From positions 1 to 39,933 of the forward strand of contig JAHOYU010000176.1 in assembly GCA_019038625.1 (NCBI GenBank): a stretch of 39,933 nt of DNA, in the 5' to 3' direction. The number at the start of each line of letters is the position of its first letter. The stretch's first letter is position 1. This document shows positions 1 to 39,933 of this stretch, piece after piece. The notes beneath the pieces were generated by a model. That model saw only the letters and a list, made by a program, of their open reading frames with translations. It ran no database searches and was not told the DNA's origin. The stretch is from Candidatus Latescibacterota bacterium. Its GTDB lineage: Bacteria; Krumholzibacteriota; Krumholzibacteriia; Krumholzibacteriales; Krumholzibacteriaceae. The position numbers and the translations under genes were made by a program.

Positions 1-68
1 GTATTAAGATGATGTATTGATGACATGCATACTTATACCGATTGTGTTGTTTTGACAGATCTTCGCGT

Positions 69-120
69 TTGCGATTAGCTCAGTTTGGTTAAAGCACCAG
101 CTGTACATGCAGTGGGGCAC
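69..120 (+). pseudogene. Truncated tRNA-Val-like remnant
   Basis: The stretch reads like the 5' two-thirds of a tRNA. It has a D-arm (GCTCAGTTTGGTTAAAGC at 78-95), then an anticodon-arm-like CCAGC-TGTACAT-GCAGT, then a GGGGCAC resembling a variable loop. It closely resembles the usual bacterial tRNA-Val layout. The 3' anticodon stem no longer pairs fully, the base before the anticodon is G instead of the invariant U, and no T-arm or 3' acceptor strand follows. I read it as a decayed tRNA fragment, possibly an old integration scar, and not as a working tRNA. Chance similarity cannot be excluded. Confidence 0.4.
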
Positions 121-193
121 GGGGATTAGAAAATACCATTTGTTACAAGGCGACATAACTGTTAAAATTGTAGTGTGAAGGTAGGTGGCCGGT

Positions 194-1063
194 ATGTGTT
201 CCTGCGTCAAAGTTGTTCTGCTACTCTTTATCTCAGTTGCACTCGTGCATTGCTCCGAAAGTGGTATCTCCAACACTGAAGATCTGGACGTGACTCCCGA
301 TGAAGTCGTGGAAGACCTTAGTGAGCCCATTATAATCGGCTACGGCAGAGCTGTCCTTGTAGAGGAAGAAAATCTCCTGATTAAATTTATGGATGTCACT
401 GAAGGAAGATGTCCCACAGGCGTTCTATGCTTCTGGGCGGGACAAGCGGTGGGTGAATTTCTGCTTATCAAGAAGAACGATATGTGTGGGATCGCCGAGC
501 CCAAGGCTCAACCGGGTCTTTTCCCCGGGACCGAAGAATACGACAAGCTGGCTGATGATGCCTTGGGTTATATGCTGTACCTGGCAGAGTTGAAACCCTA
601 CCCGAACATGGCACACCCGACCGATCCCGAGGATTATGTAGCCACGCTGAAAATCGAAGAGTTATCTGAAGACTATTACAATGACAAGATCGTCTTCGTT
701 TGGACGCCGCCAGATCAGCTTCAGAGGGATCCGGTAACCATTCATGGTGCAGAGATAGACGGGGATATCCTCATGCTGACAGTCACTTTCAGCGGCGGTT
801 GTGGGAGACACAGGTTCAAGCTGTTTATGCAGCCTGCATTTATGGAATCTTATCCCGTCCAGACGAACTTGTATCTACAGCATACTGATCTCGGTGATCC
901 CTGTGATGCTATTCTTTCGAAGGATGTTTCGTTCGACATTCAGAATATCTCAGAGCTATACAGGGACATGTATGGTGGCCGTGACGAGATCATCCTGAAC
1001 GTATTCGGTTACTTCATCGAAGTGCCCGGAGACAAAATCACCGTTTCATACTTGCCAGAATAG
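194..1063 (+). CDS. Secreted protein with CPxGVxCxWxG motif, function unknown
   Basis: This is a predicted exported protein of 289 residues. A hydrophobic N-terminal segment (about residues 5-17) ends near ALVHC. The histidine before the cysteine is not lipobox-like, so ordinary secretion is more likely than lipidation. The first half carries CPTGVLCFWAG, a cysteine-tryptophan motif I associate with secreted proteins of Bacteroidetes-like bacteria. The second half has GGCGRHRF, a conserved-looking SYPVQ segment and DPCDA, resembling a second small extracytoplasmic domain often seen near META/HslJ-type proteins. I chose the ATG at 194 because AGGTGG lies five bases upstream; a GTG at 185 is possible. 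No enzymatic residues are evident. The next gene on this strand starts 276 bases downstream, and nothing clear is seen in that gap. Confidence 0.7.
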   Translation: MCSCVKVVLLLFISVALVHCSESGISNTEDLDVTPDEVVEDLSEPIIIGYGRAVLVEEENLLIKFMDVTEGRCPTGVLCFWAGQAVGEFLLIKKNDMCGIAEPKAQPGLFPGTEEYDKLADDALGYMLYLAELKPYPNMAHPTDPEDYVATLKIEELSEDYYNDKIVFVWTPPDQLQRDPVTIHGAEIDGDILMLTVTFSGGCGRHRFKLFMQPAFMESYPVQTNLYLQHTDLGDPCDAILSKDVSFDIQNISELYRDMYGGRDEIILNVFGYFIEVPGDKITVSYLPE

Positions 1064-1339
1064 CGATTGTCTCTTCTGAAAATTCCTGTTCCTTCTAAAA
1101 TATCATCCCAGCGAAAAACGATGATCAAAGTGAATAAGTAGAGCCAGAAAACGGGTGTACAGAGGAAGGATATTGCAACTCTTGTGGAAGAAAAAATAGT
1201 TATTGGGAATCTACCTCAAATCCGGGCATAATAATACCTGTGGATAGAGGAACAGCTCAGAATTTTGCATTGATTTTGAGTGTCGGGTGTATCAATGGTA
1301 TGGAAGTTCAAATCCAAATTAACAAAGAAAGAAGGAAGA

Positions 1340-2251
1340 ATGAGGTTATCAGCACTCACGATAGGTGTCCTTGTCTTATTGGCCGGGAGTCTGTTGGCTC
1401 AGGATGATGGTTTTCCGATCCTTCGGGGCCCATATCTTGGGCAGAGACTGCCGGGAACTACGCCGGAGATCTTTGCGCCAGGGGTGATATCCACGCCAGC
1501 TCACGAATTTTCCTGCTGCTTCTCGCCGGATGAAAAGGAATTCTACTTTACCAGGAATGTTGCCGAATTAAATGAAAAAGTCATTATGGTAACCAGGTTG
1601 CGCGGCGGAGTGTGGTCGGCACCAGCAGTTGTCCCGTTCGTCGAAAACCAGTTCTCGTTCGAACCGATGGTTACGCCAGATAACAAAAGACTCTATTTCA
1701 TGTCTGGAAGACCCATTCCCGGGCAATCAGGTCCTCCTATGAATATGTTATACGTCGAGCGTGAAGGAGATGGATGGAGTGTGCTTAATAATCCGGGCGC
1801 TCCTTTCAATCCCGCAAAGACGATGTCGGTTTCTTTTACTTCGACTGGAACAATATATACTACCGATATCTCACGGGGCCCAGGTAGAGAAAGTATTGCC
1901 GTCATCAGGCCGGTTGACGGAAAGTACAAGGAAATGAAAAGGCTTGGCACGCCCATAAACTCTTCAACACAAAACATGTATCCATGCATCGCGCCAGATG
2001 AGAGTTATGTGATCTATATTTCCAGAAAACCGTCGGAAAAGATAAGTGAAGCACTGACCATCTCATATAAGAATTCGGATGGAAGCTGGGATGAACCTCA
2101 AACAGTCGATATCGGGATGAATGCGGGATTGCCATTTGTATCGCCAGATGGGAAGTATCTTTTCTTTACTGGTGGAGAACGAGGGAAAAGCGATATTTAC
2201 TGGGTCTCTGCGACATTCATTGAAGAGTTGAGGCCGAAAGAATCGGAGTAA
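1340..2251 (+). CDS. Secreted PD40/TolB-like beta-propeller protein
   Basis: The product is 303 residues with a clear signal peptide ending near LLAQ-DD. Repeated propeller strands follow, with PD40-type motifs such as CCFSPDEKEFYFTR, PDNKRLYFMSG, APDESYVIYIS and SPDGKYLFFTGG. These match the WD40-like repeats of the TolB C-terminal propeller, so the protein is probably a periplasmic or surface binding protein; its ligand is unknown. The ATG at 1340 is preferred over an upstream in-frame GTG at 1280 because the signal peptide begins there and GAAGGA lies just before it. No partner gene is apparent. A decayed gene tail on the opposite strand follows. Confidence 0.75.
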   Translation: MRLSALTIGVLVLLAGSLLAQDDGFPILRGPYLGQRLPGTTPEIFAPGVISTPAHEFSCCFSPDEKEFYFTRNVAELNEKVIMVTRLRGGVWSAPAVVPFVENQFSFEPMVTPDNKRLYFMSGRPIPGQSGPPMNMLYVEREGDGWSVLNNPGAPFNPAKTMSVSFTSTGTIYTTDISRGPGRESIAVIRPVDGKYKEMKRLGTPINSSTQNMYPCIAPDESYVIYISRKPSEKISEALTISYKNSDGSWDEPQTVDIGMNAGLPFVSPDGKYLFFTGGERGKSDIYWVSATFIEELRPKESE

Positions 2252-2294
2252 TCAATAAGGGAATAATTCCTGTAAAGCCTCATGAATGAAACTG

Positions 2295-2396
2295 TTACAT
2301 CAGTCCCAGCTGTTTCATCACTGTGAGCTGATCGGATACCGTCCATTGCTCTACTATCTTTCCATCGATTATGAAGGCAATATCTCTCGGAGGCCG
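2295..2396 (-). pseudogene. SnoaL-like ester cyclase C-terminal remnant
   Basis: The minus strand between two genes encodes an open stretch reading RPPRDIAFIIDGKIVEQW followed by TVSDQLTVMKQLGLM and a TAA stop. The pattern D-G-K-I-V-E-x-W, then D-Q-L and a QLG ending, is the usual C-terminus of SnoaL-like polyketide cyclase/ester cyclase proteins. The reading frame continues upstream without family resemblance and meets a stop near 2458, and no start or N-terminal region is present. This is therefore a remnant of about 33 codons of a gene lost by deletion. Confidence 0.55.
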
Positions 2397-2456
2397 AATA
2401 AACAGGATCTTAAATATACAGGCGGGATAACTGGAGGGGGCAGCCCTTTTTAATCG

Positions 2457-3602
2457 TTACGACACCTCACCGATCCAATCCACCATCACCTCGAGGGCCA
2501 GGCCGACGTTGCCTATCTGACAATGGTTTTGAGCGTGTTCTTCTTTGGTGAAAACGCGTCCGGTTACAGACTTCGCGTTGGTCAGTACATCCAGTTGCTT
2601 CTGGTGCATTTTTTTTGGGATGAAGTGGTCCTTGCGTCCGGATAGTATCAATACGTCCTGATTTACCAGTTCGGGATGGACATTCTCTTCGCATAAAGCC
2701 AATAAAGTGTCGAAAGCGTCCAGCGGCATCTCCTTTTTTGAGATGTACATCAGTTGCGCGGCGAACCACGCGTCCATCGAGGCCCCTTGCTCGATTTTCC
2801 TGAGCGTCATCCTGTTGGACCAGTCACGCAGGTGATTGAAGAAAATCATGTGTAGATCCCAGAGAAAGGGGGGCATACATTGCATATAATCGTGAGCGTG
2901 GCCGTCGGCGATCACTCTGGTTATACGCGACTCGAATGCCGCCGCCCGCAGGCAAAGCCACCCGCCCATAGATATTCCCAACAAGGTGACATCGTCCAGG
3001 GTAAAGAAATCGAGGATAGCGGCGACAGGCTTCTCCCACTCATGATCGAAGGCGAGATCGTATTCGCGACGTGCGCCTCCCTGTCCCGGCCCTTCGAATG
3101 CGATGACCTCATAACCTGCTTCAGCGAAATAGGCCATCCATGAGTAGAATTCCTCGATGAAGGAATCGAACCCGCCATGCATAACGATGGTACCCTTTTT
3201 GATATCTGATGGAACGATTTTCATCGCAGGTAAATACGTACCCTGATAAGGAACTTCGAAACGTTCTATCGAGTCATCGCGGAAAGCCCGGTCGAACAGG
3301 TCTATAAACTTATTGTACAGTTCCTTTTTCTCTACGGTTTCTTTTAGTATATAGAATTCGGCGGCGCGGTAGTAGAATGCCGCATTCATAAGTCTGTTGT
3401 CGGTTTCGGCTTCTTGGGCCAGCCGGAGCATCTCGGTTTTCCAACTCGCGAAGTCCTTGACCAGGTGTCCGGCTCGTATCATATCTTCGTACCGGACATA
3501 CCCCAGCGAATGCCAGCGATTTAACTGGAAATTGAAGAGCTGTTTTCTGTGGAACTTATGGTACCCGACCGGAAGTGTGAAATCGGTTCTATCAGCATTC
3601 AC
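2457..3602 (-). CDS. Alpha/beta hydrolase, FrsA/dienelactone-hydrolase-like
   Basis: A 381-residue hydrolase with a helical N-terminal cap (about residues 1-115) and an alpha/beta core. The oxyanion-side HGGFDSF lies at about 142-148. The nucleophile elbow G-I-S-M-G has Ser211, an acid is plausible at Asp325 (SGRKDHFIP), and His356 or His360 in EEHAQNH could complete the triad. The cap-plus-core layout resembles the FrsA/2,6-dihydropseudooxynicotine hydrolase group; the substrate is unknown. The start is GTG, overlapping the TGA of the upstream YidD-fusion gene (GTGA, four bases). This implies translational coupling as the last gene of the minus-strand operon that begins at 6212. No signal peptide is seen, so it is probably cytoplasmic. 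Confidence 0.8.
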   Translation of the reverse strand: MNADRTDFTLPVGYHKFHRKQLFNFQLNRWHSLGYVRYEDMIRAGHLVKDFASWKTEMLRLAQEAETDNRLMNAAFYYRAAEFYILKETVEKKELYNKFIDLFDRAFRDDSIERFEVPYQGTYLPAMKIVPSDIKKGTIVMHGGFDSFIEEFYSWMAYFAEAGYEVIAFEGPGQGGARREYDLAFDHEWEKPVAAILDFFTLDDVTLLGISMGGWLCLRAAAFESRITRVIADGHAHDYMQCMPPFLWDLHMIFFNHLRDWSNRMTLRKIEQGASMDAWFAAQLMYISKKEMPLDAFDTLLALCEENVHPELVNQDVLILSGRKDHFIPKKMHQKQLDVLTNAKSVTGRVFTKEEHAQNHCQIGNVGLALEVMVDWIGEVS

Positions 3603-4849
3603 TGCTTGTGCCGCCTGACAAATTCTTCCATGTCTTCCTGCTTGAGGATATCATCGATCAACCTGTGCCGGGCAACCGAATTGTGCCGCCTGGCCGCATC
3701 TGCGGAACCCTTGATATTTCCAATATACCAGCCGAGTCCGAAAAACATGGTCGTGGAGGAAAGTCCGTACTGTTCCTTGTTGATAGCATCGGAGATGGTC
3801 CAGCCGATCAGGCCATTTATCAGCAGCGATGCGACCCCCGTACTGTACCTGCCGCTGTAAATGTACCCGGCACCAGGGATGAGCGCGGACAGAAATCCTG
3901 CTACGCCTGGCTTCTTCCGGGGAAGCTTGTCGAAGCGGTCTTCATATTCAAGGAGCCGGTTCGAGGCTGGATAAAAGTCGGATTCCGGGGGGATAGCACG
4001 CATTTTTCCGAGTGAGGCATTAAGATCCGAGATCCTCGCGTAGCTGAGGCCGATGATGAACTGTGATTCGTAATAGTGCGGGTCGTCGGTATCGAGTTCA
4101 TTCCATTCGAGGTTAGTGATTGCGACTGTATAACGGCCAAGAGAGTAGTAACTTTTGCTTCTGTAGAGTTCCATCTCGGATAAAGATGTCCCGTCAATTT
4201 TCAGGGCTTGCCTGTTGATCTCCACAAAAGAGATGCATTGTTCATAATCCCCGCCTTCGTAATAACACCGGCCGATCCGGCTGAATATCGCGGCCCTTCG
4301 CTTTGGGTCCGATTCACCGTGCAGCTCCCGATAGTATTCCGTGATCGCCCTGTAATACTCACCATTTTCACGGAGAAAGTCAGCGAAGCCTGTATCGGGC
4401 TCCGGCTTTTCTGATTTTTGTTCTGGTGAGCGGAATTCGGAATCGGTCGTGAGGGCAAACGTCTGTTCCTCGACTGGAAGAGGGTCGTACGAGAGCATTC
4501 TTCCATCAACCATGACCCTTGGATAGTAATGATAATCCCTTCCACAGCGGAGAAGACGTTCGCAGGATAAGGCATAAGCTTTCAATGGGGAATGACGAAT
4601 GAAAGTGAGTTTCGAATATTGCGAACAGGAGGGATGCATCGGGCAATTGGACTCGCCGTTTACCGGTGATATCCATCTCTGATACAAATCAAGGACGCCG
4701 CTCGTCGCCGCGCCGTATTCTTCCTGCTTTTTTACAATCCCTGCAACGGTCGGTCCGTGCATGTCGTCCAGAGCTGAGGCCCTCGTCGTAAGGAGTCCAG
4801 ATAGAACTGAAGCAACAGCAAGGATGACTGAAAAAGACCTGATACCCAT
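3599..4849 (-). CDS. YidD-TPR-membrane fusion protein
   Basis: This 416-residue protein combines three parts. A signal-like segment (residues 5-26) precedes a YidD-type domain at about 53-110 (LYQRWISP, CPMHPSCSQYS, LKAYALSCERLLRCGRD), with cysteines at 69, 75, 96 and 102. Residues 155-300 are TPR-like helices. Residues 315-385 hold two hydrophobic segments (FLSALIPGAGYIYSG, MFFGLGWYIG) resembling the membrane modules of TM2/DUF5683 proteins. Stand-alone YidD is a small factor of roughly 70-100 residues that helps YidC-dependent membrane insertion. Here the domain follows a signal peptide, so it may face the periplasm and do something different. An AAGGCGG site precedes the ATG. It lies 19 bases after the upstream membrane-protein gene and is coupled to the downstream hydrolase. 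Confidence 0.75.
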   Translation of the reverse strand: MGIRSFSVILAVASVLSGLLTTRASALDDMHGPTVAGIVKKQEEYGAATSGVLDLYQRWISPVNGESNCPMHPSCSQYSKLTFIRHSPLKAYALSCERLLRCGRDYHYYPRVMVDGRMLSYDPLPVEEQTFALTTDSEFRSPEQKSEKPEPDTGFADFLRENGEYYRAITEYYRELHGESDPKRRAAIFSRIGRCYYEGGDYEQCISFVEINRQALKIDGTSLSEMELYRSKSYYSLGRYTVAITNLEWNELDTDDPHYYESQFIIGLSYARISDLNASLGKMRAIPPESDFYPASNRLLEYEDRFDKLPRKKPGVAGFLSALIPGAGYIYSGRYSTGVASLLINGLIGWTISDAINKEQYGLSSTTMFFGLGWYIGNIKGSADAARRHNSVARHRLIDDILKQEDMEEFVRRHKQ

Positions 4850-4868
4850 ATTCTGCCGGCCGCCTTTA

Positions 4869-5504
4869 TCAATCAGCCGAATTATCTTCGTCGGTGCCTT
4901 CTTTTTGTAGATCTTTGTTATATACCTTGACTGCCTTGTGAAGGTTACCCTCCAGGGAATGGTACTTGGTGAAGCCTATTCCACCCAGAATCGTGCCGAC
5001 CGCTACGAATGGTAAAAAGTAATAAGTAGTCGTGTAGCTGTCGGAGTCCTGTTCTCCCAATTCGACAACGGGCAGGGCGATGAGGGTTGCCAGGGCCGCG
5101 ATCACTCCGACCACCATCAGTGCCTTTCCGCTTTTTCTTGTCTTGTAAGCTCCGTTGACCATGTCGATGGCTTCCTGGTTGTCGCCCATCGCCAATATTA
5201 TATTCTGGCCGTTTTCACCGATGTCTTTTCTCTGCCCACCTTTTTCAAAGGTCTTGGTTGTCACCAGTTTTAAAACATCAGTCTGACTGTAAGTGTTCTT
5301 CTTGAAGATGATCCTTGATTCCTTCAGTGCCTTCAGGGAATCCGCCGCCGTCGAGCCGGTGTCTTTCTGGAAAACGATCTTCTTTTTGGTAGATTTATCT
5401 GATTCTTTTTCGCTGGTCTGTTGCGCGGAGAGATTTACAGAGAAAGTAAAACACATCAACAGGACAAGCGATATTATCCGCTTTATTCTGGGATTTTTAT
5501 ACAT
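4869..5504 (-). CDS. Exported membrane protein, function unknown
   Basis: The product is 211 residues. A signal peptide or anchor (residues 8-27, ending LSAQQ) is followed by a Lys/Ser-rich linker and then a region with IIFKKNTYSQTDVLK. Two transmembrane helices lie at about 130-150 and 163-180, and the tail is charged. I do not recognise a family. The KTRKSGKALMVVGVIAALATL segment resembles membrane hairpins that follow signal-bearing linkers in envelope proteins of FCB-type bacteria. It is the second gene of the minus-strand operon, between a lipoprotein and the YidD fusion, so an envelope role is the best inference. Confidence 0.6.
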   Translation of the reverse strand: MYKNPRIKRIISLVLLMCFTFSVNLSAQQTSEKESDKSTKKKIVFQKDTGSTAADSLKALKESRIIFKKNTYSQTDVLKLVTTKTFEKGGQRKDIGENGQNIILAMGDNQEAIDMVNGAYKTRKSGKALMVVGVIAALATLIALPVVELGEQDSDSYTTTYYFLPFVAVGTILGGIGFTKYHSLEGNLHKAVKVYNKDLQKEGTDEDNSAD

Positions 5505-5528
5505 GTTATCTATACGTCCTAATCTGTT

Positions 5529-6212
5529 TTACTCAACGGTGGACAGAAATTTCGCCATTTCCGAAATAATGTCCCTGGATACATCGCCGATGGCGTTACC
5601 CATGAGCAACTCGGCATTCGTTTTTGTTTTTCCGTAATCCGCGATTTCGCTGGAGTGTTTTATTACGGTATAGCGCCAGACTTCGACATTGTCACTTTTA
5701 AGTATCCCGGTGAGTTTCACGTCGATATTCGCTGTGACGTCGACTTTTGATGCGATCATCGCGCCGATAATACCTCCGATACATGCCTGCGTGTTCTGCG
5801 CCTGTGCCTCATCAAGCATGACATGGAAACTTTCCAGGGAAGCCATGAATGAATAATCGGCATCCGCGGGAGTGGAGGTTTCTTCGACAACATTGATATT
5901 TGTAAAGAGATGTGAATTCTGAAGGGCAATCAGGAGATGGTCGTTGAATTCAGGAAGCAGGTCGTTCTTGTAATTCTTGTCACCGAGATGTGTTACGCCT
6001 GATTTCCCACCGGAACAACCGTTTTCGACCCGCCCCTTCTTTTCGATTTCAGGTCTCGAATCCACGATCGGAGTATAGTTGATAGACGCGACAGGTTCAG
6101 ACACGGTGAAATCCAGATCGCTCATCTGAGAAGTGACGGCGAATTTCCTCGTGCATCCCTGAACTAAAACGCAGGCAACCAGAATGGACAAAACCACGTG
6201 CCGCTTCTTCAT
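5529..6212 (-). CDS. Lipoprotein, first gene of envelope operon
   Basis: A 227-residue lipoprotein: LVQGC places the lipidated cysteine at residue 20. A short Gly-rich stretch (ACIGGIIGAMIASKV, about 144-158) resembles a glycine zipper. The mature part has the alternating strands of small outer-membrane-associated lipoproteins such as YajG or the ABC-type transport auxiliary family, but the match is too weak to name it. AAGGGGGAAGA precedes the ATG. A promoter lies about 85 bases upstream (6296-6325), making this the first gene of an operon of four. Confidence 0.65.
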   Translation of the reverse strand: MKKRHVVLSILVACVLVQGCTRKFAVTSQMSDLDFTVSEPVASINYTPIVDSRPEIEKKGRVENGCSGGKSGVTHLGDKNYKNDLLPEFNDHLLIALQNSHLFTNINVVEETSTPADADYSFMASLESFHVMLDEAQAQNTQACIGGIIGAMIASKVDVTANIDVKLTGILKSDNVEVWRYTVIKHSSEIADYGKTKTNAELLMGNAIGDVSRDIISEMAKFLSTVE

Positions 6213-6295
6213 TCTTCCCCCTTAACTAAAAAAACCCCGACTGATTCATGAAATTTACGATTTGTTGTTAATCCACATTAAAATCACTGTGGAGA

Positions 6296-6337
6296 AGTGT
6301 ACTCAATATAACTAAATCGTGTCAAGTGATTTTGACA
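6296..6337 (-). promoter_or_regulatory. Promoter of the lipoprotein-YidD operon with inverted repeat
   Basis: On the minus strand TTGACA (6320-6325) and TACACT (6296-6301) are separated by 18 bases, giving a good -35 and a fair -10. The -35 is one arm of a perfect inverted repeat, TGTCAA-N6-TTGACA, at 6320-6337. That could be an operator, or a pair of back-to-back -35 elements. The leader to the ATG at 6212 is about 75 bases. Confidence 0.5.
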
Positions 6338-6407
6338 GGTAGGATAAGACGGATTCAGGCGAGGAAATCATTTAACGTTCAGGATCTGCTTGCCCCTGAA
6401 ATAAACC

Positions 6408-6435
6408 GAGGGAAGCCGGTTACCCGACTTCCCTC
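6408..6435 (-). terminator. Hairpin terminator after RRM gene 1
   Basis: Read on the minus strand this is a 12-bp stem, GAGGGAAGTCGG / CCGGCTTCCCTC, closed by a GTAA tetraloop. One pair is a U-G wobble in the minus-strand RNA but a C-A mismatch in the plus-strand RNA, so it serves the minus-strand RRM gene. The T-rich tail is short (GGTTTATTTC). Confidence 0.6.
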
Positions 6436-6494
6436 TTTATTTTGACCGGTGAGCCACCCTATCTGCAGCACCCGGTAGTACTCGAGCTTAAGCT

Positions 6495-6803
6495 CTAGTA
6501 GCCGCCACGACCGAATCCGCCGCCACGACCGCCGCCACCGCCGCCACCGCCGCGGTTATCGTTGCGAGGACGAGCCTGGTTGACTTTGAGCGTACGACCC
6601 ATGAAATCTTTGTCATTCAGGTTGTCGATAGCTGCCTGGGCCTCGGTGTCGTTTGACATCTCGATAAAACCGAATCCCTTCGGACGACCAGTGTCCCTGT
6701 CCGTAATGATGGATACGGTATCAACCGTTCCGTGTTCTTCAAAAGCTTTCCTGATATCGCTTTCGCTAGTATCGAAAGACATATTTCCAACATAAATCTT
6801 CAT
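6495..6803 (-). CDS. Glycine-rich RRM RNA-binding protein (copy 1)
   Basis: The product is 102 residues with a single RNA recognition motif. RNP2 is KIYVGNM at residues 2-8 and RNP1 is KGFGFIEM at 42-49. A disordered Arg-Gly-Gly tail follows from about residue 80. This is the standard architecture of bacterial cold-shock or stress-related RRM proteins, which bind single-stranded RNA and probably remodel or stabilise transcripts. AGGAGG lies just before the ATG. The leader is long, about 155 bases from a promoter at 6966-6993. A paralogue at 29760 has the same size, a nearly identical RRM, a similar leader length and a similar 3' hairpin. Confidence 0.9.
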   Translation of the reverse strand: MKIYVGNMSFDTSESDIRKAFEEHGTVDTVSIITDRDTGRPKGFGFIEMSNDTEAQAAIDNLNDKDFMGRTLKVNQARPRNDNRGGGGGGGGRGGGFGRGGY

Positions 6804-6965
6804 CAGAGCCTCCTGTAGGCCTCAAACGTAAAAAAGCACATACAGACATATTTTCGGAAAACCAACAAGTCCCCTAATAGAGATGATCAACTAGATAGGT
6901 GTCGTTCATCGTCTTTTTCGGCCAAACGGACTAACTCAAATTCCGAATTCATCTGCTTCGCCAAG

Positions 6966-6993
6966 AATATATACCTATTCTTAACAAAAACAA
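6966..6993 (-). promoter_or_regulatory. Promoter for RRM gene 1
   Basis: Minus-strand TTGTTT (6988-6993) and TATATT (6966-6971) lie 16 bases apart. Transcription would start near 6959 and leave an untranslated leader of about 155 bases. Long leaders are typical of cold-shock mRNAs, which fold to control translation. Confidence 0.5.
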
Positions 6994-7015
6994 CCCTAAA
7001 ATTCAGTTTTTTCAA

Positions 7016-7128
7016 CTATTTGCGATTTCGAAATATCCCCACAACACTGGCAATAATCAGAATCGCGCCGATCCACGATCCAGGCAGGGGCTTTGAACGC
7101 ATCAATTCAGACAATTCAAAAAAAGCTT
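7016..7128 (-). pseudogene. EamA-family transporter C-terminal remnant
   Basis: The minus strand encodes about 36 codons ending WIGAILIIASVVGIFRNRK and a TAG. The last 17 residues match the intact EamA protein at 9057-9950 in all but one position. The first 44 bases (7016-7059) match 9057-9100 at 40 positions, and all four differences are synonymous. Similarity then falls off, and an in-frame stop lies just upstream of codon 1. This is the severed tail of a related EamA gene. It sits directly before the marR-hgcAB promoter, so the cassette is flanked by two EamA ends in the same orientation. Confidence 0.8.
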
Positions 7129-7155
7129 GCTAAACCAATAATTGTATAATACAAT
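7127..7155 (+). promoter_or_regulatory. marR-hgcAB promoter and palindromic operator
   Basis: TTGCTA (7127-7132), a 17-base spacer and TACAAT (7150-7155) form a good promoter. The -10 is one half of a perfect 15-base palindrome, ATTGTAT-A-ATACAAT, at 7141-7155. A MarR dimer bound there would block RNA polymerase, giving negative autoregulation of marR and control of hgcAB. A looser TTACAATAT copy follows at 7165-7173. The leader to the marR ATG is about 38 bases, with AGGGGG as ribosome-binding site. Confidence 0.65.
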
Positions 7156-7199
7156 AATAGCATGTTACAATATCATGTCATTCTTCAGGGGGCAGCATT

Positions 7200-7652
7200 A
7201 TGACACAAGTGAAGGTGGATTATAGTGAATTCTCCCTGTTTGTATCACTACTGGTCAAAAAATTGAGTCTGCTGAACAGAGACCATAAATCCTGTTATGG
7301 CCTGACGATGTCCCAGTGTTTCACAATCGAGGCCCTTGCTGAAAACGGCAAGCTGTCAATGAATAAACTGAGCCATGAGCTGGGTGTCACCGTAAGTACC
7401 ATGACCAGGATCATTGATGTACTTCTGCGTGATGGAAATGTCAACAGGCGAGATAATCCGGATGACAGGCGTCAAGTCTGTATTGAACTCACCTCCTCAG
7501 GCAGAAACCTAGCTGTGAAACTGAGGCAATGCTCAGACCACTACGCAAGGGATATACTGGATCAGATACCAGAAAAGGAAAAGAATGGAGTAATCAAGTC
7601 TTTGAAAATGCTTGTCAAGGCATTGGAGTCTGCGAACAAGAAATGTTGCTAG
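7200..7652 (+). CDS. MarR-family regulator linked to hgcAB
   Basis: A 150-residue winged-helix regulator of the MarR family. The recognition region is LSMNKLSHELGVTVSTMTRIIDVLLRDG (residues 52-79), and the wing contains the hallmark DPDDRR-type sequence NPDDRRQVCIELTSSG (86-101). The flanking helices would form the dimer interface. It has six cysteines (32, 40, 94, 111, 149, 150), including a C-terminal vicinal pair, which is many for this family and could allow thiol or metal sensing. The hgcA ATG follows 34 bases downstream on the same strand, so one transcript is likely. By context it senses a signal relevant to mercury, arsenic or redox state; that is inference. Confidence 0.85.
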   Translation: MTQVKVDYSEFSLFVSLLVKKLSLLNRDHKSCYGLTMSQCFTIEALAENGKLSMNKLSHELGVTVSTMTRIIDVLLRDGNVNRRDNPDDRRQVCIELTSSGRNLAVKLRQCSDHYARDILDQIPEKEKNGVIKSLKMLVKALESANKKCC

Positions 7653-7686
7653 GTGTTCCGGAAGAATTATCAATATAGAAAGAGAA

Positions 7687-8718
7687 ATGAAGAAAAAATA
7701 TATAACTGGTTCAATTGAGACGAAGGGTGGAGAGATCCCGACAGTCTCAACTTCGATTGACAGGATGGATAAATGGGGAGCATTCAAAGCAAGGTGTTCA
7801 ATCGGTCGTATGCGCTATACGATTAGGCCGGGCCTGTATGCAGCCGGAAATCCTGATCAGGATTCGATCGTCCTGGTCTCAGCAAACTACAAGTTGAGTT
7901 TTGACGTGCTTCGAAGTTCTCTTCATGGAATCGATGCATGGATATTAGTGTTGGATACTAAAGGTATCAACGTATGGTGTGCCGCAGGCAAAGGAACGTT
8001 CGGAACAGATGAGATAGTCAATCGCATTGAGCAGACGAGGCTGAAAGAGATAATAGGTCATCGCAAACTTATTGTTCCACAACTTGGAGCACCCGGGGTG
8101 GCCGCTCATGAAGTTAAGAAACACTCGGGATTCACGGTGATATACGGTCCTGTGCGAGCGTCTGATATACTATCTTTTCTTGAAAACGGAATGGTTGCGA
8201 CAGCTGAAATGCGAAAGGTGAACTTCTCAATGCGTGACAGGTCGGTTCTGGTACCTGTGGAATTTGTAATGGGATTCAAACATCTGGTTCTGGCCTCTGT
8301 TGTCTTTTTCCTTTTAGCCGGTTTGCATAAAGGGGGATATTCCACCCAGGTTGCTCTAACGGCAGGTAGTCGATCGACCCTGATACTGCTTCTTGCGTTC
8401 CTGACGGGAACGATAATGGTGCCGATGCTCCTTCCCTGGCTGCCGGGCAGGAGTTTTTCCCTGAAAGGACTGATCGCCGGTCTTATACTGATTGTTGTCC
8501 TGGGTGTCTCAGGGTTTGCGGAATCAAATATTATTGAATCGCTTGCCTGGATACTGATAGTCACTGCAATATCTTCTTTCACTGCTATGAATTTCACGGG
8601 GGCTTCGACCTACACATCTCTGTCTGGTGTGAAGAAGGAAATGCGGATTGCGGTTCCTTTACAGATCACTGCATCGTTGACAGGAGTGACACTATGGATA
8701 ATAGGAAGATTTGTCTGA
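7687..8718 (+). CDS. hgcA: Mercury methylation corrinoid protein HgcA
   Basis: HgcA transfers a methyl group from its cobalamin to Hg(II), making methylmercury together with HgcB. This 343-residue protein has the diagnostic cap-helix motif N-V-W-C-A-A-G-K at residues 95-102, with Cys98 as the expected lower-axial cobalt ligand. The corrinoid-binding domain spans about 30-175. Five membrane segments follow (about 195-213, 230-250, 259-277, 283-301, 322-341). MNFTGASTYTSLSGVKKEM at 301-319 also looks like the conserved HgcA C-terminal loop. The membrane domain distinguishes it from the acetyl-CoA-pathway protein CfsA/AcsD. I chose the ATG at 7687; a frame-open extension to 7612 would overlap marR and adds nothing family-like. 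hgcB starts 13 bases after the stop. Confidence 0.95.
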   Translation: MKKKYITGSIETKGGEIPTVSTSIDRMDKWGAFKARCSIGRMRYTIRPGLYAAGNPDQDSIVLVSANYKLSFDVLRSSLHGIDAWILVLDTKGINVWCAAGKGTFGTDEIVNRIEQTRLKEIIGHRKLIVPQLGAPGVAAHEVKKHSGFTVIYGPVRASDILSFLENGMVATAEMRKVNFSMRDRSVLVPVEFVMGFKHLVLASVVFFLLAGLHKGGYSTQVALTAGSRSTLILLLAFLTGTIMVPMLLPWLPGRSFSLKGLIAGLILIVVLGVSGFAESNIIESLAWILIVTAISSFTAMNFTGASTYTSLSGVKKEMRIAVPLQITASLTGVTLWIIGRFV

Positions 8719-8731
8719 AAGGTATGGGACA

Positions 8732-9019
8732 ATGGCCTCAATGAAGTATCTGAGAAATGTCGCTACACTGAAGTTGGATGCCGAGAGATGTATTGGCTGT
8801 GGGGTGTGCTCGACTGTCTGTCCACATGCGGTTTTTGATATCATTGGGAAAAAAGCGAGGATAGTCGACAAGGATTCATGCATGGAATGCGGTGCATGTG
8901 CCAGGAACTGTCCCGCATGCGCGATCACTGTCAAATCCGGAGTCGGTTGTGCGGCTGGCATTATAGCCGGCATGCTCAGGGGTACAGAGCCGGCATGTGA
9001 TGAAGGATGTTGTGGATAG
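8732..9019 (+). CDS. hgcB: Mercury methylation ferredoxin HgcB
   Basis: HgcB supplies electrons to reduce the HgcA cobalt and may handle the mercury substrate. The product is 95 residues, the usual length. It carries two 4Fe-4S motifs, Cys20-23-26-30-Pro and Cys50-53-56-60-Pro. It also has Cys73, the position of the additional conserved cysteine, and the vicinal pair Cys93-Cys94 at the C-terminus (EGCCG), which marks HgcB among small ferredoxins. The ATG at 8732 is preferred because GAAAGG lies nine bases upstream; this ribosome-binding site overlaps the hgcA stop. A TTG at 8711 and an ATG at 8741 are alternatives. It is the last gene of the cassette, with the convergent EamA gene 37 bases away. 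Confidence 0.95.
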   Translation: MASMKYLRNVATLKLDAERCIGCGVCSTVCPHAVFDIIGKKARIVDKDSCMECGACARNCPACAITVKSGVGCAAGIIAGMLRGTEPACDEGCCG

Positions 9020-9042
9020 GACAGGGACTGCTGCAGTGTCCT
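9018..9042 (+). terminator. Weak hairpin after hgcB
   Basis: AGGACA (9018-9023) pairs with TGTCCT (9037-9042), with an ACTGC/GCAGT pairing also possible inside. There is no T-tract, so termination is doubtful. It lies between the convergent hgcB and EamA genes. Confidence 0.3.
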
Positions 9043-9056
9043 GGCGGCTGACTGGA

Positions 9057-9950
9057 TTATTTGCGATTTCGAAATATCCCTACAACACTGGCGATGATCA
9101 ATAATGCTCCGGTCATGGTCCATCCGGTGACGCTTTCCCTGAGGATCAGCCAGCCGAGAAAGACCGCGATCACCGGGTTTACATAGGCATAGGTCATGAC
9201 GACCTGGTAGGGGAGAAGCCTCAGGGTCGTAAGGTAGGAAGTAAAACAGATCACCGAGCTGAACAGGACGAGGTATCCCCAGGCCATCCATGCTTCGCCC
9301 GTGGGAGTGGGCAGGGGTTCGCGCCGGAGCAGGGCGATGGCCAGTAGTCCGACCCCGCCCAGTAGCTGTTGCCAACCTGACATGGCCCGGTCACTGAGGT
9401 CGAGTTTCCTCCTCTGCAGCCAGATAGAACCAGCGGCCCAGGAAAGGGGGGCGAAGAGAAGAGCGGCGACGGCCAGGATGTCCGCTGTGTTTCCCAGTCT
9501 CAGAACGGGCCAGGACAGGACGCCGACTCCGAGGAATCCAAGAAATACAGAGCCTGTCATCCGCCAGCCGGGGAAACGCCGGTCGACGACACAGACCATG
9601 CACTCGGCCCATATCGGCATCGATGCCACGAGCAGGGCCGCCAGCCCGGACGAGACACGAGTCTCCCCCCAGTTGACCAGCCCGTTGCCTCCGAGCCAGA
9701 GCAAAATGCCGCTACCGGCGAGTATTCCAAATTCCGGGAGAGAAAGCCGGATCCTCTCTCGGCGCAGCCGGGCCCATATCAGCAATATTGCCGATGCTGC
9801 CATGACCCGTACAAATGCCATTGTAAATGGAGGGAATCCCGATCCTTCCCTGACAGCTACACGTATTGCCAGGTAGGTGGATCCCCAGACCAGATATACT
9901 ATCGATAGATGAGCAAGTCCGGCCCTATCGAGTGTTTTTCTGTCGACCAT
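9057..9950 (-). CDS. EamA/DMT-family transporter
   Basis: A 297-residue inner-membrane protein with about ten transmembrane helices arranged as two EamA halves. The N-terminal half begins LSIVYLVWGSTYLAIRVAV and the second half has YAYVNPVIAVFLGWLILRE, both characteristic of drug/metabolite exporters of the RhaT/YedA kind. The substrate cannot be told. The start lies 11 bases after the phosphofructokinase stop, so the two genes probably share a transcript. Its last 44 coding bases are repeated at 7016-7059, on the far side of marR-hgcAB. Confidence 0.85.
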   Translation of the reverse strand: MVDRKTLDRAGLAHLSIVYLVWGSTYLAIRVAVREGSGFPPFTMAFVRVMAASAILLIWARLRRERIRLSLPEFGILAGSGILLWLGGNGLVNWGETRVSSGLAALLVASMPIWAECMVCVVDRRFPGWRMTGSVFLGFLGVGVLSWPVLRLGNTADILAVAALLFAPLSWAAGSIWLQRRKLDLSDRAMSGWQQLLGGVGLLAIALLRREPLPTPTGEAWMAWGYLVLFSSVICFTSYLTTLRLLPYQVVMTYAYVNPVIAVFLGWLILRESVTGWTMTGALLIIASVVGIFRNRK

Positions 9951-9961
9951 TCCAGTTCCCG

Positions 9962-11164
9962 TCAGTCGCTTGCCATTATGAACAACGGTTTGGCCTCGAA
10001 GCTCTTGTAGTGTGGCCGTAACCTGTCCGTGTTGTAATACTGGCCTACGTCGACCACTTTCTTGTAGCTCGTCACGATCTCGATCGGTACGTTGTCATAG
10101 CGGCCGTTCTTCAGGGCGACGAGTCGTCCAGAGACCCCCTCGAGTATGAGATTCAGGGCCAGGTTGCCGTAGGCCATCGGGACGATGGAGTCGATAGCGT
10201 CGGGATCTCCGCATCGGACCAGGTACCCGAGCTTCTGGTTGATGACGTTGATCTTGCGTCCGTTATTGAAATGCGGAGAGATAGTCTTCAACTCTTTGGA
10301 AATATATTCAGCATTCCCGCCGAGCTTCTTGTGCCCGTACGCGTCCTTTTCCTGTTCGGAGAATGTCATGTCGCCGCCCTCATGCTTTGCGCCTTCGGAG
10401 ACGAGTACGACAGAATAATTGCTGGGGCTTGTGACCCAGTCTTCTACCAGCAGTTCGCACAGACGCTCCATATTGAAAGGATGCTCGGGAATGACGCAAC
10501 GGTTGGCTGCACCAGCCATCGTCGGTAGCAGCGCCGTGAATCCGGCGTATCTGCCGAAGACCTCGATCACCAGGAACCTCTCGTGCGATCCGGCGGACGT
10601 CCGGAGGCTGTTAGTCATCTGGATCGTCCTGGTGACACAGGTACTGAACCCTATGCAGTAATCTGTTCCGGGAACGTCGTTGTCCATTGTCTTGGGAATG
10701 GCTATTATTTTTACGCCTTCATTATGCAGCCTTACTCCATAACTGAGTGTGTCGTCTCCGCCGATCGGGATAAGGTAGTCGATTCCCATATGATCGATGT
10801 TCTTGAGGACTTCCGGTGTAAGGTCGTTCATGTCGTCGGAATATCTGTCTTTCAGGTGCGCGGGTACATCAATCGCGGGGACATGGCTGGGGCGGGTCCT
10901 CGAGCTGTGAAGGAAGGTGCCTCCGGTCCGACCGATCCGGTTTACCATATTTTCAGTCAGGATCTCATAGTTTCTGCTGTTGTCGGCATCTTTGTCTCGT
11001 ATGATCTCGATCATGCCGGCCCAGCCGCGGCGGATGCCGACGACTTCGTAGCCTTCACGGATCGCCCTGATGGTGACGCTCCTGATCGCCGGGTTGAGTC
11101 CCGGCACGTCTCCTCCTCCGGTGAGGATTGCGATTCGACCTTTTTTTGTCCTGATATTGCTCAT
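9962..11164 (-). CDS. 6-phosphofructokinase, probably PPi-dependent
   Basis: A 400-residue phosphofructokinase that interconverts fructose 6-phosphate and fructose 1,6-bisphosphate. TGGGDVPGLN (15-24) starts the nucleotide/phosphate site. Two positions suggest pyrophosphate and not ATP as phosphoryl donor: GGDDT at 135-139 (Asp138 where ATP enzymes have Gly) and PKTMDND at 157-163 (Lys158 where ATP enzymes usually have Gly). EVFGRYAG at about 201-208 matches the sugar-phosphate-binding MGR region. The ATG at 11164 follows GGAGAA by seven bases; an upstream GTG would add 17 untypical residues. A PPi enzyme is reversible and fits with the FBPase at 28484 in a flexible glycolytic/gluconeogenic pathway. 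Confidence 0.85.
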   Translation of the reverse strand: MSNIRTKKGRIAILTGGGDVPGLNPAIRSVTIRAIREGYEVVGIRRGWAGMIEIIRDKDADNSRNYEILTENMVNRIGRTGGTFLHSSRTRPSHVPAIDVPAHLKDRYSDDMNDLTPEVLKNIDHMGIDYLIPIGGDDTLSYGVRLHNEGVKIIAIPKTMDNDVPGTDYCIGFSTCVTRTIQMTNSLRTSAGSHERFLVIEVFGRYAGFTALLPTMAGAANRCVIPEHPFNMERLCELLVEDWVTSPSNYSVVLVSEGAKHEGGDMTFSEQEKDAYGHKKLGGNAEYISKELKTISPHFNNGRKINVINQKLGYLVRCGDPDAIDSIVPMAYGNLALNLILEGVSGRLVALKNGRYDNVPIEIVTSYKKVVDVGQYYNTDRLRPHYKSFEAKPLFIMASD

Positions 11165-11318
11165 AGGTTCTTCTCCATGATCTTTAAAGCCCGGCCGGAC
11201 ACAATGCAAATTCACGACCGGTCGTATGCGGTGGCCTCAACGGCATCGGAATCCCGGAGAATCGTGGATGTCCGGAAGGTTGTGGGCATAAATGTGCGAG
11301 CTGAGAAAAGGCGATGGC

Positions 11319-11408
11319 CTATTTAGCTTTTTTCTCTTTTCTTTTTTCCTTCAGCGATTTTGCCGGTTTCTTTTTGGTCTCTTTTTTTGTGTTTCTTTCT
11401 TTCCCCAT
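11319..11408 (-). CDS. 29-residue lysine-rich small protein
   Basis: A short reading frame encodes MGKERNTKKETKKK, then PAKSLKEKRKEKKAK and a TAG. About half of the residues are Lys or Arg. GAGAGGTGA ends five bases before the ATG, a strong ribosome-binding site. I recall similar tiny KERN...KKPAK.LKEKR peptides in many proteobacteria and other phyla; they have no assigned function. The extreme basic charge suggests binding to nucleic acid or ribosomes. It lies 154 bases upstream of the phosphofructokinase gene on the same strand and may share its transcript. Confidence 0.7.
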   Translation of the reverse strand: MGKERNTKKETKKKPAKSLKEKRKEKKAK

Positions 11409-11583
11409 GATCTCACCTCTCAATCTTTCATCAACAGGGTGTATCTCAAATCCTTTACAGATGCCAGGATTATAATCCAAGCGGCCTCATTCCATCAATC
11501 AGATATTTTTCGGTAAATGATGATTTTACATTCTTTCCAGCATGGATACTCTTGCCAGACAGGTAGAAAAGCGGCATTATCAT

Positions 11584-11605
11584 CCCATGTCCCTGGAGAC
11601 ATGGG
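11584..11605 (+). repeat. Inverted repeat in the gcdH leader
   Basis: CCCATGTC (11584-11591) and GACATGGG (11598-11605) are perfect 8-bp arms around a six-base loop, 26 bases before the acyl-CoA dehydrogenase ATG. It could be an operator or an mRNA hairpin. Confidence 0.4.
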
Positions 11606-11631
11606 CTTTAGTCGTAAAATGGAGGATTCCG

Positions 11632-12807
11632 ATGAAATTCGAGGCGCTTGACTTCTTCGAAATAGAAAAATCGTTCAATGAGGAAGAGGTCCTGGTCCGT
11701 GATACCGCACGAAAATTTGTGGACAGGGAGATCATCCCTGGAATCGCAGAGCAATGGGAGGCAGGAGAATTTTCTCTCGATCTCGTGCAGAAGATGGGAG
11801 AACTCGGGTTTCTAGGTCCTTTCATCCCTGTCGAATACGGTGGGGCGGGATGCTCCTATACGATATATGGCCTTATCTGCCAGGAGATGGAACGTGGGGA
11901 CTCGGGGGTCAGATCGTTCTGCTCGGTCCAGGGAAGTCTCGTTATGTATCCGATCTGGAAATTCGGTTCAGAAGAACAGAAGAAAAGATATCTGCCCGAA
12001 CTTGCGGCCGGGAAGATCATAGGGTGTTTCGGACTCACCGAACCGGATGCGGGGTCCGATCCGCGTTCGATGATGACCAGCGCGAAGAAAGACGGGAGCG
12101 GGTGGATACTGAATGGCGCCAAGATGTGGATCACAAACGGTTCGATAGCCGATATCGCTGTCGTGTGGGCAAAGGACGAAGAGGGAATCATCCGCGGGTT
12201 CATCGTTCACAGAGATGACGAGGGTTTTTCTGCTCCGGAACAGAAACACAAGGTCTCACTGCGCTCATCAGTCACTTCAGAGCTTGTCCTGGAAGATGTA
12301 CGTATTCCAGCGGACAGGGAGTTGCCCGGGACCGAAGACTTGAAAAGTCCCCTCATGTGTCTGACCTCGGCGCGTTACGGGATCGCCTGGGGAGCGGTAG
12401 GCGTCCTTCAGTCGGTATTCGACGAAGCCCTGCAGTACAGCCGGGAGAGGATACAGTTCGGTAGGCCGACCGCTTCTTTCCAGATGACCCAGGCCAAACT
12501 GGTTGAGATGGCGACCGATCTGACCAATGCCCAGATGATGGCGTATCATCTCGGCAGGCTCGCAGACAGTGGAGCCATGAAGCATTATCACGTATCGATG
12601 ACGAAGAGGCACAATGTCAATGTAGCGCTCGAAGCAGCCAGGAAGGCTCGCGGCATGCTCGGCGCGAACGGGATAACCCTCGAATACCAGGCTATACGTC
12701 ATATGTGCAACATGGAGTCTGTCCATACATATGAGGGTACGTTCGAGATACACACGCTGATCCTTGGCGAGTATTTCACAGGCCTGTCGGCGTTCGGAAA
12801 CGAGTAG
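11632..12807 (+). CDS. Glutaryl-CoA dehydrogenase-like acyl-CoA dehydrogenase
   Basis: A 391-residue flavoenzyme of the acyl-CoA dehydrogenase family. It has the family FGLTEPDAGSD flavin-binding loop, MWITNG, and ARYGIAWGA near the middle. HTYEGTFEIHTLILG near the C-terminus places the catalytic base at Glu368, with the TYEGT context typical of glutaryl-CoA dehydrogenase. VRSFCSVQGSLVM also matches that subgroup. The likely reaction is oxidation (and perhaps decarboxylation) of glutaryl-CoA to glutaconyl- or crotonyl-CoA in lysine or aromatic breakdown. GGAGG lies six bases before the ATG at 11632, which excludes a longer start at 11542. No electron-transfer flavoprotein gene is nearby. Confidence 0.8.
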   Translation: MKFEALDFFEIEKSFNEEEVLVRDTARKFVDREIIPGIAEQWEAGEFSLDLVQKMGELGFLGPFIPVEYGGAGCSYTIYGLICQEMERGDSGVRSFCSVQGSLVMYPIWKFGSEEQKKRYLPELAAGKIIGCFGLTEPDAGSDPRSMMTSAKKDGSGWILNGAKMWITNGSIADIAVVWAKDEEGIIRGFIVHRDDEGFSAPEQKHKVSLRSSVTSELVLEDVRIPADRELPGTEDLKSPLMCLTSARYGIAWGAVGVLQSVFDEALQYSRERIQFGRPTASFQMTQAKLVEMATDLTNAQMMAYHLGRLADSGAMKHYHVSMTKRHNVNVALEAARKARGMLGANGITLEYQAIRHMCNMESVHTYEGTFEIHTLILGEYFTGLSAFGNE

Positions 12808-12868
12808 AAAATGAAATATCAGCGAGATTGTGCTTATTCCTGACAAAGTATCATGCTAATGTAGGCTC

Positions 12869-13441
12869 ATGTGGAAATATCTGCGATCTGTTCTGGCTCT
12901 TGATGGCCTTTCAAGGAAAAGCCAGACGCTTGTATATATGATGGTTGGTGTGGCTATAGGCATGGCGGCGGTCGTCTTCAGGGTGGCCAACGCCGTTTCG
13001 TATATCAATGAGGAGCCGGAGACCTGCGCCAACTGTCATGTCATGACCGATGTATACGCCAGCTGGCAGAGGGGAAGCCATGGCTCTGTGGCCGTCTGCA
13101 CCGACTGTCATCTTCCACATGAGAATATTATCTCGAAAACAGCTTTCAAGGGAACAGACGGTCTGAGGCATTCCTATGTCTTCACCGCCGGCATCGATCC
13201 ACAGGTAATGGAGTTATCCAGGGGTGCCATTCCGGTTATTCAGAAGAATTGCATCCGTTGTCATTCGTCACAATTCGCCATGGTAAAGCTTGCGTCATCC
13301 GGAGAGCGGAGATGCTGGGATTGTCATGATAATGTTCATAACAGCGTAAGAAGCCAGGCCTCGTCTCCAACGGTGCTCAGGCCGGTGATGCCTCCCGCAG
13401 GGTGGGATCTGCCGGAGAGCTGGAAGTCGCAGGACAGGTAA
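12869..13441 (+). CDS. nrfH: NrfH, tetrahaem quinol dehydrogenase
   Basis: NrfH takes electrons from menaquinol and passes them to NrfA. This 190-residue protein has one N-terminal membrane anchor (about 20-42). Four CxxCH haem sites lie at 53-57, 77-81, 128-132 and 149-153, the layout of the NapC/NirT/NrfH family. The adjacent nrfA, 28 bases downstream, settles the assignment. No strong ribosome-binding site precedes the ATG. A short gap of 61 bases separates it from the glutaryl-CoA dehydrogenase gene, so cotranscription is possible. Confidence 0.92.
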   Translation: MWKYLRSVLALDGLSRKSQTLVYMMVGVAIGMAAVVFRVANAVSYINEEPETCANCHVMTDVYASWQRGSHGSVAVCTDCHLPHENIISKTAFKGTDGLRHSYVFTAGIDPQVMELSRGAIPVIQKNCIRCHSSQFAMVKLASSGERRCWDCHDNVHNSVRSQASSPTVLRPVMPPAGWDLPESWKSQDR

Positions 13442-13469
13442 AGAAAACGGTATCAGGAAAGGATAAGAT

Positions 13470-14897
13470 ATGAGCGGACCGGGAAAAACGGGACTTCCCC
13501 GCTGGGCGGGTGGAGTCATCGTCGCACTATTCGCTGTAGTCGTATTTTTACTGGGCATGTTCGCCGTATCGATAATGGAGCATCGGTGGGAAGCTCAGCG
13601 GCCGGCTATCGCGTTACAGCCGGTCGATGAGTGGGAGACAGACAATGCCGTTTATGGAGAGAATTATCCGAGGGAATATGATGGGTACCTCAAAACGAAG
13701 ATAGACGACACGAGGACTATGTATGGAGGGGCCTATCCAAGGGATTATCTGGAGGAGGACCCCTACCAGGTGATCCTCTTTGCTGGATATGGTTTCAGCC
13801 AGGAATACCGGCAGGCGAGGGGGCATTATCACGCGATCGAGGATGTGACCGAGACGAAAAGGATAAAGAAGCCGGTCAACCCTGCTACCTGTTGGACCTG
13901 CAAGAGTCCCGACGTTCCAAGGCTGATGGCGGAGATGGGTACGAAGGAGTTCTACGGCTCCAATTTTCATGACCTCGCCGATGAGATAGTCAACCCGATC
14001 GGATGCCGGGACTGTCATGACCCTGAATCGATGAAACTGGTGATAACGAGGCCGGCGCTGAGAGAGGCCTATGCTGCCCGTGGTAGGGATATAGATGAGG
14101 TTACCCATCAGGAGATGCGTTCCCTGGTATGTGCCCAGTGTCATGTGGAGTACTATTTCCTCAATGATCCTGCAGAGGGAAAGAAAGATTACCTGACATT
14201 GCCATGGGTCAAGGGGACATCTGTGGACGAGATGATAGCCTACTATGACGAATATGGATTCTCCGATTATATTCACCCGATCTCGGGTACGCCGATCATC
14301 AAGTCGCAGCACCCGGACTACGAAGTCTTTTCGACGGGGATCCACGCGTATAGAAACGTTGCCTGCGCCGACTGCCATATGGCGTATGTGGCGGAGGGAG
14401 GCATGAAAGTCTCGGATCACCATGTTCAAAGCCCGTTGCTTAACATTTCGAACAGTTGCGCGGTCTGTCACCGGTGGACCGAGGATGAGATCAGGAGCCG
14501 TATCGAATCTATACAGACCATGTGCTACACCGCGAGAATGGCAGCCGAGGAGGCTCTGGTGAAAGCACATTTTGATGTGGGGGCGGCGGCTCAATCCGGA
14601 GCTAGCGGGCAGGAACTCAGCGCTATCAGGACCACCTTGCGCCATGCGCAGTTCAAATGGGACTATATCGCTTCGAATAACGGGATGGGGTTCCATTCAC
14701 CGCAGGAGTATCTCAGAATAGCGGGGGAATCCAGATCGCAGGCTCTGGAGGTCAGGCTGTTCGCAGCCAGGCTCCTTGTCGAGAAAGGGTATGCCGATAC
14801 ACCCGTCTATCCCGATATCTCGACGAGAGAGAAGGCATGGAAGGTGGCGAGTGCCTTTGTAAATGGAAAAGGTGCGAATCTGCTGTCGAGACATTGA
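13470..14897 (+). CDS. nrfA: NrfA, ammonia-forming cytochrome c nitrite reductase
   Basis: NrfA reduces nitrite to ammonium with six electrons. The 475-residue protein has the diagnostic catalytic-haem motif C-W-T-C-K at 141-145. Four CxxCH sites follow at 179-183, 221-225, 299-303 and 330-334, making it pentahaem. SQHPDYE (279-285) supplies the conserved active-site/calcium region, and CHVEYYF at 224-230 the tyrosine. The N-terminal hydrophobic segment (12-35) lacks a clear cleavage site, so it may stay anchored next to NrfH. AAAGGA precedes the ATG. The enzyme could support anaerobic growth on nitrite or detoxify it; no nitrate reductase is in the window. Confidence 0.95.
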   Translation: MSGPGKTGLPRWAGGVIVALFAVVVFLLGMFAVSIMEHRWEAQRPAIALQPVDEWETDNAVYGENYPREYDGYLKTKIDDTRTMYGGAYPRDYLEEDPYQVILFAGYGFSQEYRQARGHYHAIEDVTETKRIKKPVNPATCWTCKSPDVPRLMAEMGTKEFYGSNFHDLADEIVNPIGCRDCHDPESMKLVITRPALREAYAARGRDIDEVTHQEMRSLVCAQCHVEYYFLNDPAEGKKDYLTLPWVKGTSVDEMIAYYDEYGFSDYIHPISGTPIIKSQHPDYEVFSTGIHAYRNVACADCHMAYVAEGGMKVSDHHVQSPLLNISNSCAVCHRWTEDEIRSRIESIQTMCYTARMAAEEALVKAHFDVGAAAQSGASGQELSAIRTTLRHAQFKWDYIASNNGMGFHSPQEYLRIAGESRSQALEVRLFAARLLVEKGYADTPVYPDISTREKAWKVASAFVNGKGANLLSRH

Positions 14898-14953
14898 TGC
14901 CTCTGGACATGCCCGGTCGTTTGAATATCGGCGAAACGCGGTCCGTGAAGCGT

Positions 14954-15355
14954 TTATTCCTTCAACCAGTTCTTTGCGGCACGACCGGTCTTAAACAACT
15001 CGATCTCTATCGTATGACCGGAGGTCGATTTGTAATGGTTGACCGTAATTATTCCTAACGCGCTTTCGGGTATCACAAAGGCTTCTTTTGTCAGCCCTGC
15101 CTTGGCGAATTGTGGAAGAATCTCGTCAATCACCCATTGTGTATCCGCCGGGTCGATAGCATCGATATGGCGAGCATCGACAAACCACTCCATCTTTGGA
15201 TATTTCTTTTTGTGTTCACGATAAAATTGCAGACTTTTTTCCTCAGACAGCCTGAATTCCGTCGAAGGGATGAACGCTTTCTTCCCTACCCATTCCAGAC
15301 ATGGAACACTCTCGTCAATCGCGATCTTCACATATTCATTCTCGAATAGTTCCAT
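14954..15355 (-). CDS. SpoIIAA/STAS-like small protein
   Basis: A 133-residue soluble protein. Its plan is a beta-rich N-terminus (MELFENEYVKIAIDES), a helix, then EWFVDARHIDAIDPADTQWVIDEI and a final AFVIPES...GIITV strand. This resembles the SpoIIAA-like/STAS-type proteins of Bacteroidetes-like bacteria, in which the middle D-R/A-x-x segment follows a beta strand. Such domains usually act in regulatory protein contacts; the partner is not evident here. I chose the ATG at 15355; a GTG at 15382 is an alternative. It is convergent with nrfA and stands alone. Confidence 0.55.
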   Translation of the reverse strand: MELFENEYVKIAIDESVPCLEWVGKKAFIPSTEFRLSEEKSLQFYREHKKKYPKMEWFVDARHIDAIDPADTQWVIDEILPQFAKAGLTKEAFVIPESALGIITVNHYKSTSGHTIEIELFKTGRAAKNWLKE

Positions 15356-15499
15356 TGTCGACTCTCTTTTCTTGTCCTCCACTTTAATCCATTCTCTCTG
15401 TGTCTTTGAAATACAGTCTATCCCCGCTGATTGGATTTGTCAAAAATATTCTCATTACATGGGTTGTAATACCCTTGATCTATAAACTGACTGAAATGG

Positions 15500-15540
15500 A
15501 CTGATAATAGAATAGTCTCATATCAGTTGATTATTCTATT
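15500..15540 (+). repeat. Overlapping inverted repeats upstream of the MFS gene
   Basis: Two perfect inverted repeats interlock. ACTGATA (15500-15506) pairs with TATCAGT (15521-15527), and AATAGAATA (15506-15514) pairs with TATTCTATT (15532-15540). The two pairings share bases and are mutually exclusive. This is compatible with an attenuator or with two overlapping operators for the transporter gene about 100 bases downstream. Confidence 0.4.
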
Positions 15541-15637
15541 GGGAGTTTGGATTTGGTAGTGTGAGCAATATTGTGTATTATTCTTAGCTGTCGAAAAAAC
15601 ATATATGAATATGACCGGGATCTTGCGGAAAAGGATC

Positions 15638-16819
15638 ATGAAAAATAGAACGGGAAACAGTCGGTCCAAAACAATAACGATCTCGCTTGCCCACCTTGTG
15701 CATGATGTGCCCGGCGCCTTTCTCGCGCCGATACTTCCCCTTCTGATCGAGAAATTCGGTCTTACAGTATTTCTGGCGGGCATGCTTGACACTTTCAGGC
15801 GAATTCCCGCGATCGCCAATCCTTTTCTCGGGCTTATGGCTGACAAAATCTGTATCAGATGGTTCATTATCCTGATGCCGGGAACGACTGCCATACTTAT
15901 GAGCCTGATGGGAGTCGCTCCTGGATATGCTTTTCTGTCTGTCCTTCTTCTCCTGTCTGGAATCAGTTCTGCTCTCTTCCATGTGACCGCGCCTGTGATG
16001 ATCAGGCATGTATCCAAAGACAGGATAGGCATGGGGATGAGCTTCTATATGCTTGGAGGAGAACTGGCCCGGACGCTCGGGCCGCTTATTATCCTGGGAG
16101 CTGTATCGTTGTGGGGGCTGGATGGCACTTACCGGCTCGTTCCTTTCGGGATAGTAGCCACGATCCTTCTGTACTTCATGCTGAAGGACGTTTCAATGGA
16201 GAGGGAAGCTCCAGCGAAAGAGGATGAAGGGGTAAGAAGGACATTTATCGGCCTCGTTCCTTTTTTCATCTGCGTCACAGGCATCTTTTTTTGCAGGGCA
16301 GCTATGAAGTCAGCTCTTACTCTTTATCTCCCGACTTATCTTACATCACAGGGAGCTTCACTCTGGATGGCGGGGATATCACTGGCGGTGCTTCAGTTCT
16401 CAGGCGCGGCAGGCACTTTTCTCGCTGGAATAATCTCGGACAGGATAGGGCGAAAGGCGACTCTGCTGATCATAACTGCCGTCAATCCTTTTCTCATGTG
16501 GCTTTTTATCTGGCTGGACGGCAGGTATTCTATTCCGATCCTCATTGTCACCGGTTTCTTTCTGTTCGCCAGTGGCCCCGTTCTTCTGGCGCTTGTCCAC
16601 GATATCAAGTCCAAACGCATGTCGTTTATTAACGGGATCTACATGACACTGAATTTCACTCTGAGCTCGATCATGGTCCTACTGGTCGGCTTCTCGGCCG
16701 ATAAGATCGGGCTGGATCTTACTTTCAGGATATCAGCTTTTCTGGCTGCGGGATCCGTGCCTTTCGTCTTTTTTCTTAAGACTCCAGGCAGCGGCTCAAA
16801 GACTGATTCAAGAGATTGA
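15638..16819 (+). CDS. MFS exporter, Fsr-like
   Basis: A 393-residue major facilitator superfamily transporter with about 12 membrane helices in two halves. It begins SLAHLVHDVPGAFLAPILPLL, the H-x-x-x-D-x-x-x-x-x-L-x-P-x-L-P-x-L pattern of fosmidomycin-resistance (Fsr)-like exporters. GxLxDRxGRK-type loops are seen as GLMADKICIRW and GIISDRIGRKA. The substrate is unknown. The ATG at 15638 follows AAAAGGATC; another ATG at 15605 would add 11 basic residues. The interlocked inverted repeats upstream suggest regulated expression. It is convergent with the ABC operon, 25 bases apart. Confidence 0.8.
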   Translation: MKNRTGNSRSKTITISLAHLVHDVPGAFLAPILPLLIEKFGLTVFLAGMLDTFRRIPAIANPFLGLMADKICIRWFIILMPGTTAILMSLMGVAPGYAFLSVLLLLSGISSALFHVTAPVMIRHVSKDRIGMGMSFYMLGGELARTLGPLIILGAVSLWGLDGTYRLVPFGIVATILLYFMLKDVSMEREAPAKEDEGVRRTFIGLVPFFICVTGIFFCRAAMKSALTLYLPTYLTSQGASLWMAGISLAVLQFSGAAGTFLAGIISDRIGRKATLLIITAVNPFLMWLFIWLDGRYSIPILIVTGFFLFASGPVLLALVHDIKSKRMSFINGIYMTLNFTLSSIMVLLVGFSADKIGLDLTFRISAFLAAGSVPFVFFLKTPGSGSKTDSRD

Positions 16820-16844
16820 CGACCAGTTGACCTCTGGCAGCATT

Positions 16845-18494
16845 TTATCCACGACGCATCTGTTTCATCCTGCCTGGTACTGCCAGAACGAAAAGAATTC
16901 CCGCAAGTACCAGAAAAAACAGAGGTGTGCCAGAAGCGACCGCCTCCGGATTGACTCCCTTGAAATCGAACAAGGTGATTCTGCCGGACAATCCCAGGTA
17001 GCAGAGTACCGGATATAGAATTTGGAACGCGCGGCTTCCGTTTGTCCAGATCCCGAGCGAGAGTGCCATCGCTGAGACGAACATACCACCCGTGACAAGG
17101 GCCCATACCTGAGGGATATTACCACTGATAATGAGTCTGAGACCAAATCCCGAACTGATGATCATGGCGACCAGCATGCCGGCGATCCAGATCGCGGGCA
17201 GGTGTGTGCTTATCGATCCGGTGGAAGGGAAGACAAGTGATTCTGTGCCGTAGTGTCGTTCGCGACATCCCATATTCGACCACACAATAGTCGGCCACGC
17301 CCAGGCTATGGCCAGAAGGAGTATCCTCACTGGTTCCTTCGGTACGACTCCTGAAGATATGATCAGGCCGAGAGCTCCCAGGTACCACCACCAGCTTTTG
17401 CCTCTCAACATGAGGCGCAATTCGAGAAGCGACAGGGTGAATAATTTTCTGCTGCCACGCTGCTGGTCGATGTGGGGGAGATCGTGGTAAGTGATCGAAG
17501 AGTTCAACACAGGCTGCTCAACGATTCCGGTCTCCTGAATACGGTTCTGGGCATTGGCCTGTTTGCCCCGCTTTTTCTTCTTTCGTCTGCCAGGCCTGAT
17601 CCGGCGCCTGGCGGGGTCGAATCTGTCAAATGGAATGGCTGTGACCATAACGAGCAATAGTGATCCAGCCAGCCAGAGAAACCTTTCGCCGATTCGGGCA
17701 AGATTCCAGCTTATGCCGGGCCACTTGAAACGTTCTTTCGTGTGTCCTCCGGTCGGTTGGTAGATGTCGGTGTCCCCCGAACTAATATCCAGTCCCTGTT
17801 CGGTCATGCTATCAACCATTCCTGAAATACTGGCCGAGGCTCCCATAAAGTCGTTTGATGGTACGACATCGATGGGAGAGTCGAATAGCGGGCCGACCGT
17901 GGCTGCCATCAACAGGAATCCCCAGAGCGCGATGTAAGCGATGTATCCAAGTGTTCCCCGTAGCAGCGGTACGGTCTCGAATGTCACGGCGATGGCAGAT
18001 ACCCAGGACATGACTGGCAGGCTCATCAGCCATATCGGTGCTGAGATCTGCCAGATGTTCAGTGAAGAGGTCTCCCCACGTACGAGATTCATGATTATGG
18101 CGATAAGATTGAGGACAAGTACGATAGAGGAGAGTACGGCCAGATTGCTCAGCCATTTTCCTGTCATGTATTCGACTTTCGATACTGGCGTCGCGGCAAT
18201 GATCTGTCCGACCCGGGTTTCGTAGTCTCTGCTGACAGAATCCTTAACGAGGTAAAAGCCCAGCAGGGAGAGCATCGAGGTTATGCTCATCCCTATTATT
18301 GTCCCGATCCAGGCCGAGTTGTAGGCAGCCCTGTATCCGTAGATCACGAATCCGTTATATGAAGCGCTTGCGGCAGGGACGAGAGTATATCCGGCGACTA
18401 TAGTCACACCCAGCACAACCAGGAAACTGAACCGTCGGATCCTCTCAAGGAAGTCGGCGAGTGCGAGGTTGTAGATCCCGTTGAATCCAGTCAT
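16845..18494 (-). CDS. ABC-2 type transporter permease, double-length
   Basis: A 549-residue integral membrane protein with about ten to twelve helices in two sets, joined by a long hydrophilic linker. The linker holds a strongly basic run, RRRIRPGRRKKKKRGK, near residues 317-332. The first part (GIYNLALADFLERIRRFSFLVV) and the loop SRDYETRVGQIIAATPVSK are typical of large ABC-2 permeases that accompany a single ATPase. It begins immediately after the ATPase stop (TAG then ATG), with GAGGTG inside that gene as ribosome-binding site, so the two are translationally coupled. The cargo is unknown. Confidence 0.75.
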   Translation of the reverse strand: MTGFNGIYNLALADFLERIRRFSFLVVLGVTIVAGYTLVPAASASYNGFVIYGYRAAYNSAWIGTIIGMSITSMLSLLGFYLVKDSVSRDYETRVGQIIAATPVSKVEYMTGKWLSNLAVLSSIVLVLNLIAIIMNLVRGETSSLNIWQISAPIWLMSLPVMSWVSAIAVTFETVPLLRGTLGYIAYIALWGFLLMAATVGPLFDSPIDVVPSNDFMGASASISGMVDSMTEQGLDISSGDTDIYQPTGGHTKERFKWPGISWNLARIGERFLWLAGSLLLVMVTAIPFDRFDPARRRIRPGRRKKKKRGKQANAQNRIQETGIVEQPVLNSSITYHDLPHIDQQRGSRKLFTLSLLELRLMLRGKSWWWYLGALGLIISSGVVPKEPVRILLLAIAWAWPTIVWSNMGCRERHYGTESLVFPSTGSISTHLPAIWIAGMLVAMIISSGFGLRLIISGNIPQVWALVTGGMFVSAMALSLGIWTNGSRAFQILYPVLCYLGLSGRITLFDFKGVNPEAVASGTPLFFLVLAGILFVLAVPGRMKQMRRG

Positions 18495-19391
18495 CTATCG
18501 CACCTCTACGGCGGACACGCACTTCTCAGCCGATGAGATACAGTATAGATACGCGTCTTCCATCGTCGGGGGGACAGATACGGCTTCCTGCGTGGGGGGC
18601 TCATCCGCGACTACCCTGATATGGATTCCATCGCTTCGCCTCAGTGTGCCGCTGACAATATATTGTCTGCGGGTGTTTTCAAGCTCGTCGCTGGATATTG
18701 TACACGACCAGACCTTCCCGTCAACCGCCGCAAGAATCTCCTCCGGTGGCCCGTAATGAAGGAGGCTTCCACCATGCATGAGTGCAATGCTTGTAGCCGC
18801 CGCTTCCACATCCGAGACGATATGAGTGGAGAGGATGACGATCCGGTCGCCTGCAAGATCGGACAGAAGGTGTCGAAATCGGACCCGTTCCTCAGGGTCG
18901 AGGCCCACAGTTGGTTCGTCCACAATAAGGAGCTTTGGATCGTTCAGGAGTGCCTGCGCTATGCCGACTCTTTGCCTCATGCCACCCGACAGTCCTGCCA
19001 GTGGTCGGTCGGCCACATCGGTGATATTGACCAGCCGGAGAAGGTCATCGATCCGGCGTTTGGATGATTTGCCGGGGACTCCCTTTATTGCAGCGATGTA
19101 GCGGAGGAATTCCCTGGCGGAAAGATTCGGGTAGATGCCGAAATATTGTGGAAGATATCCGAGTATCCCCCGTATGGTTCCGGGAGATCCTGCGATATCA
19201 GTTCCGTCCCACTTCACCGTGCCGCTTGTTGGCCTTGTCACAGTGGCCAGGATGTTCATCAATGTAGTTTTTCCCGCGCCATTGGGTCCGAGCAGGCCTG
19301 TCACTCCGGGGCCTATTTCCAGGCTGAAATCTTTCAGCCCCCAATTGCCCCCTTTATATTTTTTGCTGATATTTTCTATGCAGATATTCAT
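18495..19391 (-). CDS. ABC transporter ATP-binding protein
   Basis: A 298-residue nucleotide-binding subunit. Walker A is GPNGAGKT (35-42), the signature is LSGGMRQRVGIAQAL, Walker B is LLIVDEPTVGLDP, and the switch histidine is in LSTH. The Q-loop is at YLPQ. The extended C-terminal domain (about 220-298) ends in a short strand pair, as in multidrug/lantibiotic export ATPases. AGGAGAATCACTG precedes the ATG. It pairs with the permease directly downstream to form an ABC-2 exporter. Confidence 0.9.
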   Translation of the reverse strand: MNICIENISKKYKGGNWGLKDFSLEIGPGVTGLLGPNGAGKTTLMNILATVTRPTSGTVKWDGTDIAGSPGTIRGILGYLPQYFGIYPNLSAREFLRYIAAIKGVPGKSSKRRIDDLLRLVNITDVADRPLAGLSGGMRQRVGIAQALLNDPKLLIVDEPTVGLDPEERVRFRHLLSDLAGDRIVILSTHIVSDVEAAATSIALMHGGSLLHYGPPEEILAAVDGKVWSCTISSDELENTRRQYIVSGTLRRSDGIHIRVVADEPPTQEAVSVPPTMEDAYLYCISSAEKCVSAVEVR

Positions 19392-19418
19392 CAGTGATTC
19401 TCCTGTTGCTTTGTCCGA

Positions 19419-19439
19419 CCGGATGCCGGAATCATCCGG
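19419..19439 (-). repeat. Inverted repeat upstream of the ABC operon
   Basis: CCGGATG (19419-19425) and CATCCGG (19433-19439) are perfect arms with a seven-base loop, 28 bases upstream of the ATPase start. A leader hairpin or operator is possible. Confidence 0.4.
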
Positions 19440-20223
19440 CTATTGATTCTGTTGTATAGTAAGACGCCAGAAGAAGGGAATTGTTTCAGAAGTCTATGAA
19501 TTGAAGATAAAAAATGCCGGAGTCGTTGGTGGTCCGGCCAGCCAGACAAGACACACTTTCAGCATGTCCAGCACAGTTCCGAGATCCGATCACCACAGGG
19601 GAAACCATTTTCATGAAATCCGTCCGCGCCGGTCCAGGGCCTTCCCGTATGAGGTTGCCCACACACCCGGGACCTTTTGGTGATCTCTGCTCAGGGAACT
19701 GTCGTTTGACAATGTCCGGGACTCACCAACAATTTTCTCCGACAAATATTGATCAATCAATTTCCAAACAGCCCGAGAAGTTCTTCGAAGCTGCTACTGT
19801 CATACATTACAAGAATGAATCCAATTTGCAGGCGGTCCTGAATAATTGCTGATATTAATCTGCTGGGGTGGGCATGATGGTATAATCGCATTATATATCA
19901 ACGAGTTATGTTTCGTTGGAGGCGTGCTCGCACCGCCGTTATCAGGCTCTCACAACGCTAATATGTCCTGATTTCGGCCTATCAGATGGTCGACACTACA
20001 CAGTATCGAGGTGGATAAGCACGTATGTTGTTGTCATTATATGAAATGCAGGAAAAAGACATGATGACACACATTGATACATGTGGGGGCATTGGATTTT
20101 CGAACAGGTGGTCGATCAGGTTTGCCGAACTGACTCCATTGAATTGCCTGACTGGTCGAAATGTGGAAAATATGTCAATTCCTGTTTACAAAAATAAATT
20201 GTAACATATTGCAATAAATTGTC
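19440..20223. other. Gene-poor intergenic region
   Basis: About 780 bases without a supportable gene. The only longer frame, 19514-19852 plus strand, lacks a ribosome-binding site, domain signature and plausible composition. The last 80 bases are AT-rich (AATAAATTGTAACATATTGC) and lead into the strong promoter at 20224. I see no repeat family or RNA motif here. Confidence 0.5.
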
Positions 20224-20252
20224 TTGACAGCATGATTGGCATCTTATACAAT
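20224..20252 (+). promoter_or_regulatory. Strong sigma-70-type promoter
   Basis: A consensus TTGACA (20224-20229), a 17-base spacer and TACAAT (20247-20252) form one of the best promoters in the window. It gives a leader of about 53 bases for the serine-protease-like lipoprotein at 20312. Confidence 0.75.
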
Positions 20253-20311
20253 CGGCGCACTTCCCGATTGTAAATCATTTCCATTCCCCACCATTGACCC
20301 AGGAGGGCTTG

Positions 20312-21424
20312 ATGAAGCTTCTCTCACGGACTCGTTTCAGTTGGGTTTCAGGGATTGCTCTGCTCGTAGCATTCGGTATGCTTGCCGGATGTTCAGGAGT
20401 GAGCGACAATCTAAATGCTCCCGATACCGAGGGCCTTGGATTGGTTCAGCTAAGCAAGGCTGATCCCCGCATTCAGAGTGTAATGGCGGTACAGGACCGT
20501 CATACCGGCAATCTTATGAGCGATCCGGAAGTAGTCGGAACGGCCACTGGCCTTGACGACAAAGGTACCCCCGCGATTTTTGTTTATCTGGAAACTTCAA
20601 AAGGCGGCAAGAATGTTCCAGCCGAGATCGAAGGAATTCCTGTAATGAAGATCGTATCAGGAAAGATGATGATGTTGAGAGGTGGCGGTACTTCCACAAC
20701 CGGTCACACTGCCCGTTATCCGAGACCGATATCTCTCGGTGTCTCCGGTGGTAACAGCAAGGATTTTGCGTATCCTTACTGCTGCAGCGGAACTCTCGGA
20801 GCTCTCCTTCAGGATGGCTCAGGCACACAGTTCATCCTGAGTAACAAGCATGTATTCGCCGGTGATCAGGCCGCAAGCGCCAACGATCCCGATGTAGCCG
20901 AGGTCGGCAACGAGATCAACCAGCCTGGCCTGATCGAAGTAGGCTGCCAGGATCTTTCTGCTGACTATGTAGCGAATCTTTCGGCATGGTGTGTAGACGG
21001 TAATGATATCGATGCGGCTCTGGCAGAGGTCATGCCAGGCATGGTCGATCCGGGAGGATCGATCCTCGAGATCGGCGAACTGTCAGCGACCACGATGGAC
21101 GCCTATGTAGGGCTCAATGTTAAAAAGAGCGGTCGTACTTCGGGCCTGACCAGGGCCTATGTAAGCGCACTCAACGCCACTTTCACGGTTGGCGGATCTG
21201 ATGAGTGTGGCGGCGAAGCGACTACAGAATTGTTTACCGGTCAGATCGTCGTTACAGGGAACAAGTTCCTGCAGAGCGGCGACTCCGGTTCTCTGCTCGT
21301 CGAAGATGTTGCGGTCAATCCCCGCGCGGTCGGCCTGCTTTTCGCCGGCAGCACACGGACTGCGATTGCCAATCCGATCGATAACGTACTGAATTATTTC
21401 GGTATGTATATGGTCGGTAACTAG
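20312..21424 (+). CDS. Trypsin-fold serine protease-like lipoprotein
   Basis: A 370-residue lipoprotein with LAGC, lipidated at Cys27. Residues 155-365 look like a chymotrypsin-fold domain. The likely catalytic triad is His180 (SNKHVFA), Asp232 or Asp234 (NDIDAALAEV) and Ser325 (SGDSGSLLV). The final VGLLFAG strand follows the serine in the usual position. I read it as a surface or periplasmic peptidase. The N-terminal 30-150 region has no recognised fold and could be a prodomain. The ATG at 20312 follows AGGAGG; a TTG at 20294 is less likely. It stands alone, between a strong promoter and a strong terminator, so it is probably well expressed. Confidence 0.8.
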   Translation: MKLLSRTRFSWVSGIALLVAFGMLAGCSGVSDNLNAPDTEGLGLVQLSKADPRIQSVMAVQDRHTGNLMSDPEVVGTATGLDDKGTPAIFVYLETSKGGKNVPAEIEGIPVMKIVSGKMMMLRGGGTSTTGHTARYPRPISLGVSGGNSKDFAYPYCCSGTLGALLQDGSGTQFILSNKHVFAGDQAASANDPDVAEVGNEINQPGLIEVGCQDLSADYVANLSAWCVDGNDIDAALAEVMPGMVDPGGSILEIGELSATTMDAYVGLNVKKSGRTSGLTRAYVSALNATFTVGGSDECGGEATTELFTGQIVVTGNKFLQSGDSGSLLVEDVAVNPRAVGLLFAGSTRTAIANPIDNVLNYFGMYMVGN

Positions 21425-21461
21425 GAAAACTGTGGCCTGAAAGGTCAACAGGATCCTTGAA

Positions 21462-21500
21462 AAAACGTCCGTCCCTGTATCGACCAGGGGCGGACGTTTT
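21462..21500 (+). terminator. Strong terminator after protease-like lipoprotein
   Basis: A 16-bp stem (AAAACGTCCGTCCCTG with its complement, one wobble pair) and a seven-base loop end in TTTTC. The A-run on the left arm makes it usable from both strands. Confidence 0.85.
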
Positions 21501-21551
21501 CATGTAATCATGAAATATCGAATGGTCCTGGGTTCGGGACCTGGTGGCCGA

Positions 21552-23108
21552 TTACCAGAGCAACCCGAGATCCTTGAAATACACATTCAGTTCCCTGCGC
21601 TCCGCAAGGTTGATCTCTTCGCTCCACAGTTCTACCGGGTTCAGTTCATCTGTCAGCACCGGCACATCGCTGATGTCAGGGGTGAATCTGTTATTCCAGG
21701 CGTGAATTCGATCGTAATCGGCACTGAATCTGGAATCGGGATCCGGCAGTTCGGAAACGGTTTCCAGTGGCCGGTTAGATGCCAGGATGATTATGTTGCC
21801 GAGTTTGTTCGGAGGCTCGGCTATCGGCAGGGCGAGGACTTCTGTGAAATGGCTTCTCAGGGTCGCTGTCACCGATCTGACTATCGTACTTTTCCATCCG
21901 ATCGACTGGAGGTTGATCGCCAGGACGCCATTCTCGTCGAGTCGTGACTTTACAAGTCCGAAGGCTTCTCTTGTAATCAGGTGAAAGGGGACAGACCCGC
22001 TGCCGAAGGCGTCCATCACTACTACGTCGTATATTTTGTCGGTACCATTCAGGAATTGTCTGCCGTCCATTGTGTGGATATTGGCCTCTTCTTTTTCGAG
22101 ATCGAAATGCTCTCTCGCCATTTTGACTACGACCGGGTCGATCTCTACTCCGTCTACACTCCAGCCTCCCCGGGAAAAATGTTTTGCGACTGAGCCTCCT
22201 CCGAGACCGATCAGCAGCGCGTCACCGGGGGTGGAAAACATATATCGGGAAATGTCCACCACATTGACGTATGAAAATAGTGTCTCGTTTGATTCAATAT
22301 CTGTAAATGTATGGATTGCTCCGTCTATAAGAAGAAAACGAGCGTTACTGTATTCGACGACCATGATCTGTGCGTATGGGCTCTGCTCGAATGCTCTGAT
22401 GGAGCCTTCACCGCTCGTCCTCGCTGGTGCAGTGTTCATAAATAGCGCTGCCGCGGCACATAGAATAAACAACAATGCCAGCCCGGACCTCTTCGCGAAG
22501 GATCTTCTGTCGAGCATGGCAGCGAAGGCCGCGGTGAGTAGAAGCATTATTCCGATCGAAATAGTTAGAATTGAGACTCCTACTTTGGGTATGAGGATAA
22601 ATCCTGTGAGAAGAGCCGCGACTACGCTTGCTGCAGTGGAGACCGAATAGAGGTTTCCTGCGGAGCGGCCGACTTCTCCAAGGCTGACAGTTCTCAATTT
22701 AATCGCGTATGGGCTGATCATTCCCAGCGCAAAAAGAGGAGGGAAGAACAGGATGAAGCCAGCGACAATTACTGCCATCCGTAATCCGAGAGATCCAGAT
22801 ATCCAGAGGACCGGCCTCTTGAGAAGGGGGACCATGATGAGCCAGATTCCCGCCATTGCCAGGATAACAGCGATCCTCGTCAGCGAAGCTTTCCTGTCAG
22901 CCATCCTTCCTCCGACAGCGTAGCCCACGCTGAGAGCTGAGAGAGCGACAGTGATGAGAGCCGACCAGAGGAACAGGCTTACTCCGTAATGCGGGCCAAG
23001 GATCCTGGTGCCGAGGATCTCGACCGCCAGTACCGCCGCGCCGCTTATCGCTACTATGACATAGAGGATCCAGGGATTGATCTTTCTGGCTGGAGTCTCT
23101 TTTTCCAT
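21552..23108 (-). CDS. Membrane-fused spermidine-synthase-like protein
   Basis: A 518-residue fusion. Residues 1-230 contain about seven membrane helices (GAAVLAVEILGTRILGPHYG is typical of this family). Residues 240-518 are a spermidine/spermine synthase-type Rossmann domain with LLIGLGGGSVAKHF (glycine-rich loop), DGVEIDPVVV and DVVVMDAFGSG. The domain uses aminopropyl or related transfer chemistry in the speE family. Membrane-fused versions are common in diverse bacteria, but their substrate is usually unproven, so polyamine synthesis is only one possibility. AGGAAA precedes the ATG. The neighbouring glycosyltransferase gene lies 211 bases upstream on the same strand. Confidence 0.75.
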   Translation of the reverse strand: MEKETPARKINPWILYVIVAISGAAVLAVEILGTRILGPHYGVSLFLWSALITVALSALSVGYAVGGRMADRKASLTRIAVILAMAGIWLIMVPLLKRPVLWISGSLGLRMAVIVAGFILFFPPLFALGMISPYAIKLRTVSLGEVGRSAGNLYSVSTAASVVAALLTGFILIPKVGVSILTISIGIMLLLTAAFAAMLDRRSFAKRSGLALLFILCAAAALFMNTAPARTSGEGSIRAFEQSPYAQIMVVEYSNARFLLIDGAIHTFTDIESNETLFSYVNVVDISRYMFSTPGDALLIGLGGGSVAKHFSRGGWSVDGVEIDPVVVKMAREHFDLEKEEANIHTMDGRQFLNGTDKIYDVVVMDAFGSGSVPFHLITREAFGLVKSRLDENGVLAINLQSIGWKSTIVRSVTATLRSHFTEVLALPIAEPPNKLGNIIILASNRPLETVSELPDPDSRFSADYDRIHAWNNRFTPDISDVPVLTDELNPVELWSEEINLAERRELNVYFKDLGLLW

Positions 23109-23319
23109 GGTTTTCCTTTCTTTCAGCGGGAAGGCTTGCCGAAGGGGGGGGGACCGGAAAATAGATTGTATGAATGGCGACAGATGTCAGTATACCTTTA
23201 GTCCAGTACCCGTGTCAAGTCAGGCTGGTTTCCCCTGTGGTTCGCCTGTTTTTTTCCATATCTGTTCATCGATCAGTTTCTTTATTGTGCCTGTCCGTTG
23301 CCTGGGGAAGAGGATATGT

Positions 23320-24414
23320 TTATTTCTCAAGGAGGGATGAGTAGATCTTTTCGGTCTCAGCGACCATCCTGGATGCCGAGAATCTTTCCAGCACTCTCTC
23401 TCTGCCGGCCTTTCCCATCAGTGCCCGTTGTTCTTTGTCACTCCAGAGATCCTCAATCGCATCGGCAAGGGCTTTCGGATCTCCGGCCTCGACCAGCAGG
23501 CCGGTAATACCATTTTCCACTGCTTCCCTGTTTCCCCCCACATCTGTGGTGACAATGGGTCTGCCGGCGGCCATGGCCTCGAGGATCGCAAGGGGAAGTC
23601 CCTCTCGAAGCGAGGATCCAGCTACTACGTGGAACCCTGACAGTAGAGGACCAATGTCCGTGACTATTCCGGGGAAATGGACCGCTGTTCCGATGCCTGC
23701 TTCCAGCGCCTGTCTTTCCAGCGATGGTCTTAACGGGCCGTCTCCAACGAGTGTGAGGTGGACAGGAATATCCCGGGCAGACAGTATCCTGACAGCTTCG
23801 ATCAGGTGCTTGAATCCCTTCGGGGCTGACAGAGTCCCGATGCTGCCGATCCTGAGTTTCCCGCCTTCCGGTCCCGGGCCCGTCGCTGTATGGGAGCCAG
23901 TATCGATTCCATTGAGTATGGTGACTGTCTTATCCGGGTTGAGGAGAGGGATGTGCGATTTTCTGACCTCTTCAGAACAGGCGATTACCATATCAAGAAG
24001 GCGGCGCATGGATGGATAGAATATTCTGCCCATTTTGCCTCCCGCCCGCTGCGGATAATCGATGCTGTGTTCAGTCATCAATCTGACCGGGACACCGGCG
24101 AAGATCGCGGCGGGAAGCCCGAGAAAGAGAGGAAGAGGGTTGTGGAAATGTACTATCTTTGCCCTGTTCTGTTTGAAAATACGGGTCATACGTGTCAGGC
24201 TTCGGATGTCAGAAGACCGGGTGTTCAGTATATGGACCTTTACACCAAGTGATTCGACCTCCTCTATCAGGGGGCCTCCGGGCATGAACGAGATCGCTTC
24301 CATCCTGTATCGGTTTCTGTCGTGAAACTTTGCGTAGTGGTATAGGATCTTCTGAGCTCCACCAATATCCAGGGAGTGGATGAGATGAACGCAGAGTACT
24401 TTTTCTCCGGACAT
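23320..24414 (-). CDS. Glycosyltransferase family 4
   Basis: A 364-residue GT-B glycosyltransferase. The N-terminal half starts VLCVHLIHSLDIGGAQK, the classic GGAQ acceptor loop. The C-terminal half holds GSIGTLSAPKGFKHLIEA, VGDGPLRPSLE and SSLREGLPLAILEAMAAG, with the E-x7-E pair that binds the nucleotide sugar. It should add a sugar to a lipid- or surface-linked acceptor in the cytoplasm; donor and acceptor are unknown. A longer in-frame GTG start at 24468 adds 18 residues of unclear value; the ATG at 24414 fits the usual family N-terminus. No other glycan genes are nearby. Confidence 0.85.
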   Translation of the reverse strand: MSGEKVLCVHLIHSLDIGGAQKILYHYAKFHDRNRYRMEAISFMPGGPLIEEVESLGVKVHILNTRSSDIRSLTRMTRIFKQNRAKIVHFHNPLPLFLGLPAAIFAGVPVRLMTEHSIDYPQRAGGKMGRIFYPSMRRLLDMVIACSEEVRKSHIPLLNPDKTVTILNGIDTGSHTATGPGPEGGKLRIGSIGTLSAPKGFKHLIEAVRILSARDIPVHLTLVGDGPLRPSLERQALEAGIGTAVHFPGIVTDIGPLLSGFHVVAGSSLREGLPLAILEAMAAGRPIVTTDVGGNREAVENGITGLLVEAGDPKALADAIEDLWSDKEQRALMGKAGRERVLERFSASRMVAETEKIYSSLLEK

Positions 24415-24598
24415 TATACTGCTTTCGATGTCAGCATCTGCCGATAACGGATAACCGATTTTCAACACCGGATATTAAATGAAGATAGGGACATTCACAA
24501 TGGAAAACGGGGCCACAGGGAAATCAGTCGTGGATGTGGGAACTTGTCGATGTCCTTAATGTATGCTATTCTGTGATCTCTTGAAGGAGGAAGCCCGG

Positions 24599-25132
24599 TT
24601 GAAACGATACAGTCGACTTATGACTATTACCTTTGTGACTTTACTAGCAATAGTGCTGTTCGGGTCGTCTGCAGGAAGCGCATTCCCGCCGCCTCCGGAT
24701 TTTCTTTCACCTCCTGACACGATCATCGTATTGGCTGATCCAGGCCAGGATGCTGGCGGTCCTGCCAGGGCCGGGGGTGAACCGGACAGCTTTGATCTGT
24801 CCGAGAGAAGCAGGCTTCTTCTTTATCCGAGCAAACTTGAAAATATTAACACGAATCTGGTCTTCTCAGTTCGAAAGCAGAGGCCGGCGAACAGCCTGAT
24901 GGGATATGAGATATACAGAGCTTCCAGAATGCAGTGTACGGTCCAGGGTGCCAGTGCTGGTGCTACCCTGGGGCTGATGGCCGGAGCCTTCGGCGAGATG
25001 ATCGGCGCCTGGGATGATGATACATCCTGGTACATCGGTGGCGCGATGGCCGCCTTTGGAGCCTTGTACGGGGGGAAGATCAAGGCCGATGACAAGGGAT
25101 GGAGCCTGCGGATCAGATGGGATGACGACTGA
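24599..25132 (+). CDS. Secreted small protein with Gly-rich hairpin, TTG start
   Basis: A 177-residue exported protein. The TTG at 24599 follows AAGGAGG by ten bases and begins an ideal signal peptide (KRYSRLMTITFVTLLAIVLFG, cleaved near GSA-FPP). An upstream ATG at 24563 precedes that ribosome-binding site and is unlikely. The mature part is Pro-rich at first. It then has a Gly-Ala-rich hydrophobic pair, TLGLMAGAFGEMIGAW and YIGGAMAAFGALYGGKI, which may be a glycine-zipper hairpin in the outer membrane. I recognise no family. Confidence 0.65.
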   Translation: MKRYSRLMTITFVTLLAIVLFGSSAGSAFPPPPDFLSPPDTIIVLADPGQDAGGPARAGGEPDSFDLSERSRLLLYPSKLENINTNLVFSVRKQRPANSLMGYEIYRASRMQCTVQGASAGATLGLMAGAFGEMIGAWDDDTSWYIGGAMAAFGALYGGKIKADDKGWSLRIRWDDD

Positions 25133-25179
25133 CACAACAGGAGATCCGAGCAGGACTGTTATCCACCTTTCCTGCTATG

Positions 25180-25200
25180 TTATGCCACCTTCTGGCATAA
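25180..25200 (+). terminator. Hairpin between 24599 gene and propeller lipoprotein
   Basis: TTATGCCA (25180-25187) and TGGCATAA (25193-25200) form a perfect 8-bp stem with a five-base loop. No T-run follows, so it may be a terminator or an operator. A second small hairpin (TCCCGA/TCGGGA) lies near 25337 before the next gene. Confidence 0.4.
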
Positions 25201-25372
25201 TGGATGCATGATTCTATTAAATTGAAGTGAAATTCTAACTCCTCTGTTTTCAGCCGGATAAGGCTTCGGCCTGCTGTGCCTGGTTGATGGATTGCGATAA
25301 AACCGAAATGATCGGCGCATTTCGCCGAAAAAATCCCGATTTTCGGGAATAGATTGATTCGAGGTAGAGATC

Positions 25373-27175
25373 ATGAATATCAATAGATCGATAATAATAG
25401 CCCTCGCGGGGGTAGTGATGTTGATCTCCGCATGTGGAAGGGACGGGGAGACGATACACATACCACCCGATATACCTCCCGTCGACGATCTTGCTTTTGA
25501 GTTTGAGAGGATGCAAACAGGCCCCGGTCCGGAGCTGACTGGTATCAGTTACACCGAAGACGGGTATGCAATCGCTGTCGGTTTTGACGGTGCTTTTCTG
25601 AGAGATGAAGGAAGCTCACAATGGGCGCGTCCGGGAACCGGGATTACATCAGATCTCAGGGACATACACGCAAGATCTCGCTATGAGTTGTGGACAATAG
25701 GAAAAGAAGGATCTATTTATCATTACGAAATGAATAAATGGAACATCGTCTATGACGATCCTGATGACAATACACTTAACACTGTTTGGAGCCTTTCCAG
25801 AAGGATCCATTACGCTGTAGGATCTCGAGGAACTATCGTAAAATATCGCGGTGGCCCCTGGCGTAAGACCCGGACCGGGATTAAGTATGACCTGTTTGGA
25901 ATCTGGGGGACTTCCGAGTATAACCTCTATTTTGGGGGTGAAGAAGGCGCTATTTACTATTATAACGGCACGTTGATGCGGATGGATTCACATGTCACGA
26001 CGACAATACGAAGTATATGGGGTTTTTCAACTGACAATATTTATGCCGTTGGAGATGAAGGAACGATACTCAGGTTCGACGGAGATGAATGGTCCAGGCA
26101 GGATTCCCCGGTTTCAGGAGATATCTTCGATGTGTGGGGATTGGAGCCATCAAACGTATATGCCGTCGGAGAGGGAGGAATGATACTCCATAGCGATGGA
26201 ATGTCCTGGACGCAGTTATCCAGTCCTACTCCGAATACTCTTAGACGGTTACAAGGGTATCTGGATCCCAGACGTATACTGGATGTTGAATGTTCAGATA
26301 TCTGTGCAGTCGGTGACAAAGGCACTATTCTGCATTATGATCGCAATGAGTGGAGGGTATTCGATCAGTATTTCAAGTCGCCGATAAATAAAGTATCCAT
26401 CACAGGTGAAGATGAATTCATAGCAGTTGGAGAATCATCGATAATACTCAGGTTCAAAGATGGGGAATTATCCAATATAAATGAACTTAATACGGTTGAT
26501 CTCCTTGATATAAGTATTAGTTCAGATTCTAATGTATTTATAGTCGGGACTGATGGTGGAGTTTACAAGTTGGACGGCTCAAGGCTTGAACGTGTGAATT
26601 GGTCGACCAATCTCGATGAAAAGTTCTTCAGATCTGTCTGGGCGAACAATTGGTACGATATCTTTGTCGTTGGCAATGGTGGATCGATCGAACATTTCTC
26701 AGGAGCTTCCTGGGATAAATATTCAAGCGGAACAACAATGGATCTTTATGATGTTCACGGGTCTTCCCATACCAATGTGATTGCTGTAGGAGATATGGGC
26801 AATGCGCTGCATTTCGATGGCTGGGAATGGAGTCATCTAGAGACAGGTTCGGATGTACCTCTCTCTGCAGTCTGGATGAGTGATGGAGGAACTGCTTTTG
26901 TAGTAGGAGCCTCCGGAACCATTCTGAAATTCGACGGAGATACATGGACACAAATGAATAGTGGAACGACCAGGGATCTGAATGACATCAAAGGTGTTTC
27001 GGTCGAGGACGTATTTGCCGTGGGGGCCGATGGGACTCTGCTGCACTACAATGGATATGGCTGGACCGAAATACCAACTGGCTATCCGCACGATATCCTT
27101 GGAATCGATATAGGATACGGCATGATGGTCCTTGTCGGGGCGGATGGCTCGGTACTCAAGACTTTAACTGAATGA
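25373..27175 (+). CDS. Beta-propeller-repeat lipoprotein
   Basis: A 600-residue lipoprotein with lipobox LISAC, Cys21. The mature protein is built from about a dozen repeats of roughly 40-45 residues with the pattern W-G-x-S-x-x-N-x-Y-A-V-G-D-x-G-T-I-L-x-F-D-G-x-x-W. Two successive examples are NIYAVGDEGTILRFDGDEW and NVYAVGEGGMILHSDGMSW. These resemble the photosynthesis-system-II-stability-like and SGTT...W repeats of secreted bacterial propellers. The protein should sit on the outer membrane or cell surface and bind a ligand or partner; no catalytic residues stand out. It is convergent with the pseudopilin-like lipoprotein and shares a terminator. Confidence 0.8.
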   Translation: MNINRSIIIALAGVVMLISACGRDGETIHIPPDIPPVDDLAFEFERMQTGPGPELTGISYTEDGYAIAVGFDGAFLRDEGSSQWARPGTGITSDLRDIHARSRYELWTIGKEGSIYHYEMNKWNIVYDDPDDNTLNTVWSLSRRIHYAVGSRGTIVKYRGGPWRKTRTGIKYDLFGIWGTSEYNLYFGGEEGAIYYYNGTLMRMDSHVTTTIRSIWGFSTDNIYAVGDEGTILRFDGDEWSRQDSPVSGDIFDVWGLEPSNVYAVGEGGMILHSDGMSWTQLSSPTPNTLRRLQGYLDPRRILDVECSDICAVGDKGTILHYDRNEWRVFDQYFKSPINKVSITGEDEFIAVGESSIILRFKDGELSNINELNTVDLLDISISSDSNVFIVGTDGGVYKLDGSRLERVNWSTNLDEKFFRSVWANNWYDIFVVGNGGSIEHFSGASWDKYSSGTTMDLYDVHGSSHTNVIAVGDMGNALHFDGWEWSHLETGSDVPLSAVWMSDGGTAFVVGASGTILKFDGDTWTQMNSGTTRDLNDIKGVSVEDVFAVGADGTLLHYNGYGWTEIPTGYPHDILGIDIGYGMMVLVGADGSVLKTLTE

Positions 27176-27204
27176 CCGGAATTTAGATTGAATCGATATA
27201 GAAA

Positions 27205-27238
27205 ACGGCCTCTGTCCGGATGACTGGACAGGGGCCGT
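27205..27238. terminator. Bidirectional terminator
   Basis: A 13-bp stem (ACGGCCTCTGTCC and its complement with one wobble pair), with an eight-base loop. A-rich sequence lies to the left and TCTTATAAA to the right, between two convergent lipoprotein genes. It can serve both. Confidence 0.8.
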
Positions 27239-27257
27239 CTTATAAATGATCGTTATT

Positions 27258-28352
27258 TTACTCACCGGGAAAATATACAAGGGTGACTATGGTTGTCCCG
27301 AGCCATTCACCGACGCCGGTGATACAGTAGCCGGCATTGATTCCATCTATGACAGCCGCCTGATACCCGCTTTCTCCCGGATTACACGCTGACCCACCCC
27401 ATACGCTCGGTTCGGTGCGGCGTGAAGTATATGGATTGACGAGCAGCATGCCACCTGACAGGAAGTCCGTAAGACGGTTGCCTCCCGGCGTCATGTCCGC
27501 TGCGCTAGCCGGATATACACCGCCATTTTCGGCGGCAAATGCCTCTGCCGCGAATCGAATAATATGACAATTGGCGATTACTTCAGCATCTTCCTGATTC
27601 CGGATATTCGACACATCGCATATCAGCGAGGAGTATCCGTATCCGGCTATAACGAATCCGACGATGAAGCCACCTTCCTCTATGGACTTGTATCCTATCT
27701 GGCCGGGAACCAAAGCTGTCTCACAGGACGGCTCAGTATTCTCACCTGTGATGGCATTTTCGAGCAGGCTGCCGTCGGGGAGATAATCTCTAAGGCATTT
27801 GCCCACATTGTTCGAGGGCCAATCCAGAGACCATGGATAGATATCTTTGTTTTCTTCGATATATGCCTGAATCGCTTCATGCAGGAGCTGGCATCCCAGA
27901 ATAACAGCCGAGTCTTCCGGGTAGTGTGTGTTCGAAATATCTACTATCAACGAATCATTGCCGAATCCGGTAATCCGGTACCCGACGCATTTATCTTCAT
28001 TGATAAGGGGAAGGTATCCGATCTCACCCGATGCTGAAGCTATTTCTACCGACGGTTCAAGTCTCCACCATTCGTATGGGTTCCATAGATACTTGCGTTC
28101 GGGCAGGAGGTCTTTGACGGAAAAGTAATCGAAAATATTGTCTGAGTCTACATTTCGCGGATATTCCCCAAAGTTGCTGCGGGCGAATTCCTCAACAGCC
28201 GCCTGGAGAACAAGGCAATTTTCACGGACCAGGTCTTCTGCCGAAGTGTCCACTATAAGCGTTTCTGTCTCGACAGGGTTGGTATTTTCGCTGCATCCTG
28301 CGAGAAGACAAAGGGTTGCGGTGGCAACATATAGAAATACTTTTATTTTCAT
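27258..28352 (-). CDS. Lipoprotein with three pseudopilin-like repeats
   Basis: A 364-residue lipoprotein (LLAGC, Cys20). Three copies of one domain lie at about 43-139, 149-247 and 257-355. Each begins with a helix like ENCLVLQAAVEEFARSNFGEYP, contains a Leu-Pro or Phe-Leu-x-G turn, and ends NPY...TEPS...G-x-I-G-Y...G-Y-x-I-T-G-x-G. This is the globular part of type II pseudopilin/GspG-like proteins without the prepilin N-terminal helix. Membrane-anchored pseudopilin-like triplicates are unusual, and the role is unknown. GGAAG lies nine bases before the ATG. Confidence 0.65.
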   Translation of the reverse strand: MKIKVFLYVATATLCLLAGCSENTNPVETETLIVDTSAEDLVRENCLVLQAAVEEFARSNFGEYPRNVDSDNIFDYFSVKDLLPERKYLWNPYEWWRLEPSVEIASASGEIGYLPLINEDKCVGYRITGFGNDSLIVDISNTHYPEDSAVILGCQLLHEAIQAYIEENKDIYPWSLDWPSNNVGKCLRDYLPDGSLLENAITGENTEPSCETALVPGQIGYKSIEEGGFIVGFVIAGYGYSSLICDVSNIRNQEDAEVIANCHIIRFAAEAFAAENGGVYPASAADMTPGGNRLTDFLSGGMLLVNPYTSRRTEPSVWGGSACNPGESGYQAAVIDGINAGYCITGVGEWLGTTIVTLVYFPGE

Positions 28353-28483
28353 ATCATAACTTCCATTTTCAGGCAGAGAAGACAGAGAGTTGATGTGAGG
28401 ATATGCATATACTGCGCCAGCCAGCCCAGGTCAACATGCAGAGTCTATTTCGGGGGTTATACACTGACTACCGTTCATGGATG

Positions 28484-29473
28484 TCAGCCCCGCAACCGTT
28501 TTCGCATATCCTCGACGAGCGGTTTCGAGCCGACATAAAGTGCCGTCCTCTGATGCGGGGTCTCAGGTAGTATATCAAGGATGTCGTTGCCGTTCTCATC
28601 GATCGCGCAGCCACCTGCCTCACGTGCTATAAAAGCCGCTACATTTGCCTCGTAGAGCAGGCGCAGTTTTCCGGCCGGCCTGTTCTTCTGCGGGTTTGGA
28701 TGATTGACGATAGCCGGGTACATGAACATTCCGCCATTGGAGAGAAGGCGGTGAAAATCTCCCGCGAGCGAGCCTGAGTAACGGAATGAATATTTCGGTT
28801 CGTTCCCGTTTATCCAGTCCTGGACCCTGGGGTCGAAGGTCGTGCGGTTCGACGAATTGAACGACAACTCCCAGTCTCTTTTTGTCTCCGGCATGACCAG
28901 GCGTTCGTAATTTTCCGGAATGACATATGTCATCGTCTCGTCCAGATGAAAACGGAAGACGCCTGTGTCCGCGAGGGCCAGAGTAAAGACTCCGTTCGGG
29001 ATCAGGAATATTCCGGCGGCACGCAGTTCAGTGCCCTTGCGCAGATGGCCGTCTTCAGGGCCGTCGAGTTTTCTCTTGGCTACGGCGAACATAAGGCCGA
29101 CCGGGAGGTTATGTTTGATATTGCTCGAACCGTCGAGCGGGTCGTAATAGAAGAAGTAACGGCCGTCTTCCTCGTTCAGAGGGATCGGATCGGCCTCTTC
29201 CTCGGATATGGCACAGATCACCTGGTTCGATCGGCGGAGGTAATGGAGGACGATCGAGTCAGCGATATCGTCCATCTTCATCACATTCTCACCCTGAACA
29301 TTGGTGACGCCAGTCTCGCCCATTACATTCTTCAACGAACCGGTCTGATAGAAATACTGAATATATTTGGCGGCAGTCTGCACGGCTTCGAGGAGCACGA
29401 GAAAATTGTAACTGCGTTTGTGGTGCTCCTGGTGATGCAGCATGAAATCCATGAAGCTCTGATCAAGTTTCAC
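28484..29473 (-). CDS. fbp: Class I fructose-1,6-bisphosphatase
   Basis: A 329-residue phosphatase that hydrolyses fructose 1,6-bisphosphate to fructose 6-phosphate in gluconeogenesis. The metal-binding segments are AISEEEAD (88-95) and DPLDGSSNIKHN (111-122), the family signature. YSGSLAGDFHRLLSNGGMFMYP and GKLRLLYEANVAAFIAREAGG match the substrate-binding and C-terminal regions. The start is GTG, with GAGAGGAG seven bases upstream. Divergent from the second RRM gene, 286 bases apart. Complements the PPi-type phosphofructokinase at 9962. Confidence 0.95.
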   Translation of the reverse strand: MKLDQSFMDFMLHHQEHHKRSYNFLVLLEAVQTAAKYIQYFYQTGSLKNVMGETGVTNVQGENVMKMDDIADSIVLHYLRRSNQVICAISEEEADPIPLNEEDGRYFFYYDPLDGSSNIKHNLPVGLMFAVAKRKLDGPEDGHLRKGTELRAAGIFLIPNGVFTLALADTGVFRFHLDETMTYVIPENYERLVMPETKRDWELSFNSSNRTTFDPRVQDWINGNEPKYSFRYSGSLAGDFHRLLSNGGMFMYPAIVNHPNPQKNRPAGKLRLLYEANVAAFIAREAGGCAIDENGNDILDILPETPHQRTALYVGSKPLVEDMRKRLRG

Positions 29474-29567
29474 ACCGGACTCCTCTCGTTAATTATCATG
29501 AAAAAGATGTAGCAGTTTCGTGCCCGTCTGACAAGTCAGATAAATTTCTTCATAGTGGAAAAAATGC

Positions 29568-29595
29568 TTGCGGACATAGAGAATTATGTTATATT
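29568..29595 (+). promoter_or_regulatory. Promoter for RRM gene 2
   Basis: TTGCGG (29568-29573), a 16-base spacer and TATATT (29590-29595). Transcription from about 29602 gives a leader of about 158 bases, nearly the same length as for the first RRM gene. Confidence 0.5.
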
Positions 29596-29759
29596 CCGCC
29601 ACAGAACAGTGCGATTAGGATTGGATTTATGAAGTCATCCGGATGGGGGCGATAGAGAAACCTGCCTCACTTCATCCCTGATGGGACGCTCACTTGATTT
29701 TAATCTCAAAACTGTCGAAAAGTAGAGTTTAAACCCGTTGAGACCATCAGGAGGTCACA

Positions 29760-30080
29760 ATGAAGATTTATGTAGGAAACATGTCTTATGACACAAGTGA
29801 AGACGACCTGCGCACAGCTTTCGAAGCTCACGGCACGGTCGACTCTGTAGCCATCATCTCCGATAGAGATACCGGTCGCCCGAAGGGCTTCGGTTTTGTC
29901 GAGATGTCAAATGACGATGAAGCCAAGGCTGCCATTGAAGCCCTGAACGAAAAGGACCTAGGGGGTCGTACGCTCAAAGTAAACGAAGCACGTCCTCGCA
30001 ACGATAATCGCGGTGGCGGCGGTGGCGGCGGTCGTGGCGGCGGCGGCGGCAGAGGCGGCGGCGGTTGGGGCAGCTACTAG
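29760..30080 (+). CDS. Glycine-rich RRM RNA-binding protein (copy 2)
   Basis: A 106-residue RRM protein. RNP2 KIYVGNM and RNP1 KGFGFVEM are in the same positions as in the 6495 copy, and about 80% of the first 80 residues are the same. The tail is a run of Gly-Gly-Arg repeats ending GGWGSY. AGGAGG precedes the ATG. Possible roles are cold adaptation and RNA chaperoning. The nearby hairpin at 30172 resembles the one after copy 1. Confidence 0.9.
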
Positions 30081-30171
30081 GCTAAGCTTCAAATGTCGGT
30101 CCTGATCACGCGTCTGGCAGGTCGTTTTATGACGCGGATCGTTTAGGGACCTCTGAATTTGTATAAAGAAT

Positions 30172-30199
30172 GTAGAGGGAGGCAATAGCTTCCCTCTAC
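30172..30199 (+). terminator. Hairpin terminator after RRM gene 2
   Basis: A 12-bp stem GTAGAGGGAGGC / GCTTCCCTCTAC with an AATA loop and one G-U pair. TTCGTTATTGACC follows. The stem core GAGGGA/TCCCTC and the TTGACC nearby also occur around the first RRM hairpin. Confidence 0.6.
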
Positions 30200-30404
30200 T
30201 TCGTTATTGACCTGAAGTCTACACACATATTCCCATCAAAACCGATGTATTAATCTGTCGTTGAGCTGAACTCTATGTTAGGTTCAAAGTGAGTGCGGAG
30301 CAGCCTGTATCATGGTGATGTCTTGCGCTGCGTAAAGAATTGCGCAGGGCGAGATATGCGCAGGTCGCCGATTCGAATGTCCTTAATTAAAATGGAGTCT
30401 TTTT

Positions 30405-31940
30405 ATGTCAAAGAAGTCTTTTCTTTTATTCACAGGTGTCATCATATCCGTTGTATTTCTGTCTGCCTGGCCAGCTGCGGCGGGAAATGATTACCTGCAC
30501 CATCAGATCTCGGTGACGGTCGATCCGGGCGATCAGTTTATGGAAGCGGTCGATACCATTACCGTTCCCCTTTCCTGTAAAACCGATTCACTCGAGTTTT
30601 CCCTTCTGTCTAACCTGGAACCACGGTTGTTGAGTTCCGGCGCGACACTGATCCTTGTCGGAGAGGATGTCGAGGGGGAAGATCCCGGTATGGACAGGGA
30701 GGAAAGTTCCGATGCTTCCGGCATGTCGTTGAACCGGTATCTGATAGTATTCGGGAAATCACGTGACCGGGATACTGATCTGATAATCGAGTTTAAGGGA
30801 AAAATATATTTTCCGATTGAAGAATCCGGTCCTGAATATGCCAGGGGGTTCAGCCAGACTCCAGGCCTTATATCGGATCGGGGTGTGTATCTTGCGGGAT
30901 CGACCTGCTGGGTACCCGATTTCGATGGCGACCTTCTCACTTTCGAGATGACTGTCAGTATGCCTGACGGCTGGGACGCTGTCAGTCAGGGCGAAAGGAC
31001 ATTTCACAAGAAATACGAGAGTGGACCGGGTGAAGTGGAAAGGATCTCTCGCTGGACTTCAAACGAGCCCATGGAAGAAATATATCTGATAGCGGCGCAG
31101 TTTCATGAATATACTCTCCAGGCGGGAGACGTCGAAGTGATGGCCTTCCTCAGGACCCCGGATGAAGCGCTGGCCGGAAAATATCTGGAGACTACCGGAC
31201 AGTATCTTGAGATGTATTGCGACCTGATAGGTGATTATCCATTCTCGAAATTCGCACTCATCGAAAATTTCTGGGAGACCGGCTATGGTATGCCTTCGTT
31301 CACTCTGCTTGGTGAGAAAGTTATAAGATTTCCCTTCATACTTCACTCTTCCTATCCGCACGAACTTCTTCATAACTGGTGGGGAAACAGCGTATATGTA
31401 GATTTTGAACAGGGAAACTGGTGTGAGGGGCTGACAACCTACATGGCCGATCACCTGATAAAAGAACAACGAGGGCAGGGGGCACAGTACCGGAGAAATA
31501 CGCTGCAGACTTACACGAACTATGTGAATACCGGCAACGATCTTCCTCTCAGCGATTTTATCTCCCGTCATAACGCGGCGACCGCGTCTGTCGGCTATGG
31601 TAAGTCCCTGATGATGTTCAACATGCTCAGGCAAATGGTAGGAGACGAAGCGTTTGTCAAGGGAGTCAGACTTTTCTATGAGAAGAACAGGTTCAGAGCT
31701 GCGTCATTCGATGATATCCGAAGAGCTTTCGAAAATGTCTACGGACGTGGACTGGTCACATTCTTCAGTCAGTGGGTCGCGCGGACAGGCGCTCCTGAAC
31801 TGAGGATAGAGGACGCATCCCTCAACGGCTCTGACGGTCGGTGGACGATCGATCTGACCATGGAACAGATACAGGAAGATGATGCATATACGCTTGAGAT
31901 CCCGATACTTATTTCTTTTGCTGACAGCCAGGCCACTTGA
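30405..31940 (+). CDS. M1-family peptidase, N-terminal part of interrupted gene
   Basis: A 511-residue secreted metallopeptidase. The signal peptide ends near PAAAG. The zinc site is H319-E320-x-x-H323, with the third ligand Glu341 exactly 18 residues on (NWCEGLTTY). TGYGMPSF at 292-299 stands where M1 enzymes have GAMEN. The C-terminal helical domain follows, and translation stops at TGA 31938-31940 in the middle of a further domain. The downstream reading frame is the same frame and continues the domain, so this is the N-terminal half of one gene of about 1150 codons. If translation really stops here, the M1 domain could still be active. TGGAG lies a few bases before the ATG. Confidence 0.85.
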   Translation: MSKKSFLLFTGVIISVVFLSAWPAAAGNDYLHHQISVTVDPGDQFMEAVDTITVPLSCKTDSLEFSLLSNLEPRLLSSGATLILVGEDVEGEDPGMDREESSDASGMSLNRYLIVFGKSRDRDTDLIIEFKGKIYFPIEESGPEYARGFSQTPGLISDRGVYLAGSTCWVPDFDGDLLTFEMTVSMPDGWDAVSQGERTFHKKYESGPGEVERISRWTSNEPMEEIYLIAAQFHEYTLQAGDVEVMAFLRTPDEALAGKYLETTGQYLEMYCDLIGDYPFSKFALIENFWETGYGMPSFTLLGEKVIRFPFILHSSYPHELLHNWWGNSVYVDFEQGNWCEGLTTYMADHLIKEQRGQGAQYRRNTLQTYTNYVNTGNDLPLSDFISRHNAATASVGYGKSLMMFNMLRQMVGDEAFVKGVRLFYEKNRFRAASFDDIRRAFENVYGRGLVTFFSQWVARTGAPELRIEDASLNGSDGRWTIDLTMEQIQEDDAYTLEIPILISFADSQAT

Positions 31941-31946
31941 AAAATA

Positions 31947-33860
31947 ATGATGTATGGAAAGCTGGAACGGTTCGGCCTCTCTTACCGGGACCGGCCACTT
32001 CATATAGATGTGGATCCCGCGTTCGACCTGTTCAGGAGACTTCACTACAACGAGATCCCACCGGCCTTTTCCGGGGCTTACGGCGCTGACAAGGTGACGA
32101 TAGTCCTTCCATCAAAGGTCGAAGAACAGAGGATGAATGCATATTCAGAGCTGGCTGGAGAGTGGGCGGGCGACCCTTCGATCGATGTGGAGATCACAAG
32201 GGACGATCAGTTGAAGGAAATTCCGGGAGACAGGGCCGTATGGCTCTTCGGTAAGGATAACCTGCTGATCCAGCTAGTGAAGAAAGGGTTGGAGGGAAGG
32301 GACGCGGAGATCTTCGGAGATAAGGTTCAGCTTGGCGAGAGTGAAACCAGTTACGAGGGAAACAGCTTTATGGTCGCGGTACGTCATCCTGACGATCCTT
32401 CTGCCATTCTAGCCTGGCTTACAATTGGAGATCCCGAAGCTGTCACCGGGCTTGCCAGGAAGCTTCCGCATTACGGGAAATACGGATACCTTGTTTTTGA
32501 GGGAACCGAACCGGAGAATATTGTAAAAGGTCAATGGGAAACGGTCAGATCTCCCATGTCGTTCTCACTGCCCGACGCAGGGAGGGGCGACGCGGCGGCA
32601 GGACTTCCGAAACGAGAACCTCTTGCCAGACTGGCACCTCTCTTCTCGTCCGGGAGAATGATGGATGATATCAGATATCTTGCGGATGAGGGACTGGAAG
32701 GCAGAGGACTCGGGACACCCGGAATCCAGAAGGCTGCCGAGTATATCGCGGACCGATTCTCGGAGGTGGGGCTCACCCCCGCAGGAGATAACGGAACATA
32801 TTTCCAGGAGTGGGAGGATCATATAAACGGGGATGGTCTTCGGGGCAGGCTGGTCAATGTGATCGGTGTATTGCCCGGGGTGGATAGCGGGCTCGACAGC
32901 GCATCGGTCGTCGTCTGCGCTCACTATGATCATCTTGGGCTGGGTTGGCCGGACGTTCGCAAAGGTAATGAAGGAAAGATCCACCCGGGAGCGGACGATA
33001 ACGCCAGCGGAATTGCCGTGATGATCGAACTCGCCACTCATCTGGCGAGGACAGCCAGCCCTGCGCGAAGTGTCGTATTCGCCGCGTTTACTGCCGAGGA
33101 GAGTGGGCTGAGAGGATCGAAGTACTATGTAAATGAGATGTCAAGTTATCCGGTCTCGAAATGTATCGGCGCGATCAATCTCGATACCGTGGGGCGTCTC
33201 GGGGACGGTAAGGTGATGGTTCTGAACAGTTCCAGTGCTCGCGAATGGCGGTTCATGTTTATCGGGAGCAGCTATGTGACCGGTGTGGAATCGGAGATAA
33301 TAATTAAGGATATTGATGCCAGCGACCAGGTCAGCTTTATCGAGGCCGGTGTGCCTGCTGTACAGATATTCTCAGGGCCACACGGGGATTACCACAGACC
33401 CTCAGATACTATTGACAAGATAGATGAGGAGGGTCTGGTCAAGATCGCCTCTTTCACGAGGGAAGCTATTCTATACCTGGTGGAGAGGGAAGAGCCCCTG
33501 AGTTATTCAGGCCCGGCCCCATCAGCGTCAGCCTCGGGATCGCCTGCAGGCGGGCACCCGGGTGGAAGGTCTGGAAGTCGTGCGGGGAGTCCTTCCCGTC
33601 GTGTCAGTACGGGCTGTATGCCGGACTTTGCTTTCAGTGGGAAAGGTGTGAAAGTATCTTCTGTCTCGGATGGGTCAGCGGCAGATGCTGCCGGCATCAT
33701 TCCAGGAGACGTGATAATAAGACTGGGCAGTATTGACATACATGATCTGAAGGGATATTCCAGCGCGCTGAAATCATTCGAGCCGGGAGATGAAGTCGAC
33801 ATAGTGGTCCTGCGTAGAGGGAATGAGATAAAGAGCAGGATTCTTCTTCAGGAACGTTGA
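31947..33860 (+). CDS. M28 aminopeptidase-PDZ, C-terminal part of interrupted gene
   Basis: From the first ATG after the TGA this encodes 637 residues. Residues 1-55 finish the last domain of the M1 part (LHIDVDPAFDLFRRLHYNEIPP). Residues 230-515 are an M28 peptidase with all metal ligands in place: His326, Asp350 (GADDNASG), Glu384/385 (TAEESG), Asp413 (NLDTVGR) and His483 (GPHGDYHRPSDT). A Ser/Gly-rich linker leads to a PDZ domain at about 550-637. There is no signal peptide and no ribosome-binding site of its own, which supports an interrupted longer gene. Without readthrough the M28-PDZ part would probably stay in the cytoplasm. Confidence 0.85.
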   Translation: MMYGKLERFGLSYRDRPLHIDVDPAFDLFRRLHYNEIPPAFSGAYGADKVTIVLPSKVEEQRMNAYSELAGEWAGDPSIDVEITRDDQLKEIPGDRAVWLFGKDNLLIQLVKKGLEGRDAEIFGDKVQLGESETSYEGNSFMVAVRHPDDPSAILAWLTIGDPEAVTGLARKLPHYGKYGYLVFEGTEPENIVKGQWETVRSPMSFSLPDAGRGDAAAGLPKREPLARLAPLFSSGRMMDDIRYLADEGLEGRGLGTPGIQKAAEYIADRFSEVGLTPAGDNGTYFQEWEDHINGDGLRGRLVNVIGVLPGVDSGLDSASVVVCAHYDHLGLGWPDVRKGNEGKIHPGADDNASGIAVMIELATHLARTASPARSVVFAAFTAEESGLRGSKYYVNEMSSYPVSKCIGAINLDTVGRLGDGKVMVLNSSSAREWRFMFIGSSYVTGVESEIIIKDIDASDQVSFIEAGVPAVQIFSGPHGDYHRPSDTIDKIDEEGLVKIASFTREAILYLVEREEPLSYSGPAPSASASGSPAGGHPGGRSGSRAGSPSRRVSTGCMPDFAFSGKGVKVSSVSDGSAADAAGIIPGDVIIRLGSIDIHDLKGYSSALKSFEPGDEVDIVVLRRGNEIKSRILLQER

Positions 33861-33888
33861 TGGCTGAAGAGAGGGAAAGTAAACGATA

Positions 33889-34716
33889 ATGCGACGAAGA
33901 TGGATAGTCGGCTCAGTCCTGATTCTGTTCTGTGCTGCCCTTGCCATCTGGATCTCGATCAGACCCTCTCTGGAAAGAGAATGGGCGCGAGATCAGGCCA
34001 GGCAACCACGTACCGTTTTCGACGGGACGAGAATACATATTACAAATGTCCGAAATTTCGATCATTGTCCGGATAGCGGCAGGACCGTTGAACGCTGGGA
34101 GGAACGCACATTTGATCTGGATGAACTGGAGAGTGTATGGATGGTCCTTTCTCTGTTTAAAAAAGACTGGAGGGGGCCGGCTCATCCGTTTCTCAGTTTC
34201 GGATTTGCCGATTCGACATATCTTGCAATATCTGTCGAGGCGAGACGGGAGGTCGGTGAGTCATATTCGATCTGGAAGGGGCTGGTCAAACGATTTGAGC
34301 TGACATATGTCGTGGCGATGGAACCGGATGTCCTGAGACTCCGCACACTCTGTCATGACGACAGAGTATTTTTGTATCCGATAGATATCTCCCATGAGAA
34401 AGGGCGGCAGCTGCTGAGCGAGATGCTCGAGAGGGCAAACAGCCTGGGGGAAAAAGTCGAATTTTACAATACGGTATTCTGCAACTGTACTACGGAGATC
34501 ATCGCCCGTGCGAATACGATTGCGACTGTCAGGATCCCCGGCGGGTTTCATTCCTTTCTCCCGGGTTATTCCGACAAAGTGGTCCATTCACTGGGATTGA
34601 TCAATGCCAGCGGATCTATCGATGATGTGAGAGCAAGATTCCAGGTGAACGACCGAGCGATGATGATCGGGGACGACCCACGGTTCTCGATCAGAATAAG
34701 AGAAGACGGCCCCTGA
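33889..34716 (+). CDS. Lnb N-terminal-domain (DUF4105) membrane protein
   Basis: A 275-residue protein with an N-terminal anchor (about 6-24) followed by a periplasmic DUF4105/Lnb-type domain. Landmarks are AHPFLSFGFADSTYLAISVEA (98-118), a middle YVVAMEPDVLRLRT and the NCTTEI motif at 199-204, whose Cys200 is the candidate catalytic residue. The domain takes its name from Lnb, reported as a lipoprotein N-acylating enzyme in Bacteroides; others of this family have no known role. The window encodes several lipoproteins, which fits, but this is inference. It starts 28 bases after the peptidase gene and may share its transcript. Confidence 0.75.
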   Translation: MRRRWIVGSVLILFCAALAIWISIRPSLEREWARDQARQPRTVFDGTRIHITNVRNFDHCPDSGRTVERWEERTFDLDELESVWMVLSLFKKDWRGPAHPFLSFGFADSTYLAISVEARREVGESYSIWKGLVKRFELTYVVAMEPDVLRLRTLCHDDRVFLYPIDISHEKGRQLLSEMLERANSLGEKVEFYNTVFCNCTTEIIARANTIATVRIPGGFHSFLPGYSDKVVHSLGLINASGSIDDVRARFQVNDRAMMIGDDPRFSIRIREDGP

Positions 34717-34738
34717 ATATTAAAATGGGTTCTTCCAG

Positions 34739-34762
34739 CCTGTACGGACCTTTTCGGACAGG
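34739..34762. terminator. Possible bidirectional terminator
   Basis: CCTGT-A-CG (34739-34746) can pair with CG-G-ACAGG (34755-34762) around an eight-base loop with one mismatch, between convergent genes. TCCCGTGTTTT follows. The structure is modest. Confidence 0.35.
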
Positions 34763-34785
34763 TCCCGTGTTTTCAGTGCGATTTG

Positions 34786-37446
34786 TCAGGGTTGCTGAAG
34801 ATCCGAAAGGGTCTTGATAGAAAGACGTTGTTCAGGGTCGGACATTATTTCACCTGTTGTATACAGGACGACTTTTTTCTTTCCCGGCATAAGATCGAAG
34901 AAGTTATCCGAGAAGGAGCCCCTGCTTCTTTCGAACGACAGAAATACATCTTTCGCGAGTCTTTCCGTCTGGATCTCTATGCTGTATCCGATCGTGTGCA
35001 CGGATATGGTGACACGCAAGCCTGGATCCGGGAGATCGAGTTCGGCGGGTCGGGTGAAGTAGAGTAGAGATGATGAAAGTAATTTCCCTTCACATTCGAG
35101 GGAACATCTGAGTAGCGAACTTTCCGGAGCAGCGTTTCCCAGTAATTCTACTTCCGGTATTTCAAAGAAAACCATTCCGGGATCGGAAACGCCCGGAAGC
35201 TTCTCTGATCCTTCGCCAGCCAGGCTGGCCAGGCACGGAGCTTCTACATCGACCTGCCAGTCGGCCAGGTGAGTACCATTAAAATCCTGGAGTTCCATAT
35301 TGAGCTGACCTGACATATCCTCGGTCGTGTCATTGATGACCAGTACCCTTACGGTCTTCCCATCGCTGATCGGGGATACAAGGATCCGCTTAAAAGCTCT
35401 TTGCACGTAATAGTACAGGGCCTTGTGCCGACCGAAATAGTCGATGCTCGACCAGGATGCTACCGGCCAGCAGTCGTTCAGCTGCCAGTAGAGCGATCCC
35501 ATGCAGAAAGGGGTCGCTCTTCTTTGAGCCTCTATACCTATCCTGATTCCTCTTGCCTGAAGAAGCTGGCTGATGTACACGAAATCCTCGAAATCGTCAG
35601 GCAGATCGAAGTCCCTTGCCATGTACTCAGAAATCAGGCTGTTTCCTCTCGGATGCTTCTGATGGCATATCATTGCGGCAGAATCGAGGGTTCGGTCATC
35701 GGGCGATGTGAATGCGTTTATGGTCTGGATATCAGGAAAGGATTGGAACCCGAACTCGCTCATGAATCGCCCGGTCCTCTCGATCAGCATTTCGAAAGGT
35801 TCGGCATCATGCCATACTCCCCAGTAATGCGAGTCTCCCTCGGTACGGCTCCGGATATCTCCCCTGCCGTATAGTGGCGATGTAGAGTGATAGGGGACTT
35901 TCGCCGAGTATTTTTCTACTACATCAGGCAGTAATGAGTGAAAGAGACTCTCATACCCACTCCAGATCTTATCTACCTCATCGCGTGAGCGTCCGTTCTG
36001 CCAGCCCCAGTTGTGCCACGCCTCGTCAATTTCGTTATTGCCACACCAGAGAGCGATACATGGGTGTCCGGCCAGTCTCTTTACGTTGTAGACGGCTTCT
36101 TCCCTGACACTATCGAGGAAGTCTGGATTCCAGGGATACATCGCGCAGGCGAACATGAAGTCCTGCCATACTAGTATTCCAAGGCTGTCGCATAGGGAAT
36201 AGAATTCGTCATCCTCATAGACCCCTCCCCCCCAGACCCGAATCATGTTCATCCCCGCATCGGCGGCACTATGAAGAATATACCTCCAGTCTACACCAGG
36301 TCCGCCATGCCGGCTTGCAGTAGGGGGCATTCTCACCGGGAAACTCTCCGTCGGTATGTAATTCGCCCCCTTCATGAATATCGGCCTGTCGTTGACCCTG
36401 AAGTAAAAACTTCTGCCCGATTCATCGCGTTCGGAAACAAGTTCGACGGTTCTAATCCCCGTAACGATATCGACGCGGTCTGTTTCGTTATCTCCGATGG
36501 TCAGGAGCAACTGGATATTGTAAAGACGCTGTTCCCCCTCCCCTGAGGGGTACCACAGTTCGGGGTCTTTTATCCCGAAATCTATTCGGTAACTATTTTC
36601 CCCCTGCACGAGGGCGAAGGTCTTTGATACAGATGGAGTACCGTCGACAGATATGGAGATGTCGGCATTCGATGATTGATCGGATTCTATCACGATATCT
36701 GCTGAGTAATTCGCAAGGGAAGAGTCGAGTTCCGTCAGGCAGATAGTCAGATCTGCTATCCTGACATCTTTCCAGGCTTCCAGACGTGTGTTTTTCCATA
36801 TGCCGGAAGTGACGAATCCCGGTCCCCAGTCCCAGCCATAGTGGTATGCCGCCTTTCTGGTGAACACCCGGGAGTCGCCGGGAAGTTTAAAGGGATATCT
36901 GGCAGCCAGGCTGTCTCCTGTCACTTTCGGGGAGTGAAATAGTACTCTCAGGCTGTTTTCTCCATGCACCAGAAAACTGCCGCAGTCTACGACCCACTTT
37001 CGGAACATGTTGTCAGCCTTAAGGATCATTTTGTCATTGAGGAGGACCTCAGCGTAAGTGTCAAGTCCCTCGAATATCAGGTCACAGTGGGGAAAGGATG
37101 CTATCTGTCCGGTGACTGTAAAGACTGTTTCGTATTCCCAGTCGATATCCTCGATCCATCTCAGGCTGTCTTCATTACAGGCGAAATAGGGGTCTGGAAT
37201 CATTCCCGCTGAAAAAAGGTCGGTGTGAACGCAGCCGGGGACTATAGCGTCTATCCATTCCGTACTTCCAGCCTGCCGGAATCTCCAGTGTCCGGAGAGA
37301 TCGTGAACGATCCTGTCGGCCATGATAATGTCAGGTTGGAACAGGATGAACAGGGCCATGATCAGGGCCGTTATTATTCCTGTGCCTGTTTTTTCGGCAC
37401 GAACTCCCTTCAGAGGGAGGCTTGCCTGACGAGAGAAGTATTTCAT
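34786..37446 (-). CDS. Exported beta-mannosidase, GH2
   Basis: An 886-residue exo-glycosidase that removes terminal beta-D-mannose. The N-terminal helix (about 21-40) acts as signal or anchor. The sugar-binding region (HWRFRQAG to AWKDVRIADLTI) and an immunoglobulin-like domain precede the TIM barrel. The acid/base is the Glu in WCGNNEID, the nucleophile is in FMSEFGFQSFP, and SLYWQLNDCWPVASWSSIDY is the usual beta-mannosidase end of the barrel. GGAG lies nine bases before the ATG at 37446; longer starts at 37461 and 37503 are possible. The gene is divergent from the SPFH gene and is not in a polysaccharide cluster. Confidence 0.9.
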   Translation of the reverse strand: MKYFSRQASLPLKGVRAEKTGTGIITALIMALFILFQPDIIMADRIVHDLSGHWRFRQAGSTEWIDAIVPGCVHTDLFSAGMIPDPYFACNEDSLRWIEDIDWEYETVFTVTGQIASFPHCDLIFEGLDTYAEVLLNDKMILKADNMFRKWVVDCGSFLVHGENSLRVLFHSPKVTGDSLAARYPFKLPGDSRVFTRKAAYHYGWDWGPGFVTSGIWKNTRLEAWKDVRIADLTICLTELDSSLANYSADIVIESDQSSNADISISVDGTPSVSKTFALVQGENSYRIDFGIKDPELWYPSGEGEQRLYNIQLLLTIGDNETDRVDIVTGIRTVELVSERDESGRSFYFRVNDRPIFMKGANYIPTESFPVRMPPTASRHGGPGVDWRYILHSAADAGMNMIRVWGGGVYEDDEFYSLCDSLGILVWQDFMFACAMYPWNPDFLDSVREEAVYNVKRLAGHPCIALWCGNNEIDEAWHNWGWQNGRSRDEVDKIWSGYESLFHSLLPDVVEKYSAKVPYHSTSPLYGRGDIRSRTEGDSHYWGVWHDAEPFEMLIERTGRFMSEFGFQSFPDIQTINAFTSPDDRTLDSAAMICHQKHPRGNSLISEYMARDFDLPDDFEDFVYISQLLQARGIRIGIEAQRRATPFCMGSLYWQLNDCWPVASWSSIDYFGRHKALYYYVQRAFKRILVSPISDGKTVRVLVINDTTEDMSGQLNMELQDFNGTHLADWQVDVEAPCLASLAGEGSEKLPGVSDPGMVFFEIPEVELLGNAAPESSLLRCSLECEGKLLSSSLLYFTRPAELDLPDPGLRVTISVHTIGYSIEIQTERLAKDVFLSFERSRGSFSDNFFDLMPGKKKVVLYTTGEIMSDPEQRLSIKTLSDLQQP

Positions 37447-37612
37447 TTCCTTGGACTCCATTTTATCGGGTCTTCTACATATCCCGGCCGAGCCGATAAA
37501 CAACAGATATCATAACGAACCATAAATTTGAAGGTACTTTGAATATACAAGAGCGTCCGAATGTATGTATAATGCAGTCGAGGGGGACAAAATCATTAAA
37601 CGGGAGGTAGTC

Positions 37613-38497
37613 ATGACTTATTACGTTATCGGGGTCTTGCTGGTTCTGTTTTTCCTGAGCGGTATCAAGATAGTCCGCCCGACTCACAGGGCTCTGGTCG
37701 AGAGATTCGGGAAATACGTCAAGTTTTCAAAGCCGGGATTCCACTGGGTGTTTCCTATCGTAGAGCGGATGATCAAGGTCAATGTGACCGAACAGATGGT
37801 GGATGCTCAGCCCCAGGAGATAATCACAAACGACAATCTTAACGCCCGGGTCGATGCCCAGGTCTATTTCAAGGTCAAGGCTGACGAAGAGAGCGTGAAG
37901 AATTCTCAGTATAGCGTAAATGACTTTCAGTACCAGATCGTGAATCTCGCGAGAACGACACTCAGAAACATCATAGGCACATTGACCTTGAAATCGGCCA
38001 ACAGCGAGAGGGACAAGATCAACGGAGGGCTTCTGACCACGCTGGCTGCAGAGACGAAGAGCTGGGGGATGGAGATCGTAAGGACAGAGCTGAAGGAGAT
38101 CGATCCCCCCGAGGACGTCCAGGCGACGATGAATAAGGTTGTGAAGGCAGAGAACGAAAAGATAGCAGCCCTTGATTTCGCAAACGCGGCAGAACGTGAA
38201 GCCGATGGCACGAAAAGATCAGAGATCAAGAGAGCCGAAGGGATCAAGCAGGGCAAGATCCTTCAGGCCGAGGGCGAGGCAGAGGCGATCCGGCTTGTCA
38301 ATGAGGCTGCCAACAAGTATTTTGTCGGCAACGCGCAGCTTCTCAGGAAACTGAAGGCCGTGGAAGTATCGCTCCGTGATAATGCAAAGGTAGTACTTCC
38401 AGCGGATTCAGAACTTATCAATGTTATCGGAGAACTCTCTGGAGTCGTTCCTGTCATCAGGCACGAAAAGAGTTCGATGGATAGTGATATCGGGTAA
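37613..38497 (+). CDS. SPFH/stomatin-like membrane protein (paraslipin)
   Basis: A 294-residue protein with one N-terminal membrane helix (about 3-20). An SPFH domain follows (IKIVRPTHRALVERFGKYVKF to IVRTELKEIDPPEDVQ), then a coiled coil (FANAAEREADGTKRSEIKRAEGIKQ, EGEAEAIRLVNEA). These proteins form ring-like membrane scaffolds that affect protease access and membrane organisation. The ATG at 37613 follows GGGAGG by six bases; an earlier in-frame ATG at 37565 is less likely because a TATAAT (37568-37573), a probable -10 element, overlaps it. No NfeD partner is seen nearby. Confidence 0.9.
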   Translation: MTYYVIGVLLVLFFLSGIKIVRPTHRALVERFGKYVKFSKPGFHWVFPIVERMIKVNVTEQMVDAQPQEIITNDNLNARVDAQVYFKVKADEESVKNSQYSVNDFQYQIVNLARTTLRNIIGTLTLKSANSERDKINGGLLTTLAAETKSWGMEIVRTELKEIDPPEDVQATMNKVVKAENEKIAALDFANAAEREADGTKRSEIKRAEGIKQGKILQAEGEAEAIRLVNEAANKYFVGNAQLLRKLKAVEVSLRDNAKVVLPADSELINVIGELSGVVPVIRHEKSSMDSDIG

Positions 38498-38515
38498 TCG
38501 TCCGATCTGCTCATG

Positions 38516-38550
38516 AAAGCCGGGCTCATTTAAATGTGTCCGGCTTTTTC
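38516..38550 (+). terminator. Terminator after SPFH gene
   Basis: AAAGCCGG (38516-38523) pairs with CCGGCTTT (38540-38547), and TTCTTTT follows. The 16-base loop contains CATTTAAATG. The T-tract marks it as an intrinsic terminator. Confidence 0.8.
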
Positions 38551-38612
38551 TTTTGGTCCGTACTGGTATTGATCGTGGCTTCTCTGAATCGATGATCTGG
38601 TTGTTATGCGGG

Positions 38613-39131
38613 TCACATCTGATTTTTTCTCATGACCTTTATCAATTCGTCATACCCCGTAGTCTGGACCTCGGCCAGTCGGAGGCCTCTCAAGTCGAAG
38701 AACTCAACGTAGGCGAGAGGGGATGTCTTGTCATAAGCATTCGGCCTGTCTCTCATATTGCATAACCCGAACCGTATTTCTTCGCCTTCGTCTCCATATC
38801 CCGGATCGAGTTTTCCTGCAGTGAGGCTGAAACCTTTTTCTATCAGACCCGACATAGGAATGAATCTGCCGACGATCCCATCGGGCAGGATGATCCTTTC
38901 GTGGACTGTTACGATGGCGTACTCATGAGGTTGGAAGATGTAGTCTTTCTTCGCTGTCACAAGGTCATGAGTCTCCTTATCGTCTGACTTTTCCTTCCAG
39001 AAAATTATCCGGGCGGCAGTAAGTGGATAGTTGGCGAGCTGGAGCAGTCTTTTGTCGAAGGGATCGATCCGCAGGAGATCCTCTTCGACCAGTTCCAGGA
39101 TCATCGAGTTACTCATCAGGTTGCCTATCAT
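38613..39131 (-). CDS. dCTP deaminase/dUTPase-fold protein
   Basis: A 172-residue protein of the trimeric dUTPase/dCTP deaminase fold. The core is VGRFIPMSGLIEKGFSLTAG, then LDPGYGDEGEEIRFGLCN (108-125). DPGY is the family's phosphate/base region. In dCTP deaminases a catalytic Glu follows in a VLEL/TLEF strand; here the aligned position is Gly122, with the nearest Glu at 117-118. The protein could therefore be a non-deaminating relative or use another residue. GGGAGG lies five bases before the ATG. A sigma-54 activator gene ends 27 bases upstream. Confidence 0.7.
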   Translation of the reverse strand: MIGNLMSNSMILELVEEDLLRIDPFDKRLLQLANYPLTAARIIFWKEKSDDKETHDLVTAKKDYIFQPHEYAIVTVHERIILPDGIVGRFIPMSGLIEKGFSLTAGKLDPGYGDEGEEIRFGLCNMRDRPNAYDKTSPLAYVEFFDLRGLRLAEVQTTGYDELIKVMRKNQM

Positions 39132-39158
39132 CCCAGCCTCCCGACCGATACAGATATG

Positions 39159-39933
39159 TTATTTTCCTGTCCCGTTCACCATTCGTTTTATGCCGAGTTT
39201 GTTCATCCTGGATTCGAGAGTAGAAGGTTTCATGCCGAGAATCTCGGCCGCTCCACTCTTTCCGCGGACCCTCCATCCCGTACGCTCCAGGATTTTGAGA
39301 ATATGTTTTCTTTGAGCCTCTGCAAGTGTGATGATCTGTGAATTGTCAAAGCTGGCGATTTTCGGGATCGTGGCTTTCAGGGTACTGCCTTTGGACATTA
39401 TCATCCCGCGCTCGACCACGTTTCTCAGTTCCCTTACATTTCCAGGCCACTCGTAGGTCTGCATCATCTCCATTGTGACGCGGGGGATGTTTTCAATCTT
39501 TTTTCCCATCTTGTCGCAGAATTCACTTACGAAATGCCATGCGAGGATCGGGATATCACTTCGCCGTTCACGGAGGGGGGGGACATCAATGGGGAAAACA
39601 TTCAACCTGAAGAAAAGGTCCCTGCGGAATGTGCCATCTTTTATGGCTTTCTCGAGGTTGCGGTTCGTCGCCGCTATGACCCTGATATCGACTTTGATCG
39701 TTTTTGTGCTGCCCAGACGCTCAAGTTCCCCCTCCTGAAGGATCCGGAGCAGTTTTGCCTGCGCTTCGAGGGAGAGCTCGCCGACTTCATCAAGGAAGAT
39801 AGACGATTTGTCGGCTGATTCGAAGCGTCCTATCTGTCTCGATATCGCTCCAGTATATGCCCCCTTTTCCCGTCCGAACAATTCGCTTTCGATCAGGGTT
39901 GAGGGGAGCGCCGCACAGTTGACAGCTATGAAG
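39159..39933 (-). CDS. Sigma-54-dependent transcriptional activator, partial
   Basis: The C-terminal 257 codons of an enhancer-binding AAA+ regulator; the gene runs past the right edge. The visible part starts [26 protein letters not shown] (the sigma-54 contact loop) and [12 protein letters not shown] (Walker B) follow, then [36 protein letters not shown], and a Fis-type DNA-binding helix ([25 protein letters not shown]). The sensor domain lies outside the window. The dCTP-deaminase-like gene follows 27 bases downstream on the same strand. Confidence 0.9.

Follow-up and report, generated by a model that had tools for sequence, protein, structure and literature searches.

Microbes bearing hgcAB are the source of most environmental methylmercury. 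In Pseudodesulfovibrio mercurii ND132, hgcAB is reported to be under ArsR control with an arsenic response (Gionfriddo et al. 2023, cited in PMC10349881). In 112 genomes, McDaniel et al. (PMC7438021) described a conserved regulator linked to hgcAB, which may overlap the regulator considered here. In this study, the window, that is, the whole analysed stretch of 39,933 nt from a Candidatus Latescibacterota bacterium, carries a marR gene upstream of hgcA and hgcB, with a palindrome at the promoter of the three genes. This locus raises the question of whether the palindrome is an operator for the adjacent MarR, and which signal would release the protein from it.

The coordinates of the locus are collected in Table 1. 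HgcA and HgcB are encoded side by side, and both score above the curated NCBIfam cut-offs. The start of hgcB was placed at the ATG at 8732, with an in-frame TTG further upstream at 8711. The marR-hgcA gap measures 34 nt and the hgcA-hgcB gap about 13 nt, and no terminator-like site was found on the + strand. The product of the first gene matches PF01047 with 47.9 bits (cut-off 24.6), and its AlphaFold model (pLDDT 86) shows the canonical MarR fold and element order. With VIA-align, the model gave a Z of 15.5 to E. coli MarR (1jgs), whose fold it shares, and also aligned well with ZitR and AdcR. An assignment to AdcR was rejected because NF038251 reached only 21 bits against a cut-off of 175. 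No ArsR model matched the protein, and its Pfam and NCBIfam matches are all of the MarR type.

Table 1. Features of the marR-hgcAB locus; positions refer to the window.
Feature	Position	Strand	Description and basis
Cassette absent from same-genus genome	7082..9058	+	Promoter and operators, marR, hgcA, hgcB; homology to G001 breaks
-35 hexamer TTGCTA	7127..7132	+	Consensus scan; promoter alignment (L006 plus four more); homologous to TTGACA of L006
Operator O1, predicted	7141..7155	.	ATTGTATAATACAAT; overlaps -10; conserved at 37/38 hgcA-linked marR promoters; sole exact genome copy
-10 hexamer TACAAT	7150..7155	+	Consensus scan; promoter alignment; homologous to TATAAT in L006
Operator O2, predicted	7158..7170	.	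TAGCATGTTACAA; 9/12 match to core; exactly 16 bp from O1
marR	7200..7652	+	150 aa, cysteine-rich MarR-family regulator; Cys32, Cys111, Cys149-Cys150
hgcA	7687..8718	+	Corrinoid protein of mercury methylation; NF040863 456 bits, E 6.7e-137, cut-off 275
hgcB	8732..9019	+	Ferredoxin of mercury methylation; NF040864 121 bits, cut-off 99

According to the original prediction, a palindrome ATTGTAT-A-ATACAAT covers the TACAAT of a TTGCTA-N17-TACAAT promoter, and this is borne out by the DNA. O1 is a perfect 7+1+7 palindrome (ATTGTATAATACAAT) centred on A7148, and the two hexamers are separated by a spacer of 17 nt, although the promoter reaches only 9/12 consensus matches in the consensus scan. The range of 7127-7155 first given for the palindrome is in fact the extent of the promoter, of which the palindrome fills only the 3' half, and the second copy at 7158-7170 had been overlooked. 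The core of O1, TTGTATNATACAA, matches 12/12 at 7142-7154, and within the 3.78-Mb genome the exact 12-base core is unique to O1. Rarity of the palindrome alone was rejected as an argument, since eight perfect palindromes with 7-base arms were found in the window against 5.35 in shuffles, which is not significant. Bare symmetry is not rare in the window, and therefore the distinction of O1 is its conservation. Such counts would also suit a chance AT-rich inverted repeat around the -10 with no regulator; this reading is scarcely credible in view of the sequence-specific conservation across phyla, the footprint with unconserved flanks, and the tracking of marR described below.

HgcA relatives were collected from genome contigs and filtered for a MarR gene immediately upstream; a profile search covering 774 genomes from three phyla then enlarged the set. 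After duplicate removal, it held 39 hgcA-linked MarRs (38 with usable upstream DNA), 16 linked to arsM, and 40 others. The window core TTGTATNATACAA was fixed before the other promoters were scored over 300 bp upstream, with a threshold of at least 10/12. At this threshold, the core is found at 37/38 hgcA-linked marR genes, where dinucleotide shuffles predict 1.2, and at 10/16 arsM-linked marR genes, where they predict 0.4, but at only 2/37 distant marR paralogs (1.0 expected). Scrambled palindromes of the same composition, 29 in number, reached a maximum of 5/38 hgcA-linked promoters. When the proteins were collapsed at 60% identity, the operator was retained in 21 of the 22 hgcA-linked groups. 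The MarRs nearest to that of the window share 52%, 49%, 43%, and 43% identity with it (L006 Aminicenantes, L007, L023, L049 KSB1); all four, and also the more distant Syntrophales and deltaproteobacterial MarRs, have TTGTATNATACAA-like palindromes at the marR promoter. An absence of conservation among related loci had been named beforehand as evidence against an operator; the comparison was made, and the operator proved to be conserved across several phyla.

Among hgcA loci without a linked marR, only 2/61 have the core at 10/12 or better, and one of these two exceptions possesses an unlinked subfamily MarR that itself carries the operator. Because the site tracks the MarR subfamily and not hgcA alone, the adjacent MarR is supported as the binder, as had been proposed, while the repression of three genes that was proposed along with it stays a prediction. 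On sequence grounds, the identity of the operator is well supported, and it is very likely that MarR would bind the site. A wider regulon in the window's genome is not claimed, as the two further one-mismatch sites (C21 and C82) do not exceed the number of control matches; the C21 site lies just before a reverse-strand gene resembling nadB. Further exact matches to the operator in other genomes (L185, L187, L194, L195, L196) have unrelated genes beside or around them, look like chance, and were set aside.

For the footprint comparison, a gap-free alignment anchored on O1 was made of the window promoter and its five closest counterparts. In 6/6 aligned promoters, O2 starts exactly 16 bp past O1. 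O1 and O2 are each ~79% identical on average among the six promoters, and the 50-bp flanks are 30-31% identical. Across 55 promoters, an offset of +16 gave the top mean match among offsets of at least 6, and -16 gave the second. O1 is located on the -10, and O2 is placed near the expected transcription start; at a 9/12 match, the O2 of the window may be weak as an operator. Pooled over the promoters, the operator logo reads AGTTGTAT-N-ATACAACT. In Syntrophales and their kin, one GTTGTATNATACAAC lies on the -10, and the marR ATG follows within a few bases (L033, L044, L141, L143, and similar loci). This proximity of the ATG to the -10 and operator suggests that the marR mRNA of such loci is leaderless. 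Three operator-like copies in 16-bp steps were observed about 30-60 bp before marR in L049.

We propose that O1 and the weaker O2 would act as tandem operators for MarR, the product of the operon's first gene. A dimeric MarR would cover the -10 on O1 and the start point on O2, and the single marR-hgcA-hgcB promoter would be shut off by MarR in a mode of autorepression. A soft metal(loid) or a thiol-reactive signal would meet Cys32, Cys111, and Cys149-Cys150, and MarR would be released. Taken as a whole, an operator together with repression by an autoregulated MarR is likely. For the separate step in which bound MarR would repress the promoter, and hence marR-hgcAB, the probability is high. Control of all three genes, marR, hgcA, and hgcB, is plausible because the gaps are short and the + strand has no terminator-like site. 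MarRs commonly autoregulate, and the operator could be real and yet serve marR alone, with hgcAB expressed from its own downstream promoter. This arrangement is very improbable, given the 34-nt gap between marR and hgcA and the missing terminator-like site on the + strand; moreover, marR overlaps hgcA in the KSB1 loci, and one Nitrospinota locus has the operator directly at hgcA without marR.

The closest non-hgcA relatives of the window MarR mostly precede arsM, the gene of an arsenite methyltransferase, which stands there alone or with an N-acetyltransferase gene (ArsN2-like); ArsM scores above the NCBIfam cut-off in L160, L162, and L166. In a quick MarR tree, the hgcA-linked and arsM-linked proteins fall on one side of a branch with an SH-aLRT of 95, together with seven other MarRs, some of which carry the operator too. 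The hgcA-linked MarRs occupy more than one place in this quick tree, which means that linkage to hgcA or arsM has changed at least twice. In the Nitrospinota genome G876, an unlinked subfamily MarR (L174) has a perfect operator (12/12), and the only other perfect one (L188, 12/12) lies about 190-196 nt before arsM (NF008823, 291 bits), with a ferritin-like gene diverging from it. The same genome has an 11/12 operator directly before hgcA, with no marR there (L057). Collectively, these three loci indicate that G876 has the operator at marR, arsM, and hgcA separately; from the 12 specified bases, we estimate that about 0.15 exact sites are expected by chance in 2.5 Mb. The dispersed operators of G876 possibly form a trans regulon. 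The broader proposition, in which one cysteine-based MarR subfamily with one operator controls arsM and hgcAB across several phyla with arsenite-like induction, stands at even odds. The window's own genome has only a partial, interrupted arsM (L197, G000 C198), the best piece of which spans 119 residues and is without the MarR operator, and this gene was rejected as an operator target.

In the structural model of the window MarR, the loop between alpha1 and alpha2 holds Cys32, the central part of alpha5 holds Cys111, and Cys149-Cys150 lie where alpha6 ends. Cys32 occurs in 38/38 hgcA-linked MarRs, and a cysteine at positions 31-34 is present in 16/16 arsM-linked MarRs versus 6/40 others. Similarly, the C-terminal cysteine pair occurs in 36/38 hgcA-linked and 15/16 arsM-linked MarRs, compared with 6/40 others. 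The window MarR has the marks of the subfamily, namely, Cys32, Cys149, Cys150, and the TTGTATNATACAA operator. Cys111 is found in 31/38 hgcA-linked MarRs, is conserved nowhere else, and is absent from the arsM-linked branch; the unlinked G876 MarR is without Cys32. Since Cys111 is absent from that branch and from 7/38 hgcA-linked proteins, and Cys32 from the G876 protein, a single fixed metal site is only a possibility. The zinc ligands of AdcR lie in the same two regions, the alpha1-alpha2 loop and alpha5, and both AdcR and ZitR thus place metal ligands where Cys32 and Cys111 fall (PMC6224198). Unlike the window MarR, these two proteins have His/Glu-rich Zn sites and use zinc as a corepressor. 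The cysteine conservation and the ligand regions of AdcR make a soft-metal or thiol-reactive signal the best guess, and because the same subfamily and operator occur at arsM, the leading candidate is arsenite, followed by Hg(II). That the release signal is a metal(loid) is somewhat better than an even bet.

Most hosts of hgcAB are anaerobes from sulfidic environments. ROS or sulfane sulfur is the signal for many MarRs with cysteines (PMC11211675), and both facts would agree with the same operator and repressor responding to a redox or sulfane-sulfur signal, where a disulfide or persulfide among Cys32, Cys111, and the C-terminal pair frees MarR. Thiol-switch MarRs of the OhrR/MexR type likewise show the cysteine-based DNA release (PMC11211675) that is proposed here, but their cysteine positions and targets differ. 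The arsM link of the subfamily and the G876 operators at arsM and hgcA point to a metal(loid), and a redox or sulfane-sulfur signal is considered unlikely. A further variant leaves MarR bound at the site but lets the metal act as a corepressor needed for DNA binding, or lets MarR activate the promoter. AdcR requires Zn for DNA binding, and the cysteines sit where AdcR and ZitR bind zinc. However, the targets of the arsM and hgcAB products are toxic metal(loid)s, where the usual logic is induction by the metal. In addition, the placement of O1 over the -10 and of O2 at the start is unsuited to activation; on both counts, this variant is improbable. The reading that we prefer is still a MarR repressor that a soft metal(loid) would release from the tandem operators.

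E. coli MarR has paired palindromes of the TTG-N7-CAA type at its own promoter. It differs from the window MarR in its response to drugs or phenolics and to copper oxidation, in its target genes, and in its cysteine positions. The gene of the ArsR-like regulator of ND132 lies upstream of hgcAB, as here, and PMC10349881 describes this regulator as co-transcribed with hgcAB and arsenic-responsive; it belongs to the ArsR/SmtB family, whereas the window regulator is a MarR. MarR genes upstream of hgcA were noted in Dethiobacter alkaliphilus and Geobacter daltonii (PMC10349881), where they adjoin hgcA as in the window, but the presence of the MarR gene alone was described, with no operator or arsM link. 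These two were the only cases of a MarR with arsM or hgcA returned by our literature searches, in which no description of a MarR operator for hgcAB, or of a MarR subfamily shared with arsM, was found. MarRs that autoregulate from an operator overlapping the -10 are of an already known kind; new, as far as the searches reach, are the MarR subfamily, its cysteine set, the 16-bp tandem, and the two methylation targets. If the proposal is true, hgcAB would belong to a metal(loid)-response regulon, and, through the operator shared with arsM, MarR would join ArsR of ND132 as a second, independent family of regulators linking hgcAB with arsenic. The proposal names one regulator and one operator together with its second copy, and it sets out the testable expectation of induction by arsenite or another thiol-binding metal; the operator could also be used for predicting hgcAB control in metagenomes.

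Finally, the window was compared with a same-genus genome that lacks hgcA (G001). G001 matches the window through 7081 and again from 9059; at the same spot (L183), the space separating EamA from the RNA-binding-protein gene is taken up by a gene for an ARMT1-like phosphatase. Judging from this comparison, the operator, promoter, marR, hgcA, and hgcB form one exchangeable block of 2.0 kb, and the location is a predicted site of gene exchange. A single exchangeable block would explain why the regulator is not parted from its operator during transfer. The marR-hgcAB block is flanked by a 57-nt direct repeat (84%, 7017-7073 and 9058-9114); one copy is the 3' end of the gene for the EamA transporter (minus strand, 9057-9950), and the other is a leftover duplicate of that end. 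The same EamA leftover exists in G001, so it predates the cassette. Elsewhere in the window, the region 29738-30062 is, on the other strand, ~75% identical to the RRM-type RNA-binding-protein gene at 6495-6803 and is likely a paralog of it.

Follow-up and report, generated by a model that had tools for sequence, protein, structure and literature searches.

The window (the whole 39,933-nt stretch of contig JAHOYU010000176.1 analysed here, assembly GCA_019038625.1, Candidatus Latescibacterota bacterium) harbored three tandem genes of the ORF list in the order marR–hgcA–hgcB, all on the plus strand: (i) a marR-type regulator gene (7200–7652, 150 aa), (ii) hgcA, encoding the corrinoid membrane protein of mercury methylation (7687–8718, 343 aa), and (iii) hgcB, encoding the ferredoxin of mercury methylation (8732–9019, 95 aa from ATG). 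The marR–hgcA and hgcA–hgcB gaps were 34 nt and 13 nt, respectively. HgcA scored 456 bits against NCBIfam model NF040863 (curated cut-off 275) and 197 bits against the HgcAB-like fusion model (below its cut-off of 285); the CdhD/CFeSP model gave 43 bits, far under the NF040863 score, and HgcA thus did not fall with the CFeSP proteins, the placement named in the initial annotation as the case against hgcA. HgcA displayed the cap-helix motif N(V/I)WCA(A/S)GK as NVWCAAGK (residues 95–102), followed by a C-terminal membrane domain with about five segments between residues 187 and 339 according to hydropathy. HgcB scored 122 bits against NF040864 (curated cut-off 99) and contained two 4Fe-4S motifs, the single C73, and the C-terminal pair C93–C94. 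The hallmarks by which the initial annotation had recognized the pair as hgcAB (the HgcA motif, five membrane segments, two 4Fe-4S motifs, Cys73, and terminal vicinal cysteines) were therefore all recovered, and comparison with the curated families supported this identity. This hgcA was the single match in the window's genome (3.78 Mb, 96% complete).

Family membership suggests that the window HgcAB would methylate mercury. The native role of HgcAB is unsettled in the literature (PMC10349881), and the pair might be no working mercury methylase or might act on a native substrate other than mercury; however, the catalytic motifs were all intact, both proteins exceeded curated cut-offs, and stops or frameshifts were not found in the window hgcAB, which makes this alternative unlikely. 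The NrfHA pair that had also been attributed to the host was upheld for NrfH (TIGR03153, above cut-off), while NrfA matched NF008339 with an E value of 2.7e-140 yet stayed under the equivalog cut-off of that model. Elsewhere in the window (3599–4849), a 416-aa protein carried a YidD domain (TIGR00278) near its start, an unusual fusion.

The regulator gene had been assigned to the MarR family, 34 bases ahead of hgcA, and both the gap and the family were upheld. MarR models led the Pfam matches of its product (PF01047, E value 1.2e-12), the predicted fold was that of MarR (mean pLDDT 86.9) with MarR proteins as the best PDB matches, and the winged-helix domain plus this fold, predicted on one modelled chain, place the protein in the MarR family. 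The ArsR/SmtB domain PF01022 was not among its Pfam matches and HgcC model NF040962 was not among its NCBIfam matches, so that neither an ArsR-like regulator nor HgcC was indicated. The protein carried the cysteines C32, C111, C149, and C150, retained in 48/48, 47/48, 47/48, and 40/48 distinct members of its hgcA-linked family, respectively; the first three, kept at 98–100%, equaled the DNA-binding residues in conservation, despite a difference of about 70% or more of residues between the two clades of the family. The AdcR zinc-regulator profile was almost collinear with the window MarR (30–140 to 29–141), and C32 would fall near ZitR Cys30, a residue mutated in a solved structure. The window MarR belonged to the hgcA-linked MarR family, as defined in the present analysis, by its location directly upstream of hgcA, its C32, C111, and C149, and its TTGTATnnTACAA operator (see below).

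The genomic distribution of this family was strongly tied to hgcA. Within the order of locus L050 (Syntrophales), 55 of 155 genomes harbored the MarR family, each in a single copy, and 78 genomes of the same set harbored hgcA; co-occurrence was significant (Fisher p 1.7e-19), a value in which kinship of the genomes overstates independence. All 53 Syntrophales copies sharing a contig with hgcA (53/53) were located directly upstream of it on the same strand, and the remaining two lay at a contig end (G134) and in G224. The G224 copy (C154, 288–671) was an hgcA-type MarR gene with an internal stop codon, its genome had no hgcA, and the locus is a decayed one. The three testable copies in the order to which the Aminicenantes locus belongs all adjoined hgcA, and the ten genomes reached via MarR–hgcA loci had one family member apiece, with the next MarR far lower in score. 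In the window's phylum, the family was found in the window's genome only, and hgcA in 7 of 80 genomes. On the basis of these comparisons, the window MarR belongs to a family with exclusive linkage to hgcAB.

Among the 80 HgcA loci closest to the window (one genome per species; a few others were cut by a contig end), MarR was just upstream in 20, and the other upstream genes encoded a DsbD/CcdA-like membrane protein (15), ArsR (5), AbrB-type HgcC (4), an ArsC-like protein (3), ArsM (1), and PadR (1), with representatives of the upstream-gene clusters verified against Pfam and NCBIfam. The DsbD/CcdA-like gene was positioned right before hgcA in its 15 loci (L024, L038, L046, and other Bacteroidetes), often with a gap of <15 nt, and its product is a possible redox partner of HgcAB. 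As a separate observation, HgcA at L012 (4878–6032) and L013 (908–2068) had a cysteine-rich N-terminal extension of the CCGSS...PPCCSS type, while the window HgcA did not.

Upstream of marR, a sigma-70-type promoter was predicted (TTGCTA–17 nt–TACAAT; 7127–7155, plus strand), its spacing to the operator being the same as that of TTGACA in Aminicenantes L012. Two putative operator sites were recognized: (i) site 1, TTGTATAATACAA (7142–7154), a perfect palindrome over the -10 region, and (ii) site 2, TAGCATGTTACAA (7158–7170), degenerate (9/11) and 16 nt after site 1. The palindrome TTGTATnnTACAA was present over the marR promoter in 46/46 MarR–hgcA loci with a best site of 10–11 of 11 positions, a support drawn mostly from related Syntrophales loci; at 70 hgcA loci without MarR, one site reached 10 (L009) and three reached 9. 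The 16-nt tandem spacing was also found in L012, L013, and L029, and the weaker L055 sites fit it. In Syntrophales, the operator followed TTGACA and touched the start codon, and the apparent N-terminal MYxTTM of MarR in the longest Syntrophales frames was largely the operator read as protein. Between marR and hgcA, no operator above background was found and no promoter was predicted in the 34-nt gap; the Rfam search of 6200–9500 gave no match. The Cloacimonadota locus L009 (1–343), which carried the closest HgcA, retained a pair of degenerate sites, spaced 16 nt, immediately ahead of hgcA and without an intervening marR; this operon would be either a relic or controlled in trans. Taken by comparison across loci, the operator at the marR promoter is conserved.

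The one-mismatch operator search of the window's own genome gave 39 matches versus 43 in the reversed control, and thus only the single perfect match in the 3.78-Mb genome, namely site 1, was considered meaningful. These results bear on whether the MarR might be an activator, or a regulator of other genes placed before hgcA incidentally; this is highly improbable, given that every testable Syntrophales copy precedes hgcA, that the sole perfect operator sits at marR itself, and that the predicted operator overlaps the -10 box, a position typical of repression. Control of hgcAB by the MarR-type regulator, as claimed in the initial annotation, is probable, and the conserved operator and the exclusive linkage support it far better than the annotation could foresee.

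The operon was bordered by EamA transporter sequences on the minus strand: the remnant of an EamA 3′ end on the left (7017–7081), which was a 57-nt direct repeat of 9058–9114 (84% identical) and was kept in the sister locus L199 (5213–5281), and the 3′ end of an intact EamA transporter on the right (9057–9950), recognized by Pfam matches and sister comparison. Sister species G017 of the same genus matched the window on both flanks of the cassette, on the left as far as 7081 (87.6%) and on the right from 9059 onward (87.5%), and this two-sided alignment rules out a contig-end binning artefact as the origin of the cassette. Between these flanks, G017 lacked hgcA, and its 1.39 kb of other sequence there carried a different gene as well as a SEC-C-like ORF; the EamA remnant and the intact EamA gene thus flank a variable insertion site with differing contents in the two genomes. 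The GC3 of marR and hgcAB was 45–52% versus 56–70% in the neighbors. Because the 2-kb cassette is absent from the syntenic sister, it was probably acquired horizontally, loss in the sister being the alternative. The 57-nt repeat at the borders suggests an integrative element with att repeats, but the cassette contained no integrase and the sister keeps the same EamA remnant around other DNA. In the HgcA tree, the window HgcA fell together with those of Aminicenantes that carry MarR and of one Cloacimonadota (support 93, not starred); vertical placement beside its phylum mates was not rejected by the AU test (p 0.22), and the tree was therefore not used as proof of transfer.

The MarR tree displayed a firm clade A (window, Aminicenantes, KSB1, and L013; support 97/96), joined weakly with the Syntrophales MarR clade (81/44), and separate recruitment of the two is thus possible. 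The nearest MarR relatives away from hgcA included some that preceded arsenic genes, namely arsN–arsM at L090 (from a phylum mate) and arsN at L094, with the ArsM and ArsN2 products passing curated cut-offs (NF008823 and NF040501). These relatives shared C32 and a C-terminal cysteine with the window MarR and were accompanied by AGTTG...CAACT palindromes, but they lacked C111, which the hgcA-adjacent window MarR contains. In the same phylum, the MarR genes at L092 and L095 likewise encoded cysteines and were preceded by palindromes of the AGTTGTAT type, at L092 as two sites 16 nt apart.

The comparison thus established gene identity, exclusive linkage, an operator, cysteine conservation, and insertion at a variable site, from which DNA binding, repression, an inducer, and methylation activity may be proposed as follows. 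The region 7127–9019 would be a horizontally acquired marR–hgcA–hgcB operon, autorepressed by MarR and released by a trivalent arsenical or Hg(II) at the cysteines, a reading given a probability of roughly 0.7. A MarR dimer would bind its own promoter, at site 1 over the -10 box and at site 2 near the transcription start, and thereby repress the whole operon; C32, C111, and C149 would make up a thiol site that accepts a trivalent arsenical [As(III) or methyl-As(III)] or Hg(II), and once the metal(loid) is bound, MarR would leave the DNA and HgcAB would be made. Because the same cysteine-bearing MarR and operator recur beside hgcAB in many bacteria, the MarR probably serves as a dedicated control of methylmercury production that senses a metal or arsenic. 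Arsenic would be the favored inducer, since MarR relatives are located on arsenic genes and an arsenic response is reported for hgcAB under ArsR control (PMC10349881), with Hg(II) as a possible one; counting against either assignment, the inducer reading draws on cysteine conservation and arsenic-linked relatives, and C32 plus the C-terminal cysteine also occur in those relatives. It is rather doubtful that the hgcA-linked MarR is a mercury-responsive switch whose three cysteines bind Hg(II) itself, but if so, the arrival of mercury would turn on methylmercury production in these bacteria, an argument for mercury methylation as a regulated trait rather than a metabolic accident.

Many MarR proteins sense redox or organic ligands, and MarR might thus repress marR–hgcAB while responding to a non-metal signal such as redox state, sulfide/polysulfide, or an organic ligand. 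Redox sensors (AbfR) and drug-responsive repressors are among the PDB fold neighbors of the window MarR, OhrR-type NCBIfam models match it weakly, and cysteines also serve in thiol redox switches; against this, three near-invariant cysteines match the three-coordinate thiophilic binding seen with ArsR proteins, which bind As(III) by three cysteines (PMC11868830), and the closest relatives are arsN/arsM-linked. Sensing of a non-metal signal is accordingly a serious but lesser possibility beside release by an arsenical or Hg(II).

Several known systems resemble the window locus. As cited in PMC10349881 and PMC7438021, the ArsR-like regulator of Pseudodesulfovibrio mercurii ND132 is likewise small, of the winged-helix type, encoded just ahead of hgcAB, and linked to arsenic, but it belongs to ArsR/SmtB (PF01022), whereas the window regulator is of the MarR family (PF01047), differs in its cysteines, and has an operator of its own. 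The AbrB/PrlF-type HgcC (NF040962; the prlF/abrB gene of Zhang et al. 2023) is also a dedicated gene directly before hgcA, but its fold is unrelated to MarR and it was seen at loci without MarR (L043, L062, L067, and L087). McDaniel et al. 2020 (PMC7438021) described a conserved putative regulator whose gene adjoins hgcAB on the upstream side in 112 genomes, from permafrost and other sources; its family is unnamed in the text, and it is hence not equated with MarR or HgcC. The initial annotation had supposed that a MarR gene beside hgcAB may be new, which is wrong as stated: Zhang et al. 2023 already name a MarR family gene upstream of hgcA in two isolates, in one sentence that is without cysteines, operator, or family, and that MarR may or may not be of the family defined in the present analysis. 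hgcAB being known and MarR beside hgcA being noted already, the arrangement is not new as such; in the literature searched, with most subscription papers outside it, no prior account was found of the MarR family, its cysteines, its operator, or its tie to arsenic-linked MarR.

Mercury biology asks what switches hgcAB on and what hgcAB is for. With its near-invariant cysteines and a defined putative operator of 13 bp, this dedicated regulator, present in several phyla, makes the proposed control testable with purified protein and with a reporter in a laboratory strain. The MarR would be a second regulator family, unrelated to ArsR, joining hgcAB to arsenic regulation, and it would lend weight to the idea that hgcAB is expressed in response to arsenic or to other toxicants that seek thiols.
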